Source: Ignavibacteria bacterium
GTDB taxonomy: Bacteria; Bacteroidota; Ignavibacteria; Ch128b
Direction of reading: 5' to 3'
Assembly: GCA_013177855.1 (NCBI GenBank)
Contig: JABLYA010000001.1
Coordinates: 1,901,573 to 1,965,572, forward strand
DNA: 64,000 bases
Shown here: in pieces, positions 1 to 64,000 of the stretch
How the letters are laid out: every line of letters starts with the position of its first letter
Numbering within the stretch: the stretch's first letter is position 1
The notes under the pieces: model-generated
What the model was told of the DNA's origin: nothing
Databases searched by the model: none
The model's input: only the letters and a program-made list of their open reading frames with translations
Position numbers and translations under genes: made by a program

Positions 1-352
1 TGGTGCTTTCAGCTACATTACTGATGGAATTAATTTTGTCGGTGGTGAGAGTATATTTCAAAATGAATCTTGTGAGTGGTTAACTCCTGACGATAAAAAA
101 GTATCTGAATTAAATCCCGATATCATCATTTATGAACCAAAGATGTTTTCCAGAGATCGGGATAGGAATGCAATAAAAGAAAAATTAATAAATCGATTTG
201 GAGAAATTGATGCATTAAAGTTTGATAGACTTTTTATCACACCAGGAATTTATGATTTCTTTGCTCATCACGGACCGAGTTTTGTTCTTAAAACATTAAA
301 ATGGTTAAAAGAAATCTTAGATGAACTAAATCCAAATCTAATCAAAGCTTAA
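1..352 (+). CDS. C-terminal part of a BtuF/TroA-like periplasmic substrate-binding protein (partial)
   Basis: The reading frame is open from base 2 to a TAA at 350-352, so the gene begins upstream of the window. About 116 residues are visible. They resemble the second lobe of the helical-backbone (BtuF/FecB/TroA) metal-binding proteins that feed ABC importers for cobalamin or chelated iron. The signs are a GGES-type turn after a conserved FSYITDGINFVGG stretch, a 'LNPDIIIYEPK' strand that matches the family's 'nPDvIi' motif, and a C-terminal helix 'GPSFVLKTLKWLKEIL'. Cobalamin is the likeliest ligand because the window also holds a corrinoid-dependent methyltransferase pair, but this is inference. 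No partner permease or ATPase is visible. It converges on the minus-strand gene that ends at 470. Confidence 0.7.
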   Translation, partial: GAFSYITDGINFVGGESIFQNESCEWLTPDDKKVSELNPDIIIYEPKMFSRDRDRNAIKEKLINRFGEIDALKFDRLFITPGIYDFFAHHGPSFVLKTLKWLKEILDELNPNLIKA

Positions 353-469
353 TCTAACTTTAACAACAAATTGATTTTTGCAATAAGAAATTTTTCAATC
401 AAAGCTTAGGATTTAAATTGAAGAGGATCTTGTCGTTAACAGATTTGCTCAGATCTCATCAATAATCGA

Positions 470-2698
470 TCATTTCAGATAAACAATTTTGATTGTTCTG
501 CTGAACTTTCCATAATTTAGCTTTAAGAAATAAATTCCCCCAGAAAGATTGAATTTTGATGGAGTAAATTTAATTTCATACTGACCTGCAGTCTTTGTTT
601 CGTTAAGTAATTTTCCAACTTCCTGACCAAGCACATTAAAAATTTTTATTTCTACATTGCCATAAGTAACCTTCTCATTAACAGCTTCATCATAAAATTC
701 TGGAAGATAAAATCGAAGGTAAGTGTAACTGGAAAATGGATTTGGAAAATTCTGATCGAACAATAATTCTTGGTTGGACGATGTAATGTTTGTGTCTTTT
801 CGAGTAAGATTAATCAAATCAATTTTCCCATTCTGACAATATTGAAGTGCCCGTGATTTCAAATGTCCGCCATCAGTAAATTGAGTAGTCATATTTGGAA
901 TTCCTGCACCGAAGAGCAGTGAAATGATGCCCGATTTTGCAATATCAAATGGATGATCAAAAATATAATCGAGACGATTATCAGCATATTGGTTCACAAT
1001 GTTTGGAAGCATTTCGTTTCCAATTGGAATTTGCCAAAGAACAATTTTCTTTTTTGTAAATATGGAAAGATAATTTGTGAACATTAAAACTCTTGAAAAG
1101 TTTGGCAGAGAAGTATTTTTCTTATCCCACCAGATTTCATCATAACCTGCATCTCGATCAGACCAATCCATAAAAATTAGATCGAAATCGGGACTTAATT
1201 TCATTAAAAAATCAGCTGTGTTTCTTGCAAGACTTTCAATGTCGAGAATTTTTTCTTCATTCTCTTTCAAACTTATAATATTTCCCCAGAGTGAAGCATG
1301 AAAGGCTATCATTCCTTTTTGCGGGCAATGTTCACGAACAATATCAATCATTCTCTGATGCATACCAGATAAATTGTTCGGATATCGCGTATCGTTTATG
1401 AAAGCTGGAATTTGTGATGGTTCTTTATTCTCTCTAATTGCTCTTTGTTGAAGATAGCCAAGCATATCAGGTTCAATATGAAAAATTACTTTTGAAGCCA
1501 GGCTTCGATTTGCTTCGTCACACATTTGAATAAAGCGGTTCCAGAATTCATTCATTAATGAAGAATTATTTATTGCACAATAAATTTTATCGTATTCATT
1601 TCCAGTGCATCCGAATTCATTTGGTGCAGTTTGAAACATATAAACTGGAATGACAGGAATATAACCGCGTCGATGAGCATCATCGCAAAATCTCTTAACA
1701 AATTCTCCATACCAGTTCCACCAACCCCAAGTGATATATTGATAACCTAAATCCCAGCAATCGTTTCCATTATTGGTTTGCCAGGAAAGATTTGATGTGG
1801 TAGTTCCTGTACCTATTGAAAGATACCTGGGCAATCCTAAGGGAATTTGAATTGAGTCAGATATTAAAACACCGACCCAGATTTCTTGAGATGCTCTTTT
1901 GCCTGATTTATCTTCGACAATAATATTGATGATCTTTTCACCATTTGAAGTATTCGATGGTATGGTAATTTCATTTCCAAAAATTCCATCGTTTTCTAAA
2001 TAATCATTATGAGCTCCATCGTCGAAAAGTTGAAATTTTAATCCACTTAGTAACGAACTACAATCAACCTCAACGCTTTTGAGATCATTTAATCCATCTT
2101 CATCATTAATTCTTGCAGTGATTGAAATTTTATCTCCTGGATAGAAATTGTAACTGCTCAGATTCGTCTCTAAAATTTTTGGATTTCCAGAAATTGATGT
2201 GAGATAAATATCATCAATAAAAAATTCAGGTTGAGATTGACCTTTGTTTTCCTGAAATAAAATTGAGACGATATAAAAATTACTATCAAGAATATGTGTC
2301 AGCGGAATTTTTACCTCTTTCCATTTATTAGCTTCAATTTGAACATAATCAGTTGATGACTTTCCTTCTAAAAAATTTTTGCCGTCAGTTGAAACTTTAA
2401 TCCAGAATGAATGTCCTCCACTGTTTCCTCCGTTGACCCAGAAAACAAGTGAATCGTAGCCCGATGTGTTTAGATTTGCCAGGAACAACACAAATCCCGA
2501 GTAAGCGTTTTGAAATTTTATCGAGATTGAATTTGATCCACTAAATTTTTGTGACTGATTTTTAAGATCAAATTGAGTGTTCCACGAGTGATTTGCATGC
2601 CAGTTCTTTTTTGCCAGTGAATCCGTGTAAATATAAAATGGTTGAGTAAGTGATTTTTGAATTGTTATAAATAGTAATAAAACCAGAATTTTTTTCAT
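470..2698 (-). CDS. Secreted multidomain protein with TIM-barrel glycosidase-like domain and type IX secretion C-terminal domain
   Basis: 742 residues. An N-terminal signal peptide (MKKILVLLLF...) is followed by a jelly-roll carbohydrate-binding-like domain (about 25-170), an Ig/cadherin-like beta domain (about 175-280, rich in DxDG loops), and a large Trp-rich domain (about 285-630). The last about 95 residues are a Por secretion tail: it starts with DQNFPNPFSS, then 'VEIKIFNVLGQEVGKL' and 'GGIYFLKL'. The central domain has alternating strands and helices with an E409-P-D411 motif at a strand end. This recalls the EPD signature of GH6 cellulases and other barrel glycosidases, but I cannot place it in a family. 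By family knowledge the tail directs export by the type IX system and attachment to, or release from, the cell surface. Likely role: polysaccharide binding or degradation outside the cell. Confidence 0.8.
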   Translation of the reverse strand: MKKILVLLLFITIQKSLTQPFYIYTDSLAKKNWHANHSWNTQFDLKNQSQKFSGSNSISIKFQNAYSGFVLFLANLNTSGYDSLVFWVNGGNSGGHSFWIKVSTDGKNFLEGKSSTDYVQIEANKWKEVKIPLTHILDSNFYIVSILFQENKGQSQPEFFIDDIYLTSISGNPKILETNLSSYNFYPGDKISITARINDEDGLNDLKSVEVDCSSLLSGLKFQLFDDGAHNDYLENDGIFGNEITIPSNTSNGEKIINIIVEDKSGKRASQEIWVGVLISDSIQIPLGLPRYLSIGTGTTTSNLSWQTNNGNDCWDLGYQYITWGWWNWYGEFVKRFCDDAHRRGYIPVIPVYMFQTAPNEFGCTGNEYDKIYCAINNSSLMNEFWNRFIQMCDEANRSLASKVIFHIEPDMLGYLQQRAIRENKEPSQIPAFINDTRYPNNLSGMHQRMIDIVREHCPQKGMIAFHASLWGNIISLKENEEKILDIESLARNTADFLMKLSPDFDLIFMDWSDRDAGYDEIWWDKKNTSLPNFSRVLMFTNYLSIFTKKKIVLWQIPIGNEMLPNIVNQYADNRLDYIFDHPFDIAKSGIISLLFGAGIPNMTTQFTDGGHLKSRALQYCQNGKIDLINLTRKDTNITSSNQELLFDQNFPNPFSSYTYLRFYLPEFYDEAVNEKVTYGNVEIKIFNVLGQEVGKLLNETKTAGQYEIKFTPSKFNLSGGIYFLKLNYGKFSRTIKIVYLK

Positions 2699-2758
2699 AT
2701 CATCTTTAGACCAAGATTTTTTAATTTGAATTTGAATAAAATAATTTATGAATTCAAG

Positions 2759-4231
2759 ATGATTGTAAAAACAGACCAGGAGACAATCCAGAATTATTTA
2801 ACTGATGCATCAAATTTCAAAAGCAATGGATGTGAAGCAGTTTATATTCCTGAAAATATTGATGAACTTTCTGAATTGATTAAAAAGTTCAATAATGAAA
2901 AAATTCCTGTAACCATTTCGGGAGCGGGGACAGGACTTGTAGGCGGCAGAGTTCCTTCTGGTGGAGTGGTAGTTTCACTTGAAAAGTTTAATCAGATAAT
3001 TTCTCTGGATGAAGACAAAAAATTAATCTCAGTTCAATCATTTGTTACATTAAATGAACTACAAAATTTCTTAAACGATTATAAGTTATTTTATCCGCCT
3101 GATCCAACTGAAAGAAATTGTTCAACTGGCGGAACTATTGCCACTAACGCATCAGGTGCAAGAACATTAAAATATGGATCAACAAGAAAATGGGTCAACG
3201 CAATTCTTCTAATTTTACCTGATGGTGAACTGTTTAGAATTCAGAGAAATGAAATTAAAGCTGATGGCTATGAATTTAATTTTTCAATCTCATCAGGGAA
3301 AAAATACAATTTCAGAATTCCTGAAATAGCAATTCCGAAAGTCAAAAATGCAGCTGGCTATTTTTTTGAAAAAGATATGGATTTAATTGATTTGTTCATC
3401 GGCTCCGAAGGGACACTCGGAATAATTGTCGAAACCGAATTGAAATTACTTATTCAACCCAATGATCTAATCTCGATGGTAATTTTCTTTGAGAGTTTTG
3501 ATGATGCTTACAGATTTGTTGATATTTCAAGAAAAATAAATAAAGATGAAAAATATAACTTGATAAATCCACGAGCACTTGAATTTTTTGATGATCAAGC
3601 GTTGAAGTTTCTTGCTAAAAAATTTCCAAATGTAGATGGGAAAAAATTTGCAATCTGGTTTGAACAGGAAATTTATAATGAAAATAAAGATGAAATTATC
3701 TCACAACTCTCAGATTTAATTTTGGAGTGCAGCGGAAATATTGAAAATATCTGGTTTGCATTTAACGAGAAAGAAGTTAATGATATTCGTGAATTTCGGC
3801 ATTCAATTTCAGCTCTTGTTAATGAATACATTTCAAGGAATGATCTGAAGAAAGTTGGAACAGACATAGCTGTGCCTTCAAATTATTTTAGAGAATTTTA
3901 TTATTTCTGCTGCGAGAGTTGTAAATCTAATGCGATTGATTATGTCGGATATGGTCACATCGGAAATGACCACCTGCACTTTAATATGCTCCCGAAAGAT
4001 AAAGCACAAAATGAACTTGCATTAAATCTCTATCGTGAATTTTGTAAAAAGGCTGTTCAACTTGGCGGGACAATTTCAGCTGAACATGGAATTGGAAAAT
4101 TAAAAAGACAATTCTTTGAGCTTATGTATCCTGAGGATGTTTTGAGAAAAATGTTCGAAATCAAAAAAATATTTGATCCAAATTTGATTTTAAATCGTGG
4201 AAATATTTTCCCTGAAAGATTTTTCAAATGA
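2759..4231 (+). CDS. FAD-linked oxidase, glycolate oxidase / D-lactate dehydrogenase (GlcD) family
   Basis: 490 residues. N-terminal PCMH-type FAD-binding domain with the pyrophosphate loop 'SGAGTGLVGG' (near residue 56) and the 'PPDPTERNCSTGGTIATNAS' stretch typical of GlcD and D-lactate dehydrogenases. The C-terminal domain carries 'GYGHIGNDHLHFN' (near 397), whose His residues contribute to the active site, and 'AEHGIGKLKR' near the end. Likely oxidises a D-2-hydroxy acid (glycolate or D-lactate) and passes electrons to the membrane. No GlcE/GlcF or Fe-S partner lies next to it, so it may work alone. An in-frame TTG at 2726 would add 11 unconserved residues; I chose the ATG at 2759. The gene diverges from the minus-strand secreted protein, so the two promoters share or overlap a very short region. 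Confidence 0.85.
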   Translation: MIVKTDQETIQNYLTDASNFKSNGCEAVYIPENIDELSELIKKFNNEKIPVTISGAGTGLVGGRVPSGGVVVSLEKFNQIISLDEDKKLISVQSFVTLNELQNFLNDYKLFYPPDPTERNCSTGGTIATNASGARTLKYGSTRKWVNAILLILPDGELFRIQRNEIKADGYEFNFSISSGKKYNFRIPEIAIPKVKNAAGYFFEKDMDLIDLFIGSEGTLGIIVETELKLLIQPNDLISMVIFFESFDDAYRFVDISRKINKDEKYNLINPRALEFFDDQALKFLAKKFPNVDGKKFAIWFEQEIYNENKDEIISQLSDLILECSGNIENIWFAFNEKEVNDIREFRHSISALVNEYISRNDLKKVGTDIAVPSNYFREFYYFCCESCKSNAIDYVGYGHIGNDHLHFNMLPKDKAQNELALNLYREFCKKAVQLGGTISAEHGIGKLKRQFFELMYPEDVLRKMFEIKKIFDPNLILNRGNIFPERFFK

Positions 4232-4359
4232 TGATTGGTGGTGATATAAATTTTTTAGTTGTAAAGTTTGACCAACTTATTGTTTATTACTTTGATAAAT
4301 TCTGTGTGGTTTTAAATGGTAATAAATAAAATTAAAAGTCAATAAATTTTAAGTGAGCG

Positions 4360-5634
4360 ATGAGCAAATACATTTATTATTGTTCAAACTGTGAAAAGGA
4401 ATTCTCATCAAATTTTATTGAAGAAAATCTGATTTACCTTTGTCCAGATTGCGGAAAAGCCGATCGAAATAAACCTCTTGATGGAGTTTTGAGAATAGAA
4501 TACGATTTTGATCAAATCAAAAAATCTGACTTGAAGCACAAACTTTTGAATTCTTTACCTGGCTCCATCTGGAATTTTCCAGAAATACTTCCTCTCGAGT
4601 TTGATGAAGCCAAGAATCTTTTTCCGGAAATTGATAAGAGCATCTTAAACTCATTAACACTTTCAACAAATCCTTTGATCAAATTAAATTTTGAAAACTT
4701 TAATCTTTATGCTTTTGATGATACTAGAAATCCAACTTTTTCTTATAAAGATCGAGCAAGCATATTAGTTGCGCTCAAAGCAATTCAACTTGGATTGAAA
4801 AAAATCTCAGCAGCTTCAACAGGTAATGCAGGTTCCTCGATTGCTGGAATTTGTGCACGACTTGGATTAGAAGCAAATATCTTTGTTCCAAAGACAATTC
4901 CTGAATCAAAAAGAATTCAAATTCAATCTTATGGTGCAAATCTTTTTATTGTCGATGGAACTTATGACGATGCATTCGATCTGTGTCTCGAAATTTCAGA
5001 AAAGAAAAAATGGTTTAACCGCAACACTGCTTATAATCCGTTAACTATCGAAGGGAAGAAATCAGCTGCTTATGATATTTTCATTTCGTTCAAGGGAGAA
5101 ATTCCAGATAATATTTTCATACCTGCTGGTGATGGTGTAATCTTAGGCGGAATTTATAAGGGATTTTCTGAATTAAATAAACTTGGATTAATTGATAGAT
5201 TACCAAAGTTAATTGCCGTTCAATCTTCAGGCAGCAATGCAATTGTGAGGTATTATCAGACACAAAAATTTGAATTTAAATCTGCGGAAACAGTTGCAGA
5301 TAGTATTTGTGCTGCCGCTCCGAGAAATTTATTTATGGCTTATGAAGCAATAATTAATTCTCAAGGTTTTGCCATTGAAGTAAACGATACTGAAATCCTT
5401 GATGCACAGAAAGAGGTGATTCAAAAATTTGGAATTTTTGTTGAGCCATCGTCAGCAGCAGCTTTTGCCGGTTTCAAAAAATCAATTCGGGACGGAATGA
5501 TTAATGACAATGAAAATTCTTTATTGATGTTTACAGGGAATGGATTAAAAGATCTGGATTCACTGAAAAAGTGGAATGAAGAAGTCAGACCAAAATCTTA
5601 TCAACAATTACTTGAAGAATTAGATGCAAAATGA
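4360..5634 (+). CDS. thrC: Threonine synthase
   Basis: 424 residues; PLP-dependent fold-type II enzyme converting O-phospho-L-homoserine to threonine. A small N-terminal zinc-ribbon-like segment (C8xxC11 ... C28xxC31) precedes the catalytic domain, as in one branch of bacterial threonine synthases. The Schiff-base lysine is K130 in 'PTFSYKDRAS', the Asn-rich loop is 'AASTGNAGSS', and the phosphate-binding glycine loop is 'IPAGDGVILGG'. The C-terminal 'FVEPSSAAAFAG' matches the family. Its last 11 bases overlap the start of the MobA-like gene, suggesting co-transcription and translational coupling, although the products are functionally unrelated. Related cysteate/diaminopropionate-type enzymes share the fold, so threonine synthase is the best but not the only call. 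Confidence 0.9.
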   Translation: MSKYIYYCSNCEKEFSSNFIEENLIYLCPDCGKADRNKPLDGVLRIEYDFDQIKKSDLKHKLLNSLPGSIWNFPEILPLEFDEAKNLFPEIDKSILNSLTLSTNPLIKLNFENFNLYAFDDTRNPTFSYKDRASILVALKAIQLGLKKISAASTGNAGSSIAGICARLGLEANIFVPKTIPESKRIQIQSYGANLFIVDGTYDDAFDLCLEISEKKKWFNRNTAYNPLTIEGKKSAAYDIFISFKGEIPDNIFIPAGDGVILGGIYKGFSELNKLGLIDRLPKLIAVQSSGSNAIVRYYQTQKFEFKSAETVADSICAAAPRNLFMAYEAIINSQGFAIEVNDTEILDAQKEVIQKFGIFVEPSSAAAFAGFKKSIRDGMINDNENSLLMFTGNGLKDLDSLKKWNEEVRPKSYQQLLEELDAK

Positions 5635-6232
5635 TTTAAGCGCAGTTATTCTGGCTGCTGGTAAATCAGGACGAATCGGAAAACCAAAAGCATTTCTTGA
5701 ATTTAATGAGAAACCATTTATTGTAAATATTTTAGAAAAACTTTTATTCTTCTCTGAGAAAATTGTAATTGTCTTTGGTTACGATGCTGAAAAGATGATT
5801 AAATTAATTTCAGATGAAAAAATTTACCGTGATAATCAAGAGAAGTTAATTCTTGAAGTCAATGAGATGTATGAAAAAGGAATGTTCAGTTCAATTCAAT
5901 GTGGATTGAGACGAGTAAAAAATTCGAGCTTCGTATTGCTTCATCATATTGATCAGCCAGGACTGCCACAAAAATTTTATCCAGAATTTATTTCACAGAT
6001 TGACGAAAAATTTGATTGGATACAACCTTCCTATCTCAGCAGATTAGGTCATCCAATTATCATTAACCAAAAAGTAATTAATTTAATTTTAACTGCACCT
6101 ATTGAGTCAAATCTTAGATTTCTAAAAAATGGATATGAGTTTAATCAAAAAATCTGGGAGTGTTCTTACCCTGAAATTCATCAAGACATTGATACAATTG
6201 AAGATTATCAAAAACTTTCTAATGGGATTTGA
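5624..6232 (+). CDS. MobA-like nucleotidyltransferase (molybdenum cofactor cytidylyl/guanylyltransferase family, MocA-like)
   Basis: 202 residues. The N-terminus has the nucleotidyltransferase signature 'ILAAGKSGRIGKPK' (family pattern LAAGxSxRMGxxK) and a mid-protein 'HHIDQPGLP' that corresponds to the metal-binding 'DqPg' motif of MocA/MobA proteins. C-terminal 'DIDTIEDYQKL' also matches the family ending. MocA adds CMP to molybdopterin for xanthine-dehydrogenase-family enzymes. The next gene, 3 bp downstream, is XdhC, which handles the same cofactor, so the pair supports a MocA-like role over a general NTP transferase. The ATG at 5624 lies inside the end of thrC. No molybdoenzyme structural gene is in the window. 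Confidence 0.82.
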   Translation: MQNDLSAVILAAGKSGRIGKPKAFLEFNEKPFIVNILEKLLFFSEKIVIVFGYDAEKMIKLISDEKIYRDNQEKLILEVNEMYEKGMFSSIQCGLRRVKNSSFVLLHHIDQPGLPQKFYPEFISQIDEKFDWIQPSYLSRLGHPIIINQKVINLILTAPIESNLRFLKNGYEFNQKIWECSYPEIHQDIDTIEDYQKLSNGI

Positions 6233-6235
6233 ACG

Positions 6236-7039
6236 ATGAACATATTTGAAAAAATTTCTGAACTTGTAAAGCAAAACAAACCATTCGTTCTTACAACTGT
6301 TGTAAAGACTGAAGGATCAACACCTGGCAAACTCGGATTTAGAATGATAGTCGAAGATGAAAATAAAACTTTTGGAACAGTTGGCGGCGGCGAAATTGAA
6401 AGGGAAGTAATTTTTGAAGCGATGAGAAGAATGAAATCCAGAGAAAATGGAGTTGTCGAATATCTTCTTTCAGCTGATGCAATTAAAGAAAAAGAAGAAG
6501 CAAAAGTACTTAGTATGAGCTGCAGCGGTCGGTGCTGGATTTTGTACGAAGTATTTGGTGTGAAGCCAGTTGTTTATGTTTTTGGAGGTGGACATGTTGG
6601 TCAGGCATTGTTAAAACAACTAAGTCTTTTGAACTTTCATAAAATCTTAATTGATAACCGTCCTGAATTCGCAAACAAACAAACAAATCCTTATGCCGAT
6701 GAAATTATTCTATCTGATTATTCTGAGTATGCTTATAGGTTTAATCCACCCGAAGATGCTTTTATTGTTATTATGACTCACGGACACAGTCACGATTTTG
6801 ATGTAATAGAACAGATTTATGCTCGAAATTTAAAGGTAAGATATATCGGTGTGATTGCATCAAAAACCAAAGCTCAGAAATTAAAGAATCAAATCAAGGA
6901 AATTTTTGGTGAAGTTGATTTATCTAATTTGCATTCACCAATCGGGCTTGATATTGGAGGTGAGACACCGCAGGAGATCGCATTAAGTATAGCCGCCGAA
7001 ATGCAAAAAATTTTATATGAGAAGAAAGCAGAAGTTTAG
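6236..7039 (+). CDS. XdhC/CoxI family molybdenum cofactor insertion protein
   Basis: 267 residues. N-terminal XdhC_CoxI domain ('TTVVKTEGSTPGKLGFRM', then 'GTVGGGEIE') is followed by a Rossmann-fold domain starting at 'VVYVFGGGHVGQAL' and closing with 'YIGVIASKTKAQKLK' and 'DIGGETPQEIALSIAAE'. XdhC proteins bind sulfurated, cytidylated molybdenum cofactor and hand it to xanthine dehydrogenase or CO-dehydrogenase-type enzymes. The usual 'CGG' motif of the N-terminal domain appears here as a Cys-rich 'SCSGRCWILYE'. It starts 3 bp after the MobA-like gene, so the two form a maturation pair. Their target enzyme must lie elsewhere. Downstream, an A/T-only hairpin followed by a T-run near 7050-7075 may weakly terminate. 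Confidence 0.88.
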   Translation: MNIFEKISELVKQNKPFVLTTVVKTEGSTPGKLGFRMIVEDENKTFGTVGGGEIEREVIFEAMRRMKSRENGVVEYLLSADAIKEKEEAKVLSMSCSGRCWILYEVFGVKPVVYVFGGGHVGQALLKQLSLLNFHKILIDNRPEFANKQTNPYADEIILSDYSEYAYRFNPPEDAFIVIMTHGHSHDFDVIEQIYARNLKVRYIGVIASKTKAQKLKNQIKEIFGEVDLSNLHSPIGLDIGGETPQEIALSIAAEMQKILYEKKAEV

Positions 7040-7152
7040 TCGGTTGTAATTATTTTATTGATAAAATTTTTCAACAATTCTACTTCAATTTTTCTATTGT
7101 ATAAATCTTCTTGCTGTTATATTTTGTCTTATTCAGTAGGAATGAAAATTTT

Positions 7153-8760
7153 ATGACATATAATCAAATTAAATTTTTACAAGAGTTTGAAGAGAAATTC
7201 CGGAATCTGTACATAAAAAGTTCCAGTGCTTACTGGGATGCTTCAATTAACGGAACGGAAGAAAATTGGAATGAAGTTACAAAGTATCAACTTGAGTTGA
7301 TTAAACTTTTTAGAGATAAAAAATATTTTGAAGAGATAAAGCAGCTTTATTCAAAGATTGAGGATTTTGATCCGCTTACAAAAAGACAGATAAAAATTCT
7401 TTACAACGAATTTCTCCCAAATCAATACGACCTCAATAAACTTGAAGAGATAACAAATCTTCAGAATAAAATTGAAAATGTATTTGCAACTTTTAGGGCT
7501 AAATTTAATGGTAAAACTTTAACTGATAATGATGTAAATGAAATTTTAAAAAATGAACTTGATTCAAAAATTCTTCAAGAAGTCTGGGAAGCAAGTAAAG
7601 AAATTGGTGAGCTGATTGTTAATGATTTGAAAAACCTTGTCAAACTAAGAAACGAACAGGCAAGATCTCTTGGTTATAAAAATTACCACGAAATGAGCAT
7701 TGTCCTTTCAGAGCTTGATGAAAATGAACTCGACGAAATTTTTTCCGAACTTGAATCCAGTACTAATGAGAAATTTTCTGAAATAAAAAGAAAGATTGAC
7801 GCTGATCTTGCAAAAAGATACAATATTAAAGAAGATGATTTAGAAATCTGGCATTATCAGCAAAGATTTTTTCAAGAAGCACCGCCAATTTATCTTTTAA
7901 ACTTCGATAAATTTTATGAAGGCAAAGATCTTGTCGAAATCACAAGAAAATATTTTACAAGCATTGGCCTCGAAATTGATGATTTGATTGAAAGAAGCGA
8001 CTTATTCGAAAAGCCTGGCAAAAATCAACACGCATTTTGTATTAGCATTGATCGTTCTAAGGATGTAAGAGTTTTGTGCAATGTAAAATCAAATGTTGAC
8101 TGGATGGGAACACTTCTTCACGAATACGGTCACGCCGTCTATGATAAGAACATTAATTTACACTTGCCTTTCATTCTGCGGGATGCGGCACATATTTTTG
8201 TTACTGAAGCGATTGCACAATTATTTGGTAAACTTTCAGTTCATCCAATCTGGATTAAAGAAATTTTTAAGCTTGCAAATAATAGTATAGATGAAATAAA
8301 AGATTCGGCAATTCAATTCACAAAAATGAATCAGGTAATCTTTGCTCGATGGGTTTTTGTAATGTATAGATTTGAAAAAGCTCTTTATGAAAATCCCGAT
8401 CAGGACTTAAATTCACTCTGGTGGGACTTGCACCAAAAATATTTGTTAGTCAATAAACCGAAGAATAGAAATAAGCCCGATTGGACAACAAAGATTCACA
8501 TTGCAACATCTCCAGTTTATTATCATAATTATCTTTTAGGCGAAGTTCTTTCTTCACAATTAAATAATTACATCCATAAAAACATTTTAAATTCAAATGA
8601 TCTGTGGAATGATGTTATAATCAATAATAGAGAAGTTGGTGATTACCTGATAAAAAATCTTTTTAGATACGGCTCATCTTTACACTGGAAAGAGGTCATA
8701 AAAATCGCAACTGGTGAAGAACTAAATACAAATTATTACCTAAAGCAGTACATCAATTAA
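7153..8760 (+). CDS. Gluzincin metallopeptidase, M2/M3-like (peptidyl-dipeptidase / oligopeptidase)
   Basis: 535 residues, almost all helical. The zinc site is clear: H323-EYG-H327 as the HExxH pair, and E352 in 'VTEAIAQLFG' as the third ligand 25 residues later, the spacing used by M2 and M3 peptidases. C-terminal 'DWTTKIHIATSPVYYHNYLLGE' resembles the region that closes the substrate channel in bacterial ACE-like (M2) enzymes. No signal peptide is seen, so it is probably cytoplasmic and trims short peptides. I chose the ATG at 7153 because an AGGA lies about 12 bases upstream; a TTG at 7111 would add a short hydrophobic, unconserved extension. Whether M2 or M3 is right needs a profile search. 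Confidence 0.8.
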   Translation: MTYNQIKFLQEFEEKFRNLYIKSSSAYWDASINGTEENWNEVTKYQLELIKLFRDKKYFEEIKQLYSKIEDFDPLTKRQIKILYNEFLPNQYDLNKLEEITNLQNKIENVFATFRAKFNGKTLTDNDVNEILKNELDSKILQEVWEASKEIGELIVNDLKNLVKLRNEQARSLGYKNYHEMSIVLSELDENELDEIFSELESSTNEKFSEIKRKIDADLAKRYNIKEDDLEIWHYQQRFFQEAPPIYLLNFDKFYEGKDLVEITRKYFTSIGLEIDDLIERSDLFEKPGKNQHAFCISIDRSKDVRVLCNVKSNVDWMGTLLHEYGHAVYDKNINLHLPFILRDAAHIFVTEAIAQLFGKLSVHPIWIKEIFKLANNSIDEIKDSAIQFTKMNQVIFARWVFVMYRFEKALYENPDQDLNSLWWDLHQKYLLVNKPKNRNKPDWTTKIHIATSPVYYHNYLLGEVLSSQLNNYIHKNILNSNDLWNDVIINNREVGDYLIKNLFRYGSSLHWKEVIKIATGEELNTNYYLKQYIN

Positions 8761-8783
8761 AGTTTATCAAAAAAAATTCTCGG

Positions 8784-9512
8784 TTATCTTTCCCACCAAA
8801 AATCTCTATAAACAGGTTTTCGACTTTTCTTCTTAAAAATGTTTACCGCAATCATTCCAAAAACAAATCCGCCGATATGAGCCCACCAGGCAACTCCGCC
8901 CGTTGCTGTTGTTTCAATTGCAAGAGCAAGCGTTCCTTGAAAAATTTGAGTAACAAACCAAAAACCGAGTACAATTAACGCCGGCAACTTTATAACATCC
9001 CAGAAGAACAAAATCGGAATGACTACAACAATTCTTGCCAGAGGATAAAGCATCAAATATGCGCCAAGAACACCTGAAATTGCACCACTTGCACCAATTG
9101 TTGGAATGTTTGATTCTGGATTTGTAATTATATGCGCACCAGCTGCAGCAAGTCCACAAAGAATGTAAAATAAAATATATCTAAAATGTCCCATTCTATC
9201 TTCAACATTATCACCAAAAATCCACAGATAAAGCATATTGCCAATCAAATGAAACCATCCACCATGCAAAAACATTGATGTGAAAAGAGGAATTATTTTT
9301 TCTTCGAGAGAAAATAAGATTACACTACCATCTTCTAATCGAACTCCAGAATAAAAATATTTAACCGGTATTACACCGAATGTTCGCACGAATGATTCTA
9401 AATGATCGCCAAGCGAAAGCTCGAAAAAGAAAACAATTACATTTAAAACAATTAGAGTTACATTAACAATAGGGTAACTACGTGATGGAATGTCGTCTTT
9501 AATTGGTATCAT
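8784..9512 (-). CDS. Rhomboid-family intramembrane serine protease
   Basis: 242 residues with six to seven predicted membrane helices. The catalytic dyad is visible: S142 in 'IGASGAISG' (GxSG motif) and H212 in 'AHIGGFVFG'. N92 in 'HLIGNMLYLWIFGDNVED' is the oxyanion Asn, and the preceding HGGWFH motif is typical. Rhomboids cleave transmembrane proteins within the lipid bilayer. A long loop between the first and second helix (about 40-75) is common in Bacteroidota homologues. It converges with the metallopeptidase and diverges from comM. I see no linked substrate. Confidence 0.92.
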   Translation of the reverse strand: MIPIKDDIPSRSYPIVNVTLIVLNVIVFFFELSLGDHLESFVRTFGVIPVKYFYSGVRLEDGSVILFSLEEKIIPLFTSMFLHGGWFHLIGNMLYLWIFGDNVEDRMGHFRYILFYILCGLAAAGAHIITNPESNIPTIGASGAISGVLGAYLMLYPLARIVVVIPILFFWDVIKLPALIVLGFWFVTQIFQGTLALAIETTATGGVAWWAHIGGFVFGMIAVNIFKKKSRKPVYRDFWWER

Positions 9513-9585
9513 TTGTTTTCATCATTGGTTGTGAAAAATTTTTAGCAAAGTTAAGAAATGGAGCGGTAAATTTTTATCTAAAAAT

Positions 9586-9617
9586 ATTGTATCTACAAAA
9601 TTCATTCTTTAATTTTA
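9586..9617 (+). promoter_or_regulatory. Weak Bacteroidota-type promoter for comM
   Basis: ATTG at 9586-9589, a 20-base spacer, then TAATTTTA at 9610-9617. The Bacteroidota consensus is TTTG-N19..21-TAnnTTTG, so each box has one mismatch but the spacing is exact. The comM ATG is at 9637. Confidence 0.35.
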
Positions 9618-9636
9618 GAAAAATTGGAAGCATTCT

Positions 9637-11178
9637 ATGTTTGCAAAAGTTTTTTCCGCTGCAACTTTTGGAATTGATGCACTCATTGTCGAAGTTGAAA
9701 CGCACATAGAGAGTCAGATTCCTGGATTTGCAATTGTTGGTCTCCCCGATAATGCTGTGAAAGAAAGTCGTGAAAGAGTAATTGCCGCAATCAAAAACTC
9801 TGGTTATCAATTCCCAAATAAAAAAATTACAATTAACTTAGCACCGGCTGATATCAAAAAAGAAGGAAGCCTTTACGATTTGCCAATTGCTTTAAGCATT
9901 CTTCAAGCAAATGAATCGATTCAGCTTGATAACTTTCAAAACTATTTAATTCTCGGTGAACTTTCGCTCGATGGATATTTAAGACCAGTTCATGGTATTC
10001 TTCCAATTTGTATTAAAGCAAAACAATCGGGATTTAAAGGTGTAATTCTTCCAGAAAAAAATGCACTTGAAGCAAGTATCGTTGATGGCTTAGATGTCTA
10101 TTCTGCAAATACATTAAACGAATGCATTGAAATATTAAGCGATATTGACTCACGGATTCCCATTAAGACAGATGTTCGTTCAATTTTTGAAAAAGCCACT
10201 GAATATCCAATCGATTTCTCTGAAGTAAAAGGACAGGAAAATGTAAAACGAGCGCTCGAAGTTGCTGCTGCAGGTGCGCATAATATTTTGATGATTGGAC
10301 CTCCAGGTTCAGGTAAAACTATGTTAGCTCGACGACTTCCAACTATCCTTCCAGTTTTGACTTTTGAAGAAGCTCTTGAGACAACAAGGATTCACTCAGT
10401 AGCGGGACTTTTGAATCACGATAGTCCAATTATCACAAACCGTCCGTTCAGGAATCCACATCATACAACATCAGATGTTGCATTGATTGGTGGTGGTAGT
10501 TATCCAAAACCGGGCGAAGTTTCTTTTGCTCATAATGGCGTTCTATTTTTAGATGAATTGCCCGAGTTCAAAAAGAATGTTCTTGAAGTCTTGCGTCAAC
10601 CGCTTGAGGATCGAAAAGTTACAATCAGCCGCTCTAAATTGACTTTAGAATTTCCATCAAATTTTATGTTGGTCGCTGCTATGAATCCCTGTCCTTGTGG
10701 TTATTATACCGATCCAACTAAAGAATGCACTTGTACTCTCCAGCAAATTCAAAAATATCTAGCAAAAATTTCTGGTCCACTTTTGGATAGAATAGATATT
10801 CACATTGAAGTACCAGCTGTAAAATTCAAAGAGTTGTTAGCAGCTCATCAAGGAGAAAGTTCGAAGGATATTCGAGAGAGAGTAACTCGTGCCCGTGAAA
10901 TTCAACTAAAGAGATTTAAAGATTATCCCGGAATATATTCAAATGCGAGTATGAATAATAAACTTGTAAAGAAATTCTGTGTAATTGATTCGACGGGTGA
11001 AGAGTTATTAAAAAATGCAATAACAAAACTTGGACTTTCTGCAAGAGCTTATGATCGAATTTTAAAAGTCTCAAGAACAATTGCAGATCTTGAAGGAAGT
11101 AATAATATCCTTCCGCACCACATAGGCGAAGCTATTCAGTATCGCTCGCTTGATCGAAGTCATTGGGGTATAACTTAA
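9637..11178 (+). CDS. comM: YifB/ComM family Mg-chelatase-like AAA+ protein
   Basis: 513 residues, the usual length. N-terminal Lon-protease-like domain ('IPGFAIVGLPDNAVKESRER', 'LGELSLDGYLRPVHG') followed by an AAA+ module with Walker A 'GPPGSGKT' near residue 222, Walker B 'VLFLDELPEF', and the family's 'NPCPCGYY' loop. The C-terminal Mg_chelatase_C domain ends 'ADLEGSNNILPHHIGEAIQYRS'. In Vibrio and other competent bacteria ComM is a hexameric helicase that drives branch migration during integration of transformed DNA; elsewhere its role is less certain. It stands alone here. Confidence 0.93.
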   Translation: MFAKVFSAATFGIDALIVEVETHIESQIPGFAIVGLPDNAVKESRERVIAAIKNSGYQFPNKKITINLAPADIKKEGSLYDLPIALSILQANESIQLDNFQNYLILGELSLDGYLRPVHGILPICIKAKQSGFKGVILPEKNALEASIVDGLDVYSANTLNECIEILSDIDSRIPIKTDVRSIFEKATEYPIDFSEVKGQENVKRALEVAAAGAHNILMIGPPGSGKTMLARRLPTILPVLTFEEALETTRIHSVAGLLNHDSPIITNRPFRNPHHTTSDVALIGGGSYPKPGEVSFAHNGVLFLDELPEFKKNVLEVLRQPLEDRKVTISRSKLTLEFPSNFMLVAAMNPCPCGYYTDPTKECTCTLQQIQKYLAKISGPLLDRIDIHIEVPAVKFKELLAAHQGESSKDIRERVTRAREIQLKRFKDYPGIYSNASMNNKLVKKFCVIDSTGEELLKNAITKLGLSARAYDRILKVSRTIADLEGSNNILPHHIGEAIQYRSLDRSHWGIT

Positions 11179-11314
11179 TAATAAATGATGCGTGACCTCT
11201 AAAATAAATAAGCGTAATTTTTTTGAATATAAGCCCATCGATTTTTTCGAATTAAATCTGTATAAATTTTTTGAGACTTTTATCCGCAATTTGAATCTAA
11301 ATAATTAGAAATTT

Positions 11315-11339
11315 CTTGAAACCTTTTAATTTCCATTAT
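11315..11339 (+). promoter_or_regulatory. Heat-shock (sigma-32)-like promoter upstream of clpB
   Basis: CTTGAAA at 11315-11321, an 11-base spacer, then CCATTAT at 11333-11339. This resembles the E. coli sigma-32 pattern CTTGAAA-N11..16-CCCCATnT and sits about 75 bases before clpB. No CIRCE inverted repeat is present. Whether this lineage has a sigma-32 is unknown from the window. Confidence 0.35.
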
Positions 11340-11351
11340 AGTAAGAAGAGC

Positions 11352-11402
11352 GAAATTTGGGTAATTTCACATCACAAGCCCAAAAAAATTTCAAAAAGGA
11401 GG
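11352..11402 (+). promoter_or_regulatory. 5'UTR hairpin and strong Shine-Dalgarno of clpB
   Basis: TTTGGG (11356-11361) pairs with CCCAAA (11379-11384), and outer GAAA (11352-11355) pairs with TTTC (11389-11392). The stem ends just before AAGGAGG at 11396-11402, 10 bases from the clpB ATG. A hairpin this close to the ribosome binding site could modulate translation; that is inference. Confidence 0.4.
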
Positions 11403-11412
11403 AAAAAAATCT

Positions 11413-14064
11413 ATGAATTTTAACAAATTTACACTGAAATCTCAGGAGGCGATTGCTCAAGCTCAAGAGATTGCTCAAAATTATTCTAATCAACAGATTG
11501 AGCCTGTCCATCTTCTGGCTGCATTAATTCAATCAAGTGATGGGGTGGTGCTTCCAATTCTTCAAAAACTTGGTGCGAATGTTAATTATATAAAAATTAA
11601 GATTAACGAAGAATTGGAAAAACTGCCAAAAGTAACGGGCGCCTCAGTTGGAAATCAATATATCTCGCAAAGTCTTGCAAAAGTTTTCGATGAAGCTTTG
11701 AAAGAAGCAAACGCTTTGAAAGATGAATATATAAGCACAGAGCATCTCTTGATTGCAATTGCATCCGATCAATCAAATATTGCCAAGATTTTAAATGCTC
11801 AGGGTGTAACTAAGGAAAGTATTTTAAGAGTTTTAAAAGATATTCGTGGTACTCAGAGTGTTCGTTCTCAAAATCCTGAAGAAACTTATCAGGCTTTGAA
11901 AAAATATGGCCGCAATCTGAATGAACTTGCAAGAATGAACAAACTTGATCCGGTTATCGGAAGAGAAGATGAGATAAGAAGAGTTTTGCAAGTTCTTTCG
12001 AGAAGAACGAAAAATAATCCTGTATTAATTGGTGAACCTGGCGTTGGTAAAACCGCAATAGCTGAAGGACTTGCTCACCGAATTGTTCAAGGAGATGTTC
12101 CTGAGAATTTAAAGACAAAACAAATAGTTGCCCTTGATATGGGCGCCTTAATTGCAGGAACGCAATTTCGCGGACAATTCGAAGAAAGACTCAAAGCGGT
12201 TTTGAAAGAAGTTACAGAATCCAATGGCGAAATAATTTTATTCATTGATGAGATTCATACTCTTGTTGGAGCTGGTGCTGCGCAAGGCGCTGTTGATGCT
12301 GCAAACATATTGAAACCTGCACTTGCTCGTGGTGAATTACACTGCATAGGTGCAACAACTATTGATGAATACAGAAAACACATCGAAAAAGATCCAGCAC
12401 TTGAAAGAAGATTTCAGCCCATTTTAATTGATGAACCAAGCGTTGAAGATACAATCTCAATCCTTCGTGGATTAAAAGAAAGATATGAAGTTCATCATGG
12501 TGTGCAGATAACAGATTCGGCTATTGTTGCAGCTGCTCAACTTTCATATCGTTACATTACCGATCGATTCTTGCCGGATAAAGCAATTGATCTTATTGAT
12601 GAAGCTGCTTCAAAACTTAGAATTGAAATCGATTCGATGCCTGAAGAGCTTGATATACTTGATCGGAAAATCAAACAGCTTGAAATTGAACGAGAAGCTT
12701 TGAAGAGGGAAATTGATCTTGCTGGTTCTCATTCGGATGCAGCTACTAAAGAGCGTTTGGCTGATATTGAAAAAGAAATTGCCGATGCGAGAGAAGAGTT
12801 TAATGCTTTGAAAGCTCACTGGCAGAAAGAAAAAGATTTGATTAAAGCAATTCGTCAGATGAAAGAAGAAATTGAGAATTTGAAGCATCAGGCTGAAACT
12901 TATGAGCGAGAAGGTGATTACGCTAAAGTTGCTGAAATCAGATACGGAAAACTTTTAGCTATCGAAAAAGAACTTGATGCAAAAACAAAAGAACTTGCTG
13001 AAGTTCAAAAAGATAAGAAGATGCTAAAAGAACAGGTTGATGCTGAAGACATTGCAGAGATTGTTGCAAAATGGACAGGCATTCCGGTTCAAAGAATGCT
13101 TGAAAGTGAAAAGTCAAAACTCTTGCATCTTGAAGAGAGATTGCATCAAAGAGTTGTTGGTCAGGATGAAGCTGTTACTGCAGTTGCAAATGCAATAAGA
13201 CGAGCAAGAGCCGGACTGCAGGATCAAAATCGTCCAATCGGTTCATTTATCTTTATTGGAACAACTGGAGTTGGTAAAACAGAACTGGCGAGAGCTTTGG
13301 CAGAATTTCTATTTAATGATGAACGAGCAATGATTAGAATTGATATGTCTGAGTATATGGAAAAACATTCTGTCAGCAGATTAATTGGTGCACCGCCGGG
13401 ATATGTTGGATATGAAGAGGGTGGACAGTTAACGGAGGCTGTTCGTCGTAAACCTTATTCGGTTGTTCTGCTTGATGAGATTGAAAAAGCTCATCCCGAA
13501 GTTTTCAATGTTTTACTTCAAGTGCTTGATGAAGGTAGATTAACTGATAATAAAGGTAGAACGGTCAATTTCAGAAACACAATCATTATAATGACATCAA
13601 ACATTGGCTCACATCTCATTCAAGATAAATTGCAATACCTGACAGATGAAAACCGTGACGAGATAATGGGTGAGTTAAGAATTCAACTTTCTAATTTATT
13701 AAGACAAACCATTCGTCCAGAGTTTTTGAACCGTATTGATGAAATAATTCTCTTCAAACCATTGACAAAATCTGAAATCCTTAAAATTGTCGAATTACAA
13801 CTCGCTAATGTTGGTAAGATGCTTGCTGAAAAGAACATTACGCTTGAAGTTACCGATGAAGCAAAAGAATGGCTCGCTGAAGTCGGTTACGATGTGACCT
13901 TTGGTGCTCGACCATTGAAACGAGCAATCCAGAGATTGGTATTGAACCCGCTTGCTCAAGAAATTCTTAAAGGTTCAATTCAAGAAGGTGATAATGTTAG
14001 AATTGATTTAGGTGAACAGGGTAAACTTGTATTTACACCATATAAAGTCGAAGAAGTTGAATAA
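11413..14064 (+). CDS. clpB: ClpB disaggregase (Hsp100)
   Basis: 883 residues, full length. Clp-N repeats (1-150) start '[20 protein letters not shown]'. The first AAA domain has Walker A '[14 protein letters not shown]' near 207. The coiled-coil M domain lies at about 400-540, with heptads rich in E, K and L. The second AAA domain has Walker A '[14 protein letters not shown]' near 616, sensor and 'FIDEIHT'/'[10 protein letters not shown]' Walker B motifs, and a C-terminal D2-small domain. ClpB works with DnaK/DnaJ to rescue aggregated protein after heat stress. The long M domain separates it from ClpA/ClpC. It is preceded by a heat-shock-like promoter and strong ribosome binding site and followed by a clean terminator, so it is probably monocistronic. 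Confidence 0.97.
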
Positions 14065-14086
14065 AGTTTATTCATAATTTTAGAAA

Positions 14087-14119
14087 AAGTCCTGCTGAAT
14101 CTTTCTGCAGGGCTTTTTT
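14087..14119 (+). terminator. Rho-independent terminator of clpB
   Basis: AAGTCCTGC (14087-14095) pairs with GCAGGGCTT (14107-14115), one G-T pair, loop of 11 bases, followed directly by a T-run to 14119. It lies 22 bases after the clpB stop. Confidence 0.9.
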
Positions 14120-14312
14120 GTTTTAAAATCAAAAATCAAGTCACTCTAACATTTTTTTAATCAAAGAGATTTAATTCATTAGTACAAAATCAAACACACT
14201 TAACTTCATAACTCAATCACGAATGTATGTTTATAAGAGTTTACTGTTCAAAACTCACATATATCAAGTCTGACCATTGGCTAACTTTCAAAATATTAAA
14301 CTATATTCTTCT

Positions 14313-14320
14313 TAATTTTG
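14313..14320 (+). promoter_or_regulatory. Possible -7 box upstream of pta
   Basis: TAATTTTG matches the Bacteroidota -7 element TAnnTTTG exactly, 32 bases before the pta ATG. No convincing TTTG -33 box lies at 19-21 bases; TTTC at 14286-14289 is 23 bases away. The rest of the 14120-14312 gap shows nothing I can name. Confidence 0.3.
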
Positions 14321-14351
14321 TGTAGAAAAAAATAAAAAATGAGGATTAGTG

Positions 14352-15329
14352 ATGAGCGGGTTAATTGAACAAATCAAAGAAAAAGCAAAACAAAGAAGAA
14401 AAACAATCGTTCTTCCTGAAGCTCATGATGAACGAGTCATTAAAGCAGCAGAGAAATTGCAGAAAGAAAATATCTGCTCTGTGATTCTTCTCGGTGATGA
14501 AAACAAAATCAGAGAAGATGCAAAAAATCTCAATGTTGACTTACAGGGTGTAAGGATTATCAATCCACTTAAATCCGATAAACTCACGGACTTCACTAAC
14601 ATTTATTTCAATCTGAGAAAAAACAAAGGCGTGGATTTTGAGAAAGCTAAAGAGACGATGAAAAATAATCTCTTTTTTGGCGCAATGATGGTTCGCGAAG
14701 GAATGGCAGATGGTTTTGTTGGCGGGTCTGCATCACCAACAGCTGATGTGCTGAGAGCGGGAATTCATTGTGTCGGAATGCCCGAAGGAATTTCAATTGT
14801 CTCTTCATTTTTCTTGATGGTTCTGCCTGAAAAAGTATATGCCTTTGCCGATTGTGCAGTTGTTCCAAATCCAAATGAAGAACAACTCGCTGATATTGCA
14901 ATTTCAACTGCTGATAACTTCAGTAAGCTTGTCGGTGAAGAACCTTTAATTGCAATGCTTTCATTTTCAACCAAAGGCAGTGCTGAACACGAAATGGTCG
15001 ATAAAGTAAGAAATGCAACACAAATTGTTAAGAAGAAAAGACCCGATTTAAAAGTCGATGGTGAACTTCAATTTGATGCTGCTATTGTAGAGAAAGTCGG
15101 TAAATCGAAAGCACCAGGGAGCGAAATTGCAGGTCGCGCAAATGTTTTGATCTTCCCTGATTTGAATGCGGGAAATATTGGATATAAAATTGCACAAAGA
15201 CTAGGCGGTGCTGAAGCAATTGGTCCAATCGTACAAGGTTTACGAAAACCAATTTTCGATTTAAGTCGCGGCTGCAGTGTCGATGACATCGTAAACACAG
15301 CAGCAATTGCCTGTTTAATGGCTGATTAA
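14352..15329 (+). CDS. pta: Phosphate acetyltransferase
   Basis: 325 residues, the compact single-domain (PTA_PTB) form without the N-terminal DRTGG/regulatory domains of the E. coli enzyme. It interconverts acetyl-CoA and acetyl phosphate. Family features: 'KTIVLPEAHDERVIKAAEKL' at the N-terminus, 'GMADGFVGGSASPTADVLRA' mid-protein, 'SFSTKGSAEH' and 'LQFDAAIVEKVGKSKAPGSE', then 'ANVLIFPDLNAGNIGYKIAQ' near the end. I chose the ATG at 14352, which has GAGG 7 bases upstream, over the GTG one codon earlier. No acetate kinase is adjacent. The restriction-modification methylase starts 10 bp downstream, which looks like an insertion into the original neighbourhood. Confidence 0.94.
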   Translation: MSGLIEQIKEKAKQRRKTIVLPEAHDERVIKAAEKLQKENICSVILLGDENKIREDAKNLNVDLQGVRIINPLKSDKLTDFTNIYFNLRKNKGVDFEKAKETMKNNLFFGAMMVREGMADGFVGGSASPTADVLRAGIHCVGMPEGISIVSSFFLMVLPEKVYAFADCAVVPNPNEEQLADIAISTADNFSKLVGEEPLIAMLSFSTKGSAEHEMVDKVRNATQIVKKKRPDLKVDGELQFDAAIVEKVGKSKAPGSEIAGRANVLIFPDLNAGNIGYKIAQRLGGAEAIGPIVQGLRKPIFDLSRGCSVDDIVNTAAIACLMAD

Positions 15330-15339
15330 GATTCAAGAT

Positions 15340-16938
15340 ATGAGTGAAAAAGGATATCCCATAAAAAGGATAAGTATAAAATCTAAAAGCTTTGTTAAAG
15401 AACAACAAAGCATTTTTGAAAAATACTTAGTCACTGAAAATTTAAATCCAAAGGTTTCTGTTTTCATCGGGGATGTGATGTCATCTTTGCGTCTCATTCC
15501 CGATGAGACTATTGATTGTATAATTACCTCACCTCCATACTGGAAACAAAGAGACTATAAACATTCTAAACAGTTAGGTCAGGAAAAAACTTATCAAGAA
15601 TATATAGGAAATCTTGTTGAAGTTTTTAATCAGGTAAAAAGAGTATTAAAACCATTTGGGACTTTTTTCCTTAATGTTGGATATAAGTATCAGGACAAAG
15701 AATTACTTCTAATTCCCGAGCTACTTGCGATTGAACTTCAAAAAAGTGGTTGGGCATTAATTAATAAGATAATCTGGTACAAACCCAATGCAATGCCCTC
15801 TTCATTTGAAAGCAGATTAACCAATGTTTATGAACCAGTTTTTTTGTTTGTTAAGAAAGATTCTAAGCACAAGTATTATTTCTCTCTAGATGAAATTCGA
15901 ATCTCTACAAATAATAAGAATGAGTTAAAAAATCCTTCGGAATATGTTGGTTATCCAGTCGAAAATTCCATAAAAAAGAATCAAAAGTTAAACGGGATAA
16001 TAAAGAATATTTACAAAGATGCAGACGGGAATTTTTTAGCTGAAATTTTATGGGAGAATAAAGAAGTTTCGTTTGAGCTGCTCAATGATTTTAATCAAGA
16101 ATCAAAAATTGAAATAAATCTTTACTGCCCCAAATGTGGATTTCAATCCAAGAACGAGTTTGACTTAGAATACCATAAAAATTGTGATGACTTTCCAATT
16201 CCATCACTCCCCGAAAAAATAAACTTAGATAAAATTACTTTAACACTTCAGCCATCTTTGTTTGATAATTCGCTTTCATTTCAATCAAGATCAAATTATA
16301 ATGGTAAATTTAAATTGAGTCCAGAAAATCGGGGTGCCTCACCGGGTGCAAGAAAATCTTTATTTGGAGAATATTTTGTCATTCAAAGAAGATTTAAAGT
16401 TTATCAAAGTTTAATTGCTGATTATTTGAGATATTGGAGAGAAAAAAGAAAAATTACAATAAAAGAATTGGACAAAATCTTAGGCTATCGAGATACAGCA
16501 AGTCATTGGTTTAGAAAAGATAGTGGACATTGGGGCAAAGGAGGATCAATCCCTTCAATTGAAGATTGGTCGAGATTGAAAGAAATTCTACAATTTGATG
16601 ATCGCTATGATCGATGGATTACAGAAACTCATCTGGTTCTTCAAACGGTTAAACCTCATCCTAAGGGCAAAAATCCAGGTGATGTCTGGCAAATTAAGTT
16701 ACAGCCTTTTGCTGATGCTCACTTTGCTGTTTTCCCCGAAGAGTTAGTCAGGATGTGCATACTTGCTGGTTGTCCCCAAAATGGTATCGTGTTAGATCCA
16801 TTTGCAGGTTCTGGCACTACAGGAAAAGTTGCTGAAGACTTGGGAAGAAGTTCAATTTTAATCGAGCTTGTTCCTGAATTTTTGGAAATAATTAAAAAGA
16901 GAGTAAAAAACATAGAGCAAATCATTTATGTTAAGTGA
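15340..16938 (+). CDS. Type II DNA methyltransferase (beta-class, N4-cytosine or N6-adenine) with inserted zinc-finger and HTH-like segments
   Basis: 532 residues. Catalytic motif IV 'TSPPYWKQRDY' comes early (near residue 64) and the AdoMet-binding motif I 'LDPFAGSGTTGKVAEDLG' comes at the C-terminus, the permuted order of beta-class methylases. SPPY favours N4-cytosine but also occurs in N6-adenine enzymes. Between them lie a C2HC-like putative zinc finger ('YCPKCGF...EYHKNC', about 262-280) and a helix-turn-helix-like stretch (about 365-440, containing 'TASHWFRKDSGHWGKGGSIP') that probably forms the target recognition region. It overlaps the next gene by 11 bases, and that gene looks like the cognate nuclease. 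The target sequence cannot be read from the protein. Confidence 0.88.
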   Translation: MSEKGYPIKRISIKSKSFVKEQQSIFEKYLVTENLNPKVSVFIGDVMSSLRLIPDETIDCIITSPPYWKQRDYKHSKQLGQEKTYQEYIGNLVEVFNQVKRVLKPFGTFFLNVGYKYQDKELLLIPELLAIELQKSGWALINKIIWYKPNAMPSSFESRLTNVYEPVFLFVKKDSKHKYYFSLDEIRISTNNKNELKNPSEYVGYPVENSIKKNQKLNGIIKNIYKDADGNFLAEILWENKEVSFELLNDFNQESKIEINLYCPKCGFQSKNEFDLEYHKNCDDFPIPSLPEKINLDKITLTLQPSLFDNSLSFQSRSNYNGKFKLSPENRGASPGARKSLFGEYFVIQRRFKVYQSLIADYLRYWREKRKITIKELDKILGYRDTASHWFRKDSGHWGKGGSIPSIEDWSRLKEILQFDDRYDRWITETHLVLQTVKPHPKGKNPGDVWQIKLQPFADAHFAVFPEELVRMCILAGCPQNGIVLDPFAGSGTTGKVAEDLGRSSILIELVPEFLEIIKKRVKNIEQIIYVK

Positions 16939-17677
16939 TTTAGAACTAGAAAAAGTTGAATATGATTACTTCAAAATCATTAAATTTCACTTAACTCAAG
17001 ATTTAACACATATCATTCAGGGGTTAAATTCTAGAATAGAAATACTAAACGACTGGTACAAACAATTTATCAAAACTGCTCGATCGGGTTATCAGGCATC
17101 TGATCTTGAAACTGGTGCTGAAAGAATTTTTCATCATTTCTTTGCTCCAATATTTAAGTTTCCTAATTCTTCACCTATTGGTTCCGATTTGATGTTTTGT
17201 GTACCAGATGCAATCATACATATTGATATTAAAACAGCCTTGTTAAGCAATCCTTCAGATTATAAAGGAAAGATTAATATATCTATTAATCAATCCTCGT
17301 ACAGAGTGCATAATAAATTTAATCCTAATCTTCCTTTGTATTATCATCTCCAAGAAAAAGAAATTCCTTGTTTGACTTATATAATCCAAATTATTCATGA
17401 ACATGCGAAACCAAACATTAAAGCGTTAGTTCTTGCTTCAATTCCAAATGGACAACTTTATCAAATTTATAAAACCTCGATTTTTAGGAGCGGGAAGGCA
17501 GGAATAAATAAATCAAAAGATTTTAGATTTAAATATTCTGAAGAACCAAGATTTATAATTTTATCAGAACATTCGAAAGAAAAAATTTATCGTGTTGAAT
17601 TAGTTTATTTATCAAATGATTTAAATGTTGTTGATATTACAGCTAACAAAGAAATTCCAGTCTATCAGAAATTTTAG
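16928..17677 (+). CDS. Probable type II restriction endonuclease (PD-(D/E)xK fold)
   Basis: 249 residues with no family I can name with certainty. Position, overlap with a DNA methylase and a nuclease-like core all point to the restriction partner. The core has E65 ('GAERIF'), then 'PIGSDLMFCVPDAIIHIDIK': D87 and the D100-I-K102 pair, 12 residues apart, fit a PD-(D/E)xK active site with strand-loop-strand spacing. A conserved-looking 'NISINQSSYRVHNKF' follows. Without a profile search this stays an inference from context plus motif. No controller (C) protein gene is present; expression control may rest on the methylase's own HTH-like segment or on translational coupling. Confidence 0.7.
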   Translation: MLSDLELEKVEYDYFKIIKFHLTQDLTHIIQGLNSRIEILNDWYKQFIKTARSGYQASDLETGAERIFHHFFAPIFKFPNSSPIGSDLMFCVPDAIIHIDIKTALLSNPSDYKGKINISINQSSYRVHNKFNPNLPLYYHLQEKEIPCLTYIIQIIHEHAKPNIKALVLASIPNGQLYQIYKTSIFRSGKAGINKSKDFRFKYSEEPRFIILSEHSKEKIYRVELVYLSNDLNVVDITANKEIPVYQKF

Positions 17678-17686
17678 TTAATTCTT

Positions 17687-18559
17687 ATGCATTTCCTTTC
17701 TAAACAGAAAGTCTGGGTTTTTGATGGGGCAATGGGGACGATGATCCAGAGTTTAGTTACTGATGAATATAAATGTCCTGAAGAATTAATTCTTTCCTAT
17801 CCTGAAATAATTTTGAAAATTCATCAAGAATATGTCAAAGCCGGATCGGACATTATACAGACAAATACTTTTGGAGCAAATTATCTCAGACTTAAGAGAT
17901 TTGGGCTCGAACAAAAAATATATGAGATAAATTCGAAAGCAGTTGAGCTTGCCAGAAGAGCAGCAGAAGGGAAAATTGTGGCTGCTTCAGTCGGTCCACT
18001 CGGTGAGTTGATTGAACCATTCGGTGAAATTTCAAAAGATGAAGCTTTCCAATCTTTTTATGAACAGGCAAAAGGTTTAAGTGAAGCTGACTTTATTAAT
18101 ATCGAAACAGTTCAATCTCTTGACGAAGCCGAGATAATTATTAGTGCAATTCGATCAAGATTGAGTCTGCCTATTTCAGTTACAGTTACATTTCAAAAAA
18201 ATCCAAATGGATATTTTACAATGATGGGAGAAAGTATAGAGGATTTTGTGAATCGTGTTTCGAGTTGGGATGTGCAAATGATTGGAACAAACTGCGGAGA
18301 AGGTTTCAATCAATCTCTTGAAATAATTTGTGAAATGAAAAATCTCACAAACCTTCCTTTAATTGCAAAACCAAATGCCGGTATTCCACAATTGAAAAAT
18401 GGCAGTGTGATTTATCCCGAAACTCCAGAATTTATTGAACCTTATGTAGAAAAATTTTTTAATAATTGTGTAAAAATTCTTGGAGGTTGCTGCGGAACTA
18501 CTCCTGAACATATAAGAACGATTAAAAAAATAGCGAATAAAATTAATTATGATGGATGA
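17687..18559 (+). CDS. Homocysteine S-methyltransferase domain protein (MetH N-terminal module)
   Basis: 290 residues, equivalent to the first module of cobalamin-dependent methionine synthase. It starts 'VWVFDGAMGTMIQSL' and shows 'IIQTNTFGAN'. All three zinc-thiolate ligands are present: C203 in 'GTNCGEGF' and C268-C269 in 'GGCCGTTPEHI'. It should activate homocysteine (or another thiol) and accept a methyl group from a corrinoid. The folate-binding and AdoMet-activation modules of MetH are absent. The next gene, overlapping by 11 bases, encodes just the cobalamin-binding module, so the two act as a pair. A homocysteine methyltransferase using a different methyl donor is also possible. Confidence 0.88.
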   Translation: MHFLSKQKVWVFDGAMGTMIQSLVTDEYKCPEELILSYPEIILKIHQEYVKAGSDIIQTNTFGANYLRLKRFGLEQKIYEINSKAVELARRAAEGKIVAASVGPLGELIEPFGEISKDEAFQSFYEQAKGLSEADFINIETVQSLDEAEIIISAIRSRLSLPISVTVTFQKNPNGYFTMMGESIEDFVNRVSSWDVQMIGTNCGEGFNQSLEIICEMKNLTNLPLIAKPNAGIPQLKNGSVIYPETPEFIEPYVEKFFNNCVKILGGCCGTTPEHIRTIKKIANKINYDG

Positions 18560-19211
18560 ATTGAAAGCATCAATCCTTGGCAAAATTTCTGAACTCGTGA
18601 TTAATGGAAATTATAATTTAATGAGTGAGAATGTTGAAGAAGCTCTGAAATTAAACATCTCTCCAAAGGAAATTTTGGATAATGCACTTTTAAAAGGAAT
18701 GGAAGTAGTTGGCATCAGGTTCAGAGATGGAATTATGTTTTTGCCTGAAGTTTTAATGTCTGCCAAAGCTTTTAAGACAGCAATGAATATGATCGAGCCT
18801 TTGCTTCTTCAAGAAACTAATTCAAGTAATTTGAAGGGAAAAATTTTGCTTGGTACAGTGAAAGGAGATATCCACGATATTGGAAAAAACTTAGTTGGAG
18901 TTATGTTGAAAGGTAATGGTTTTAATGTGGTTGATATTGGTGTTGATGCATCAACTGAAAAATTTATCGATGGGATTGAAAAAGAAAATCCTGATATAGT
19001 AGGTTTATCTGCGATGTTGACAACAACAATGTTAGCGATGCAAAAAACAGTTCAAGTTTTGAAAGAAAAATTTCAAAGTAAGCTTATAATTGTTGGCGGG
19101 GCACCAGTTTCACAAGATTTTGCAAATGAAATTGGTGCAGACGGTTATGCTAAAAATGCAATGGATGCTGTTGAATTGTGCAAAAATTTACTTGAACAGT
19201 TTAATAGCTGA
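18549..19211 (+). CDS. Corrinoid (vitamin B12)-binding protein, MetH/MtbC type
   Basis: 220 residues. A helical cap domain (about 1-90, with 'RFRDGIMFLPEVLMSAKAFK') precedes a Rossmann B12-binding domain (about 95-215). The cobalt-coordinating histidine is H109 in 'GDIHDIGKNLVG' (DxHxxG), followed by 'GLSAMLTTTM' and 'IIVGGAPVSQDFANEIGADG', which match the S-x-L and GG motifs. Proteins of this size carry methyl groups between methyltransferases in methylamine, methanol or glycine-betaine metabolism, and this one also equals the MetH corrinoid module. Overlap with the upstream homocysteine methyltransferase argues that it delivers methyl groups to homocysteine. The methyl-donor enzyme and a reactivase are not in the window. 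Confidence 0.88.
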   Translation: MMDELKASILGKISELVINGNYNLMSENVEEALKLNISPKEILDNALLKGMEVVGIRFRDGIMFLPEVLMSAKAFKTAMNMIEPLLLQETNSSNLKGKILLGTVKGDIHDIGKNLVGVMLKGNGFNVVDIGVDASTEKFIDGIEKENPDIVGLSAMLTTTMLAMQKTVQVLKEKFQSKLIIVGGAPVSQDFANEIGADGYAKNAMDAVELCKNLLEQFNS

Positions 19212-19283
19212 TTATTTAAATCTTCACAAAATTATCCAGTCTCTAATCAAAGTTTAATTCAAGAAAATCTTAAAACTTAATTT

Positions 19284-20444
19284 CTAATTTTCACCAAAGA
19301 TTGTGACTTTAGGTGCTTTTGGTCCATCAAGCTTTTGGAGATTTTCTAAAGCATTTTCCTGTAATTCAAAAAATCTAAAACCGTAGAAAATAGGTTTAAG
19401 ACCTAAAAGTTTTTTCTCATCCGGGTGGGGACTACCGTTATTACTTGCTCTTAATTGTTGATTGTATTTCAGAATTTCGGTATTCTTTTGAGCTATTATT
19501 TGATTTTCTTTCTCTCGCGTTTTGTTTAATTCGATTGAACGTTTCATATATTCGAGCAAAGGTTCCATTTTCACTTCAGGCTCAGTTGAATGAAAAAGAT
19601 AAACTACACCATCAGAACCGACAGAGATTATTCCCACATGACCAACATAAACATCATCTGGAGTGTAGCCTCGAACAACATTCACGAAATCACCAGTTTT
19701 GAGATACTTTAATGCCTTAGGTACTTCTGATGCAGGAATATAGGACCAGCTTAATTCTTGAACTGGTATATCCTGACCAATTCCCCATTTCTTGAAAAAA
19801 TTTGCACGATCAATTTTTGTAACGACGGATTTTGATTTTACACCAGGTAAACTGTCAGTTATATCTTTGATCAACCATGAATTGTTAACTGTCCAATCTG
19901 CTTCAGTGTAATGATTTCGAGTAAGTAATCCAATTACACCATTTTTATAACGAATCCTTTGAAGCATTGCAAAAAATTTTTTCCAGTTATTTGAAAGAGC
20001 CATTGCATAAACATGTTCGCTGAAAACAACGCAATCACTTTTATCAATTGAGTAAAGTGGCTGTGGATCATAGATCTCAAACGGAAATTCTCCCAATAGA
20101 TAAATCTCATAATTCTGTCCTATAAATTTTCTTGCAAAGTGATTTACTCTTTTTCTCAAATCTGGCTCAAGTTCGTTAACAAATTTCAAGTAATCATCAA
20201 TTTCTTCTGGCGTGAATTCATAGATTGGCTTCTCAATTAGTTCTTCTATTTCTTTGGAATCAATCCTTGTCTTTTTTAGAGCTTCTTTAACTTCATCAAT
20301 CTCAAGTATCTTTTCAGCATCTGTGATGTTGTCGAGTTCAAACTCCTGTAAAGTGATTTCTTTTTTCTCTTCTGATTCCTTCTTTAATGGAATGGAACAA
20401 GAAACAAAAAGAATGGGCAGGAGAATTAAGAGAAAGTTTTTCAT
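19284..20444 (-). CDS. DUF1460 lipoprotein (NlpC/P60-like N-acetylmuramoyl-L-alanine amidase-like)
   Basis: 386 residues. A lipoprotein signal peptide with lipobox 'FVSC' is followed by a charged, Glu/Lys-rich linker (about 20-90). The catalytic part has the DUF1460 signature: 'DKSDCVVFSEHVYAMAL' with the presumed nucleophile Cys, 'LLTRNHYTEADWTVNN', and later 'VGHVGII' with the presumed catalytic His. Structures of this family show an NlpC/P60-like cysteine peptidase fold with amidase-like activity on cell-wall peptides. It likely acts in the periplasm, anchored to a membrane. The C-terminal extension ('EILKYNQQLRASNNGSPHP' region) is not part of the domain. It is 15 bp downstream of the small secreted gene at 20460-20858 and probably co-transcribed with it. 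Confidence 0.82.
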   Translation of the reverse strand: MKNFLLILLPILFVSCSIPLKKESEEKKEITLQEFELDNITDAEKILEIDEVKEALKKTRIDSKEIEELIEKPIYEFTPEEIDDYLKFVNELEPDLRKRVNHFARKFIGQNYEIYLLGEFPFEIYDPQPLYSIDKSDCVVFSEHVYAMALSNNWKKFFAMLQRIRYKNGVIGLLTRNHYTEADWTVNNSWLIKDITDSLPGVKSKSVVTKIDRANFFKKWGIGQDIPVQELSWSYIPASEVPKALKYLKTGDFVNVVRGYTPDDVYVGHVGIISVGSDGVVYLFHSTEPEVKMEPLLEYMKRSIELNKTREKENQIIAQKNTEILKYNQQLRASNNGSPHPDEKKLLGLKPIFYGFRFFELQENALENLQKLDGPKAPKVTIFGEN

Positions 20445-20459
20445 CTTTTTATCCCGATT

Positions 20460-20858
20460 TTATTTCTGGCTAATTCTAAGGGAATTTGATGTAAGGTAGA
20501 TTCCATCTCCACGGTAAACATAAATATTATATTTACCAGGAGCTGAGAACATAATTTGGTGAGCAAATTTTTTCGACTTTGGATCGACTTCCTTGTAAAT
20601 GGTCTTATCATAAATTTCTTTGCCTTTTGAATCAACTCGATAGATTTCGTAATAAACTTCATCAGTCCCTATTTCATAGCCAACATCAACAAGAAAATAA
20701 AGATATCCTCCTTTGCCTGAAATGGTGAAAGAATTTGTTGGAGTTATTGCGTTCCCTTCTTTATCAACTCCTTCACAGAAAAAAAGTGATTGCGCAAACA
20801 AATTATTAAGTAAGATTGAAGTTGAAATCAGTGATGCAAGCAGTAAAATCTTTTTCAT
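20460..20858 (-). CDS. Small secreted protein of unknown function
   Basis: 132 residues from the ATG at 20858. I prefer this start because GAGG lies 7 bases upstream; the ATG four codons earlier overlaps that ribosome binding site. A signal peptide (MKKILLLASLISTSILLNNL, cleavage near FAQS) is followed by about 110 residues that read as a single beta-sandwich with alternating aromatic and hydrophobic residues ('YLYFLVDVGYEIGTDEVYYE', 'HQIMFSAPGKYNIYVYRGDG'). This pattern recalls Ig-like or periplasmic chaperone-like domains, but I do not recognise a family. Its placement directly before the DUF1460 lipoprotein suggests a shared periplasmic role. Confidence 0.7.
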   Translation of the reverse strand: MKKILLLASLISTSILLNNLFAQSLFFCEGVDKEGNAITPTNSFTISGKGGYLYFLVDVGYEIGTDEVYYEIYRVDSKGKEIYDKTIYKEVDPKSKKFAHQIMFSAPGKYNIYVYRGDGIYLTSNSLRISQK

Positions 20859-20991
20859 AATCGACCTCATTAATTATTGTAATTTAGTTACCTTGAATAA
20901 AATTTAGAAATTGCGTCTCCCATTTTATTCAAAGATCAAGTTAATTTTTATTCTGAGCTTTTTACTTCTTGAAAATCACAAAGTTCTATTT

Positions 20992-22347
20992 TCACAGGGT
21001 AGAAAATTTTTCAACATATTTTTTTATATCAAACTTTCTTTCGAGACCTTTATCGTTCATATATCTGATTTTTCCAAAAATTTGTCTTTCAAACCATGGG
21101 CGGTCGTGGGTTCCAAAGCACCAAGAAATTCCAGCGTAACCATTTGGATCTCTTCCATCTAATTCATACTTATCGTTTAAGTAACAAGCGTAATCAAAGG
21201 CATCCTTAGGATGTTTTGTCCATTCGATTAATTTCTTCGCCCAGTACATACGCATATAATTGTGCATCTTACCGGTTTTTAATAGCTGGATTTGTGCCGC
21301 ATTCCAATATGGATCGTGTGTTTTAGCAAATTCCAGTTCTTCAAGTGAGTAAATAAATTCGCGATTGTCGTTGATATGTTCTTCAAGGGTTTGTTTTGCC
21401 CAATCTGGTATTCCTTCATATTGATTATAATTTTGATTGTAAAAACAGAAATTCCTTGCAAGTTCTCGCCAGATTACGGCTTCATTAATAAATGTTTGAA
21501 CATTTTCATCTTTAATATCATAATGTTTTAATATTTCCAGTAAAATTTGAAGAGTTGAAATTTGTCCAAAATGAATGTAAGGACTTAATTCAGATTGAAA
21601 ATCTTGAGTTGGATCTGATCTTAATTCTTTATAACGAGGCAATTTCTTCTCAATAAAAATCTTTAAGAATTTCAAAGCATTATCATAACCGCCTTCATAA
21701 TATTCTGAAACTGATTTAACCGATTTATCAATTTGAAGTTTTGAGATAAATTCGTTCGGTGTTTCGAAATCGAGACTTTCGAGTTCAATGAAATCACTCT
21801 TAAATTTTAAATCCTGATGAGAAACTGGCTCAAGAAATTGATCTAATAGTTTTAAAATTTTTGGTCTGATAGTCGCAGCATAAGGTTCTTTTTTCTGGGA
21901 GACCAATTCAATTGGTACTATCACATCAGTTTCAATTTCATAAATAGGGATATCAATTGAGTGAGCAACTTTTTCCCGCCAGTTTCTCTGAAGTTTTAAA
22001 TAATTTCTATCAGTAACTAAAGCGGCTGCATTTTTAGAAATTTCAATTGAACCATTCACATAATCTGACTTACGAATGAAAAACTTAATCCTTCGCTCTT
22101 CAAAAATCTTCCTTAACTTTATTAAGCCTTCAATCATAAATGTGTAATAACGAAGATTGCTGAATTTATACTTATCGGTAAGATTATAAATTACGACCAA
22201 CGGCTTTTTGTACTCATTTGAAAGCATTATGGCAAACTCGAGAGCGTGATTAAAATAAGCTCTCTGACTTGCTTCCATTACATAAGCGACATATTTGCCT
22301 GAACTATTTATTGACTTTGAGTTTACTTTCTTTATCCTTGCTTCCAT
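20992..22347 (-). CDS. Class II CPD photolyase
   Basis: 451 residues, normal length for class II deoxyribodipyrimidine photolyases. The N-terminal alpha/beta domain begins around residue 15 ('YVAYVMEASQRAYFNHALEF'). The C-terminal FAD-binding helical domain has the class II blocks 'SPYIHFGQIS', 'INEAVIWRELARNFCFY', 'AQIQLLKTGKMHNYMRMYWAKK' and 'YELDGRDPNGYAGISWCFG'. It repairs UV-induced cyclobutane pyrimidine dimers using blue/near-UV light and reduced FAD. It diverges from the large sensor kinase at 22552; the 204-bp gap could hold promoters for both. Confidence 0.93.
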   Translation of the reverse strand: MEARIKKVNSKSINSSGKYVAYVMEASQRAYFNHALEFAIMLSNEYKKPLVVIYNLTDKYKFSNLRYYTFMIEGLIKLRKIFEERRIKFFIRKSDYVNGSIEISKNAAALVTDRNYLKLQRNWREKVAHSIDIPIYEIETDVIVPIELVSQKKEPYAATIRPKILKLLDQFLEPVSHQDLKFKSDFIELESLDFETPNEFISKLQIDKSVKSVSEYYEGGYDNALKFLKIFIEKKLPRYKELRSDPTQDFQSELSPYIHFGQISTLQILLEILKHYDIKDENVQTFINEAVIWRELARNFCFYNQNYNQYEGIPDWAKQTLEEHINDNREFIYSLEELEFAKTHDPYWNAAQIQLLKTGKMHNYMRMYWAKKLIEWTKHPKDAFDYACYLNDKYELDGRDPNGYAGISWCFGTHDRPWFERQIFGKIRYMNDKGLERKFDIKKYVEKFSTL

Positions 22348-22494
22348 AATTAATGATTTATTTTTTCATTTCAATTTAAATAAGTTTTTCAAGTTAATTC
22401 TCAAAAATTTATTGGGCTTAAAACTATATAAGACCTTGTAAAATGGATCAAAATATGTCAGTTTTTTATGACGATATCGTCAACATAGTCTTCG

Positions 22495-22526
22495 TTTAAA
22501 CTAATCATTCTTTTCCTTATCTTTAG
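22495..22526 (+). promoter_or_regulatory. Bacteroidota-type promoter candidate for the sensor kinase
   Basis: TTTA at 22495-22498, a 20-base spacer, TATCTTTA at 22519-22526. Each box lacks only the final G of TTTG / TAnnTTTG. A GAGGT ribosome binding site follows at 22543-22547, 4 bases before the ATG. Confidence 0.4.
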
Positions 22527-22551
22527 CCTAAGAATTTAACCTGAGGTAATT

Positions 22552-25500
22552 ATGAAGGTGCCCGGTTATTTAAACAGAATACCAGCCATTTATATAATAA
22601 TTTATTTAGTTATTTCTCTTTTGATAATTGGTTTGATTACTGATTATCTGATTAAGGATTATTACACTGTCAAAGAAGAGAAAATTAAAGAACTGAAAAA
22701 TATTTCAACGGTTAAAGCTAACGAAATTTCAACATTTATAAATGAACAAGAATATAAATTATGGGAATTAGTAAACGCTGAGTTTTTTAATGAGAAAATT
22801 GCTGCTTTATTTCAGAATAAATTGAAATCTGATGATATCTTTAAATTTTTAAACCAGGTTAAATTAATTAAAAGTCTCGAGGATATAATTTTTATCAATC
22901 CTGAAGGTAAAATTCTTTTTAGTTTTCATATTCTGCCTTATGACATTGACTCGTTAACACTAAAGGTATTTTCAGATAAAGACTCACCAAAAGTTTTCAT
23001 TGATTTATTTAAAGAAAAAACAACTGGAATTTTATATGCTTATCAATATCCAGTTTATGCAATCTTTAACTCAAACAAAAAATTGCTGGGATTTATCAGA
23101 TTCCAGTACGATGCAATGAATACAATTATCCCAAGAATAGAATACTTAGAGCCTCAAAGCACAAGGGAAATTTTATTAGTCAAGAAGGAAGACAACTACA
23201 TAATTTATTTAAGCTTCTTGCGAAAAGTTAGAATTCAACCATTTAGCTTGACGGAAAACATTGAAAACAATCAATGCTGGATCAATCTTCCTGAAAATGA
23301 AAACCTTTGTATTTATGATGGATTGGACTATGCCGGTGTTCCGGTAATAGCAGTCTTACAAAAAATTCCGAAAACCAATCTCTTATTAATTACAAAGGAA
23401 AATAAAGCGGAAATCTTTCAAGGTTTCAGGTCAAGATCATTCATTATAATTATTACATTAATTTTATCGCTTCTTTCTTTTGGAGGCTTTTTCTTGTTTA
23501 TAATTTATAGAATTAATAAAAAACGAGCTCAGGAGGAATTAGAGAGAGAATTAGAGAGAGAACAGCAGAGGCAAGCCCTTCAAAAGGAATTTGAAATTGT
23601 ATTTTCTCAGATAAATGACGTAATCTTTATTCTTAATTCTAAAGGTGAAATTGTAAAAGCCAACAAAGCTGTAAAAAAACTTTATGGGTACGAACCTGAA
23701 GAATTAATTGGTAAAACAATTGATTGTGTTTGTGTCGTCGATGAAATGAATGAATTATTTGAAAGATTTAAGAAAATTGAGGAATCAGAATTTTATATCT
23801 ACGAATCAAAACATAGAAAAAAGGATGGAACTCTCTTTGACGTTGAAGTCAATGCAAAGGCGTATTATATAGGTAAATTGAAGTTTTTGGTCGGTTCGGT
23901 TAGAGATATAACGGAAAGAAAAAAATCCTTAATTGAACTTCAGAGAAAACTTGAAAACGAAAAACTTCTAACCGAATTAGCTTCCGAAATGATTCACCTG
24001 AATAATCAAAATTTTGATGATGAATTAGAAAAAATTATAAGAAATCTCGGTACTCATCTTAAAGTCGATCGAATTAGAATTTTTCTTAAAGATCAGGTCA
24101 CTGGTTTTTATAACTGCGTTTTTGAATGGTGCAGGATGGGATTAGAATCATATAGAGATAGATTACAATTTTTAAACTTATCAGAGGAATTTCCATTTCT
24201 TTATAACATAATTTCTACTGGGAAATTATTTAAATGCAAAGACATTCAGCTTTTGCCAGCCGAAGCTGAAAAGGAAAAAACTGAATTAACAAAGCAAGGG
24301 ATAAAATCAATTTTATGGGAGCCTTTATATTTCAAAGGTGAATTAAAAGGATTTTTAAGTTTTAGTTGTGTTGATCAATTGAAAGAATGGACTAATGAAG
24401 ACGATACACTTATTAACATTTTTTCTGAGATTTTACTTAATGCTTTACAAAGAATTGAATTTGAAAAAGAAATTCTTGAAAGTGAACAAAAGTTCAGAAA
24501 ACTTGTTGAGAATTCAAGTGATGTAACTTTGATAGTTACAAAAGACTTTAAAAATAAATATGTGAGCTATGCAACTGTAAATGTACTGGGGTACTCAGTA
24601 GATGAACGAGTTGGTCAAAATCCTCTCGAAATAATTCATCCCGATGACCTGGAGCTTGTCAAACAAACATTAGACTCACTCAAAAAAATTGGTGATAAAA
24701 AAACGATACAATTTAGAGCAAAACATAAACTCGGTCACTGGATATGGATTGAAGCAACTATTACAAACTTAATTGATGATCCTGTTATTAATGGTTATGT
24801 TGTAAATTATCACGACATAACCCCAACCTTAGAAGCCTATCAAAAACTTCAGGAGAGTGAAGAAAGATATCGAATACTTGCAGAAGAATCGGGAGATGTT
24901 CTCTACAAACTCAATTACTCCACAATGAAATATGAGTATATCAGCCCAGTCATAGTTAATTTAACTGGCTACACACCTGAAGAGATAAACAAGATTGGTT
25001 TTAGTCAAATTATTGAAGAAATTTATTTGATACTTAATCCAGAAAAATCAAAAGATGAGCTGATTATAGATAGAGTGAAAGGTGTAACTGGTGAGTACCT
25101 TGCTGATTATCTACTCAGAACTAAAAAAGGTGAACTAAAATGGGTTAGAGATCATTCATTCCCGTTTTATGATAAAGACGGAAAACTCGCCGGTTCAATT
25201 GGTATTCTTACTGATATTACTGAAATCAAAAAGAAAGAAGAAGAGATTTTAAAAAGAGAAAAGTTCCTCGATGCACTTGTACAAATTCAAAAATCCCTAA
25301 TCTTCTTAAATGATTTAAAGGGATTTTATAATTATTTGGTCGAAAAACTTGGAAAACTAAGTGATGTCAGCAGATGTTATGTTTTTGAAAATTCATTAAG
25401 TGAAGATGGGAAATTACTAATGAGTCAAGTTGCTGAATGGTGTGCCGAAGGTATAACTCCTCAAATTGACAATCCAGAATTACAGAATCTTCCTTATGAT

Positions 25501-26502
25501 ATTTTAGGTTTTGATTTAATTGGTGAATTTAAAGAGAAAGGATACTGGGCAGCAATTGTTAGAGAGTTACCCGAACCAATAAAATCTATTTTAGCTGCTC
25601 AGGATATTAAGTCAATTCTTTTAATTCCAATTGTAATTCAAGATGATTTTTATGGATACATTGGTTTTGACGATTGTGAAAAGGAAAGAGAATGGAGCCA
25701 GATGGAAATTGACTTTCTAAATTCAGCTTTTGCGTCAATTGCTCTTGCAATTGAATCATTAAAACAAAAGCAGGAGATCATTCGTGCAAGAGATGAAGCA
25801 TTGGAGGCAAACAGGCTGCGGAGTGGTTTCCTTTCAATCATCTCTCATGAAATTCGAACACCTTTGAATTCTATTCTTGGTTACACGGAAGTTTTGAAAG
25901 ATTTATTTTATGATCCTGCAAATCCAGACTTACAGAAATATTTTGAAACAATTGAACGTGGTGGGAAGAGACTATTAAATACGATAAATCAATTAATTGA
26001 AATGTCAAAACTTGAAGCAGGATTACTTAAAACAAATATCCAGAATCTTGATTTGAAAAAATATATTATAGATACTGTCGATATGCTGAAAGTTCTTGCA
26101 GATGAAAAAAATTTGGAGCTTGTTGTAGATTTACCAGAATCAAACTTAATAGTTGAAGCTGATGATTATTGTCTGCACGGGATACTGGAAAATTTAATTT
26201 CAAATGCAATTAAATACAGTAATCAAGGTAAAATCTTAATTAAAGCTTTTGACAAAAAAGATTTTATTGAAATGATGGTAAAAGATGAAGGGATTGGAAT
26301 CGCTGAAGAATATTTGAAGCATTTATTCAAACCATTCAGCCAGGAAGATGTATCTTATAAAAGAAAATTTGAGGGAACTGGTCTTGGACTTGCCATCACT
26401 AAAGGGTATGTCGAACTGATAGGCGGTGAAATAAAAGTTGAAAGCAAAAAAGGAGTTGGCTCGACATTCACTGTAAAATTTAGAAAAGCAAAGTTAGATT
26501 AG
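22552..26502 (+). CDS. Membrane sensor histidine kinase with PAS-GAF-PAS-PAS-GAF sensory array
   Basis: 1316 residues. Transmembrane helix 1 (about 10-32), an extracytoplasmic sensor domain (about 33-290), helix 2 (about 293-317), then PAS (346-456, 'YGYEPEELIGKT'), GAF (483-636), PAS (640-760), PAS (766-891), GAF (903-1070), HisKA with phospho-acceptor H1099 in 'SIISHEIRTP', and HATPase (about 1203-1313) with 'NAIKYS', 'DEGIGI' and 'GTGLGLAITKG'. The first GAF (about 483-640) and second GAF look related to each other, each containing a 'EWC' motif. There is no receiver domain. It is the first of several signalling genes leading into the polysaccharide cluster; the signal is unknown. Each PAS ends in a D-I-T-E/P type PAC tail. 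Confidence 0.9.
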   Translation: MKVPGYLNRIPAIYIIIYLVISLLIIGLITDYLIKDYYTVKEEKIKELKNISTVKANEISTFINEQEYKLWELVNAEFFNEKIAALFQNKLKSDDIFKFLNQVKLIKSLEDIIFINPEGKILFSFHILPYDIDSLTLKVFSDKDSPKVFIDLFKEKTTGILYAYQYPVYAIFNSNKKLLGFIRFQYDAMNTIIPRIEYLEPQSTREILLVKKEDNYIIYLSFLRKVRIQPFSLTENIENNQCWINLPENENLCIYDGLDYAGVPVIAVLQKIPKTNLLLITKENKAEIFQGFRSRSFIIIITLILSLLSFGGFFLFIIYRINKKRAQEELERELEREQQRQALQKEFEIVFSQINDVIFILNSKGEIVKANKAVKKLYGYEPEELIGKTIDCVCVVDEMNELFERFKKIEESEFYIYESKHRKKDGTLFDVEVNAKAYYIGKLKFLVGSVRDITERKKSLIELQRKLENEKLLTELASEMIHLNNQNFDDELEKIIRNLGTHLKVDRIRIFLKDQVTGFYNCVFEWCRMGLESYRDRLQFLNLSEEFPFLYNIISTGKLFKCKDIQLLPAEAEKEKTELTKQGIKSILWEPLYFKGELKGFLSFSCVDQLKEWTNEDDTLINIFSEILLNALQRIEFEKEILESEQKFRKLVENSSDVTLIVTKDFKNKYVSYATVNVLGYSVDERVGQNPLEIIHPDDLELVKQTLDSLKKIGDKKTIQFRAKHKLGHWIWIEATITNLIDDPVINGYVVNYHDITPTLEAYQKLQESEERYRILAEESGDVLYKLNYSTMKYEYISPVIVNLTGYTPEEINKIGFSQIIEEIYLILNPEKSKDELIIDRVKGVTGEYLADYLLRTKKGELKWVRDHSFPFYDKDGKLAGSIGILTDITEIKKKEEEILKREKFLDALVQIQKSLIFLNDLKGFYNYLVEKLGKLSDVSRCYVFENSLSEDGKLLMSQVAEWCAEGITPQIDNPELQNLPYDILGFDLIGEFKEKGYWAAIVRELPEPIKSILAAQDIKSILLIPIVIQDDFYGYIGFDDCEKEREWSQMEIDFLNSAFASIALAIESLKQKQEIIRARDEALEANRLRSGFLSIISHEIRTPLNSILGYTEVLKDLFYDPANPDLQKYFETIERGGKRLLNTINQLIEMSKLEAGLLKTNIQNLDLKKYIIDTVDMLKVLADEKNLELVVDLPESNLIVEADDYCLHGILENLISNAIKYSNQGKILIKAFDKKDFIEMMVKDEGIGIAEEYLKHLFKPFSQEDVSYKRKFEGTGLGLAITKGYVELIGGEIKVESKKGVGSTFTVKFRKAKLD

Positions 26503-26540
26503 TTAAATAAAGAATTTCTGATTTTGTTGATTTATTTAAC
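26502..26540. repeat. 10-bp perfect inverted repeat after the kinase stop codon
   Basis: GTTAAATAAA (26502-26511) and TTTATTTAAC (26531-26540) are exact reverse complements around a 19-base loop, starting on the last base of the stop codon. A/T-only and with no T-run, so a weak terminator or mRNA 3'-end structure at best. Confidence 0.6.
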
Positions 26541-26569
26541 ACACCTTCCTTCCCGTTAAAATAAAAACT

Positions 26570-26608
26570 ACTCGTGGAGCGTGGGCTTCTGCCCACATAA
26601 CCATGAGT
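26570..26608. repeat. Nested intergenic hairpin (outer 8 bp, inner 6 bp)
   Basis: Outer stem ACTCGTGG (26570-26577) with CCATGAGT (26601-26608), one G-T pair. Inner stem GTGGGC (26581-26586) with GCCCAC (26591-26596) closing a 4-base TTCT loop. The stems are separated by AGC and ATAA bulges. It is the most GC-rich patch in a 353-bp AT-rich gap, looking like a REP-type element or structured RNA. The rest of 26609-26855 shows no clear gene. Confidence 0.65.
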
Positions 26609-26855
26609 GATTAACAGAATTTCTGAATTTTACAGATTAGAAAATTTTAGTCTAATAGACTGCGAATATTTACCAAAGGGTATTTCAATTTAACTTCTTG
26701 AAATTTTAAAAATTTATTTATTACACCTTTACTCTTTTAAGCTTCCTCCCAAAAGTCTCTGGCACAATTTATGACTAATATTTATTGCCCTTAAAAAATT
26801 TTGTTCATTTAAAAATCGTTTTTATTTCAAATGCTGAAAAATATCTGGTAGAATT

Positions 26856-28691
26856 ATGGAACAAAAAATTACTGTTTTTACTGAAGAAAACCACAAAAAT
26901 TCGGGAATTATTGCGGATTCTGTTGTATTTTGGACGTTCTCAGTTCCCGATCAAAAGCTGCTTTTTGTCTCTTCAAATATTGAGAAGTGGACAGGTTATA
27001 AATCAGAAGATTTCTATCTCAATCCGAAACTTTGGCTCAACTTGATACAAAATTATGAGACTACAACTCCATCAAGAAAAATTTCGGGTGATCAAATTGT
27101 TTTTGAGTCTCTTTATTCGATTAATTCAAAAAATTATGGAGAAGTAAAAGTCCAGGAAATATTAATTCCAATCTTAAATGAAAATGAAGAATTAATTCAA
27201 ATCCAAGCATATTTAAAAATGAGAAAATCACAAGAAAACTTAATCGAAATAAAAGACGAAATTTTTATTCCCTACTTCGAAGCAGAATATTCAAATTCTC
27301 AATTAAAAATTTTGAAAGCCTCCAGACAATTTTTTGATTTAACGGAGCTCAGACTTCAGAATTCAAATCAATCAAGTGAAGCTTTTCAAAAATTTTTAAA
27401 ACTACTTTTAGATAAAGTTTTTGACTTAAAGATTAACAATTATTCGAGATTCGAATATGAGCTAAATAATGATGATGGTGCAAGAATTTATCTTTTTGAC
27501 TTAAATCTTATTGAAAAAGATAATGAGAAAATAAAATTTACTGGCGCAGGGATTGACATAACAGAATTAAAATTAAACGAGCTACGATTACAAAAACTAA
27601 ATAACGATAAAAACAAACTATTAACTATAGTCTCACACGATCTGAAGGCACCATTTAATACAATTCTAAACTTCATCAATTTAATTAATGATGGCGTTGA
27701 AATTGACGAAGAGCAAAAGAAAGAATATTTAAAATACATTTATGATTCTGCTAAACAGCAAATAGAATTAATTCACGATCTTTTAGATTGGTCAAAAGTC
27801 GAAGCAGGATTACTCGAATTTTCTCCTAAGTGTTTAAAACTTCAATCAATTTTGAGCAACGTCATTTCAGGTTTTAGCGGGCAGATTTATCAGAAAGGAA
27901 TTCAAGTTATCTTAGATTTTGATAAAGAAACAAAAGTTTTCTTTGATAAGAATTATCTGAAAATTGTTTTATCAAACATTATTTCAAATGCTGTTAAGTT
28001 CTCTCATAGAAATGGTAAAATAATAATCTCCGCTAAAGAGGAGAAGAATTTTACAACCATTCAAATAGAGGATTTCGGAATTGGTTTTTCAGAAAGATAC
28101 TTAAGGCAGCTTACCGGCAATAGAAACTTTGACATTCAAATTGGAACAATGGGAGAAAAAGGAACTGGTTTCGGTTTGAGATTTTGTTATGATATAATTC
28201 AATCCAATCACGGTAAATTGATGATTGAAACTGAAAGTCAAAAGGGGACAAAAGTAATCATTAAACTTAGAAAACCTGCTGCTAAGGTAGTCTACTTTGA
28301 TGATGAGACAAAATTATTAGAGATAAAAAATCAAATAACAAAGTTTCAACCTGAAATTTATTTTTATCTCTGTAAGGATTTATTTGATCTATTAAATTTC
28401 GTACGGGATAATTCACCTGAATTTATAATTCTTAATTTTGATTTGATTAAATCCTTCCAGAAATCCTTTATTGAAAAAATCCTTATCGAAATAAATAAAA
28501 CAAGCAAATTAATCGTTCTTAGTTCTGAATTAAATGAAAACGAAGAATTAAATTTTGAGTTCAGAATTGACGCGGTAATTGATAGAAGCAGATCGAGATC
28601 ATTCATATTACAATTCCTCAAATTACTGAGCCAGCAAATTCAAAATGGTAAGGAAATAAAAGATATCAAGATTAAACACTTATCATTATGA
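26856..28691 (+). CDS. PAS-domain histidine kinase with C-terminal degenerate receiver domain
   Basis: 611 residues, no membrane helix. An N-terminal PAS-like domain (about 25-125, 'EKWTGYKSEDFYLNPKLW') and a second PAS-like region (about 140-235) precede HisKA with H261 in 'TIVSHDLKAP', then a HATPase with 'NIISNAVKFS', 'EDFGIGF' and 'GEKGTGFGLRF'. From about residue 480 a receiver-like domain follows. It keeps acidic residues ('VVYFDDE') but the phospho-acceptor Asp is replaced by N527 ('FIILNFDL'), and the conserved Lys-Pro near the end is gone. It therefore looks like a pseudo-receiver acting as a protein-interaction or regulatory module rather than a phosphate acceptor. Preceded by a 353-bp gap. 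It may control the polysaccharide cluster downstream. Confidence 0.85.
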   Translation: MEQKITVFTEENHKNSGIIADSVVFWTFSVPDQKLLFVSSNIEKWTGYKSEDFYLNPKLWLNLIQNYETTTPSRKISGDQIVFESLYSINSKNYGEVKVQEILIPILNENEELIQIQAYLKMRKSQENLIEIKDEIFIPYFEAEYSNSQLKILKASRQFFDLTELRLQNSNQSSEAFQKFLKLLLDKVFDLKINNYSRFEYELNNDDGARIYLFDLNLIEKDNEKIKFTGAGIDITELKLNELRLQKLNNDKNKLLTIVSHDLKAPFNTILNFINLINDGVEIDEEQKKEYLKYIYDSAKQQIELIHDLLDWSKVEAGLLEFSPKCLKLQSILSNVISGFSGQIYQKGIQVILDFDKETKVFFDKNYLKIVLSNIISNAVKFSHRNGKIIISAKEEKNFTTIQIEDFGIGFSERYLRQLTGNRNFDIQIGTMGEKGTGFGLRFCYDIIQSNHGKLMIETESQKGTKVIIKLRKPAAKVVYFDDETKLLEIKNQITKFQPEIYFYLCKDLFDLLNFVRDNSPEFIILNFDLIKSFQKSFIEKILIEINKTSKLIVLSSELNENEELNFEFRIDAVIDRSRSRSFILQFLKLLSQQIQNGKEIKDIKIKHLSL

Positions 28692-28736
28692 AACAATCTG
28701 GCTATAAATTTTCAGTAAAAAATTTGAAATTTTAAC

Positions 28737-28752
28737 TGGCATTCAATTTGAC
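28737..28752 (+). promoter_or_regulatory. Candidate sigma-54 promoter ahead of the polysaccharide cluster
   Basis: TGGCAT (28737-28742), 5 bases, then TTGAC (28748-28752). The consensus is TGGCAY-R-N4-TTGCW with the same 5-base spacing; the -24 box is exact, while the -12 box has TTGAC in place of TTGCW. A sigma-54 activator is encoded downstream at 34435. A second site with an exact TGGCAC but poorer ATGAC -12 box lies at 26760-26775. Confidence 0.35.
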
Positions 28753-28766
28753 AAAGATTTAATGTT

Positions 28767-29078
28767 ATGAAAAACTTAAACATACATAAATTGATAAAAG
28801 AATTAGAAACTAAAATCTTTGAAGCTTTAATCGAACTTGAATTGAAGTCTTCAAAGGTTTTAGACAGGAAAAATCAAGAGTGTCATATTATCACCCTTAA
28901 TAAACAAAAAATAAATCAACTAAGTAACTATTCCCTTCTAAGTTTTCCGCGCTCTCCTTTGTGCAGAAAAAATGCTGACGAAATAGAAGGTTCTCATTCG
29001 AGGACTTTCTATTTCAATACTGGTAAAAATCTTCTCTCTTTCCAAATTTTTGACTCACCTCTCTATCCTCTTAATTGA
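28767..29078 (+). CDS. Doubtful small ORF in a structured leader region
   Basis: 103 codons, no recognisable family, no Shine-Dalgarno before the ATG. The first half is Lys/Glu/Leu-rich and could be a helix; the second half is low in helix-formers, and its DNA contains the stem-loop at 28980-29015. It could be a real orphan peptide, but the position just after a candidate sigma-54 promoter and before the polysaccharide genes fits an untranslated leader equally well. I list it because nothing else explains the stretch. Confidence 0.2.
   Translation: MKNLNIHKLIKELETKIFEALIELELKSSKVLDRKNQECHIITLNKQKINQLSNYSLLSFPRSPLCRKNADEIEGSHSRTFYFNTGKNLLSFQIFDSPLYPLN
28980..29015. repeat. 9-bp inverted repeat
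   Basis: GAAATAGAA (28980-28988) and TTCTATTTC (29007-29015) are exact reverse complements with an 18-base loop. First of three hairpins in the leader before the glycosyltransferase at 29241. Confidence 0.5.
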
Positions 29079-29084
29079 GTTTTT

Positions 29085-29142
29085 GGGACATTAAGTCCCT
29101 AAACCCCGGAACTGCAGCCTTCTACTCCCTTCCGCTGCAGTT
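29085..29142 (+). terminator. Tandem hairpins, possible terminator or attenuator
   Basis: GGGAC (29085-29089) pairs with GTCCC (29095-29099) over ATTAA. Immediately after, GAACTGCAGC (29108-29117) pairs perfectly with GCTGCAGTTC (29133-29142) over a pyrimidine-rich 15-base loop. A short T-run (29151-29155) comes 9 bases later, so termination may be inefficient. The stems end about 100 bases before the ATG at 29241, a placement that suits attenuation. Confidence 0.5.
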
Positions 29143-29240
29143 CTCTTATCATTTTTCTCAATTTGGTTCAAATTATTTCCTTATTTTTCGATAATTTAGG
29201 GTAGAGTGTATCATTTTAAAATAGAAGATTTCAAATTTAG

Positions 29241-30443
29241 ATGGATTTAATTACTAAAATCGTTTTCTGTATTCTTTTCATTCCTTTCTCTGTGATTTTA
29301 TTTTATGAAATTATTCTATTTGCCTTAGCTTTATTCTTAGATGAGAAATCATCTCAATCTGAGAGGAAAAGAAAATTTTTAATTTTAATCCCAGCTTATC
29401 GAGAAGGGGAAATTTTAATTTATTCTTTAGATGCACTTGAAAAAATTATTTATCCCAAACATCTTTTCGATGTTGTACTGATAAATGATCAATGTGACGA
29501 TAGAGTTATTTCGAAATTGAGAAATAAAATTAAAGTTCTTGATGTTTTATTATCATCTCATTCAAAAGCTGAATCACTTAAAGAAGCAATTGAACTTGCA
29601 AATGGTTATAATTTTGTTGTAATTCTTGACGCAGATAATATTGTTCATCCTGACTTCTTAATTGAACTGAATAACTCAATAACGAAAAGCACAAAAGTCA
29701 TTCAAGGTTTGCGATTACCGAAAAACCTGAATTCGACTTTTGAAAAGATCGATGCAATAACAGACTATGTTTACAATCAACTTGATCGCCTGATTCCTTC
29801 AAAGTTAGGCTTATCAGGAACTTTAAGCGGTTCCGGTTTTGCAATTGAAACTAATCTATTTCGTGACTTAATACCATTGATTCAAACCAAAGGTGGATTT
29901 GATAAAATTCTTCAGTCGGAACTTTTACTTAGAAAAATTCCAGTTGAGATTTGCAGTAAAGCTATTATATATGATGAGAAGATAGGTTCATCAAAAAGTT
30001 ATTTAAAACAAAGAACCCGCTGGCTTTATTATCATTTCTATAATTCAATAAAATATGGCTTAAAATTGTTGGTTAAAGGGATTTTGAATTTCAAATTCGA
30101 TCAAATTCATATTGGATTAATAAGCCTCAGACCGCCATTGAATTTCATCTATTTCATATCTCTGATTTTAATAATTATTGGTTACTGGATTTGTTTACTT
30201 TGTTCAATTATCCTTTTTATTCTTTTGCTGATTTTTACACTAGTCCTTTCAAAAATATTGAAAGAAAACAAAGTCTTATCAGTCAAATTAATTTTATCAC
30301 TTCCATTAATATTTATTAACCAGATTTTTTCTGTGATTAAATTTCGAGAAGCAAAAACTGATTCATTAAAAACAGAGCATCACAAATCAAGGTCCATTGA
30401 AGAAATCTTACAAAGTCAAAAGTCAAAAAGGAGAGATGAGTAG
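29241..30443 (+). CDS. Membrane glycosyltransferase, GT2 family (processive type)
   Basis: 400 residues. An N-terminal membrane helix (about 4-32), a GT-A domain (about 45-270) and two or three C-terminal helices (about 300-375). The nucleotide-sugar site is visible as 'LINDQCDD' and the DxD-type 'VVILDADNIVHPDF'. The C-terminal 'QRTRWLYYHF' matches the Q-x-x-RW motif found in processive polymerases such as cellulose and hyaluronan synthases. It likely extends a polysaccharide at the inner membrane using a UDP- or GDP-sugar. It is the first gene of a cluster whose members overlap or nearly touch, with GT4, flippase, kinase and regulator genes following. The exact sugar is unknown. Confidence 0.88.
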   Translation: MDLITKIVFCILFIPFSVILFYEIILFALALFLDEKSSQSERKRKFLILIPAYREGEILIYSLDALEKIIYPKHLFDVVLINDQCDDRVISKLRNKIKVLDVLLSSHSKAESLKEAIELANGYNFVVILDADNIVHPDFLIELNNSITKSTKVIQGLRLPKNLNSTFEKIDAITDYVYNQLDRLIPSKLGLSGTLSGSGFAIETNLFRDLIPLIQTKGGFDKILQSELLLRKIPVEICSKAIIYDEKIGSSKSYLKQRTRWLYYHFYNSIKYGLKLLVKGILNFKFDQIHIGLISLRPPLNFIYFISLILIIIGYWICLLCSIILFILLLIFTLVLSKILKENKVLSVKLILSLPLIFINQIFSVIKFREAKTDSLKTEHHKSRSIEEILQSQKSKRRDE

Positions 30444-31566
30444 TTACAATATTTTATACATAATTAGACAGGCTGAATTTGGTGGCGGAGAAACTCACTT
30501 GAAGTATATTTTTGATTCAATTAGTAGGGTTCAATTCAAACCTGTTCTGGTTAGTTTAAGCTCGGGTTTTCTTAGTGAATATGTTCAATCAATAGGAATT
30601 AAGTTCTATCTTTTATCAAAAAAGAGAAAAGATTTTCTTTCAAATATTTTAAGAATCATAAAAATTATTCGAACTGAAAAAATAAATTTAATTCATGCTC
30701 ACGGAACTAAAGGCGCCGCTCTGGCTTTACTTCCCTCTATACTTACTGGGAAAAAATTAATTTATACCGTACACTCCTGGTCTTTTCATTCTGAAATGAA
30801 TTCGATTAAAAATTTTTTGCGAAAGTTGATCGAAAGAATTATTTGTGCTTTTGCTCATAAAGTAATTTTGGTTTCCCAGAGTGACTTTGAAAAAGGGGAC
30901 TTTGTAAATCCATCTAAAAAGCTGTTAATTAAAAATGGAGTGGATACTTTCGAATTTTATCCAGATAAAAATTATAAACTTCGTTCAGAACTTGGTTTTA
31001 GCGATAATGATTTTGTCATTGGTTACTTTGCTCGACTCACACATCAGAAGAACCCGTTTTTTGTGATTGACTTAATTCAAACACTAAATAAGAATGATTC
31101 TGATAGTGGAAAATCATATAAGCTTTTAATAATCGGTGATGGGGACTTAAAAGAAAAAATCATAGACGAAATAGAAAAAAGAAATTTGAACAGCGTTGTA
31201 AAAATTTTAGAACCTTCTTTTGAAATTAAAAAATATTTACATGCAATTGATTGTTATGTTCTACCATCTTTCTGGGAGGGAATGCCTTATGGCGTTTTAG
31301 AGGCAATGTCTTGCGAAATTCCAGTTGTTGTTTCGAATATTCAAGTTATGAATGAAATTATCGAAAATGGAGTAAATGGCTTTTGTGAAAATTTAAATGT
31401 TGAAAACTTTGCAAGAAGAATAATTGAACTTTCAAGAGACGATAAGCTTCGTTCGAAAATTGGTGCTAATGCCAGAAGAACAATTGAAAAAAATTTTAAT
31501 ATTGATTTACAGATTCAAGAGCTTTACAAAATTTATGAGAAATTGAAGATCAATGACCGAAATTAA
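30436..31566 (+). CDS. Glycosyltransferase, GT4 family (GT-B fold)
   Basis: 376 residues from the ATG at 30436, which has AAGGAG just upstream; it overlaps the previous stop by 8 bases. N-terminal Rossmann half begins 'NILYIIRQAEFGGGETHL', with the Gly-rich acceptor-side loop of GT4 enzymes and 'LIHAHGTKGAALAL'. The C-terminal half begins 'FVIGYFARLTHQKNP' and has the retaining-GT E-x7-E element in 'SFWEGMPYGVLEAMSCEIPV'. It is expected to add a sugar from an NDP donor to a lipid-linked oligosaccharide at the cytoplasmic face of the membrane. An alternative ATG at 30397 lies inside the previous gene and would add unconserved residues. Confidence 0.92.
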   Translation: MSSYNILYIIRQAEFGGGETHLKYIFDSISRVQFKPVLVSLSSGFLSEYVQSIGIKFYLLSKKRKDFLSNILRIIKIIRTEKINLIHAHGTKGAALALLPSILTGKKLIYTVHSWSFHSEMNSIKNFLRKLIERIICAFAHKVILVSQSDFEKGDFVNPSKKLLIKNGVDTFEFYPDKNYKLRSELGFSDNDFVIGYFARLTHQKNPFFVIDLIQTLNKNDSDSGKSYKLLIIGDGDLKEKIIDEIEKRNLNSVVKILEPSFEIKKYLHAIDCYVLPSFWEGMPYGVLEAMSCEIPVVVSNIQVMNEIIENGVNGFCENLNVENFARRIIELSRDDKLRSKIGANARRTIEKNFNIDLQIQELYKIYEKLKINDRN

Positions 31567-32938
31567 AAAATACTGGCTGCCAAATGGTGTTTACGCATTT
31601 CTGATTAACGCTGTCCTGTTTATTTCAGGGTTTGCAGGGTTTGTGTTGCTGGTGCGGTTTTATGATAAATCACAATTTGGTGCATGGGCATTATATCTTG
31701 CCGTGACTTCTTTTGCTGATGTTGCTCGAGCAGGCTTTGTTACAAATGCACTTGTAAGATATGCATCAACGCAGGAAACAAAAAGTGAATACTCAAAAGT
31801 TTTGAGTGCATCACTATTCCTGCACATTTTATTTACAATGATTTTAATGCTGCTTATTTACCTTATAGCGCCAATTGTTGGTAGAATCTGGTCAAGTTAT
31901 GAGTTTTACAAATTGTTGATGTACTACCCAATATATGCATTCTGTCAGATTCCATTTCTTTACTTTTCTGCAATAGAACAAGCAAATCTCTCATTTAGAA
32001 ATCAATATTACAGCAATTTGTTACGCAACACTCTTTTCATTGGGATGATAGCTTACATTGTGTTTTCAAAGTATAATTTTCCTGTTTATCATTTACCTTT
32101 CCTTCAATCTCTTGCTGTTATTATAGGTGGAGTTTATTTAATGATTGCAAATAGAAAGACTATACAGATCTCAAAAGAGATTGACTTGAAATGGCTTAAA
32201 AAATTAATCGATTTTGGGAAATATGTTTTCGGAAGCAATGTTGTTTCAATTCTTTTCACAAATATTGACCAAATTTTGCTTGGATATTTTTTCAATACAA
32301 AAGTTGTTGCCACATATAATACTGCAATGCGAATTGGAAATTTTTCAGATATCCCGATGACTTCGGTTGCGTCAGTTGTTTATCCAAAATCAGGACAAAG
32401 ATTTCAAATTGTTGGCAACAAAGGTTTAAGGCACTTGTATGAAAGGTCTGTCGGGTCAATTCTTGCATTTGTAATTCCTGCTTTGATTGTACTTGAAATC
32501 TTTGCTGAACCAATAGTAAAATTTATCGCAACCGATGCCTATTTAGATACAATTCCGGCGGTTTACATTATTCTGCTTTTCAGCTTGTTCAAACCTTTTA
32601 TAAAATATTTTGGGATTACAGTTGAATCGTTGGAGAAACCGCATTTCAATTTTAATTTAATGATAACTCTTTTATTGTTTAATTTGATTTTAGATTTGTT
32701 TTTAATACCAAAATATAGCCTTGTTGGAGCCGCCTTTGGCAGCTTGTTTTCACTTATAATAGGTATGATTATAAGTTTAGCGATATTAAAGAAATTACTT
32801 GATGTTAGAGTAAAAAGAATTTTTAAATATACATTCAGTTTTTATATTGAGGCGCTGGAGTTTATAATTTTCTTCAATGAGTATAAGGATTCTTTTGAAG
32901 AAAAAATTAAAAAAGAACACAGCGATGAAAACATTTGA
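31553..32938 (+). CDS. Polysaccharide flippase (Wzx / MATE-like, oligosaccharide export family)
   Basis: 461 residues with 12 or so membrane helices; begins 'YWLPNGVYAFLINAVLFISG' and 'VRFYDKSQFGAWALYLAVTS', characteristic of the polysaccharide-synthesis membrane protein family in the MOP superfamily. It likely flips lipid-linked repeat units to the periplasm. It overlaps the GT4 gene by 14 bases, and the following kinase gene starts 14 bases before its stop. That tight packing ties flippase and signalling genes into one transcript. No Wzy polymerase is obvious in the window, although the GT2 at 29241 could act processively instead. Confidence 0.88.
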   Translation: MTEIKKYWLPNGVYAFLINAVLFISGFAGFVLLVRFYDKSQFGAWALYLAVTSFADVARAGFVTNALVRYASTQETKSEYSKVLSASLFLHILFTMILMLLIYLIAPIVGRIWSSYEFYKLLMYYPIYAFCQIPFLYFSAIEQANLSFRNQYYSNLLRNTLFIGMIAYIVFSKYNFPVYHLPFLQSLAVIIGGVYLMIANRKTIQISKEIDLKWLKKLIDFGKYVFGSNVVSILFTNIDQILLGYFFNTKVVATYNTAMRIGNFSDIPMTSVASVVYPKSGQRFQIVGNKGLRHLYERSVGSILAFVIPALIVLEIFAEPIVKFIATDAYLDTIPAVYIILLFSLFKPFIKYFGITVESLEKPHFNFNLMITLLLFNLILDLFLIPKYSLVGAAFGSLFSLIIGMIISLAILKKLLDVRVKRIFKYTFSFYIEALEFIIFFNEYKDSFEEKIKKEHSDENI

Positions 32939-34061
32939 TTTAATAAAAATTCTAAACGAGGGAGTTAAAGATTACGATATGATTATTCTCACTGATAAGA
33001 CCGGAAAAATCGAACTCTACAATAAAGTTTTATCTCAATTATGTAATTCGGCGAATAAAGATGAGATTTTGCTTCAGGATGTTAAAATTGATCAGTTATT
33101 TAAACCTGATAAAGGTGAGTTTAATACTGTTTTTAATTCGCTGGAAGAAAGTGCACAGTATAATGGAGTTTTGAATTTTACATTGAGCTATAACCAGCAA
33201 ATTCCATTTGATGTGAAAGCTTACAAAGTAAACGGGGAGATAAATCAAAATTTTAGATATGTATTTCTCTTTAAGCTCAAAGAGATAACTGATATCGAAA
33301 AAGATCCACTTGAGCAAAAAAATTTCATTAAAGTTTTGGATAAATCTTCTTCATCAAAAGTCGATTTAATAACTTCTTATGAAGAACTAGAAAGATTGAA
33401 AGAGGATTTTCTATCAAGTGTTTCCCACGAATTAAGAACACCACTTGCTTCAATAATTGGTTTTGCTGAAACATTGAAAAATGATCCCGATTTACCAAGA
33501 GAAATTTACAAAGAATTTTTAGATATCATATTAAATGAAGGTAAAAGACTTGCCGCTACGATTAACGATTTGCTTGATGTATCTCAATTATATAGAGGAA
33601 ATGCATCTCTTCAATTAAAAAATGTTGAGTTACAACAGATTCTAACCCGTGCTTATGAACAGTTCAAACCACTGGCTGCTGGTATTGAGTTTGGAATTCA
33701 ATTACAGGAAAAACCAATTTTCATTCAAGCTGATGAAAACAAGCTGCAACAGGCAATAAACAATTTGATAAGTAACGCAATTAAATTCACCCCCAAAGGC
33801 GGAAAAGTGACAATCTCTCTTTACGAAACAAAAGATAATTACTTAGTTGAAGTCAGAGATACAGGTTATGGAATTCCAGAAAAAGATAAAGAAAAAATTT
33901 TTGACAGATTTTATCGAGTTGAAAGACCTGGTTTGGAAATACGAGGAGTGGGACTCGGTTTATCAATTACAAAAAAAATTCTGGACTTGCACGGTTACAA
34001 GCTCGAGTTTGAAAGTGAAATTAACAAAGGTTCAACATTCAAAATTTTAATCCCGAAGTGA
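32925..34061 (+). CDS. Cytoplasmic PAS-domain histidine kinase
   Basis: 378 residues from the ATG at 32925; an ATG at 32877 gives a basic, unconserved extension. A PAS-like domain (about 8-115, 'MIILTDKTGKIELYNKVLSQ') precedes HisKA with H168 in 'SSVSHELRTPLASIIGFAE' and a HATPase with 'NNLISNAIKFTP', 'RDTGYGIPEKD' and 'GVGLGLSITKKI'. There are no membrane helices, so it senses a cytoplasmic cue or another protein. It is followed directly by a receiver (2 bp gap) and an NtrC-type activator, the likely phospho-relay partners, and all sit between the flippase and a glycosyltransferase. It probably links envelope polysaccharide synthesis to that cue. Confidence 0.9.
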   Translation: MKTFDLIKILNEGVKDYDMIILTDKTGKIELYNKVLSQLCNSANKDEILLQDVKIDQLFKPDKGEFNTVFNSLEESAQYNGVLNFTLSYNQQIPFDVKAYKVNGEINQNFRYVFLFKLKEITDIEKDPLEQKNFIKVLDKSSSSKVDLITSYEELERLKEDFLSSVSHELRTPLASIIGFAETLKNDPDLPREIYKEFLDIILNEGKRLAATINDLLDVSQLYRGNASLQLKNVELQQILTRAYEQFKPLAAGIEFGIQLQEKPIFIQADENKLQQAINNLISNAIKFTPKGGKVTISLYETKDNYLVEVRDTGYGIPEKDKEKIFDRFYRVERPGLEIRGVGLGLSITKKILDLHGYKLEFESEINKGSTFKILIPK

Positions 34062-34063
34062 TT

Positions 34064-34438
34064 ATGAAAAAAACTGTTTTATTAGTTGAAGACGAGAAAC
34101 CAATTCAAGTTTTAATTACTCATCATCTTGGTAAACTCAATTACGATGTGGTTGTTAAAGAGACTGCTGAAGCTGCAATTGAGTATTTAAAGAAAAGTAA
34201 CGCTCTTCCAGATTTAATAATAACCGATGTACTTTTACCTGGAATGAATGGAATTAATTTTTGTCGTCTTGTAAAGACTGATCCAAAAACACTCGATATA
34301 CCAGTAATAATCTTATCATCTGTGGATTATGATTTTTACCGGCAGGGCGCTGAAGCTTCTAATGCGGATTATTTTATGACTAAACCTTTTCGAATTAAGG
34401 ATTTTATTAACATCATCAATAAAATAATAACGGTATGA
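34064..34438 (+). CDS. Single-domain response regulator (CheY-like receiver)
   Basis: 124 residues; one receiver domain and no output. All key residues are present: 'LLVEDEKP' acidic pocket, phospho-acceptor Asp in 'LIITDVLLPGMNG', 'VIILSS' switch Ser, and 'FMTKPF' Lys. The gene starts 2 bases after the kinase stop and its own stop overlaps the next gene's ATG by 4 bases (ATGA). It probably takes phosphate from the kinase at 32925 and either passes it on or binds a target such as the flippase or glycosyltransferases. An upstream GTG at 34058 is in frame but less likely. Confidence 0.88.
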   Translation: MKKTVLLVEDEKPIQVLITHHLGKLNYDVVVKETAEAAIEYLKKSNALPDLIITDVLLPGMNGINFCRLVKTDPKTLDIPVIILSSVDYDFYRQGAEASNADYFMTKPFRIKDFINIINKIITV

Positions 34439-35832
34439 TTATGGAAAAGAAATTAATTTTCTTAATTGATGATGAAGTTAATTTCACTCGTTTGATGGAA
34501 CATTGGATTAAAGAAAGATGGAACTACAGATTAAAAATATTTAACTCAACAACTGACTACTTGAACTATGAGGGCGAAGATCCGGATTTAATTCTTCTTG
34601 ACATTATGCTTCCAGGCGATTATAACGGCGTTGAATTGCTGAAAAAAATCAAATCGCAAAATTCTGATTTACCTGTGATTATGCTTTCAGCTCAAGGGAA
34701 TGTTGATGTTGCAGTTGAAACAATAAAACTTGGAGCTTTCGATTATTTCTCCAAACCAGTTGATTTACAAAAGCTCGAGATTTCAATTCGAAATGCAATT
34801 AAAAATTATGAATTACAAAAACGAGTGAAGTCATTATTAGAAGAGCAAGAAAAGATTTATAAGTTTGATAATATCATTGCTATTGACGATAAAATGCAAG
34901 AAGTTTTCAAATTGATGAAAAAAGTTTTGAATACAAATGTAAATGTTTTGATATATGGTGAAAGTGGAACTGGTAAAGAGTTGATCGCACGAGCAATACA
35001 CGCAAATAGTGATAGAAAAGACAAACCATTCGTCGTTGTTAACTGTGCATCAATTCCAAAGGATTTGCTTGAAAGTGAATTGTTTGGTCACGAAAAAGGT
35101 TCATTCACAGGCGCTTTTCAAAGAAAAATTGGGAAGTTTGAACTGGCTGATGGTGGAACAATCTTTTTAGACGAAATCGGTGAACTTGAATTGAGTCTTC
35201 AGGCTAAACTTCTAAGAGTAATTCAGGATAAAACTTTTGAAAGAGTTGGTGGAAACGAACCAATTACAACAACTGCTCGAATCATCTCGGCAACAAATAA
35301 AGACTTAAAAAAAGCTGTTGATGAAAAACTTTTTAGAGAAGATTTGTATTACCGACTTTCAACTTTCCCAATTCTTGTTCCTCCGCTTCGTGAAAGAAAA
35401 GGCGACATTGTAGTTCTTGCTGAACATTTTGTTAAGAAATTTTCTGAAGAAGCGAAAATTCAAACTCCATCAATTACAAAAGAAGTTATTGAAATTTTTC
35501 TAAGATATCCCTGGCCAGGAAATGTCCGTGAACTAGAAAATGTTTTGCAGCGAGCTGTTTTAATTTGTGATGATAATAAAATTAGAGTTAAAGACCTCCC
35601 ATTATCTCTTCAAGCTTATCTTCCTGAAGCATTGACTGGAGAAGTCTCCACAAAAATTGTCAGTGAAAGTCATGAAATTATTCCACTTGAAAAAATCAAA
35701 GAGAATGCTCTGAGACATGCTTTGAAAGTGACAAGGGGAAATATTCAGGAGGCTGCAAAAAGATTACAAATTGGAAGAGCAACAATTTATAGAATGATGA
35801 AGGAATACAACATTAAACCCGAAAAAGAATGA
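34435..35832 (+). CDS. NtrC-family sigma-54-dependent response regulator
   Basis: 465 residues (463 if the ATG at 34441 is used). Receiver domain (about 5-120) with 'LIDDEVNF' and phospho-acceptor in 'LILLDIMLPGD'. AAA+ sigma-54 activator domain (about 150-375) with Walker A 'GESGTGKE', the sigma-54-contact loop 'GSFTGA' (standard GAFTGA with A to S), and 'GGTIFLDEIGEL' Walker B. Fis-type HTH at the C-terminus ('GNIQEAAKRLQIGRATIYRMMKEY'). It activates transcription from -24/-12 promoters after phosphorylation. A candidate such promoter lies at 28737, ahead of this same cluster, so autogenous control is plausible. Its stop overlaps the next glycosyltransferase start by 4 bases. Confidence 0.95.
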   Translation: MIMEKKLIFLIDDEVNFTRLMEHWIKERWNYRLKIFNSTTDYLNYEGEDPDLILLDIMLPGDYNGVELLKKIKSQNSDLPVIMLSAQGNVDVAVETIKLGAFDYFSKPVDLQKLEISIRNAIKNYELQKRVKSLLEEQEKIYKFDNIIAIDDKMQEVFKLMKKVLNTNVNVLIYGESGTGKELIARAIHANSDRKDKPFVVVNCASIPKDLLESELFGHEKGSFTGAFQRKIGKFELADGGTIFLDEIGELELSLQAKLLRVIQDKTFERVGGNEPITTTARIISATNKDLKKAVDEKLFREDLYYRLSTFPILVPPLRERKGDIVVLAEHFVKKFSEEAKIQTPSITKEVIEIFLRYPWPGNVRELENVLQRAVLICDDNKIRVKDLPLSLQAYLPEALTGEVSTKIVSESHEIIPLEKIKENALRHALKVTRGNIQEAAKRLQIGRATIYRMMKEYNIKPEKE

Positions 35833-37070
35833 ATTTACTTGAATTAATTTTCTGGTTATCATTCTTCTTTATTTTTTATACTTTTATTGGTTATCCATTG
35901 CTGATGTATTTTTTATTTAGATTTGAAAGCATTCGCTATTTTATTCGTATTCCAGAAGATGCTGGTAAAGTTTTCATTAATCCAGAGTTAGGAGGCAAAA
36001 TAATTTTCGATCAGCGCTTTTCAGCAAAGGAGTTTACTCCATTTGTTTCGATGATTATAGCAGCTTACAATGAAGAGAAATTTATCGAAGAGAAAATTAA
36101 AAATTGTCTGGAGCTAAATTATCCGTCAGAAAAAATTGAATTCCTTTTTGTGACAGACGGTTCTAATGATAAAACTCCTGAGATCGTTCAAAAATATTCT
36201 GAGACTTATCCTAATGTAAAATTATTTCATCAATCAGAAAGACAGGGAAAGTTGAAAGCAATTAATCGCGTGGTTCCCTATGCAAAAGGTGAAATTCTGG
36301 TTTTTTCGGATGCGAATTCATTCTATAATAAAGATGCCATCAGTTTTCTTGTTAGACATTTCCAATTTGAAAAAATAGGCTGCGTGGCTGGCGAGAAAAG
36401 AGTGATCTCTAAAGATGGAAAACTCGAAGCAGAAGGTCTATACTGGAAATATGAATCTTTCTTGAAAAAACTTGATTCTGAAATCTTTTCTATTGTTGGA
36501 GCTGCTGGTGAGATTTTCGCTATAAGAAAAGATTTATTTCTCGAATTGCCTGAAAATACAATCAACGAAGATTTTGTCATTACAATGAATATTGCAGCGA
36601 AGGGTTATCGAGTAGTTTATGAACCAAAAGCCTATGCCGTCGAAGAACCGACAAAATCAATCTTCGAGGAATTTAAAAGAAGAATACGAATTTCCACTGG
36701 AGGTTTACAGGCAATCTTTTTATTGAAAAATCTTTTTGATATAAGGAAATATAAATTTCTGACATTTCAATTTATTAGTCATAGAATTTTAAGATGGACT
36801 ATTACTCCGCTTTCATTATTACTAATTTATATATCGAACTTACTGATATTCTTAAAGAGTGATTTAATTTTCTACAAAATAACTTTTTATTTTCAGACTG
36901 TATTTTATTGTTCAGCTTTAATTGGTTTTTTAGCTGAATTGGTTAAAATTAAAATTAACTTTTTTTATTTGATTTTTTCATTCATCTTAATGAATTTTGT
37001 TTCAGTCATAGCATTAATAACATATCCATTCAGAGCCAGAACAAACATCTGGCAAAAAGTCGAAAGGTAA
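35829..37070 (+). CDS. Membrane glycosyltransferase, GT2 family
   Basis: 413 residues. An N-terminal helix (about 5-27), a GT-A domain with 'FVSMIIAAYNEEKFIEEKI', 'LFVTDGSNDKTPEIVQ' and the DxD-like 'ILVFSDANSFYNKDAI', a catalytic-base region 'TINEDFVITMNIAAKGYR', then 'RRIRISTGGLQAI' before three C-terminal helices (about 320-400). This resembles chain-synthesising GT2 enzymes of exopolysaccharide clusters. It starts 4 bases inside the sigma-54 regulator's stop. With the GT2 at 29241, the GT4 and the flippase it makes up the sugar-assembly part of the cluster. Confidence 0.9.
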   Translation: MNLLELIFWLSFFFIFYTFIGYPLLMYFLFRFESIRYFIRIPEDAGKVFINPELGGKIIFDQRFSAKEFTPFVSMIIAAYNEEKFIEEKIKNCLELNYPSEKIEFLFVTDGSNDKTPEIVQKYSETYPNVKLFHQSERQGKLKAINRVVPYAKGEILVFSDANSFYNKDAISFLVRHFQFEKIGCVAGEKRVISKDGKLEAEGLYWKYESFLKKLDSEIFSIVGAAGEIFAIRKDLFLELPENTINEDFVITMNIAAKGYRVVYEPKAYAVEEPTKSIFEEFKRRIRISTGGLQAIFLLKNLFDIRKYKFLTFQFISHRILRWTITPLSLLLIYISNLLIFLKSDLIFYKITFYFQTVFYCSALIGFLAELVKIKINFFYLIFSFILMNFVSVIALITYPFRARTNIWQKVER

Positions 37071-37091
37071 CAAAAACAAAATGAGGTGATT

Positions 37092-37430
37092 ATGAATTTT
37101 GTTGAACAAAAAGTAGGTGATGTCCTTGTAATAGGAATAAATTTAGCAAGGGCTACTCTTCAGGAAGCAGATTCATTCAAACAATTACTTTTTAATGCAA
37201 TCGAAAAAGGAGAGAGAAAAATTGTTGTTGATTTTTCTCAATCTGATTTTGTCGATTCTACATTTCTGGGGGCACTTGTTGTAAGTTTAAAGAGGATGAC
37301 GCAAGCTGGCGGTGATATAAGACTTGTCGGTTTTCGTCCGGCAGTTCGATCGATGATGGAATTGACGAGAATGCATAAAGTTTTTGATTGTTATGAAACT
37401 GTTCAGGATGCAGTTAAAAGTTTTGGATAG
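37092..37430 (+). CDS. STAS-domain anti-sigma-factor antagonist (SpoIIAA/RsbV-like)
   Basis: 112 residues from the ATG at 37092, which has GAGGTG 4 bases upstream. A single STAS domain: 'VLVIGINLARATLQEADSFK', 'KIVVDFSQSDFVDSTFLGAL', 'AGGDIRLVGFRPAVRSMMEL'. The phospho-site of SpoIIAA/RsbV proteins is the Ser/Thr after the conserved Asp; here it is S56-T57 in 'FVDSTFLG', so phospho-control is possible. A PP2C-type phosphatase sits two genes downstream. Such antagonists bind a kinase/anti-sigma protein (RsbW/SpoIIAB type), but none is encoded in the window. It may regulate the adjacent fusion protein instead. Confidence 0.9.
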   Translation: MNFVEQKVGDVLVIGINLARATLQEADSFKQLLFNAIEKGERKIVVDFSQSDFVDSTFLGALVVSLKRMTQAGGDIRLVGFRPAVRSMMELTRMHKVFDCYETVQDAVKSFG

Positions 37431-37432
37431 TA

Positions 37433-39202
37433 ATGAAATGTTTAATTTTAGGTGCAGGAATTGGTAAAAGATTACAGCCGCTTTCAAATGAAATTCCTGC
37501 ACCAATGCTTCCAATACTCAATAAGCCTCTAATACTTTATATCTTAGAGCACATCAAAAATTTTGGAATAAACGAGATAAAAATATCTCTGTATCACTTA
37601 CCTGAAGTGATTGACGCTTATCTTGGTGAAGGCGAAGAGCTTGATCTTAAAATTTCTTATTCGCTTGAAAAAGATTTATTGGGAACAGGTTATGCAGTCA
37701 AAAGAATCCCATCTTTTTTTGATGATACAATTCTTATTCACTATGGAAATGTTTTAAGCAACATTGATATAAATGAATTTTACCTATTTCATAAACAAAG
37801 AAAAAGCATCTTTACCTACGCAGTACTAGAGAACCGAATCGCAAAAGAGACTCCCGAAATACTTCTCGATCAAAAATCTCAGGTAATAAATTATAAATAT
37901 CGAGAGAATGAAAGTCATTACCCATTCATACCTGCCGGTATATTTCTGGCTGAGAAAGAAATTCTTGACTTTATTCCCTCAAATAAAAAATATTCTCTCG
38001 AAGAAGAGCTTTTAAATGAAATAATCGAGAAAAAACTTCCCGTGTTTGCTTTTATCCACAAAGGAGATTACTACAAAATTCAATATCCGAAAGATTTACT
38101 TGAAATTAATCTTCAATTATTGAAATTTTTATCGGTTGCTGAAGGGAAATTAGTCTTTGGCTTTAAAGATGGGGTTAATAAAGAAGTTTTGAATTCGATC
38201 TCTTCCCCAATTTTTATTGGCGAAAATTCGGTAATCAATAAAAATGTCTCAATAAAAAATCCTGTTGTAATTGGTGATGATGTAATAGTTGATGAAGGTG
38301 CAACTCTATCCAATTCTTTAATCTTGAACAATACTTACATTGGTAAAAATTTAGAAATTGAAAATTCAATTGTTTTCAAAAATCTTTGCATCAATACAAG
38401 AAATGATTACGGTTTTTATGTAACAGACTCATTTATCCTGGCTCCAGTTGTAAAAGTTAAACTTGCTGATAAAATTAAAGAGATTTTGTTTAGGCTGATT
38501 GATATAATTTTATCTTCACTTGGATTAATTTTGCTTTCACCAATCTTACTCTTAATAGCTTTGGCAATTAAAATTGATTCAAAAGGTCCAGTATTCTTTA
38601 AATCAAAAAGAGTCCAGAAACCTCAATTAATTCAACAGAGTGATAAATGGTATCTTTACGAGCCTGAAAAGTCAGTTTATTATTATAAATTTAGAACAAT
38701 GAGAGTAGACAATTTTAGTAAAGATGAATTTCGTAAAGAAAACATATATAACGAAGGACCTTATTTTAAATTAAAATCTGACCCAAGGGTAACAAGAGTC
38801 GGAAAATTTCTGAGAAAGACAAGCTTAGATGAGCTACCTTTATTATTTAATGTTTTGAAAGGTGATTTAAGTCTTGTAGGAGTTTGGGGACTTCCACCCG
38901 ATGAAGCTCAAATTTTGCTTGAAACAGGAGTCACGAAGGAACTATATCAACTTAAAGATACAGCTCAAATAAGATTTAAAGGAAAGCTCGGACTTGCTGG
39001 TTACTGGCAATCAAGAGGAAGATCAGAACTCACGGCTGAAGAAAGGGCAATTCATGATGCAATTCAGGCTCTTGCGGATATTAAAGATGCAAAACTTAAA
39101 TCAAGATTGGGAGATTATTCAAAAGCTAATTCACTTCGTGGTTATATTTCTTTAATTTTAGATACAATTAAATCGGTTATAAAAAGAAAAGGTGCTTATT
39201 GA
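37433..39202 (+). CDS. Fusion protein: degenerate nucleotidyltransferase + left-handed beta-helix + initiating phosphoglycosyl transferase
   Basis: 589 residues. Domain 1 (about 1-235) has the sugar-1-phosphate nucleotidyltransferase fold ('LILGAGIGKRLQPLS', 'MLPILNKPLILYILE') but the signature Lys of 'PKPM' is A23, the metal-binding Asp of 'GDxL' is N106 ('HYGNVLSNID'), and the 'DIGTP' Asp is K215 ('YYKIQYPKDLL'). Domain 2 (about 245-335) is a hexapeptide beta-helix. Domain 3 (about 350-585) is a monotopic phosphoglycosyl transferase: re-entrant membrane hairpin 'IILSSLGLILLSPILLLIAL', 'FKSKRV', 'KFRTMRVDN', and the catalytic Asp-Glu D466-E467 in 'TSLDELPLLFNVLKGDLSLV'. It should load the first sugar-phosphate onto undecaprenyl phosphate. 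Only the last domain looks catalytically intact. Its 3' end overlaps the phosphatase gene by 1 base. Confidence 0.9.
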   Translation: MKCLILGAGIGKRLQPLSNEIPAPMLPILNKPLILYILEHIKNFGINEIKISLYHLPEVIDAYLGEGEELDLKISYSLEKDLLGTGYAVKRIPSFFDDTILIHYGNVLSNIDINEFYLFHKQRKSIFTYAVLENRIAKETPEILLDQKSQVINYKYRENESHYPFIPAGIFLAEKEILDFIPSNKKYSLEEELLNEIIEKKLPVFAFIHKGDYYKIQYPKDLLEINLQLLKFLSVAEGKLVFGFKDGVNKEVLNSISSPIFIGENSVINKNVSIKNPVVIGDDVIVDEGATLSNSLILNNTYIGKNLEIENSIVFKNLCINTRNDYGFYVTDSFILAPVVKVKLADKIKEILFRLIDIILSSLGLILLSPILLLIALAIKIDSKGPVFFKSKRVQKPQLIQQSDKWYLYEPEKSVYYYKFRTMRVDNFSKDEFRKENIYNEGPYFKLKSDPRVTRVGKFLRKTSLDELPLLFNVLKGDLSLVGVWGLPPDEAQILLETGVTKELYQLKDTAQIRFKGKLGLAGYWQSRGRSELTAEERAIHDAIQALADIKDAKLKSRLGDYSKANSLRGYISLILDTIKSVIKRKGAY

Positions 39203-40761
39203 TGGAACAACCAAAACAAATTCTTGTCATAGATGATGATGCTGCAATGAGAAAATTAATCGGCTTTAATCTGAAGAAAGCTGGTTATGAAGTAATTGAA
39301 GCCGATGGACCAGGACAGGCATTTGAACATCTCGAAAAAACAACTCCTGATCTTGTTCTGTGTGATATTATGATGAGCGGAATGGATGGATTTACATTTT
39401 GCGAAAAGGTTAGAGCACAGGAAAAATACAAAGCTTTGCCTTTTATCTTTGTTTCTGCAAAAAGCTCACTTGCTGATAAGGAAAAAGCTGTTGCTCTCGG
39501 TGCTGATGATTACATAACCAAACCATTTATTCTTGATGAATTGCTTTTAAAGATAAGAGCTTTACTGAAAAGATCAGAAATTTACAAAGCTTATGGTGCA
39601 AAAAAAGTTATTGAAGAAATCACCCAAACCGCAAAGCCAAAGATTTTGATTGTTGATGATGATAAAGTTTTAACCAAGTTACTAGCCGCTGCTCTTGAAA
39701 AAAATGATTTCGAAGTAAAAGTTGCTCACAACGCCTTTGATGGATTTAACATTGCTAAGGAATTTAAACCTGATTTAATCCTATCGGACATATTAATGCC
39801 CGAAGCTGATGGATTTGAATTTAGAAATCTTTTAAGTGCTGATAAAGAATTGAAATCTATTCCATTTGTATTCCTTACTTCCAAGACAGAAGAGCAAGAT
39901 ATCTTAAAAGGTTATGAATATGGAGTTTATGATTATGTCCTTAAGACCGCTGGAATGAATGTGATTACAGCAAAAGTTAAAGCAATTGTAGAATCACTTC
40001 AAAAGGAAAGGAAAAAAGTTGTTGACGAAATTCAACATGCTGCCGAAACAATTAAATTAAAAGTTGTTCCAGACGCACCACCAAAATTAGATGGTTTTTT
40101 AATTGAACAATGGCATCAGACATATCAAGGAATTCCTGGCGGAGATTTTCTTGATTACATTAAACTTTCTTCTGATACTTATGCAATAGCATTTGGTGAT
40201 GTAATGGGTAAAAAATGGGGTGCCTGGTATTTTGCATTTGCTTATGCAGGTTATATTAGAAGCGCAATTCGATTTGTGGCTCAATCGGGTGAAGAACATT
40301 CTCCAGCGAAAATTATGGAAAAGCTGAATCGAGCAATTTATCAGGATGCGAAAGTTTCTGAAATCTTTGCAACTCTTTCCCTTATCGTTATCAATGTTTT
40401 GAAAAATGAAATTAAATACACCGGCGCCGGTGATTTACCTTTGCTGGTTAAAAAAGCTAAAACAGGCGAAATTCTTAAAATTGAATCCGAAGGATTACTT
40501 CTCGGTTTTCTTGAAGATAGTGAATATGAAGATATTAATATTAAACTCGATTTAAATGATGAAATTGCAATTTTCACTGACGGAGTTGTAGAAGCAAAAA
40601 ATGAAGATGGTGAGCAATTTGGACATACTCGAATTCAGGAAGTGTTCCAAAATTATGAAGGCGATTCATTTTTGCGGGCATTAAAAGAGAGACTTCTTCA
40701 ATTCACAAATATGAAATTAGATGATGATACAACGGCTTTATGGATTAAGAGAATCAGTTAA
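39202..40761 (+). CDS. Double-receiver PP2C (SpoIIE/RsbU-type) phosphatase
   Basis: 519 residues from the ATG at 39202 (a TTG one codon earlier is not needed). Two tandem receiver domains: 3-125 ('ILVIDDDAAM', 'LVLCDIMMSGMDG', 'YITKPF') and about 149-275 ('ILIVDDDKVL', 'LILSDILMPEADG'), both with phospho-acceptor Asp. A PP2C domain (about 300-519) keeps the metal-binding motifs: 'IPGGDFLDY', 'IAFGDVMGKKWGA', 'IFTDGVVEAKN' and 'DDDTTALW'. Such enzymes remove phosphate from STAS antagonists; the STAS protein at 37092 is the natural substrate. The receiver pair probably takes phosphate from the cluster's kinases, linking two-component input to partner switching. Confidence 0.92.
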   Translation: MEQPKQILVIDDDAAMRKLIGFNLKKAGYEVIEADGPGQAFEHLEKTTPDLVLCDIMMSGMDGFTFCEKVRAQEKYKALPFIFVSAKSSLADKEKAVALGADDYITKPFILDELLLKIRALLKRSEIYKAYGAKKVIEEITQTAKPKILIVDDDKVLTKLLAAALEKNDFEVKVAHNAFDGFNIAKEFKPDLILSDILMPEADGFEFRNLLSADKELKSIPFVFLTSKTEEQDILKGYEYGVYDYVLKTAGMNVITAKVKAIVESLQKERKKVVDEIQHAAETIKLKVVPDAPPKLDGFLIEQWHQTYQGIPGGDFLDYIKLSSDTYAIAFGDVMGKKWGAWYFAFAYAGYIRSAIRFVAQSGEEHSPAKIMEKLNRAIYQDAKVSEIFATLSLIVINVLKNEIKYTGAGDLPLLVKKAKTGEILKIESEGLLLGFLEDSEYEDINIKLDLNDEIAIFTDGVVEAKNEDGEQFGHTRIQEVFQNYEGDSFLRALKERLLQFTNMKLDDDTTALWIKRIS

Positions 40762-40857
40762 TTTTATGAAGGTAATCTAAGAAGATTATTAAAACCAGAC
40801 ACTGTTTATCCAATCAAAAAATTAAATCAATATCATTAGAAAATTAATGGTGTCGCT

Positions 40858-41319
40858 ATGCCAAATTACTGGTTGTTTAAATCCGAACCGGATGTTTATT
40901 CTATTGATGATTTACAACGAGATAAAAAAACTTATTGGGATGGTGTTCGAAACTACGAAGCCAGAAATTATTTAAGAGATAAAGTTAAAGTTGGTGATTT
41001 AGTTTTGTTTTATCACAGCAATTGTGATGAACCGGGTGTTTACGGAATCTGTGAAATTGTCAAAGAAGGTTATCCTGATTTTACGCAGTTTGATCCATCC
41101 AATAAACATTTTGATCCAAAAGCAAAAGAAGACAAACCAATTTGGTATATGGTGGATGTTAAATTTGTAAAAAAGTTGAAGAAACCTGTTTTACTTGAAG
41201 ATATAAAATCAAATCAAAAACTTAGCAAGATGCGACTCTTGCAGAAGGGAAATCGACTTTCTATCATTCCTTTAACTAAATCAGAATTTGAAGAAATTTT
41301 GAAGATGAGTGAGAAATAA
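40858..41319 (+). CDS. EVE-domain (THYN1/PUA-like) protein
   Basis: 153 residues, matching the full EVE domain: 'NYWLFKSEPDVYSIDDL' at the N-terminus, 'YWDGVRNYEARNYLRDKVKVGD', 'HSNCDEPGVYGICEIV', 'HFDPKAKEDKPIWYMVDV' and a C-terminal 'RLLQKGNRLSIIPLT'. EVE domains share the PUA/YTH-like fold and bind modified bases in DNA or RNA. Bacterial members are found alone or fused to restriction nucleases; a stand-alone one with housekeeping neighbours is more likely an RNA- or stress-related function. It stands outside the polysaccharide cluster by about 96 bp. An A/T-only palindrome (41314-41329) overlaps its stop. Confidence 0.9.
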   Translation: MPNYWLFKSEPDVYSIDDLQRDKKTYWDGVRNYEARNYLRDKVKVGDLVLFYHSNCDEPGVYGICEIVKEGYPDFTQFDPSNKHFDPKAKEDKPIWYMVDVKFVKKLKKPVLLEDIKSNQKLSKMRLLQKGNRLSIIPLTKSEFEEILKMSEK

Positions 41320-41415
41320 AATTTTATTTAATCCATAACTTTTTTGGAGAGATAGGTTTTATTTCATAAATTTATTTCGAGTAAGGATGAACAAATTGAG
41401 GATAAAAAATAAATT

Positions 41416-42213
41416 ATGGACTATCTGCAGTCGGCAGAGAAAGCAGCTCGAGAGGCTGGAAAGTATATTCTCTCAAATCTTGGCAAGGTCAAACAAATAT
41501 CTTTCAAATCACTTCAATCAAATCTTGTTACCGAAGTAGACAAAAAATCTGAAGAAATAATAATCGAAACACTCGAAAAAGATTTCCCCGATTTCGACAT
41601 CTTAGCGGAAGAAAGCGGAGCTTCTTCAACGAAGAATTCTGAATTTATGTGGGTAATTGATCCACTCGATGGAACGACAAATTTTGCACATGGCCTACCA
41701 ATTTTTTCCGTTTCTATCGGCTTAATAAAAGGCAATGAAGTAATTGCTGGTGTTATTTACGATCCAACTCGAGATCAAATGTTTATAGCTGAAAAAGGTA
41801 AAGGTGCATTCCTTAATGGAAAGAAATTGTCTGTTTCAAAAACTAAAGATATTAAAAAGGCTTTGCTTGTAACCGGCTTCCCTTATAATGTTGAAGAAAA
41901 TCCTGATCATTGTTTTGAAAGATTTGTGATTATGACCAAAAACAGTCGAGCAGTTAGAAGACTTGGCTCTGCTGCACTCGATTTCGCTTACGTTGCAGCT
42001 GGAATTTTTGATGGTTTCTGGGAGGTAAAATTAAATCCATGGGATATTGCCGCAGGACTATTACTTGTCAAAGAAGCTGGTGGGAAAGTAACCAATTTCA
42101 AAGGTGAAGAAAGTGATATCTTTAATCCACAGGTTTTAGCTTCGAATGGACACGTTCATAATATTATGATTGAACTTCTTGAAAAAGCTGAACAGGCAGA
42201 GTTTATTTTATGA
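41416..42213 (+). CDS. Inositol monophosphatase family phosphatase (SuhB-like)
   Basis: 265 residues, typical length. Metal-binding motifs are all visible: 'DILAEESGA' (Glu), 'WVIDPLDGTTNFAHGLP' (the DPxDGTTN signature), and 'NPWDIAAGLLLVKEAGG' (C-terminal Asp). It dephosphorylates myo-inositol-1-phosphate or related sugar phosphates using Mg2+; the family includes SuhB, histidinol-phosphatase and fructose-bisphosphatase variants. It overlaps the PAP2 gene by 4 bases, so the two phosphatases are translationally coupled and may both act in envelope lipid or sugar-phosphate turnover. Confidence 0.92.
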   Translation: MDYLQSAEKAAREAGKYILSNLGKVKQISFKSLQSNLVTEVDKKSEEIIIETLEKDFPDFDILAEESGASSTKNSEFMWVIDPLDGTTNFAHGLPIFSVSIGLIKGNEVIAGVIYDPTRDQMFIAEKGKGAFLNGKKLSVSKTKDIKKALLVTGFPYNVEENPDHCFERFVIMTKNSRAVRRLGSAALDFAYVAAGIFDGFWEVKLNPWDIAAGLLLVKEAGGKVTNFKGEESDIFNPQVLASNGHVHNIMIELLEKAEQAEFIL

Positions 42214-42800
42214 TAGAATTTCTCTATTCAATTGATGTTGCAGTTTTTCGTTTCATAAATTCAACTCTGGCAAATCCGTTAACTGACAAATTAATGCCTT
42301 TTATAACAGATGTTCGTAATTGGTATTTACTTTATATCTTTCTTTGGTTTCTGATTTTATTCAAAGGTGGTAGGTATCGAGTTGGGCTTGCAATTGGAAT
42401 GATCTTGTTAGTTGTAGTTTCTGATCAGCTTAGCAGTGTTTTGTTGAAAAGTTTATTTGCAAGACCAAGACCTTGCAAAGTTCTTGAAAATGTTCATTTG
42501 CTAGTTGGGTGTACGGATTCGTATTCTTTTCCATCCTCGCATGCCGTGAACAATTTTGCTGCTGCGATGTTTTTCACTTACTTTTATAGACATTTGAAAT
42601 GGATTTTATTTAGTGTTGCATCGGTGATGGCTCTGTCAAGAATTTTTGTTGGTGTTCATTATCCTTCAGATGTTTTAGGCGGTGCTTTAATAGGAATGGG
42701 AATTGGTTATCTAATGGCGGTGATTTATAATTTTATTCTGGTGAATATTTATTCTTTAAAAATCTTTGGTTTGAAATCGAATACTCCGAAAGGTGATTGA
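42210..42800 (+). CDS. PAP2-superfamily membrane phosphatase
   Basis: 196 residues with six membrane helices. The three acid-phosphatase motifs are present: 'KSLFARPRP' (KxxxxxxRP), 'SYSFPSSHAVN' (PSGH-type, here SSH) and 'SRIFVGVHYPSDVLGG' (SRxxxxxHxxxD). Likely hydrolyses undecaprenyl pyrophosphate (UppP2/BacA-like role) or a phosphatidate-like lipid. Its start overlaps the inositol-phosphatase stop (ATGATAG). A carrier-lipid recycling role would suit the nearby polysaccharide cluster, but this is inference. It is followed by a long gene-free gap. Confidence 0.92.
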   Translation: MIEFLYSIDVAVFRFINSTLANPLTDKLMPFITDVRNWYLLYIFLWFLILFKGGRYRVGLAIGMILLVVVSDQLSSVLLKSLFARPRPCKVLENVHLLVGCTDSYSFPSSHAVNNFAAAMFFTYFYRHLKWILFSVASVMALSRIFVGVHYPSDVLGGALIGMGIGYLMAVIYNFILVNIYSLKIFGLKSNTPKGD

Positions 42801-43288
42801 ACAAATTTAGTTCTAAAGCTTAAGAATAATTCCATATCTCATCTCCACGAAATAATTTTTACTTTGTAGATTTCTCATATTCCTTTAGGATTGGGATGTC
42901 TTATTGACAATTTTTTTCTTGAGTACAACTTGATGCTAATCGTAATTTACTCCTTTAGAGTTTAAGAAATTATTCAAAGAAAATTCATCTTATCAAAAGC
43001 GATTTGGTCTTTTATCATTTCAATTTTGAAATCAAAACAAATCAAGACCCTTAGTCTTTTGAACATTTTATGGTTTTTTTCCTAGAACACTGAAGTGGTT
43101 TTAATTTGATTAACTTTTAATTTGTTTGATGTTTCTTGAATTCTTGTCAAAACCCAGTAAGGGTTTAATGTGAACAGATCCCAATTGTATTGGAGTAGGT
43201 GAATAAACAAAATCAAAGAACTTTGAAGTGATTCAATTTCAGAATTAAATAATTCTAAATTAAATACTTACAGACTGCCCGAACTTTG
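42801..43288. other. 488-bp gap without a recognisable gene
   Basis: No open frame of useful length on either strand and no tRNA-like fold. The only clear structure is a small perfect hairpin, AAACCC (43150-43155) with GGGTTT (43161-43166) over AGTAA. The gap separates two convergent gene blocks, so it may only hold 3'-UTRs, or the eroded remains of a gene too decayed to name. Confidence 0.6.
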
Positions 43289-43969
43289 CTAACCAAGATT
43301 TTCAACAATCCACTTATGTAAGGGTATCATATCTTTCATAATTTTTTGAGAAAATTCAATTATATCTACATTCTTGAATTGCATTAAATCGTTTGTCTCG
43401 TACATCGCATAAAGTCCGCCGAATTTTGAAAGCTCTGCAAATGGATGATCTGGAGAAAAACCTGGTGGTAATTTTTTAAATTTTGTTTCCTCTATACTAT
43501 ACCCTTTTCGTCTTAAAGTTTGAATAATTTTATAGAGTTCAGAGTTTTTTGTTTGTTGCAATAGAACTTGTCTGTACCTTTTCAAAATCTCAGGAGGAAA
43601 AATGTAAAATCCCACTGCTACAAGAAAAGTATTTGGCTCCAAATGAAAATAGAAACCTGAACTTTCCAGTTTCTTTTTCTTTCCTTCCCAGAAATAAAGT
43701 CCGAGATTTGTTTTATATGGTTCTTTGTTTTGAGAAAATCTAACATCTCTATTTAATCTAAAAATTGATTTATTAATCTCTGGTTCGGCGATGATGTTAG
43801 GCAGATAGCTTTTCAAAAAGTCACCAATTTGAACTACACAAATTTTCGCCGGGAGTAAAAAATTTTTTTCGTACTCGTCCTTATGAGAATGAAACCACTC
43901 GCGATTATTGTTTCGTGAAAGTTTTTTAAGAAAGTCAATCGTGTTGAAAGGAAAGTTGAGTTGCTTCAT
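43289..43969 (-). CDS. DUF2461 family protein
   Basis: 226 residues covering the whole DUF2461 (TIGR02453) domain: 'TIDFLKKLSRNNNREWFHSH' near the N-terminus, 'KSIFRLNRDVRFSQNKEPYKTNLG', 'SSGFYFHLEPNTFLVAVGFY', and a C-terminal 'GFSPDHPFAELSKFGGLYAM'. The family is widespread and uncharacterised; members are cytosolic and have a conserved Arg/Lys/Asn cluster that hints at an enzyme. Its ATG overlaps the antiporter stop by 4 bases, so the two are co-translated. No function can be assigned. Confidence 0.88.
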   Translation of the reverse strand: MKQLNFPFNTIDFLKKLSRNNNREWFHSHKDEYEKNFLLPAKICVVQIGDFLKSYLPNIIAEPEINKSIFRLNRDVRFSQNKEPYKTNLGLYFWEGKKKKLESSGFYFHLEPNTFLVAVGFYIFPPEILKRYRQVLLQQTKNSELYKIIQTLRRKGYSIEETKFKKLPPGFSPDHPFAELSKFGGLYAMYETNDLMQFKNVDIIEFSQKIMKDMIPLHKWIVENLG

Positions 43970-45942
43970 AAGCTTTCTACTTCATCAGCTTTTGTTAAAA
44001 TTTCTAAAGCTCTGTCAATTGCATTGTGAGTACCAAAAAGTACAAGCAAATCTCCGCATTGAATTTGAAAATCCCCAGATGGGTTAGGTATAAATTGATT
44101 GTTTCTGATTACAGAAATTACAGTAGCGTTTGTTCTGGCGCGTAGATTAATTTCTTTTAATGTTTTATTACAGACGGGATGATTATCATTTATCAAACAG
44201 GTATCTATTGTTCCCTGAGCAAGAATTTGATTTATCTGGTCAAAAGCATGTTCGGTAAAACGAACATCTCTAAACAAACCATAAGATTGAGTTCTCAATG
44301 TATTTGCCTGGGCTAAAATTACACTGTTTGGAATATGATATGATTTTAAGACTCGACTCAATATTTGAATCGATGTTTCGAATTCTTCGGGAATTACCTC
44401 GTCGGCTCCAAGTTTGACAAGTTCTTCAACATCTTTTACATATCTTGTTCGCACAATCAGATAAACATTCGGATTTAGATCTTTCACAAGCCTGACAATA
44501 ATTCTTGTAGCCATTGAGTCTGAAATTGCAACAACTACAACTTTTGCGCTTCTGATATGAGTATATTCAAGGACCTCTCTTTTAGTCGCATCACCGTTTA
44601 TAATTTTTTCACCTTCTTTCTTTGCATGCAAAACATTTTTGGGATTAGCTTCAACAATTACATATTGAATTCCTGTTTCTCTTAGAACTTTTGCAATATT
44701 CCTTCCATTCAAACCATAGCCAATAATTATCACGTGATTGTTAAGTTTTTCGATGTAATCCTCAATCTTTGCCTTTTCAAGATGCGGTATTTTTTTCGAG
44801 ATATATGGAGATATTTTTAAAAGCAAAGGAGATAAAAACATTGTAATTAATGAAAGCGTGATAAATTCATTAGAAAAACTTTCCGTTAAAATGTTTGCTT
44901 CTTTTCCCTTTAAAACCAAAACAAAAGAAAATTCACCAATCTGAGATAAATAAAGACCTGTAAGAAATGCGATTCTAATTGGATATTTCTGTATGAGAAT
45001 TATCAAAGCTATTATTATCATTTTGAAAGACATAACTGCGATCGTTAGAAAAATTAATTTAAATGGCTCATTAAGAATTAATTGTAAATTTAAAAGCAGT
45101 CCAAATGAAATAAAGAAGAATGAGGTGAAAACCTCCTTAAAAGGCACAATATCTCCAATAACCTGATGAGTGTAATCAGTTTCAGAAATAATTAATCCGG
45201 CAATAAATGCACCAATTGCAAACGAAAGTCCAAGATATTGAGTAACGAATGCGGTACCCAAACTCAGTACTATCACGCCAATGATAAAAACATCTCTCAT
45301 CTGAATTTGAATTAAAAGATATAGAATATGGGGCATTAAAAATCTTGAGATGAAAAAAATTGCAACGATCAATATGAATGAGAATATTAATCTATAAATC
45401 GCATCTCCAAAAGAAGCATCTCCTGAGATACTTAAAATTGGAATTAAAAGCATCATTGGTAAGATCATTAAATCTTGAAATACAAGAATACCAGTTGCAA
45501 GTTTTCCGTGCGGAGTTTCAATTTCATCTCTATCGCTGAGCATTTTAAGTATTATTGCTGTACTTGAATGTGTAACCAAAAATCCTAAGAAAATTGATTG
45601 CTGAGCATTGAGACCAATTGTAATCCCAAAAATAAATCCAGCCAAAATTGTGATTATAACCTGTAAACTCCCGATAATTAAAATTTCCTTAAAGTTTTTA
45701 ATGAAGCTATTAAAAGAAATCTCAATTCCAATTGTAAAGAGTAATAGTGCAATACCTATTTCAGCAAGCTGATTTATTCCTTGCGAGTCGGTTATGATCT
45801 TTAAGGCATTTGGACCAATTAATACACCCGTAACAATTAATCCAATAATTGACGGTAGATTTAATTTGTTAAAAAGGTAAACGATAGGAATTGCAAACGC
45901 AAGGACAATTAGAATATCTTTAAATAAGAAAATTTCGTTCAT
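43966..45942 (-). CDS. CPA2-family cation:proton antiporter with TrkA-N and TrkA-C domains (KefB/YbaL-like)
   Basis: 658 residues. About 12 membrane helices (1-375) with family motifs 'LFTIGIEISF', 'HSSTAIILKML' and 'LGLSFAIGAFIAGLIISETDY'. A TrkA-N (RCK) nucleotide-binding domain (about 400-520) begins 'HVIIIGYGLNGRNIAKVLRE'. A TrkA-C domain (about 560-650) ends 'GDLLVLFGTHNAIDRALEIL'. Such proteins are K+ or Na+/H+ antiporters or ligand-gated K+ efflux systems regulated by NAD(H) or thiols through the RCK domain. It diverges from the S9 peptidase only 39 bp away, so regulatory sites for both are compact. Confidence 0.92.
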   Translation of the reverse strand: MNEIFLFKDILIVLAFAIPIVYLFNKLNLPSIIGLIVTGVLIGPNALKIITDSQGINQLAEIGIALLLFTIGIEISFNSFIKNFKEILIIGSLQVIITILAGFIFGITIGLNAQQSIFLGFLVTHSSTAIILKMLSDRDEIETPHGKLATGILVFQDLMILPMMLLIPILSISGDASFGDAIYRLIFSFILIVAIFFISRFLMPHILYLLIQIQMRDVFIIGVIVLSLGTAFVTQYLGLSFAIGAFIAGLIISETDYTHQVIGDIVPFKEVFTSFFFISFGLLLNLQLILNEPFKLIFLTIAVMSFKMIIIALIILIQKYPIRIAFLTGLYLSQIGEFSFVLVLKGKEANILTESFSNEFITLSLITMFLSPLLLKISPYISKKIPHLEKAKIEDYIEKLNNHVIIIGYGLNGRNIAKVLRETGIQYVIVEANPKNVLHAKKEGEKIINGDATKREVLEYTHIRSAKVVVVAISDSMATRIIVRLVKDLNPNVYLIVRTRYVKDVEELVKLGADEVIPEEFETSIQILSRVLKSYHIPNSVILAQANTLRTQSYGLFRDVRFTEHAFDQINQILAQGTIDTCLINDNHPVCNKTLKEINLRARTNATVISVIRNNQFIPNPSGDFQIQCGDLLVLFGTHNAIDRALEILTKADEVESL

Positions 45943-45981
45943 ATCTTTGAGAAAAGTTTAATTAATTAATCTGGAGCTGCT

Positions 45982-48018
45982 ATGAAAAAATTGTTTTTAT
46001 TTTTTGTTCTTCTCTTCTTTATTCAAAATATCAATTTAATTAGTCAAAATAAAAGAATTTTCACTTCGGAAGATTTATGGCAGATGAAAAGACTTTCAAA
46101 TCTTACCGTTTCGCCTGATGGGAAATATGGTTGTTTTGTTGTGACAGAGTATAATATTAAGGAGAACAAGGGTAATAGTGATCTTTGGTTAATCGATTTG
46201 AAAACATATCAGACAAAAAGGCTGACAACAAATTTGAATTCAGATAATTCGCCAGTCTGGCATCCTGATAGTCGAAAGATTGCTTTTATTTCAAAAAGAG
46301 AAGGTGACTATCCTCAACTTTATGAAATAGATATTGATGGAGGAGAAGCCCGCTTACTTTATGAGATGCCAATGGGAATTTCAAATCCTCAATATTCGAA
46401 AGATGGTAAGAGAATTTTCTTCGTCTCAAAAATTTTACCCGAATTTGAAAATGATCTTGACGGATTGAAGAAAGAATTAAAAGCACGCAAGGAGAAAAAA
46501 GTCTCAGCAAAAGTAACTGAAAATCGTTTCTACAGATATTGGGACAGCTGGTTAACAGATGGATTTGTTTCTCGAGTTTATGTTCTTGATCTTGAGACGA
46601 AAGAATTAAAAGACCTGATGAAGGGCTGGAATAAAATTTTTAATCTTGATGGTGGAATTTCTTTTTCAATTTCACCAGATGGGAAATGGTTAAGTTTTGT
46701 TGCAAACAGCACAGAACCACCTTATGATTCATTAAATGCTGATGTTTATCTATTAAACATTGATAAACCTGAAGAAGTAAAGAATATTACTCAGGATAAC
46801 TTTCAGGATGATTCCGCTCCATATTTTTCTAAAGATGGTAAGTATCTTTTCTTCGGCAGTCAATTCGATCCAGATTACTCGGCTGATAATGTGAGATTAA
46901 TGGTTTACAATCTCACAAATGGAATAACTAACAATCTAACTGAACAATATGACTTTTCTTTTTTTGGATTTACTCAAGGTGATGACTTAAATAAAATCTA
47001 TATGCTCGCAGAGGATAGAGCTAAAATCTCTTTATTCGAATACGATCTTCTTAAAAATAAACTCGAAAAAATTTACACCGGCGGGTCAATTAATTCAGTA
47101 AACATTAAAAATCAAAAGGCGTATTTCCTTAAAAGTACGATCTCGGAACCGCAAGAAATTTTTGAATTTGATTTGAAGAGCAAAGCTTTGAAAAAGATTT
47201 CTAAATTTAATGACGAATTAATGAGTCAAATAAAATTTGGAAAAGTTGAAGAGCATTATTTCATTGGTGCAGAAGGTGATTCAGTCCAGTTATATCTTGT
47301 CTATCCTCCAGATTTCGATGCAACGAAAAAATATCCTCTTGTTCATTTAATTCATGGAGGTCCTCACGGTACATTTGGTGATGATTTTCATTACCGATGG
47401 AATGCCCAACTTTTCGCTGCACCTGGTTATGTTATCGCAATGGTCAATTTCCATGGTTCAACAAGCTTCGGAAAAAATTTTGGCAAATCAATAGTTGGTG
47501 CTCATGGCGATAAACCTTTTACTGACATAATGCTTTCAACAGATTTTTTGATAAGAAAATTTAATTTTATTGATTCTACAAAAATGGCTGCTGCCGGTGG
47601 AAGTTACGGAGGCTATCTTGTCAACTGGATCGCAGGTCATACCAACCGCTTTAAAGCACTAATCAGTCATGCCGGCGTTTATAATCTAATGGGACAATTT
47701 GCAAGTGATTTAACTTATGAACGAGTAAAAAATTATGATGGAGCTCCATGGCAAGGAAGATATGAAAACATCAATCGATGGAATCCAGCTTTCTTTGCTC
47801 ATAATTTTCAAACTCCAATGCTGATTATTCACGGTGAAAAAGATTATAGAGTTGTTGTAACTCAAGGTCTTGAGATATATGGTGTTCTTAAAGGTAAAGG
47901 TATTCCAGCAAGATTAGTTTACTATCCTGATGAGAATCACTGGATCCTTCAACCACAAAATTCAATTTACTGGTATCAGGAAGTTCATAATTGGTTTAAA
48001 AAATATCTTGGTGAGTAA
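45982..48018 (+). CDS. Secreted S9-family prolyl oligopeptidase / dipeptidyl aminopeptidase
   Basis: 678 residues with signal peptide (MKKLFLFFVLLFFIQNI). An N-terminal beta-propeller (about 40-420) has repeated 'SPDGKYG', 'HPDSRKIAFIS', 'SPDGKWLSFVA' and 'SKDGKYLFFGS' blades. The C-terminal alpha/beta-hydrolase starts near 440. The catalytic triad: Ser541 in 'AAGGSYGGYLVNW', Asp in 'IHGEKDYRVVV' and His in 'YYPDENHWIL'. Other landmarks are 'HLIHGGPHGTFGD' and 'NFHGSTSFGKNFG'. It probably removes dipeptides or cleaves oligopeptides in the periplasm, in line with a peptide-scavenging lifestyle. A GGAG lies upstream of the ATG. Confidence 0.93.
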   Translation: MKKLFLFFVLLFFIQNINLISQNKRIFTSEDLWQMKRLSNLTVSPDGKYGCFVVTEYNIKENKGNSDLWLIDLKTYQTKRLTTNLNSDNSPVWHPDSRKIAFISKREGDYPQLYEIDIDGGEARLLYEMPMGISNPQYSKDGKRIFFVSKILPEFENDLDGLKKELKARKEKKVSAKVTENRFYRYWDSWLTDGFVSRVYVLDLETKELKDLMKGWNKIFNLDGGISFSISPDGKWLSFVANSTEPPYDSLNADVYLLNIDKPEEVKNITQDNFQDDSAPYFSKDGKYLFFGSQFDPDYSADNVRLMVYNLTNGITNNLTEQYDFSFFGFTQGDDLNKIYMLAEDRAKISLFEYDLLKNKLEKIYTGGSINSVNIKNQKAYFLKSTISEPQEIFEFDLKSKALKKISKFNDELMSQIKFGKVEEHYFIGAEGDSVQLYLVYPPDFDATKKYPLVHLIHGGPHGTFGDDFHYRWNAQLFAAPGYVIAMVNFHGSTSFGKNFGKSIVGAHGDKPFTDIMLSTDFLIRKFNFIDSTKMAAAGGSYGGYLVNWIAGHTNRFKALISHAGVYNLMGQFASDLTYERVKNYDGAPWQGRYENINRWNPAFFAHNFQTPMLIIHGEKDYRVVVTQGLEIYGVLKGKGIPARLVYYPDENHWILQPQNSIYWYQEVHNWFKKYLGE

Positions 48019-48020
48019 AT

Positions 48021-49019
48021 ATGAATTATAGAATTTTAGGTAAAACAAATTTAAAAGTAAGTGAGATTGGTTTTGGTGCCTGGGCAATTGGGGGGCCCGC
48101 AATGGCTGGAGATATTCCAATTGGCTGGGGAAAAACTGATGATAATGAATCAAGAAAAGCAATTTTAAAAGCAGTTGAAAGAGGAATTAACTTTTTTGAT
48201 ACTGCCGATTTTTACGGTCTTGGTCATAGTGAAGAATTGCTTGGCGAAGTTTTACATAACAGATGGAATGACATTATACTGGCTACAAAGGTTGGTCACG
48301 AATTACTCCCCGATGGCAGAATAAATCTTAATTATTCGAAAGATTACATTCTGAAAGCTTGTGAAAATAGTTTGAGAAGATTGAGAAAAGATGTCATTGA
48401 TGTTTATCAACTTCATTCTGCAAAAGTTGAACATCTTGAAAAAGGTGAGTGCATCGAAGCGATGGAAATTTTAAGAGAACAGGGTAAAATTCGTTATTGG
48501 GGAATTTCATTGAATACCTTTAATCCGGCACCCGAGATTAAATTTTTAGCCGAACGAAATTTAGGGGACACTTTACAGATTGTTTTTAATGTTATAAATC
48601 AGATTGCAATGAAAGAAGTAATCCCGCTGGCAGTAAAGAAAAATTATGGAATAATCGCAAGGATGCCTCTTCAATTTGGTTTGCTGACAGGGAAGTTTAA
48701 TGAGAATACAACTTTCAGCTCTGATGATCATCGTTCCTTCAGATTGAATAAATATCTGCTTAAAAGATCTATTGAAGCACTAAAACCTTATTTCGAACTT
48801 GTTACAAAGTATAATGTAGATCCTGCACTATTTGCTTTGAGTTTTGTTCTAAATCACAATGAAATTTCGACTGTAATTCCTGGAATACGGACTGAGGAAC
48901 AAGCTTTAATGAATACGAGAGAAAAAATTCAAATAAACGAAACTGATTTAGAATTTTTACATGAATTGGGTGAGAAAGAATTTAGAGATTTAATAGATGA
49001 ATTTGCAAAATATGCATAA
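48021..49019 (+). CDS. Aldo/keto reductase
   Basis: 332 residues, (beta/alpha)8 barrel. Catalytic tetrad: Asp and Tyr in 'GINFFDTADFYGLGHSEELL', Lys in 'ILATKVGHELL', His in 'VYQLHSAKVEHL'. The start 'YRILGKTNLKVSEIGFGAWAIGG' is the standard subfamily motif and 'VIPGIRTEEQALMN' matches the NADP(H)-binding end. Substrate unknown; many such proteins act on sugar or xenobiotic carbonyls. It starts 2 bases after the S9 peptidase stop, so the two may be co-transcribed, though a functional link is not obvious. Confidence 0.92.
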   Translation: MNYRILGKTNLKVSEIGFGAWAIGGPAMAGDIPIGWGKTDDNESRKAILKAVERGINFFDTADFYGLGHSEELLGEVLHNRWNDIILATKVGHELLPDGRINLNYSKDYILKACENSLRRLRKDVIDVYQLHSAKVEHLEKGECIEAMEILREQGKIRYWGISLNTFNPAPEIKFLAERNLGDTLQIVFNVINQIAMKEVIPLAVKKNYGIIARMPLQFGLLTGKFNENTTFSSDDHRSFRLNKYLLKRSIEALKPYFELVTKYNVDPALFALSFVLNHNEISTVIPGIRTEEQALMNTREKIQINETDLEFLHELGEKEFRDLIDEFAKYA

Positions 49020-49188
49020 ATGATTTGTGGTTTAAAAATATATTTGTGTAAGTTTTAAATGACATAAAAATACGACAAATGACTAATTGTTAAGGTAGAG
49101 ATGTTCTTTAGCTTGCGATCGAAAAATTTAAGGACACAAAATGAAAAAACAATTAACTAAAATATTAACTAATAATTCGGAGGGTCCT

Positions 49189-50235
49189 ATGAGACTTCAC
49201 TTTTTACTTTTTTCATTAATATTTTTTGTCACTTTTAATCTCTTGCAAGCTCAAACCTCTGATCTTGAGCAGACGCTTGCAAAGATTACTGGTGATGCAA
49301 GTAAAGCTTATGTTGCTCCTATTTCTTCTGCATTCGGGGCAAATTTGAATTCAGGTTGGGTTCACAGTGCACCAAAAGCGACAAAATTCAGCTTTGATTT
49401 AGAAGTTGGTTTTGTCGCTATGGCTACTCTATTCGGTTCAAGCAACCAGACATTCGCTTCGAGTGGTAGTTTTAGATTCAATTCAGCACAAGCTGAACAA
49501 TTAATTCCACCGAATATTACCGGTTCAACGAGAACAAGCATAAAGAATGAAATTCTTTCTCGTGATTTCACTGTATCTATCTCGGGACCAACAATTGTTG
49601 GGAAGAAGACAGATTCAATTAAAGTTAAATTCCCTGGTGCTGTAATTCAAGGTCAAACACTTGGAGCAAAAGAACTTGTTCTTCCTGTTACTGGTTACCT
49701 TGAAGAATTACCAGCATTACCACTTGTTGTTCCTCAGGTTTCTCTTGGAACTGTGTTTGGAACTCAAGTGTCCTTGCGTTATTTACCTGAATTTGAAGTT
49801 AGTCCAGATTTGGGGAAATTCAAATATACCGGATTTGGAATCCAGCATAATCCAACAATGTGGCTACCTTTTTCACTGCCTGTGAATGTTTCAGTTGGAT
49901 ATTTTACACAATCACTTGAAGTAGGTAAAATCTTCAAAACATCGGCATCGATGTTTGGGGTATTTGCTTCCAAGAGATTTGGTCCCGGTGCATTGAATAT
50001 TGAACCTTATGCAGGTTTCACTCTCGAAAGCTCATCAATAGATGTTGAATATGATGTGACTTATGATACTCCAACTGGTCCATCACCAGCAAAAATTAAA
50101 TATTCACTTGAAGGAGAAAATTCAACGAGGATAACAATTGGAGCTACACTAAAGCTTTTACTTGTTGGTTTAAGTGTTGATTATAGCATTGCTAAATATA
50201 ATACAGTTAGTGCATCCCTAAACATTAAAATTTAA
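49189..50235 (+). CDS. Outer-membrane beta-barrel candidate (DUF6588-like), secreted
   Basis: 348 residues from the ATG at 49189, preceded by GGAGG (49179-49183); an ATG 48 bases upstream only adds a charged tail. Signal peptide (MRLHFLLFSLIFFVTFNLLQ, cleavage near AQT). The mature part is rich in alternating aromatic and hydrophobic residues with Gly-rich turns, ending in a terminal aromatic-poor strand 'VSASLNIKI'. Motifs such as 'YVAPISSAFGANLNSGWVHS' and 'KRFGPGALNIEPYAGFT' resemble DUF6588-type proteins found across Bacteroidota. Likely a small outer-membrane barrel of unknown role. The upstream TATATTTG at 49039 is an exact Bacteroidota -7 box but lacks a matching -33 box. A terminator follows. 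Confidence 0.75.
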   Translation: MRLHFLLFSLIFFVTFNLLQAQTSDLEQTLAKITGDASKAYVAPISSAFGANLNSGWVHSAPKATKFSFDLEVGFVAMATLFGSSNQTFASSGSFRFNSAQAEQLIPPNITGSTRTSIKNEILSRDFTVSISGPTIVGKKTDSIKVKFPGAVIQGQTLGAKELVLPVTGYLEELPALPLVVPQVSLGTVFGTQVSLRYLPEFEVSPDLGKFKYTGFGIQHNPTMWLPFSLPVNVSVGYFTQSLEVGKIFKTSASMFGVFASKRFGPGALNIEPYAGFTLESSSIDVEYDVTYDTPTGPSPAKIKYSLEGENSTRITIGATLKLLLVGLSVDYSIAKYNTVSASLNIKI

Positions 50236-50251
50236 TCTCTCTCATAATCAA

Positions 50252-50286
50252 AGAGGCCTGCTTACTTTTAAGCAGGTCTCTTTTTT
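50252..50286 (+). terminator. Rho-independent terminator after the barrel gene
   Basis: AGAGGCCTGCTT (50252-50263) pairs with AAGCAGGTCTCT (50270-50281), one G-T pair, over a 6-base loop, followed by T's to 50286. Lies 16 bases after the stop. Confidence 0.92.
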
Positions 50287-50298
50287 ATTTTCCATCTC

Positions 50299-50330
50299 TT
50301 TGCCTAAGTTTTAAATCATTCTTATATTTG
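50299..50330 (+). promoter_or_regulatory. Bacteroidota-type promoter for tRNA-secG
   Basis: TTTG at 50299-50302, a spacer of exactly 20 bases, TATATTTG at 50323-50330. Both boxes match the Bacteroidota consensus TTTG / TAnnTTTG fully. The tRNA begins 31 bases downstream. Confidence 0.8.
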
Positions 50331-50360
50331 TATCCGTTCATTAATTATTTGAAACATTCT

Positions 50361-50434
50361 GGCGAGGTAGCTCAGTTGGTTAGAGCAGTGGAATCATAAT
50401 CCACGTGTCGGGGGTTCGAATCCCTCCCTCGCTA
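50361..50434 (+). tRNA. tRNA with CAT anticodon (elongator tRNA-Met, or lysidine-modified tRNA-Ile2)
   Basis: 74 nt cloverleaf. Acceptor GGCGAGG/CCTCGCT (first pair G-T), D-stem GCTC/GAGC, anticodon stem GTGGA/TCCAC with loop ATCATAA, anticodon CAT at 50395-50397, variable loop GTGTC, T-stem GGGGG/CCCTC, T-loop TTCGAAT, discriminator A. CCA is not encoded. The C1-A72 mismatch and three-GC anticodon stem of initiators are absent, so it is an elongator-type tRNA-Met; tRNA-Ile2 shares the CAT anticodon and cannot be excluded by eye. It lies between a strong promoter and secG. Confidence 0.95.
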
Positions 50435-50452
50435 CAAATAAGAGGAGATAAA

Positions 50453-50800
50453 ATGTTTACTTTCTTATTAATTGTATCCATATTTTTAGCGATATTGTTA
50501 ATCATTGTTGTTTTAATGCAATCAAGTAAAGGTGGCGGTTTAGCTGGTACTTTTGGTGGGCCAGGTGAAATGGGCGCAATTTTCGGTGTCCGAAGAACAG
50601 CCGATTTTTTGATGAAAACAACTTGGGTTTTAGCTGTAACTTTAATGTTGCTTGCAATAGTTATAAACTTAGCTGCATTGCCTTCATCTTCGCAGGAAAA
50701 AATGAGAGAAAGCATTATTCAAAGAAAAGGAATGCAATCATTGCCTCAAAGACCTGCTTTACCTCCAACTCAATCTACCCAACCGCAGCAAAATAAGTAA
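50453..50800 (+). CDS. secG: SecG, protein translocase subunit
   Basis: 115 residues from the ATG at 50453 with GAGGAG upstream. Two membrane helices (about 2-20 and 55-75) joined by the signature loop 'LMQSSKGGGLAGTFGGPGEMGAIFG', which contains the conserved GGGL core of SecG. The Pro/Gln-rich C-terminal tail ('PALPPTQSTQPQQNK') is typical of Bacteroidota SecG. It stabilises the SecYEG channel. It sits directly downstream of a tRNA gene in the same promoter unit, an arrangement seen often in bacteria. A terminator that works for both strands follows. Confidence 0.95.
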   Translation: MFTFLLIVSIFLAILLIIVVLMQSSKGGGLAGTFGGPGEMGAIFGVRRTADFLMKTTWVLAVTLMLLAIVINLAALPSSSQEKMRESIIQRKGMQSLPQRPALPPTQSTQPQQNK

Positions 50801-50828
50801 ATCGAGTTTATAAATTTATTTAAAAAAC

Positions 50829-50861
50829 AAAAGGCTGTTTCGACTCTGAAACAGCCTTTTT
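50829..50861. terminator. Bidirectional Rho-independent terminator between secG and the convergent lipoprotein gene
   Basis: AAAAGGCTGTTTC (50829-50841) pairs perfectly with GAAACAGCCTTTT (50848-50860) over a 6-base loop. The A-run on the left and T-run on the right let it stop both secG and the minus-strand gene that ends at 50882. Confidence 0.95.
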
Positions 50862-50881
50862 AGTTTTAAATGTTTATTAAT

Positions 50882-51823
50882 TTAATTTACCTTGTATGGA
50901 ATTCCCCAGGTTGAACTTGAAACATTTCCTTCTACTGAAAAGATTGTCTCGTTTGTCACTGCATTAATTACAGAGTGAAATCTGCCAAATGGATGGGATA
51001 CAAAAAGATTCCAATTACCCTGATAAACTTTTTCCCATTTATCGCCAATTTGAGTTGATGAAACAAGGGATAATTTTCTCTTTACACGATATATTTGTCC
51101 CGCAATCTTTCTGCCGTATGTAATGGTGACAAAATCTTCTTTTGGAGAATTACTTGTAAGATAAACTTTAAGAGTTACTTCATCGTTTTTATTTCGCATT
51201 ATAAAATCTTTCATTGGATCTCCGACAAAGAAATAAGTATCCAAAGGTGAAGTTATAATTATAGGATCTCTACCGGGAATAATTGCTTCAATTTTTGTGA
51301 TTTGAATATTTTTTAAAGAAGTCGAACCTTCGGGTAGGGAAATCGCCTGAATTTTCCAGCCTCGATTCCTGTCATTTCTTGAATTGGTTCTAATAAAAGT
51401 CACATTTCTCTTTACAGTTTCAACAAATGGTTTTGTTACAATCGTATCGGGTCTATAGGTTGTATCGCCTGGATTTATTTGAGTAAATTTTCCAGCTATA
51501 ATTAAGTATCCTGTATATTTAGTAGTAACTGTGACTTTAGCAGAATCACCGATTACCTGTTTATCAAAAGTTTTTTCCATTTTAGTAATTCTTCTGCCCA
51601 CCTTGATTGGATATAAATCGGTTTGGATCTTACCTAATTGAAATGCACTTGCATCACCATCGTCAAAGTTTTCATCGAAATTAGAAATTGATTCTTCGCT
51701 ATCAATTAATGATGTAAGAACGGTGTCATCTAAATAGTCCGGTTCATTTACACTAGATTTACAGCTAATGATTAAGAATGGAATAAGTAATGCTGAAATA
51801 AAGATCAAAAGTTTTTTATTCAT
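50882..51823 (-). CDS. Lipoprotein of unknown function
   Basis: 313 residues from the ATG at 51823, which has a perfect GGAGG 7 bases upstream; an ATG four codons earlier overlaps that site. Lipoprotein signal peptide with lipobox 'LIISC'. The mature protein has an acidic N-terminal segment (DESISNFDENFDDGDAS) then two beta-rich segments: the first contains 'GKIQTDLYPIKVGRRIT' and 'VIGDSAKVTVTTKYTGYLII'; the second holds 'GDKWEKVYQGNWNLFVSHPF' and 'TNETIFSVEG'. I recognise no family. Probably outer-membrane anchored, with an Ig-like or lipocalin-like beta fold. It may be co-transcribed with the upstream PBP4 gene 53 bp away. Confidence 0.7.
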   Translation of the reverse strand: MNKKLLIFISALLIPFLIISCKSSVNEPDYLDDTVLTSLIDSEESISNFDENFDDGDASAFQLGKIQTDLYPIKVGRRITKMEKTFDKQVIGDSAKVTVTTKYTGYLIIAGKFTQINPGDTTYRPDTIVTKPFVETVKRNVTFIRTNSRNDRNRGWKIQAISLPEGSTSLKNIQITKIEAIIPGRDPIIITSPLDTYFFVGDPMKDFIMRNKNDEVTLKVYLTSNSPKEDFVTITYGRKIAGQIYRVKRKLSLVSSTQIGDKWEKVYQGNWNLFVSHPFGRFHSVINAVTNETIFSVEGNVSSSTWGIPYKVN

Positions 51824-51876
51824 AAGTTCCTCCATCGTTTTTTTGATTTATTAGATTAACGAATATTTAAAAAGGT

Positions 51877-53277
51877 TTAATAAGAATCAGCGATCAGTGT
51901 AATTATTTTATCTTGTAATTCTCTCATTTTTGATTGATTACCTTTTCTAAAATTAAAATTTATTGCAAAGATCAATAAATCACCCGATTTAGAGACCACA
52001 TAACCTGCGAGTGATGTAACGCCATTCAATGTCCCAGTTTTTCCTCTCAGTCTATCTGGCGGGAATAAATTACTAAATCTGTTGTGCAATGTTCCATCAG
52101 TTTGTGGAATTGAAAGAGAATTATAGAAATCATTAAAAACTGCAGGATTTAAATAGATTTGATGAAGAAGCTTCACCAAAGTATTGGTCGAGAATTGATT
52201 TTGTCGGGAAATACCAGAACCATCAACCATGCTAAAATTTGGTTCATAGATATTTAATGATTTTAAGTAAGTATTTATAGCTTGAGAAGCATCAAAGGGA
52301 CTACCCTGTCCGCCTGCGTAATTTGCTCCAATTATTAAAAAAAGATGTTCAGCAAAGAAGTTATTGCTGTTTTTATTTATAGGTTTAAGAAATTCGGTAA
52401 GAGGAGTAGAAATAGTTGATATTCTATCTGAAAATTTTGGAACTTTTCCTTTTTTAATTTCACCCCAAAAACTTATTCCGTTCTCTCTCAAAAGTTTTGC
52501 TAAAAGATTTCCCACATAGTAGTCAGGTCTTTTGATATGTACTTTTAAGACGATTGATGAATTTTTTCTGATATTTCCAGTTATTGTTATTATTTCTTTA
52601 TTATTTTCAAATTTTGATAAAGCGGAAAGACGGGTACGGGTATTAGTTGTTTTTGTCTTGTTTATTATTTCAAAGTAGTCTAATTCATCGAGCAGGGTCA
52701 CATTTCCGCTTCGGCCAATTTTATTTGAACCATTAACTCTAAGAAAAATTGAATTCGAATTTACGGTAACAGAAGAAATAGGTGGAAGCGGAACAGATAT
52801 ATTTTCATCTTCAATCCATTCATTTCTATAGAAAGTCTCTTCAAAGAAAGAATCATCAATAATTATATTGCCAGTTACCGATTGAATGTTTGCTAGTTTA
52901 AGTTTGGTAATGAGATTTTTAAGATTCTCAGTTGTAATTGTAGGATCACCATAGCCTTTCAAAAAAAGATTCCCATTAATTATTCTATCACTCAAATCAT
53001 TATCATCACAATACAGCTCGGTGTTAATTGAAAAATTAGGTCCAAGACTTAATAGAGCAACACCCGTAGTAAATAGTTTATTTGTAGATGCCGGGATTAA
53101 AGGTACCTCTGAATTAACCTTTATAATATAATCATTCTTTGAAGTCGAGAAGCAGGTCAAAGAATATTCCGAATTTTTAGGCAATGATTTTTTTAATAAT
53201 TCTTTAACTTGAAACTCGATTGAGTTATCGTTGATTATAGGAAAGAAAATCAATAATAATAAATTGAAAAAATACAT
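51877..53277 (-). CDS. dacB: D-alanyl-D-alanine carboxypeptidase / endopeptidase, PBP4 (S13) family
   Basis: 466 residues with signal peptide (MYFFNLLLLIFFPI). All three active-site motifs of class C penicillin-binding proteins are present: S64-T-N-K67 in 'LIPASTNKLFTTGVALL', the SxN motif in 'NKNSNNFFAEHLF', and KTG in 'RGKTGTLNGVTSLAGY'. 'VDGSGISRQNQFS' matches the PBP4 subfamily. It trims or cleaves peptidoglycan cross-links in the periplasm. The upstream region on the minus strand carries a good Bacteroidota-type promoter with a short 5'UTR of about 19 bases. Confidence 0.95.
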   Translation of the reverse strand: MYFFNLLLLIFFPIINDNSIEFQVKELLKKSLPKNSEYSLTCFSTSKNDYIIKVNSEVPLIPASTNKLFTTGVALLSLGPNFSINTELYCDDNDLSDRIINGNLFLKGYGDPTITTENLKNLITKLKLANIQSVTGNIIIDDSFFEETFYRNEWIEDENISVPLPPISSVTVNSNSIFLRVNGSNKIGRSGNVTLLDELDYFEIINKTKTTNTRTRLSALSKFENNKEIITITGNIRKNSSIVLKVHIKRPDYYVGNLLAKLLRENGISFWGEIKKGKVPKFSDRISTISTPLTEFLKPINKNSNNFFAEHLFLIIGANYAGGQGSPFDASQAINTYLKSLNIYEPNFSMVDGSGISRQNQFSTNTLVKLLHQIYLNPAVFNDFYNSLSIPQTDGTLHNRFSNLFPPDRLRGKTGTLNGVTSLAGYVVSKSGDLLIFAINFNFRKGNQSKMRELQDKIITLIADSY

Positions 53278-53302
53278 CGATTACATCCCATTTCGTTGCG
53301 TG

Positions 53303-53334
53303 CAAAATTAGTATTTGTTAAATTGAATTGAAAA
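53303..53334 (-). promoter_or_regulatory. Bacteroidota-type promoter for the PBP4 gene
   Basis: On the minus strand, TTTT (53334-53331) is followed by a 20-base spacer and TAATTTTG (53310-53303). One mismatch at the -33 box, exact -7 box, same spacing as the tRNA-secG promoter. It overlaps the start of the divergent SDR gene. Confidence 0.55.
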
Positions 53335-54038
53335 TGAAAGTAGCCTTAATTACTGGTGGAACTGGAAAGTTAGGGAGTGAAATTGCACTTCATTTAGCCA
53401 AAAAGAATTTTGAAGTTGCAATTACTTATCATCAATCACTCGATAGACTTGAGAAATTAAAAGAAAAGTTTTTAGTCGAAAGATTAAAGTTAACTTTCTA
53501 CAAATGCGATTTTTCAACTGCAGAGAATATTAATGAATTGTTTTTATCCTTTAAAAAGAATTTCTCAAAACTTGATGTATTGATTAATTGCGCTGGTATC
53601 TTTGATAAAAATTTCTTTACCGAAACAACTCCGAAAGATTTTGATTTTTTTATAAATATCAATTTAAAATCGATTTATTTTTTGATTCAAAAATTCTCTG
53701 AATTGATGAGTGAAAACTCAGTAATAATAAATTTTTCATCGGTCGGAGGAATGATACCCTGGAAAGATAGAAGTCTTTATCACATTTCTAAAGCAGGGGT
53801 GATTGCACTGACTCGTTCACTTGCAATTGAACTTGCACCACGAATCAGGGTTGTTTCGATTGCGCCTGGATTTATTGAAATGGAAGGAGAGATTTCGGAG
53901 AAAATGCCAATCTCAAAGATTCCATTAAAAAGATACGGAGGAATAAAAAATATTATTTCAACAGTTGATTTCTTAATTCAAAACGATTACATCACTGGAG
54001 TAACAATTCCAGTTGACGGCGGAAGATCTTTAATTTAA
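53334..54038 (+). CDS. Short-chain dehydrogenase/reductase (SDR)
   Basis: 234 residues from the ATG at 53334 (a TTG two codons upstream is less likely). Classical SDR: cofactor motif 'TGGTGKLGSEIALHLA' (TGxxxGxG type), 'DVLINCAGIF' (NAG variant NCAG), catalytic Ser in 'INFSSVGGM', Tyr and Lys in 'YHISKAG', and 'SIAPGFIEME'. It resembles 3-oxoacyl-ACP reductase (FabG) and pteridine/sugar reductases. With an 'NCAG' motif and a 'PVDGGRS' tail it may act on small carbonyls or fatty-acid intermediates. The substrate is unknown. Confidence 0.9.
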   Translation: MKVALITGGTGKLGSEIALHLAKKNFEVAITYHQSLDRLEKLKEKFLVERLKLTFYKCDFSTAENINELFLSFKKNFSKLDVLINCAGIFDKNFFTETTPKDFDFFININLKSIYFLIQKFSELMSENSVIINFSSVGGMIPWKDRSLYHISKAGVIALTRSLAIELAPRIRVVSIAPGFIEMEGEISEKMPISKIPLKRYGGIKNIISTVDFLIQNDYITGVTIPVDGGRSLI

Positions 54039-54050
54039 TGAGGAATTACA

Positions 54051-54851
54051 ATGCCTGTTAAAGCTTACAAAAATCTTGATTTCTTAAATTCGCCAGATGC
54101 AAGAGTTATAAGAATAATTTCAGAATTTTTAGAACCACAGAGTCGGTTTAGTAGATTAAACATTAAAGATACTATTGTATTTTTTGGAAGTGCACGAATA
54201 GTAGATAGAAAAACCGCATTAAAAATGTATAATGAAGTCAAAAAATTAGATCCCAAAAAAGTTAAAGATTTTGCAGAGAGACTTAGAAAATCTCAAATCG
54301 CTCTTGATATGTCAAAATATTATGAAGATGCTGTTCAGCTTTCAAAAATGTTAACGGAATGGTCTTTATCACTTCCATCGGAGGGAAGGAGATTCGTTGT
54401 TTGCACTGGCGGTGGACCAGGAATTATGGAGGCTGCGAACAAAGGTGCAAAATTAGCAAAAGGTAAAAGTATTGGACTTAATATTTCAATTCCAACTGAA
54501 CAATTTGTTAATAAGTACGTTGATGAAGAGCTAAGTTTTGAATTTCATTATTTCTTTATGAGAAAATTTTGGCTCGTTTATCTTGCAAAGGCGCTTGTAA
54601 TTTTCCCAGGTGGTTTTGGCACACTCGATGAATTGATGGAGGTTTTGACACTTGTCCAGACGGGTAAAATATCAAAGAAGATAGCTGTGATAATTTACGG
54701 GAGTGATTATTGGAAGAAAGTTCTGAATTTTGATGTAATGGTAGAACATGGGTGTATCGATAAAAAAGACACACAAATCTTTACCTATTGCGATACACCC
54801 GAACAGGCTTTTGATCAATTAAAAAATTTTCTTACAAAAAATTATTTATAG
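54051..54851 (+). CDS. LOG-family protein (TIGR00730; nucleoside-5'-monophosphate phosphoribohydrolase-like)
   Basis: 266 residues. The diagnostic 'IFPGGFGTLDELMEVLTLVQ' (PGGxGTxxE) motif and 'CTGGGPGIMEAANKGA' are present, plus 'FFGSARIV' at the start and 'FHYFFMRKFWLVYLAKA' in the middle. Family members release nucleobases or cytokinin-like bases from nucleoside monophosphates; older annotations call them lysine decarboxylases. It is 12 bp downstream of the SDR with a GAGG ribosome binding site, so they may be an operon. It converges with the rpsU group. Confidence 0.9.
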   Translation: MPVKAYKNLDFLNSPDARVIRIISEFLEPQSRFSRLNIKDTIVFFGSARIVDRKTALKMYNEVKKLDPKKVKDFAERLRKSQIALDMSKYYEDAVQLSKMLTEWSLSLPSEGRRFVVCTGGGPGIMEAANKGAKLAKGKSIGLNISIPTEQFVNKYVDEELSFEFHYFFMRKFWLVYLAKALVIFPGGFGTLDELMEVLTLVQTGKISKKIAVIIYGSDYWKKVLNFDVMVEHGCIDKKDTQIFTYCDTPEQAFDQLKNFLTKNYL

Positions 54852-54870
54852 GGAAAGGCAAATGGAAAAA

Positions 54871-55071
54871 CTATTTTTCCATTTCTTCTTTCATAAGCTT
54901 TTGAAGCCTTCGAATTGCCTTTGCTGTTTTCATTTTTCTTCTAACAGAAGGCTTCAAATAAAAAGTTCGTTTTTTGTATTCTTTAAGAATACCCGCTCTT
55001 TCGTATTTCTTCTTAAATCTTTTTAATGCCTTATCTAAGCTTTCGTTTTCACCAATAATAATGCCGACCAA
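54871..55071 (-). CDS. rpsU: 30S ribosomal protein bS21
   Basis: 66 residues: '[20 protein letters not shown]' and '[17 protein letters not shown]' match bS21 of the Chlorobi/Bacteroidota type. The start is a rare TTG at 55071, supported by the GGAGGT 5 bases upstream and by the expected 'MVGI' beginning. bS21 sits near the anti-Shine-Dalgarno of 16S rRNA on the 30S platform. In Bacteroidota it helps sequester that sequence, and its own gene keeps a strong Shine-Dalgarno, thought to allow feedback control. It is the last gene of a minus-strand group of three. Confidence 0.95.
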
Positions 55072-55082
55072 AAATTACCTCC
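55069..55082 (-). promoter_or_regulatory. Strong Shine-Dalgarno deciding the rpsU TTG start
   Basis: On the minus strand GGAGGT (55082-55077) precedes TTG (55071-55069) by 5 bases. The match to anti-Shine-Dalgarno is 6 bases long, and no ATG is available in frame before the conserved 'GENES' region. Confidence 0.85.
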
Positions 55083-55083
55083 G

Positions 55084-55473
55084 TTAATTTGGTTGTACTT
55101 GAAATTGTTCTAATAATTTTTTTGTTCCGTTTTTTTCAAACTCTACAACTATTGCTTTTATTCCTGACGAAGTGGTTTCTTTACCAGTGACTTTACCTAC
55201 ATCATCCCAATCTTTGTGATAAATAGAATCACCAATTTCATAAGAAGCAGTTGGATCGTAAATCTTGCAATCTTCAATTTTAATTGCAGAGAGATCAAGA
55301 TTTTGAGATGATTTGATGTTTGAATCTACATCAAGCGCCATTGTGTGCTTACAGGTTTTGCATCGTGTCCATTTTCTTCTGTCGCCAGCAATAGCTATTT
55401 CACCAACGATTTCCATTTTTGTCATTTTGTTACAATAACTGCAAAATGCATCTACATGTTTTAATCTTGCCAT
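55084..55473 (-). CDS. Zinc-ribbon protein with C-terminal CarD/KOW-like beta domain, unknown function
   Basis: 129 residues. Two CxxC pairs ('FCSYCNKMTK', 'RCKTCKHTM') make a zinc ribbon (about 9-50). The C-terminal half (about 72-125) reads 'YEIGDSIYHKDWDDVGKVTG' and 'AIVVEFEKNGTKKLLE', the pattern of a CarD/KOW-like SH3 barrel that binds RNA polymerase or nucleic acid. I know of similar small proteins in Bacteroidota and Deltaproteobacteria but no assigned function. It lies 12 bp upstream of rpsU and 9 bp downstream of the universal stress protein gene, so a ribosome- or transcription-related stress role is plausible. Confidence 0.75.
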   Translation of the reverse strand: MARLKHVDAFCSYCNKMTKMEIVGEIAIAGDRRKWTRCKTCKHTMALDVDSNIKSSQNLDLSAIKIEDCKIYDPTASYEIGDSIYHKDWDDVGKVTGKETTSSGIKAIVVEFEKNGTKKLLEQFQVQPN

Positions 55474-55482
55474 TTTAAAACC

Positions 55483-55941
55483 CTAATTTTCTTCCTTTGT
55501 TGCTGTAATCACAAGTACTGGAACCTTCGAATACCTTATAACTTTTTCAGCTACACTTCCGAGCAATGTATGAAGTAATCCTGTTCTTCCATGCGTTGCA
55601 ATCACAATCAAATCAATTCCGTTTTTGTTTGAATAATCAACAATTTCTTCAAAATCGTTTCCTTTTAATAAAACTTCTTTAACATTAACATCATTTGAAA
55701 ATTTGCTCTTGAATTGATTTAATAAATTTCTTGTATCGTCTTCAAGCTTTTTAATAACCGATTCAGTTGTCATATCGAATGTTCGAATTAATGGAATTGG
55801 AGGATCTTTCTCCAAAACATGAACGAGATGGATTTCCGCTCCAAATTGCTTTGCAATTTCCTCAGCATATGGAAAAGCTTGAGCTGAAATCTCACTAAAG
55901 TCCGTTGGAACTAATACCTTTCTTATATTAAATTTTTTCAT
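55483..55941 (-). CDS. UspA-family universal stress protein
   Basis: 152 residues from the ATG at 55941; a TTG five codons earlier is in frame but not needed. The N-terminal strand 'KVLVPTDFSEISAQAFPYAE' and the C-terminal ATP-binding motif 'GRTGLLHTLLGSVAEKVIRY' (G2xG9xGS) mark the ATP-binding branch of the family. It contains 'HLVHVLE' and 'DLIVIATHGRTG'. Such proteins are induced by starvation and redox stress. It leads a minus-strand group with the zinc-ribbon protein and bS21, with tiny spacers. Confidence 0.92.
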   Translation of the reverse strand: MKKFNIRKVLVPTDFSEISAQAFPYAEEIAKQFGAEIHLVHVLEKDPPIPLIRTFDMTTESVIKKLEDDTRNLLNQFKSKFSNDVNVKEVLLKGNDFEEIVDYSNKNGIDLIVIATHGRTGLLHTLLGSVAEKVIRYSKVPVLVITATKEEN

Positions 55942-56043
55942 ATTCAGGTTTTGCAATATAAAATTTTAATTTTTAAGATAAAAATCGGACATTTTGTGAA
56001 AATCGCTTAAAAATTCCTGATTCTATTTCACTTAGGCTCTAAT

Positions 56044-56075
56044 TTTTTCTGCTAAAAATTTCTTCAATATTTTTG
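56044..56075 (+). promoter_or_regulatory. Bacteroidota-type promoter for purM operon
   Basis: TTTT at 56044-56047, a spacer of 20 bases, TATTTTTG at 56068-56075. The -7 box is exact, the -33 has one mismatch. The purM ATG is at 56110. Confidence 0.55.
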
Positions 56076-56109
56076 TGAACAAAGCTTTTATTAATAAATT
56101 GAAATACTT

Positions 56110-57120
56110 ATGAAAGAATATGAAAAAGCTGGTGTAAGCATCTCCAGAGGAGATGAGTTTGTCAGGCGAATTAAGTCTTTAGTACGTTCGACTTTCTCCA
56201 AAGATAATCCAAATGCCAATAGAGTACTTTCGGATATTGGTCACTTCGGGGCTTTTTTTGATATAAATTTTAATGATTTAAAGAATCCAGTTCTTGTTTC
56301 GAGTGTTGATGGGGTTGGGACAAAACTTAAAGTCGCAATTTTGATGAATAAACACGATACAATTGGTCAGGATTTAGTCAATCATTGTGTAAACGATATT
56401 CTTTGTTCGGGGGCAAAACCATTATTCTTTCTGGATTATCTGGCTTTTGGGAAAATGAATATTGAGGTTGCCGAGCAAATTATGTCTGGATTGACTAAAG
56501 CTTGCCGTGAGAATGAATGTGCTTTAATTGGTGGTGAGACTGCAGAAATGCCGGATCTATACCAGGAAAACGATTATGATATTTCCGGAACAATTGTGGG
56601 AATAGTTGAAAGAGATAAAATTATTGATGGTAAAAAAATTTCTCCAGGTGATGTTTTAATCGGATTGAAGTCTTCAGGATTACATACCAATGGATATTCA
56701 CTCGCTCGAAAAGTTTTGTTGAAAAAATTTAGAATTGATGATTTTGTCGATGAACTGGGTTGCACTCTGGGAGAAGAGCTTCTTAAAATTCATAGATCAT
56801 ATTTCAAGATTGTTTATCCATTGCTTGACAAGTTTCAAATCAAAGGACTTTCACACATTACAGGCGGGGGAATTATTGGGAATACCAGAAGAATAATTCC
56901 GGAAGGTTTATCGATTTGGATTGATTGGAATTCCTGGAGTGTTCCACCAATTTTTGAATTAATTCAGAAAACTGGAAATGTTTCCGACGAAGAAATGCGA
57001 GAAGTTTTTAATCTTGGGATTGGTATGGTTTTAATTGTTAATAAAATGGATGTTGAAAAGGTTCAAAATGAGTTGAAGAATTCAGGTGAACAAACTTTTA
57101 TCATTGGTGAAATTAGATGA
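56110..57120 (+). CDS. purM: Phosphoribosylformylglycinamidine cyclo-ligase (AIR synthetase)
   Basis: 336 residues, full length. It performs ATP-dependent ring closure of FGAM to AIR in purine synthesis. Motifs: 'YEKAGVSISRGDEFVRRI', 'VSSVDGVGTKLKVA', 'GQDLVNHCVNDILCSGAKPL', 'LIGGETAEMPDLY', 'GDVLIGLKSSGLHTNGYSLA', 'HITGGGIIGN' and 'FNLGIGMVLIV'. All are diagnostic for PurM. It is the first gene of a block whose next member, a propeller protein, starts 4 bases before the purM stop. No other purine gene is present, so the link is likely only transcriptional. Confidence 0.97.
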   Translation: MKEYEKAGVSISRGDEFVRRIKSLVRSTFSKDNPNANRVLSDIGHFGAFFDINFNDLKNPVLVSSVDGVGTKLKVAILMNKHDTIGQDLVNHCVNDILCSGAKPLFFLDYLAFGKMNIEVAEQIMSGLTKACRENECALIGGETAEMPDLYQENDYDISGTIVGIVERDKIIDGKKISPGDVLIGLKSSGLHTNGYSLARKVLLKKFRIDDFVDELGCTLGEELLKIHRSYFKIVYPLLDKFQIKGLSHITGGGIIGNTRRIIPEGLSIWIDWNSWSVPPIFELIQKTGNVSDEEMREVFNLGIGMVLIVNKMDVEKVQNELKNSGEQTFIIGEIR

Positions 57121-58103
57121 AGAAATTTCTTCTGCTTTCTATTTTCATCTTTTCAAATTTATTTGCACAAATTGTTTTTACAGGTTATGACAGACTGAAT
57201 GAATCCGTTAAAGCATTTTACTTGAATCTTGAAAATGAACAACTAACAGAGCTTTCCTATGCAAATTCATATCTGCCGAGATGTTTAAATGGAAATCAAA
57301 TTGTCTTAAATATTGGTAATTCGATTTTCAAAGTAGATAAATTCAGAGAGAGACAGGATTATTTTTTTGAAGGATATATGCCTGTAGTTTCAAGATCGGG
57401 CAAATTTGTTGCAGCTTACTCACAAAAGGGAATTATTGTAGCTGACTCAACCGGAAAAGTTTTATCAACTCTTGAGGTTGATTACTGGAGCAAAGTCACA
57501 CCAATTTTCTCTTATGACGAAAAATCTATTTTTTATTACGATAAGAAAAGAGAAGCAACATTTAGATTTGATCTTGAAAAACAAACAAATACTTTATTTG
57601 CACACAATTTAATTCATCCAGTTTATTCACCTGATGGTGGAAAATTATTATTAAATATTGGCAAGACTGATTCAAACTTTAGAATTGGAATAGTTCAATC
57701 AGATTGGAGTGAAAATCTACCGATCAATTACATCACATCAGTTTATGAGAATGCAATTGTACCGATATGGTCTCCATCTGGAAGATATATTGCTTATATG
57801 ACTTTGCTGACAAACAAGAAAATTGAGAATTCAGATCTTATTCCAGCTAATATTATTCTTTATGATACAAGAAATGGTTCAAAGCAAATCATTACCGATG
57901 ATGCTGGATTTACTGAAGGTGCTTATCCGCAATTTTCTTTTAGTCCTGACGAAAAATATTTTTTCTATACTTCAATAAGAGACAATGGAACGGGAACAAT
58001 CGTACAATTTGATCTTTCAAATTTTTCAAAGAAAATTTTAATTACTGATCCAGAGCTTGATGCTCGAATTCCACATTACTGCAATGAAAATCCTCAACAC
58101 TAA
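57117..58103 (+). CDS. Secreted TolB-like beta-propeller protein (WD40-like / PD40 repeats)
   Basis: 328 residues with a signal peptide (MKKFLLLSIFIFSNLFA). Repeated blade motifs 'SRSGKFVAAYS', 'SYDEKSIFYYD', 'SPDGGKLLLNIG', 'SPSGRYIAYMT' and 'SPDEKYFFYTS' show a six-bladed TolB/PD40-type propeller. Propellers of this type bind peptides or lipoproteins in the periplasm; with a TPR lipoprotein, a small lipoprotein and a TonB receptor following, an outer-membrane assembly or signalling role is plausible. The ATG overlaps the purM stop by 4 bases. Confidence 0.85.
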   Translation: MKKFLLLSIFIFSNLFAQIVFTGYDRLNESVKAFYLNLENEQLTELSYANSYLPRCLNGNQIVLNIGNSIFKVDKFRERQDYFFEGYMPVVSRSGKFVAAYSQKGIIVADSTGKVLSTLEVDYWSKVTPIFSYDEKSIFYYDKKREATFRFDLEKQTNTLFAHNLIHPVYSPDGGKLLLNIGKTDSNFRIGIVQSDWSENLPINYITSVYENAIVPIWSPSGRYIAYMTLLTNKKIENSDLIPANIILYDTRNGSKQIITDDAGFTEGAYPQFSFSPDEKYFFYTSIRDNGTGTIVQFDLSNFSKKILITDPELDARIPHYCNENPQH

Positions 58104-58117
58104 GATTTAATTTTTAT

Positions 58118-60700
58118 ATGAAAAGAAATCTTTTGCTTCTACTTTTTCTTCAGCTCTTGTTCTTATCATGTTCTAAATCAAGTGAAGAATTAAAACTGGA
58201 GAGTGATAAACTTTTCAATCAAGCGATTGATTATTATGAGAGAGGATATTTGAATCAATCAGCTGACCTTTTTAAAGAAGTTGTAAATATCGAAACAAAA
58301 CTCGGGGGAATTCAGCGGAGAGCAAATAGCTATATTTATCTTGGCTTGATTTATTATCAACTTTCAGATTTTTATCAGTCAATGGATTCCTACCAGAAAG
58401 CGTTACAAGATTTCCAATCGCTAAAAGATAAACGAAGTGAATTGCTTGTGCTGAATAATATTGCTGGAATTCACTCTTTACTGGGTGAGTATGAAAAAGC
58501 TTTGAATATATATTCAGATGTTGTTGGTAAGAGTTTGATTTTTGCTGACAAAGAATCTGAGGTTATTGCATCTTTAAATATTGGTGATGTATATCAAGAA
58601 ATGTGGGATTTTGATGTTGCATTTGATTATTTCAATAAAGCTTTTGATGCTTATGAAATTCTTGGTGATTCGAAAGGGAAAATTTTTACTCTTAATAAAA
58701 TAGGAGAACTCTTTATTGCATCTAAGAATTTTTCAAATGCAATAAAAAGTTTTGATATGGCTATTGAGATTCAGAATAAAAATGGAAATAATTATCTTAA
58801 GCAGGATATTTATAATAATATTGGCTTGATTTATTTTTATCAGAATCAAATTTCCAGAGCAAAGGAGTTTTTTGAAGCCGCTCTTAATATAAGTTCCGCC
58901 TCTGAAGCAAATCAATTAATCTTAATTGCAATCAGAAATAATTTGGGCGATTGTGATTTTCAATCAGGTTCTTATTCAAGAGCTATTGATAATTATAAAG
59001 AAGCTCTTGCTTTGAGCGAACAATCTTTTCTAAAATTTCTTTCCCCAATTTTGCAGCTCAAGTTAGCTATAAGCTATGAGAAATTATATTTCATTAATCA
59101 TAATGACGCTGATAAAAAAAATGCAGAGCGTTTTTATCAATTTGCTATAAATCGATTTGAAGAAAATCGAGATGAAGAAAATTTAAACCGAGCCCTTTCT
59201 TCAATAGCTTCATTTTATGTTCGAATAGGTGAAAAGAATAAGGCAAAGAAATATTATGAAAAGCTTTATGAGCTCGCTATAAATATAAGTTTAAAACCCG
59301 ATGAACATTTAAGACCATTTGCAATCAAACCTGATTTTGATTTTGCATTTCTTCAGGCGTTGATCGAAGAAGAAAAATTTGATCAAGCTTACAGGATAAT
59401 CTATCTTAAAAAGGTCAAGGATTTGCTTGAATATTCTTTGCGTTTCCGTGATTTTAATTTTCTTGACAACACAAAAGAAACATTACAAAAATTCAAAAAT
59501 GAAATTTTAGCTCTAAACAGTTATCAACAAATCTTGAGACAGGAACTTAGCCTTCCTTCTTCTCAACGAATTAAAGAAAAATATAACAAAGCTTCTAAGT
59601 TTTGTGATGAAAAATCTAAAAATGCAGAAGAATATCTTAAAAGACTTTCTGAAAAATTTATTTTTCTCAAACCATTAAAAGAGAAAAATTTCAAAGACTT
59701 AATTGAACCAGATGATAAAATTTTTGTGGAGTTTTATCCTGCAGGAGAAAATCTTATTTACTTTGTAATTGGGAAAAAAGGGATCCAGGCTAAAACATTA
59801 AAGGCAGATTTAACAAGTCTTAATTTCAATTCTAATATTATATTAAAAAACATAAACACTTTTTCAATCGACCAAGTCGTTAACTTCTCTCGAGATAACT
59901 TGAGCTGGTTAATTGACGATTTATTAAAGAGCATCGAACAAAATTTTACATCAGTAAAAGAAATTTCTTTTATGCTCAATGGTTCGGAACTTGATTTTGT
60001 ACCTCATCTGATTTATTCGAAAAGATTAAATGATTTTTTAAGAGGTAAGTATTTTATCTCTTATTCATATCTCCCAATTTCAAAATCAAGTGCTGGTGAT
60101 ATTAAAAGTTTTGCAATTCTCAGGCAAAGTAGACTTGTCGATTTTGAAGATTTAAGAGGCAACGATAAAACTCAATTAGTCTCCAGAGAAAAATCTTTAT
60201 CCGATAAATCAAAGCTTCGAGTTGGACTTAAAGATGAAAAAACTAATAAAATAAACAATGAAGATTTTGGTTTAAATAAACACTTTGATGCTGTTTTTGT
60301 TCACGATAGACTTTTTATCAACGAGACTTCACCTGAGTTGATTTATATTCAGTCTACTGCCAATGGTTCAAATTTAAAATCAAAAAGCTCAAAAAGAATA
60401 TATCTAAAGGAAATTTTCCGACTAAGCCCAGGTTTAATTCTCTTAAAAAATTTTGATGTCGAAACAAAATCATCTTATTTAAATTTTTTAAGTTTATTTT
60501 CACTCTTAAAACCGGCAGTGATAATTTTCCCAATTACAAATACGGATCAGGAATTATCTGAAAACTTTTTGTATAATTACAAAGAGAGAGCGGAGAATAA
60601 AAACCTGAAAGAGGCATCGATAATATTCTGGAAAATGATTTCGGAAAATCAAAAAGAAAGTTTTAAAAATTCTCTTATTTGGATAAGCTTCAAAAATTAA
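58118..60700 (+). CDS. TPR-repeat lipoprotein with C-terminal degenerate CHAT (caspase-like) domain
   Basis: 860 residues. Lipoprotein signal with lipobox 'FLSC'. About eight TPR units follow (about 25-430; each has a G/A-Y-A-like core, e.g. 'IAGIHSLLGEYEKALNIY', 'IGLIYFYQNQISRAKEFF'). A helical linker (430-540) leads into a CHAT domain (about 545-860): 'FVEFYPAGENLIYFVI', 'SFMLNGSELDFVPHLIYSK', 'FISYSYLPISKSS', 'RIYLKEIFRLSPGLILL' and the end 'NSLIWISFKN', which align with CHAT landmarks. The catalytic Cys of the usual LSAC motif is absent ('LILLKNFD') and the HG dyad histidine is not in place, so peptidase activity is unlikely. It may serve as a scaffold or sensor in the outer membrane. Confidence 0.85.
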   Translation: MKRNLLLLLFLQLLFLSCSKSSEELKLESDKLFNQAIDYYERGYLNQSADLFKEVVNIETKLGGIQRRANSYIYLGLIYYQLSDFYQSMDSYQKALQDFQSLKDKRSELLVLNNIAGIHSLLGEYEKALNIYSDVVGKSLIFADKESEVIASLNIGDVYQEMWDFDVAFDYFNKAFDAYEILGDSKGKIFTLNKIGELFIASKNFSNAIKSFDMAIEIQNKNGNNYLKQDIYNNIGLIYFYQNQISRAKEFFEAALNISSASEANQLILIAIRNNLGDCDFQSGSYSRAIDNYKEALALSEQSFLKFLSPILQLKLAISYEKLYFINHNDADKKNAERFYQFAINRFEENRDEENLNRALSSIASFYVRIGEKNKAKKYYEKLYELAINISLKPDEHLRPFAIKPDFDFAFLQALIEEEKFDQAYRIIYLKKVKDLLEYSLRFRDFNFLDNTKETLQKFKNEILALNSYQQILRQELSLPSSQRIKEKYNKASKFCDEKSKNAEEYLKRLSEKFIFLKPLKEKNFKDLIEPDDKIFVEFYPAGENLIYFVIGKKGIQAKTLKADLTSLNFNSNIILKNINTFSIDQVVNFSRDNLSWLIDDLLKSIEQNFTSVKEISFMLNGSELDFVPHLIYSKRLNDFLRGKYFISYSYLPISKSSAGDIKSFAILRQSRLVDFEDLRGNDKTQLVSREKSLSDKSKLRVGLKDEKTNKINNEDFGLNKHFDAVFVHDRLFINETSPELIYIQSTANGSNLKSKSSKRIYLKEIFRLSPGLILLKNFDVETKSSYLNFLSLFSLLKPAVIIFPITNTDQELSENFLYNYKERAENKNLKEASIIFWKMISENQKESFKNSLIWISFKN

Positions 60701-60713
60701 GCAGGCGTTTAAG

Positions 60714-61217
60714 ATGATAAAAAAATTTTTCATCCTATTTTTCTTCTTGATTGTTCTATTCATTGGCTGCGATCACGGAATTGCACCGAGAGTTGAACCA
60801 CCGAGGACAGGATTTTCTGGCAAGATCATTTTCAAAAACAGTTGGCCCTCAGATATTTATCAAACAAGGGTTGTTGCATTTCGCGAAACTATAAGAACAG
60901 TCGCTGATTTCAATATTTTTAACATCGGTTTTATTAGCGACACAATTCCTTATGGCGTGAGCGAATTTATATATGAATCGGACAAAAATCCTTTAATCGA
61001 ACCACAAGCTGGCACAGTGCTAAAATATATTGTTGTTGCTCAGTCGATTGTTCCAAATCCACTTCCAAGAAGAGAGGACTGGCGCGTTGCTGGAATTTAT
61101 TTTGATCCAAATGATTCAACAAAATATGGTTCAGTTAAAATTGAAGAAGGAATATTCAAGAGAAATATAAACATTATCGTAGATTTCAATAATCCGCCCG
61201 TTCAACCACCACAATAG
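60714..61217 (+). CDS. Small lipoprotein, probably partner of the TonB receptor
   Basis: 167 residues. Lipoprotein signal with lipobox 'FIGC'. The mature part is beta-rich ('GFSGKIIFKNSWPSDIYQTR', 'VLKYIVVAQSI', 'GIYFDPNDSTKYGSVKIEEG') with a Pro-rich end, and reads as one carboxypeptidase-regulatory- or Ig-like domain. No family recognised. It sits 9 bp before the TonB-dependent receptor, an arrangement common for receptor-associated surface lipoproteins, although SusD homology is not visible. Confidence 0.75.
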   Translation: MIKKFFILFFFLIVLFIGCDHGIAPRVEPPRTGFSGKIIFKNSWPSDIYQTRVVAFRETIRTVADFNIFNIGFISDTIPYGVSEFIYESDKNPLIEPQAGTVLKYIVVAQSIVPNPLPRREDWRVAGIYFDPNDSTKYGSVKIEEGIFKRNINIIVDFNNPPVQPPQ

Positions 61218-61226
61218 AGAGGTTAT

Positions 61227-63407
61227 ATGAAATCAAAATTTTTACTTTTTGTTTTTCTTTTAATCGCAATAAATCTACAGGGGCAGCAAAAAAGACAATT
61301 TGGAATTCTGGAAGGAAAAGTAATTGATGAAACAGGTCAGCCATTAATTGGTGCAAATATAAGAATTGAGAATACACTAATTGGCGCCGCTACAAATCGC
61401 AAAGGAATGTTCAGGATAATCCGTGTGCCCGTTGGCTTTCACAAAGTTAGATTCTCAATGGTAGGTTATGAACAAAAAATTATTGATGTGGAAATTAAAC
61501 TTAATCAAACAACTTTTGTTGAAGTTCAATTGCAGCAAGTCGCAATTCAAACAAATGAGATATTTGTAACAGCAAGTAAGTATGAACAGAAATTGTCCGA
61601 AATTCCAATAAGTGTTAGTGCTTTGAGTTCGCAAGAACTTTCTCAAAGAAATATTAAGAGATTTGATGAAGCTTTGAGATTTGTCTCAGGAATTAATATG
61701 ACATCTGACCAGATTAGCATTCGAGGTTCGAGCGGTTATACTCGTGGTGCTGGCAGTCGAGTTCTTCTTTTATTCGATGGAATACCGCTATACACTGGTG
61801 ATACAGGTGATATCATCTGGCAATTGATTCCAATTCAAGAAATTGAAAGAGTTGAAGTTGTAAAATCAGCAGGTTCGGCACTTTATGGTTCACAAGCAAT
61901 TGGCGGAGTGATTAATGTTGTTTCAAAAGATTTTTCTGGTACTCCTGTAACTTATTTTAAAACATTAGGTGGATTTTATGATAAGCCTTATTATAAAGAA
62001 TGGAATTGGTCACCACGAACGAGATACTTCAACAATTTAACACTTTCACATACGAGAAAAATTGGTGATGTAGGATTAACGGTTTCAGCTTCCCGGTTTG
62101 AAGATGATTCTTATAAAATGAATGCTTTCACAAAGAGATATTCTTTATTTGTTAAATCGAAGTTTAATATTAATCCAACCAATAATATTTCATTTTTATT
62201 TCACGGTACAACTTATAAAAGTGGAAGTTATCTTTACTGGCAAGATTCACGAAACGCATTAATTCCGCCTGCTGGACAAATTGGTCAATGGGTAAAAACT
62301 TTGAGATACAATGTTCATCTGAATTATCAAAATCTTTACTCAGCCAATACACTTTTCAATTTTCGTAATAGCTGGTTTCACAACGATTGGTGGGATAATA
62401 CAGAAGCAAACAATAGTTCAAAAAGTGAATACATAAGGAGTGAGCTATCCGTAAATTATTTCCCGAATGATATACATAAAATTGTTGCTGGCGTCGAAGG
62501 GAGTTATTCCGTTGTAAGTTCAAATATATTTTCAAATCCAACAGCTTTTGGTTTAGCTTTATTTGGACAGGATGAGTTCAGATTAATTCAGCAGTTGAAA
62601 ATGACTACAGGTCTTCGAATTGATTATCAGAATGTTGAAAATACATTGAGCGAATTAAACTTTAATCCAAAGATTGCATTTAATTATGCATTGCAAGATA
62701 ATTTTTATTTAAGAGCATCTGCTGGTAGAGGTTATCGTGCGCCCACACCTTCTGAATTGTTCAGCACCACTAATGTAAGTGGAATTAGAGTTGTCCCTAA
62801 TCCAAACTTAAAGTCAGAATCCAGTTGGTCATTTGAAGCAGGAATGAATTACACAATTGAAGATCTTTACAAGTTTGATTTTGCTCTTTTTGATAATGAA
62901 CTTTACAATTTTATTGAACCATCGATTGATCCATTAACAAGTTTTATTCAATTTAAAAATGTAACTCGAGCAAGAATTCTAGGTTATGAACTTAATTTTG
63001 CATCAGAATTCTTTAATAAAAGTTTATCAGTAAATTTAGGTTACACTTACCTTTGGGCGCGTGATTTGAAAAACAATATCTTTTTGAAATACAGACCCCG
63101 GCATTTGCTTTATGTATCTTCAAATTACAAGTATGATTTCGTTCAGCTTGGAATTGATTTTCGTTATTGGAACAGGCTTGAAACTATTGATGAAGATTTA
63201 ATTAATCTTGGAATTGTAAAAGACGGTGATTTGAGGGATAAAGTTTTTTTAACGGACTTAAATCTTTCTTTTGATTTATTCCATTTCAAAATTCCTTTAA
63301 GAATATATTTCACTGTTAATAACCTTTTAAATTATAATTACATTGAGATGATAGGAAATCTTGGACCAATCAGATCATTCACAATATCGGTTGAGGGAAT
63401 TTTGTAA
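61227..63407 (+). CDS. TonB-dependent outer-membrane receptor with N-terminal carboxypeptidase-regulatory-like domain
   Basis: 726 residues. Signal peptide (about 1-20), then a beta-sandwich regulatory domain (about 28-110, 'LEGKVIDETGQPLIGANIRI' and 'GFHKVRFSMVGYEQKIIDVE'), a plug domain with the TonB-box-adjacent 'NEIFVTASKYEQKLSEIPIS' and 'SIRGSSGYTRGAGSRVLLLF', 'GSALYGSQAIGGVINVVSK', and a 22-strand barrel ending in the terminal-strand region 'GPIRSFTISVEGIL'. It imports a large ligand (siderophore, cobalamin or glycan) using TonB energy. The ligand is unknown. The window begins with a BtuF-like protein and holds a corrinoid enzyme, so B12 is one candidate. The GAGAGG ribosome binding site is 7 bases upstream. 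Confidence 0.94.
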   Translation: MKSKFLLFVFLLIAINLQGQQKRQFGILEGKVIDETGQPLIGANIRIENTLIGAATNRKGMFRIIRVPVGFHKVRFSMVGYEQKIIDVEIKLNQTTFVEVQLQQVAIQTNEIFVTASKYEQKLSEIPISVSALSSQELSQRNIKRFDEALRFVSGINMTSDQISIRGSSGYTRGAGSRVLLLFDGIPLYTGDTGDIIWQLIPIQEIERVEVVKSAGSALYGSQAIGGVINVVSKDFSGTPVTYFKTLGGFYDKPYYKEWNWSPRTRYFNNLTLSHTRKIGDVGLTVSASRFEDDSYKMNAFTKRYSLFVKSKFNINPTNNISFLFHGTTYKSGSYLYWQDSRNALIPPAGQIGQWVKTLRYNVHLNYQNLYSANTLFNFRNSWFHNDWWDNTEANNSSKSEYIRSELSVNYFPNDIHKIVAGVEGSYSVVSSNIFSNPTAFGLALFGQDEFRLIQQLKMTTGLRIDYQNVENTLSELNFNPKIAFNYALQDNFYLRASAGRGYRAPTPSELFSTTNVSGIRVVPNPNLKSESSWSFEAGMNYTIEDLYKFDFALFDNELYNFIEPSIDPLTSFIQFKNVTRARILGYELNFASEFFNKSLSVNLGYTYLWARDLKNNIFLKYRPRHLLYVSSNYKYDFVQLGIDFRYWNRLETIDEDLINLGIVKDGDLRDKVFLTDLNLSFDLFHFKIPLRIYFTVNNLLNYNYIEMIGNLGPIRSFTISVEGIL

Positions 63408-63489
63408 AGTTTATTTGCCATTTGAAAATTGAAAATGATATTTGTTGAACTTAACTTAAAATTAAAGAAATCAAAAAGGAGGAAATATG

Positions 63490-64000
63490 ATGCAAAATAA
63501 AATACTAATTTGTATGATATTTATCTCTATTACTTTATTTATGGGCTGTACAAGAGCAACATTCATGGCGATTGAAAGGCAAGGAGGTCTCGAAGAAAAG
63601 ATCGTCAGTAAGGACATATTTTCTATTTTAAATCAGACTAATCCTAGATTACTTGATAAGGTTTTAGATAACTTAACATTACCTGAGAAATTGTACAGTT
63701 TAATTGGCAGGAATGATAGAATTCTAATACAAAGCCTAGAAAGGAATTATTATTCTGATAATGATTTGCAATTAGTTATTAATCGTGGGTTGATCTCAAA
63801 ATTTTTGAACAGAAATATTCCTGTTTTAGAAAGGGATGAAAATATATTAATAACTGCATTGGTAGAAAATAACGAAAACTTGGGGCGTGATTGGAAAGCT
63901 TATAGTTTCAAGGCTATTGATACTCAATTCGTTTTTGAAAATAAAAATCCTTTACAAACTGCAACAAAAGTTTTTGCTTATAGAGTCTTAGAATTTGGTA
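63490..64000 (+). CDS. Lipoprotein, N-terminal part (runs off the window)
   Basis: An open frame of 170 residues continues to the window end. A lipoprotein signal peptide has lipobox 'LFMGC'. The ATG at 63490 has AAGGAGG 7 bases upstream; the ATG one codon earlier is too close. The visible mature part ('LPEKLYSLIGRNDRILIQSL', 'ISKFLNRNIPVLERDENI') has a helix-strand mix ending in 'DENILITALVEN', which loosely recalls FlgO/CsgG-like outer-membrane lipoproteins, but I cannot assign a family. It starts 82 bp after the TonB receptor. Confidence 0.7.
   Translation, partial: MQNKILICMIFISITLFMGCTRATFMAIERQGGLEEKIVSKDIFSILNQTNPRLLDKVLDNLTLPEKLYSLIGRNDRILIQSLERNYYSDNDLQLVINRGLISKFLNRNIPVLERDENILITALVENNENLGRDWKAYSFKAIDTQFVFENKNPLQTATKVFAYRVLEFG

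Follow-up and report, generated by a model that had tools for sequence, protein, structure and literature searches.

A phosphoglycosyl transferase fused to a non-catalytic nucleotidyltransferase domain and linked to STAS and PP2C genes in Ignavibacteria

Introduction

How the initiation of bacterial polysaccharide synthesis is switched on or off post-translationally is largely an open question. A locus of an Ignavibacteria bacterium (assembly GCA_013177855.1, contig JABLYA010000001.1) raises it in a particular form: within the 64,000-nucleotide stretch of DNA that was analyzed (hereafter the window), a single gene, FUS (37433-39202, plus strand, 589 aa), joins a nucleotidyltransferase (NTase) domain, a left-handed beta-helix (LbH), and a phosphoglycosyl transferase (PGT), and lies between genes for a STAS protein and a PP2C phosphatase. 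What is a sugar-nucleotide synthase that appears to have lost its catalytic residues doing in front of a polysaccharide-initiating enzyme? A sequence-only reading of the gene had proposed that the dead domain exerts allosteric control over an active transferase, as a sensor of NDP-sugar or lipid carrier levels, with the STAS and PP2C genes as possible controllers. Neither an NTase-PGT fusion nor a STAS protein acting on a PGT was found described in the literature.

Results and discussion

Domain make-up of the fusion and its operon

Residues 1-232 of FUS (37433..38128, plus strand, as for all features below) form the NTase domain, matched by the Pfam family NTP_transferase (PF00483) over residues 3-228 with 72.5 bits against a cutoff of 21.2. 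They are followed by a hexapeptide LbH domain at residues ~233-325 (38129..38407; PF00132/PF25084, match at residues ~254-323) and by a monotopic PGT domain at residues 353-589 (38489..39199), which Bac_transf (PF02397) matches over residues 354-583 with 133 bits against a cutoff of 27. An AF2 model of the NTase and LbH parts reached pLDDT values of 85-95 over most of its length (91-96 across most LbH residues), and its top Foldseek matches were tlr0611 (8x7s), VTC1, and GMPPA/GMPPB, with the VTC1-KJC2 and GMPPA/GMPPB complexes among them. The Pfam score, the model, and these matches bear out the sequence-only reading that the NTase fold is intact in outline, and the structure prediction that it had proposed as a check returned a GMPPA/GMPPB-like NTase-LbH fold.

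The gene order in the window is GT2a-GT4-Wzx-HK-RR-NtrC-GT2b-STAS-FUS-RR-RR-PP2C. The polysaccharide genes GT2a, GT4, and a Wzx-like flippase (29241..32938, all recognized by Pfam), which have homologues in most of those fusion loci whose flanks are long, are followed by an HK, a single-domain RR, and an NtrC-type regulator (32877..35832; the HK from Pfam, the other two from reading the open reading frames), and by the GT2 glycosyltransferase GT2b (35829..37070; PF00535). The STAS protein (37092..37430, 112 aa; PF01740) carries a phosphorylatable Ser56 in DFVDSTFLG, and its stop codon lies 2 bases from the FUS start. Its start is given as GTG 37086 in the list of open reading frames, probably two codons early; we prefer the ATG at 37092, since it fits all relatives. 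FUS in turn overlaps by 4 bases with the gene for a receiver-receiver-PP2C/SpoIIE phosphatase (39199..40761; PF00072 twice, PF07228), a protein with 73-92% identity within f1, the family of the window genome. A promoter and terminator scan gave nothing informative.

Loss of NTase catalysis

For comparison of the catalytic positions, we assembled a reference set of 44 NTases from ~840-aa proteins of the same phylum and 8 intact fusions. K23, D106, E156, K157, P158, and D215 are invariant in all 44 outgroup NTases and in all 8 intact fusions. In the window protein, the signature Lys is replaced by A23, the metal Asp by N106, and the second metal Asp by K215 (the DIGTP Asp of the sequence-only reading), as that reading had stated; the EKP motif (Glu156/Lys157), whose loss it had overlooked, is also gone, with Arg157 in place of the Lys. 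The alignment of homologues that it had called for shows that this non-catalytic state is conserved, with A23, N106, R157, and K or R at 215 in 6/6 f1 genomes, which rules out a sequencing error or a single-genome oddity. That the NTase is nevertheless catalytic is hardly credible: the fold is intact, Arg13 is kept, and Arg157 is a conservative change, but both metal Asp residues, the signature Lys, and the EKP motif are altered together in all six genomes, and compensating residues can be rejected, as the alignment shows no conserved Asp near the lost sites. The window genome has five further NTP_transferase genes. Many genomes of the phylum encode ~840-aa proteins in which an NTase of this type is intact (L016-L038, L053-L079); among the NTP_transferase genes of the window genome, none has that length.

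The losses are unevenly distributed along the domain. Scored over positions that are conserved in active enzymes, f1 retains 21/31 at residues 1-130 and 3/25 at residues 137-228 (Fisher p=3e-5). From general knowledge of RmlA/GMPP structures, we take the former to be the nucleotide side and the latter the sugar-phosphate side. On the nucleotide side, G9, G11, R13, G84, and T85 are retained in 6/6 f1 genomes. Because it is the sugar-phosphate and metal side that has suffered the losses, with the nucleotide side retained, the proposal of an NDP-sugar sensor is weakened: these residues argue against an intact NDP-sugar pocket, and the domain may possibly still bind a nucleotide. Sensing of lipid carrier levels found no support either.

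Repeated loss within a persisting fusion

All relatives were drawn from one phylum sample. Every f1 genome (6/6) carries the full-length fusion, with identities of 54-65%; overall, it was found in 18 genomes of the class-wide sample (n=391) and in G399, a genome of another class. Outside f1 the fusion is patchy, with full PGT matches in 6/29, 5/80, and 1/79 genomes of families f6, f22, and f10, respectively. In the alignment, the NTase occurs in three states: dead (f1), intact, with all hallmark motifs (G082, G115, G182, G188, G200, G236, G336, G351), and degenerate, each time differently (G055, G158, G192, G363, G399). One genome, G363, has two fusion copies (L095, L096), both with a degenerate NTase, and in the fusion of G399 (L098:9125-10681) the middle of the NTase, the EKP region, is deleted; the PP2C there has no receiver domains. 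Homologues that restore the Lys and Asp, which the sequence-only reading had named as evidence against it, thus exist in the wider class (the 8 intact fusions) but not within f1, where 6/6 are dead. Taken together, this makes the loss lineage-specific rather than ancestral.

The order of events was read from a tree of PGT domains in which 14 non-fusion PGTs served as the root. In this tree, the fusions form one clade (100/99) and f1 another within-group clade (99/97), with NTase-lost members scattered among intact ones; for example, G158 and G055 group with the intact G115, G188, and G082 (98/96). Parsimony gives four changes of NTase state, or five losses when regains are disallowed, and the well-supported branches force at least two changes. 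In the NTase-domain tree, the degenerate members cluster together as the long branches of the tree, and we therefore prefer the PGT-domain tree, which rules out a single ancestral NTase loss in all fusions. In other words, the coexistence of dead, intact, and degenerate forms points to a bifunctional NTase-PGT in which NTase function was lost repeatedly, the two domains remaining fused.

The dead domain is not simply eroding. Within f1, the ratio of NTase to PGT divergence is 0.97-1.51, and between the window genome and G001 dN is 0.226 for the NTase and 0.255 for the PGT (dS is near saturation, which makes the ratios rough). Since divergence and dN are similar in the two domains, the dead NTase is under constraint, and we reject the idea of a relic or decaying domain. 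The findings are most simply read as a regulatory role in place of a catalytic one. The earlier proposal of allosteric control stands as far as a dead but constrained domain goes, and lacks support where it specified a sensor. Such constraint also fits a plain structural role.

A PGT with its own signature

The bifunctional monotopic PGTs known as Bi-PGTs (PMC10942596) also join a PGT core to another sugar-pathway domain, and the intact relatives of FUS, with partner motifs preserved in 8 of them, would be ordinary members of that class; in f1, however, the partner domain is dead, and the PGT differs too, having neither the PRP Arg nor the re-entrant-helix Asp. The domain retains DX12P (D357/P370), K419, R461, and the dyad D466-E467, the Asp-Glu pair that the sequence-only reading had recorded, and among the fusions D466, E467, R461, and DX12P show little or no variation. 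At two other positions the fusions depart from known PGTs. The PRP Arg, part of a motif described as uridine-binding (PMC10653937), is a Trp (W485, in V-W-G) in 18/18 aligned fusions versus Arg in 14/14 non-fusion PGTs, and the conserved C-terminal-helix Asp (PglC D168, WbaP D458), which has been called strictly conserved in monoPGTs (PMC12802240), is a Tyr (Y571) in 18/18. A DNA pattern for SLVG[IV]W[AG]LP was found in 3/395 phylum genomes, in every case in a fusion. Of the features that mark PF02397 members, the domain therefore has a score above the cutoff, DX12P, and the dyad, and lacks the PRP motif and the C-terminal-helix Asp. The family thus has a signature of its own, and it may use a donor nucleotide other than that of the PGTs known so far.

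Are these replacements compatible with activity? The full-length AF2 model rendered the PGT poorly, so a PGT-only model was built with more alignment rows; it reached a pLDDT of 87 and matched PglC (E 1.6e-9) and WbaP (E 5.9e-6) in Foldseek. The Lys of KFRTM is retained in f1 (K419) and is Val in the other 12/18 fusions, a reciprocal pattern (38465-39199; L085-L098) in which the dead-NTase f1 proteins keep the Lys and the others, NTase-intact ones included, have Val. The PGT half could also be non-catalytic, making the whole protein a regulatory pseudoenzyme of EPS synthesis. Trp485 and Tyr571 in 18/18 fusions and the Lys-to-Val change in 12/18 would fit this, but the near-invariance of D466, E467, R461, and DX12P, the PglC-like fold, the Lys419 of f1, and a locus that shows no other PGT make it very unlikely. 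We therefore regard the PGT, from its residues, as likely to be active, but not assuredly so, because the PRP Arg and the conserved Asp are replaced in all 18 fusions; the earlier description of an active transferase holds for the dyad and is qualified by W485 and Y571. A search of genome contigs with the full protein returned only two partial PGT relatives. The window genome has a 664-aa frame (L006; G000:C1:2370727-2373972) whose match to the PGT family is confined to the second half (positions 87-178).

An N-terminal accessory part before the catalytic core, thought to dimerize or bind nucleotide, is likewise present in WbaP, EpsZ, and other large monotopic PGTs, and the accessory DUF of WbaP has been implicated in nucleotide/UDP-sugar binding (PMC10942596). 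In FUS, by contrast, PF00483 and LbH stand in place of the N-terminal transmembrane four-helix bundle and PF13727. The accessory part of FUS is comparable to GMPPA, a dead enzyme that regulates GMPPB (PMC11228364), and to the KONJAC proteins, which activate GMP (PMC11066809): these are dead NTase-LbH family members that regulate an enzyme, and their complexes are among the top structural matches. Both, however, regulate an active NTase in trans, whereas in FUS the dead domain shares one chain with a transferase. FUS is probably a polysaccharide-initiating membrane enzyme with a dead enzyme domain in front that serves as a control handle and not as an enzyme.

Linkage to STAS and PP2C genes

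If the dead domain is a handle, the neighboring genes are candidates for what holds it. GT2b-STAS-FUS recurs, accompanied by a PP2C gene, in almost every one of the 18 fusion-genome loci, the exceptions being loci at contig ends (G004, G188, and the second copy of G363); the PP2C gene lies just downstream in f1 and G399 and upstream of GT2b in the others. The Asp-Ser pair of the STAS protein is invariant in 19/19 aligned FUS-linked sequences, and the loci accordingly show the elements of a partner switch, with a phosphorylatable-Ser STAS protein and a PP2C linked to polysaccharide genes. In the ten f6/f22 loci in which a gene separates STAS from FUS (G182 excepted), that gene encodes an RsbW-like HATPase, and OEP, Wzz-type, GT, and Wzx genes follow downstream. 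These RsbW-like proteins (L089:8725-9300 and nine counterparts) keep the N-box Asn, and most copies miss the DxGxG Asp; judging from these residues, the protein may itself be a pseudokinase. The f1 loci hold no RsbW-like kinase gene; two short HATPase_c_2 genes lie elsewhere in the window genome.

The origin of the f1 genes complicates this picture. The closest relatives of the window STAS and PP2C are found in fusion-free NtrC-STAS-PP2C operons of f22, f10, and f26 (24/24 loci), eight of which were read at length and have no GT2b or FUS beside STAS. In the STAS tree, the f1 proteins and those of the fusion-free operons split from the FUS-linked STAS proteins of other families (100/99); this topology was read directly and is unaffected by a wrong group label (FUS_f1) on the f10 sequence of G363 in the STAS and PP2C trees. 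These operons have a conserved HK-NtrC-STAS-RR-(RR)-PP2C order without a PGT (L142-L165, L166-L171, L173, L174), and in f10/f26 a pair of ~490-aa and ~340-aa genes adjoins them (L169, L170, L173, L174). The f1 module must therefore also be read as a captured HK-NtrC signaling operon, and the main STAS/PP2C target may be another protein, because elsewhere this lineage sits with HK-NtrC and no PGT. STAS and PP2C might on that account regulate NtrC-dependent transcription, an anti-sigma factor, or GT2b, and merely be co-transcribed with the fusion. We consider this unlikely: GT2b-FUS is linked in f6/f22 and in another class to a different STAS lineage, which has a PP2C and an RsbW-like gene of its own, and two independent associations favor a functional tie. 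The STAS and PP2C genes can thus be retained as possible controllers in that their linkage recurs, and a direct contact between STAS and PGT is what we infer from it.

A tentative mechanism

We propose that FUS is an EPS-initiating PGT, switched by STAS, in which the pseudo-NTase/LbH part acts as a docking or regulatory module, a reading whose prospects we put close to even, on the lower side. In a bifunctional ancestor, the fused NTase would have made a nucleotide sugar; the window lineage would then have lost both metal Asp residues, the signature Lys, and the sugar-phosphate motif, leaving a non-catalytic platform of pseudo-NTase and LbH for oligomerization, docking, and possibly nucleotide binding in front of a presumably active PGT. 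PP2C would act on Ser56, and the unphosphorylated STAS protein would bind the fusion and switch EPS initiation on or off, with the pseudo-NTase/LbH part as its docking site or gate. The missing RsbW-like kinase gene in the f1 locus and the replacement of the PRP Arg and re-entrant-helix Asp in 18/18 fusions count against this reading.

A simpler view, which we find somewhat improbable, makes the dead NTase-LbH an oligomerization scaffold only, with an LbH dimer holding two PGTs and no sensing or switching. The LbH and the fold core are well conserved and well modeled, the second half has few of its ligand-side residues left, and WbaP dimerizes through its accessory domain (PMC10942596), but a scaffold alone leaves the conserved STAS/PP2C link unexplained, as well as the nucleotide-side residues kept throughout f1.

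For the STAS switch, there are partial precedents. In Myxococcus xanthus, the response regulator EpsW activates the PGT EpsZ (PMC12802240), so that a signaling protein controls an EPS-initiating PGT post-translationally; EpsW is a single-domain response regulator, whereas a STAS protein, with a PP2C phosphatase acting above it, is the candidate that gene linkage puts forward here. In SypA/SypE of Vibrio fischeri and HmpU/V/W of Nostoc, a phosphorylatable-Ser STAS protein controls polysaccharide, as the genes suggest here, and the Ser is residue 56 in SypA and in the window protein alike; the output targets of SypA and HmpV are unknown (PMC8256260). They differ in that the STAS gene here is directly coupled to that of a PGT fusion and in that the window locus has no kinase gene.

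Conclusions

In its widest form, which we regard as doubtful, our proposal is that the fusions are an undescribed PGT family in which a fused synthase was repeatedly turned into a pseudoenzyme that serves as the receptor of a STAS partner switch; the nucleotide site would have been rebuilt, with Trp for the PRP Arg, and STAS phosphorylation would directly control initiation post-translationally. With Trp in place of Arg in all of them, the fusions stand out as a PGT subfamily, and it deserves to be determined which donor nucleotide they use. Given that SypA and other STAS proteins that control polysaccharide have no known target, the coupling of a STAS gene to a PGT gene across families matters. 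Because the fused domain occurs in nature both intact and dead, experiments can tell its catalytic role from its regulatory one.

Follow-up and report, generated by a model that had tools for sequence, protein, structure and literature searches.

A TPR lipoprotein of Ignavibacteria with a CHAT-derived C-terminal domain that lacks the catalytic dyad and is predicted to be non-proteolytic

Introduction

In the literature, CHAT proteins figure as proteases with roles in defence and signalling. The closest described system is the TPR-CHAT protein (Csx29; PF12770) of Craspase, from type III-E CRISPR. It shares with the protein analysed here a TPR superhelix, a linker and a C-terminal CHAT domain; in the excerpt of PMC9729208 on which we draw its dyad is H585/C627, whereas the protein described below is without a His-Cys dyad and carries a lipoprotein signal. 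According to an excerpt of PMC9935389, the N-terminal domain of TPR-CHAT lowers target RNA access and cleavage in one Craspase, while another study found no such effect. The regulating part in that account is the N-terminal domain and not CHAT, and by analogy Craspase can serve as a precedent for regulation by TPR-CHAT through binding, via its N-terminal domain. Dead caspase relatives are already known, too. As far as the excerpt of PMC6426788 goes, the pseudo-orthocaspases (dead p20) of Cyanobacteria and Alphaproteobacteria have lost the His-Cys dyad, and some of them carry TPRs. They and our protein are alike in being caspase-fold kin without the dyad; they differ in having p20 (family C14) rather than CHAT, in the C-terminal position of their TPRs and in their lineages.

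A combination of propeller and TPR lipoprotein is familiar from the accessory pair of the BAM machinery, in which BamB, a propeller, and BamD, a TPR lipoprotein, serve at the outer membrane. The pair described below has the same two kinds of component; the likeness is offered as a comparison of parts. Among the matches listed in the open-access literature, the scope of our search, there was no account of dead bacterial CHAT families. A Leptospira paper (PMC8055020) was set aside, as in the excerpt "CHAT domain" and "catalytically inactive" co-occur by chance. Families that have given up the dyad but retained both the fold and constant gene partners would make the case that TPR-CHAT can work as a binding module by itself; they would also caution against equating a "CHAT domain" annotation with a protease. 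Here we analyse a candidate of this kind, encoded in a stretch of 64,000 nucleotides of an Ignavibacteria genome, hereafter called the window.

Results and Discussion

The gene, the parts of its product and the neighbouring genes lie at the following positions of the window:

57117..58103, + strand: secreted TolB-like PD40 beta-propeller (PF07676), 14 bases upstream of the TPR-CHAT gene
58118..60700, + strand: TPR lipoprotein with a CHAT-derived C-terminal domain, predicted to be catalytically dead; 860 aa, single ORF
58118..58171, + strand: residues 1-18 (FLS-C18), predicted from the sequence to be a signal peptide with lipobox
58181..59278, + strand: TPR solenoid, residues ~22-387 (Pfam TPR models; AlphaFold2 helices, pLDDT mostly high)
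59342..59650, + strand: helical linker, residues ~409-511 (AlphaFold2 secondary structure, mixed pLDDT; alignment)
59678..60697, + strand: pseudo-CHAT domain, residues ~521-860, ~340 aa (hhalign against the active CHAT profile, with controls)
60308..60310, + strand: catalytic His site, occupied by Arg731 (multiple alignment)
60452..60454, + strand: catalytic Cys site, occupied by Phe779 (multiple alignment)
60714..61217, + strand: small conserved lipoprotein outside the known families (NCBIfam silent, Pfam with a single match at chance level)
61227..63407, + strand: TonB-dependent receptor with a CarbopepD_reg_2 domain (PF00593, PF07715, PF13715)

The reading frame proposed in the initial annotation, 58118-60700, is exact. 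PF13424 (E 6.5e-37) gives strong evidence for its TPRs, and TPR and TPR-like models are the only Pfam matches in the protein. Pfam, AlphaFold2 and hhalign together give the order TPR, linker, CHAT-derived domain, and part of the linker aligns by hhalign with that of active TPR-CHAT proteins. Lipid anchoring, which the initial annotation had claimed, is borne out as a prediction: seven family rows, among them that of the window protein, reach the N-terminus, and the lipobox cysteine, Cys18, can be read in all seven. The -3 residue of the lipobox is Phe in the window protein, a position where Leu is usual. We infer an exported and lipid-anchored lipoprotein. Identification with PorW/SprE, BamD or similar TPR lipoproteins was rejected, with no NCBIfam model near its cut-off; one related protein, in G156, has a weak, generic TPR match to the BamD model (E 0.00024, 20.7 bits against a cut-off of 81.4). 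A scan for promoters and terminators gave nothing beyond the level of shuffled sequence.

The C-terminal domain is, as judged by profile comparison, derived from CHAT. The comparison with PF12770 that had been proposed earlier gave no match, either for the window protein (E up to 1) or for the C-terminal part of the five members of the window's taxonomic family (0/5, E up to 10); the last 431 residues of the window protein have no Pfam match whatever, and when whole genomes were searched with PF12770, none of the six genomes of that family gave a match. Relatives were taken from whole genomes, together with CHAT proteins of the same class, and profiles were compared by hhalign. The five-row family profile scores 57.3 against active CHATs, over 367 columns and nearly end to end, and 65.2 over 369 columns against a second group of proteins, D2. 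Its controls against active CHATs remain far lower (100 column shuffles with a mean of 13.1 and a maximum of 21.5; reversed profile 15.9), as do those against D2 (shuffle maximum 20.8; reversed 11.2). Three remoter members, G156, G271 and G390 of the taxonomic family f22, were accepted as orthologues by gene order and a full-length score of 251-285 bits. With these added, the eight-row profile reaches a score of 125.4 against active CHATs (probability 98.6, 352 columns), its 50 shuffles giving at most 18.0, and the remoter members alone score 121.8. Two of these three match the N-terminal part of PF12770 with E 0.0021 and 0.00087 (18.0 and 19.3 bits, below the cut-off of 24); the third has no match. 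When single active CHATs are set against the eight-row profile, 12 of 19 exceed every shuffle (21.2) and seven do not, so the signal needs a profile on both sides. Circularly shifted profiles were rejected as a control: they score like the real profile (up to 65.1 and 57.6), local alignment finding the same blocks.

In the alignment LILLKNFD lines up with LVVLSACE, VFVHDRLF with the HATHG block, and WISF with the terminal WAxF block. Thus the CHAT order, the substituted LVVLSACE block and the terminal block described in the initial annotation are confirmed by profile-profile alignment. AlphaFold2, with three usable alignment rows, builds the TPR half as a solenoid and gives the C-terminal domain a pLDDT mostly below 50 in the full model and of 40.5 when modelled alone. 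As there is no confident model of the domain, its CHAT fold rests on the profile comparison. A Foldseek search with the low-confidence model returned six Craspase TPR-CHAT chains in the top 40 (E 0.0099-0.16), beside Argonaute and unrelated folds, and these matches are not significant; a profile search of the PDB with the family alignment returned one chance-level chain (E 2.5).

How far does the family extend? Searching 391 genomes of the class with the eight-row profile gave no member beyond the known eight. These score 418-486 bits by construction; the three remoter members are part of the profile, and only the absence of further members is new. The next best are 24 places, all at 50 bits or less, and the seven of them whose sequence was inspected (G037, G148, G195, G262, G315, G336, G379) are all CHAT-type. 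The five-row C-terminal profile missed G156, G271 and G390 in the same 391 genomes.

Both catalytic residues are lost in all eight members. In a 38-row alignment, His and Cys stand in their columns in 19/19 active-type comparators, in none of the 11 D2 rows and in none of the eight rows of the window family. The eight have, row by row, R,E,S,S,N,E,P,G in place of the His and F,I,I,N,V,N,F,I in place of the Cys. Seventeen of the comparators came from the PF12770 ranking and two (L173, L174) were added after they looked active; L048, whose frame continues past the domain and which has HG and a Cys by eye, was excluded. The cysteines of the window protein are residues 18, 279 and 496, leaving its pseudo-CHAT domain without any. 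A restored Cys-His dyad, which the initial annotation had named as a refutation of its reading, is excluded at the sequence level for the window protein. The inactivated CHAT domain of the initial annotation is upheld by these counts, and the survey of homologues for the same loss, which it had suggested, finds the dyad absent from all eight members found. Given the loss of the dyad, the domain is presumed to be without proteolytic activity. Near its first strand block, the window domain carries a histidine, His630 (60005-60007), in a P-H or P-x-H motif.

The gene directly upstream of the dead TPR-CHAT gene is that of the propeller in all eight member genomes, a count biased towards adjacency, as the three remoter members were reached via a propeller search. 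The propeller scores 41 bits against TIGR02800, far below the cut-off of 343. In the window operon the intergenic gaps are 14, 13 and 9 bases, and the order purM, propeller, TPR-CHAT gene, small lipoprotein, TonB receptor is identical in the window, G001 and G003. G004 conserves it from the propeller onward, with a different gene upstream, and G002 keeps it split across two contigs. In G005, the sixth genome of the window's family, neither the TPR-CHAT gene nor the propeller nor the small lipoprotein has a match. Within f22 the propeller occurs in 9/80 genomes (E up to 1e-12): G271 has the whole gene set; G156 and G390 have the propeller followed by the TPR-CHAT gene, beyond which the stretch read shows no receptor pair; G182, G409, G236 and G430 have the propeller and the receptor pair without the TPR-CHAT gene; G336 has purM and the propeller only; and in G420 the gene downstream of the propeller is cut by the contig end. 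The TPR-CHAT gene was thus not found in six of 14 propeller genomes (G182, G236, G336, G409, G430 and, at its contig end, G420), which indicates that the propeller does not need the TPR-CHAT protein. A Fisher test on whether the TPR-CHAT gene and the propeller occur together was discarded, because the propeller had been searched in fewer than the 391 genomes. Within the family, identity is 58-83% for the small lipoprotein, 49-70% for the propeller and 30-48% for the TPR protein.

Taken together, we favour the reading that the protein is a non-proteolytic, membrane-tethered scaffold that works with the TolB-like propeller, and give it a probability of about 0.6. A TPR superhelix would be joined to a caspase/separase-like CHAT domain that, having lost its His-Cys dyad, would no longer cut proteins. 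After export the protein would be anchored through Cys18, most likely at the outer membrane, and there act as a protein-binding scaffold or assembly factor. Its main partner would be the secreted propeller encoded just upstream; in the lineage of the window, both genes share an operon with the small lipoprotein and the TonB-dependent receptor. The scaffold role is suggested by the architecture, as both the TPR solenoid and the dead protease fold would be expected to bind proteins, and contact with the propeller by the constancy of the neighbouring gene. The initial annotation had proposed an outer-membrane scaffold or decoy. The scaffold is plausible and can be tied to the propeller; for a decoy we found nothing. 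Nor did the role in defence gain ground: the PADLOC matches were limited to a generic TPR model (E 2.2e-11) and a single, weak candidate model (E 0.0028). A further difference from Craspase is that, by eye, none of the ORFs between window positions 50000 and 64000, six of which were scanned with Pfam, looks like a CRISPR-type gene.

The protein could, on the other hand, be a decaying remnant, in which the TPR part alone is useful and the former CHAT domain is a functionless tail that drifts. The domain does evolve faster than the rest. Identity of the seven other members to the window protein is 15-35% in the domain versus 26-60% in residues 1-430, the corresponding values for G001 being 33% versus 60% in the TPRs, and it is this difference that keeps the reading alive. 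Tyr743 is the sole invariant residue in the C-terminal 420 across the eight members. Drift without function is nevertheless at odds with several observations. All seven unbroken members, across two taxonomic families, keep full-length, stop-free frames; the eighth, in G002, is split by contig ends, its row consisting of the C-terminal 647 residues with the N-terminal piece on another contig (L177). Among the five same-family members the blocks NGxELDF and FLYNY are kept, and CHAT ancestry can still be detected over the 352 columns mentioned above. We consider decay unlikely, if still deserving of attention.

In another reading the protein belongs to the uptake system of the TonB receptor and acts on the receptor or its ligand rather than on the propeller. 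Six of the eight genomes do share the operon, namely all five of the window's family in which the gene occurs, and G271. The small lipoprotein gene is, however, widespread (118/197 genomes of the class), and at 17 of the 19 loci fetched outside the window's family it lies beside a receptor gene; at none of the 19 does a TPR-CHAT gene adjoin the pair (the contig of L142 stops a little way upstream). At L151 and L158 the small lipoprotein is missing from the gene caller's output, and at L156 a weakly TPR-like gene lies some kilobases upstream of the pair. Also against this reading, the gene in G156 and G390 follows the propeller and has no receptor behind it in the stretch read. Given that the propeller is constant in all eight genomes, whereas the receptor pair occurs without the TPR-CHAT gene, we conclude that propeller and dead TPR-CHAT protein form one unit, and small lipoprotein and receptor a separate, more widespread one. 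A part in receptor function is therefore improbable, to much the same degree as decay. The initial annotation had set the gene next to a propeller and a TonB receptor; the former neighbour holds throughout, while the latter is separated from it by the small lipoprotein gene and is more loosely tied.

Might the domain be a working enzyme with an active site other than the Cys-His dyad? Pseudo-enzymes sometimes acquire new chemistry, and the P-H or P-x-H motif raises this prospect slightly: by pattern it occurs in 6/8 members of the window family and 11/11 D2 proteins, but in 4/19 active comparators, and in the remaining two of the eight the motif His can be seen by eye, after Ser instead of Pro. 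The histidine occupies one column in the five same-family members and lies one residue along in the three remoter ones, and no conserved Cys partner for it was found. Against an enzyme of another kind, no Cys, His, acidic, Ser, Thr or Lys column within the domain is kept in all eight members; beyond residue 521, at least six of the eight agree in the columns L, F, I, L, N, F, N, P, Y, N, P, Y, E. We regard such activity as very unlikely. Least credible of all is that the domain is not CHAT-derived and merely has the likeness of any alpha/beta domain: the silence of PF12770 in the five same-family members, the low-confidence models and the seven unremarkable single CHATs would fit, but the order of TPR, linker and CHAT is the same, two remoter members match PF12770 below its cut-off, and no shuffled, reversed or unrelated control exceeds 21.5, among them nine families or proteins, several of them alpha/beta (SDR, LOG-like, Usp, purM, TatD-like, GDPD-like, adk-like, propeller and TonB receptor, named partly by eye), whose scores of 12.4-18.2 against the eight-row and 12.1-17.6 against the five-row profile lower its standing.

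Loss of the dyad has a parallel within the class. D2 is a second, wider TPR-CHAT family of Ignavibacteria, with other neighbours and likewise without the dyad. It shares with the window family (D1) the TPRs and the dyad-less CHAT domain and differs in its PF12770 match (the members tested exceed the cut-off), in its gene neighbours (at L051-L056, genes that by eye are adk-like and GDPD-like) and in its place in the trees. An eight-row D2 profile matches 34/197 genomes with E up to 1e-25, the weakest matches being long CHAT proteins of another kind. Among the best 30 loci, 28 lack both residues; L217 has the His only, and L218 (in G148), a much longer protein that groups with active CHATs, keeps both. 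Glu or Asp stands at the His column in 22/30 of the loci and a loose lipobox pattern is found in 19/30, most D2 frames being 855-928 aa long. The D2 rows and loci include L051-L060, L175, L190-L217 and L219; ten of the 30 loci repeat genomes of the 11-row alignment set, and L049 and L050 are from genomes already counted as D2. Trees separate D1, D2 and active CHATs into three groups; they are unrooted, and the composition of many of their rows is deviant, and they would fit either one loss of the dyad or two. It is conceivable, though we hold it as a doubtful extension, that in Ignavibacteria TPR-CHAT proteases gave rise to two separate families whose proteins no longer cut and are, at least in part, lipid-anchored, that D1 forms a new outer-membrane complex with its dedicated propeller, that the dead CHAT domain holds a tail of the partner or a ligand uncleaved, and that the motif His of both dead families lies in a new binding site.

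Other CHAT and caspase-like proteins of the class were seen in passing. Frames of 1849-1886 aa in G148, G182, G217 and G366 match the linker and the first part of CHAT in the D1 profile; that of G148 is L218, which keeps the dyad. In G262 (L176:3623-6926) a TPR-CHAT frame ends inside CHAT, and a frame with the half that holds His and Cys is found on the other strand, in tail-to-tail orientation, which reflects either an inversion or an assembly fault. Three stretches fetched for weak CHAT matches (L062:5926-8307, L063:6162-8609, L064:4938-7367) encode caspase-like proteins of another type, with GHG and DACHSG motifs by eye.
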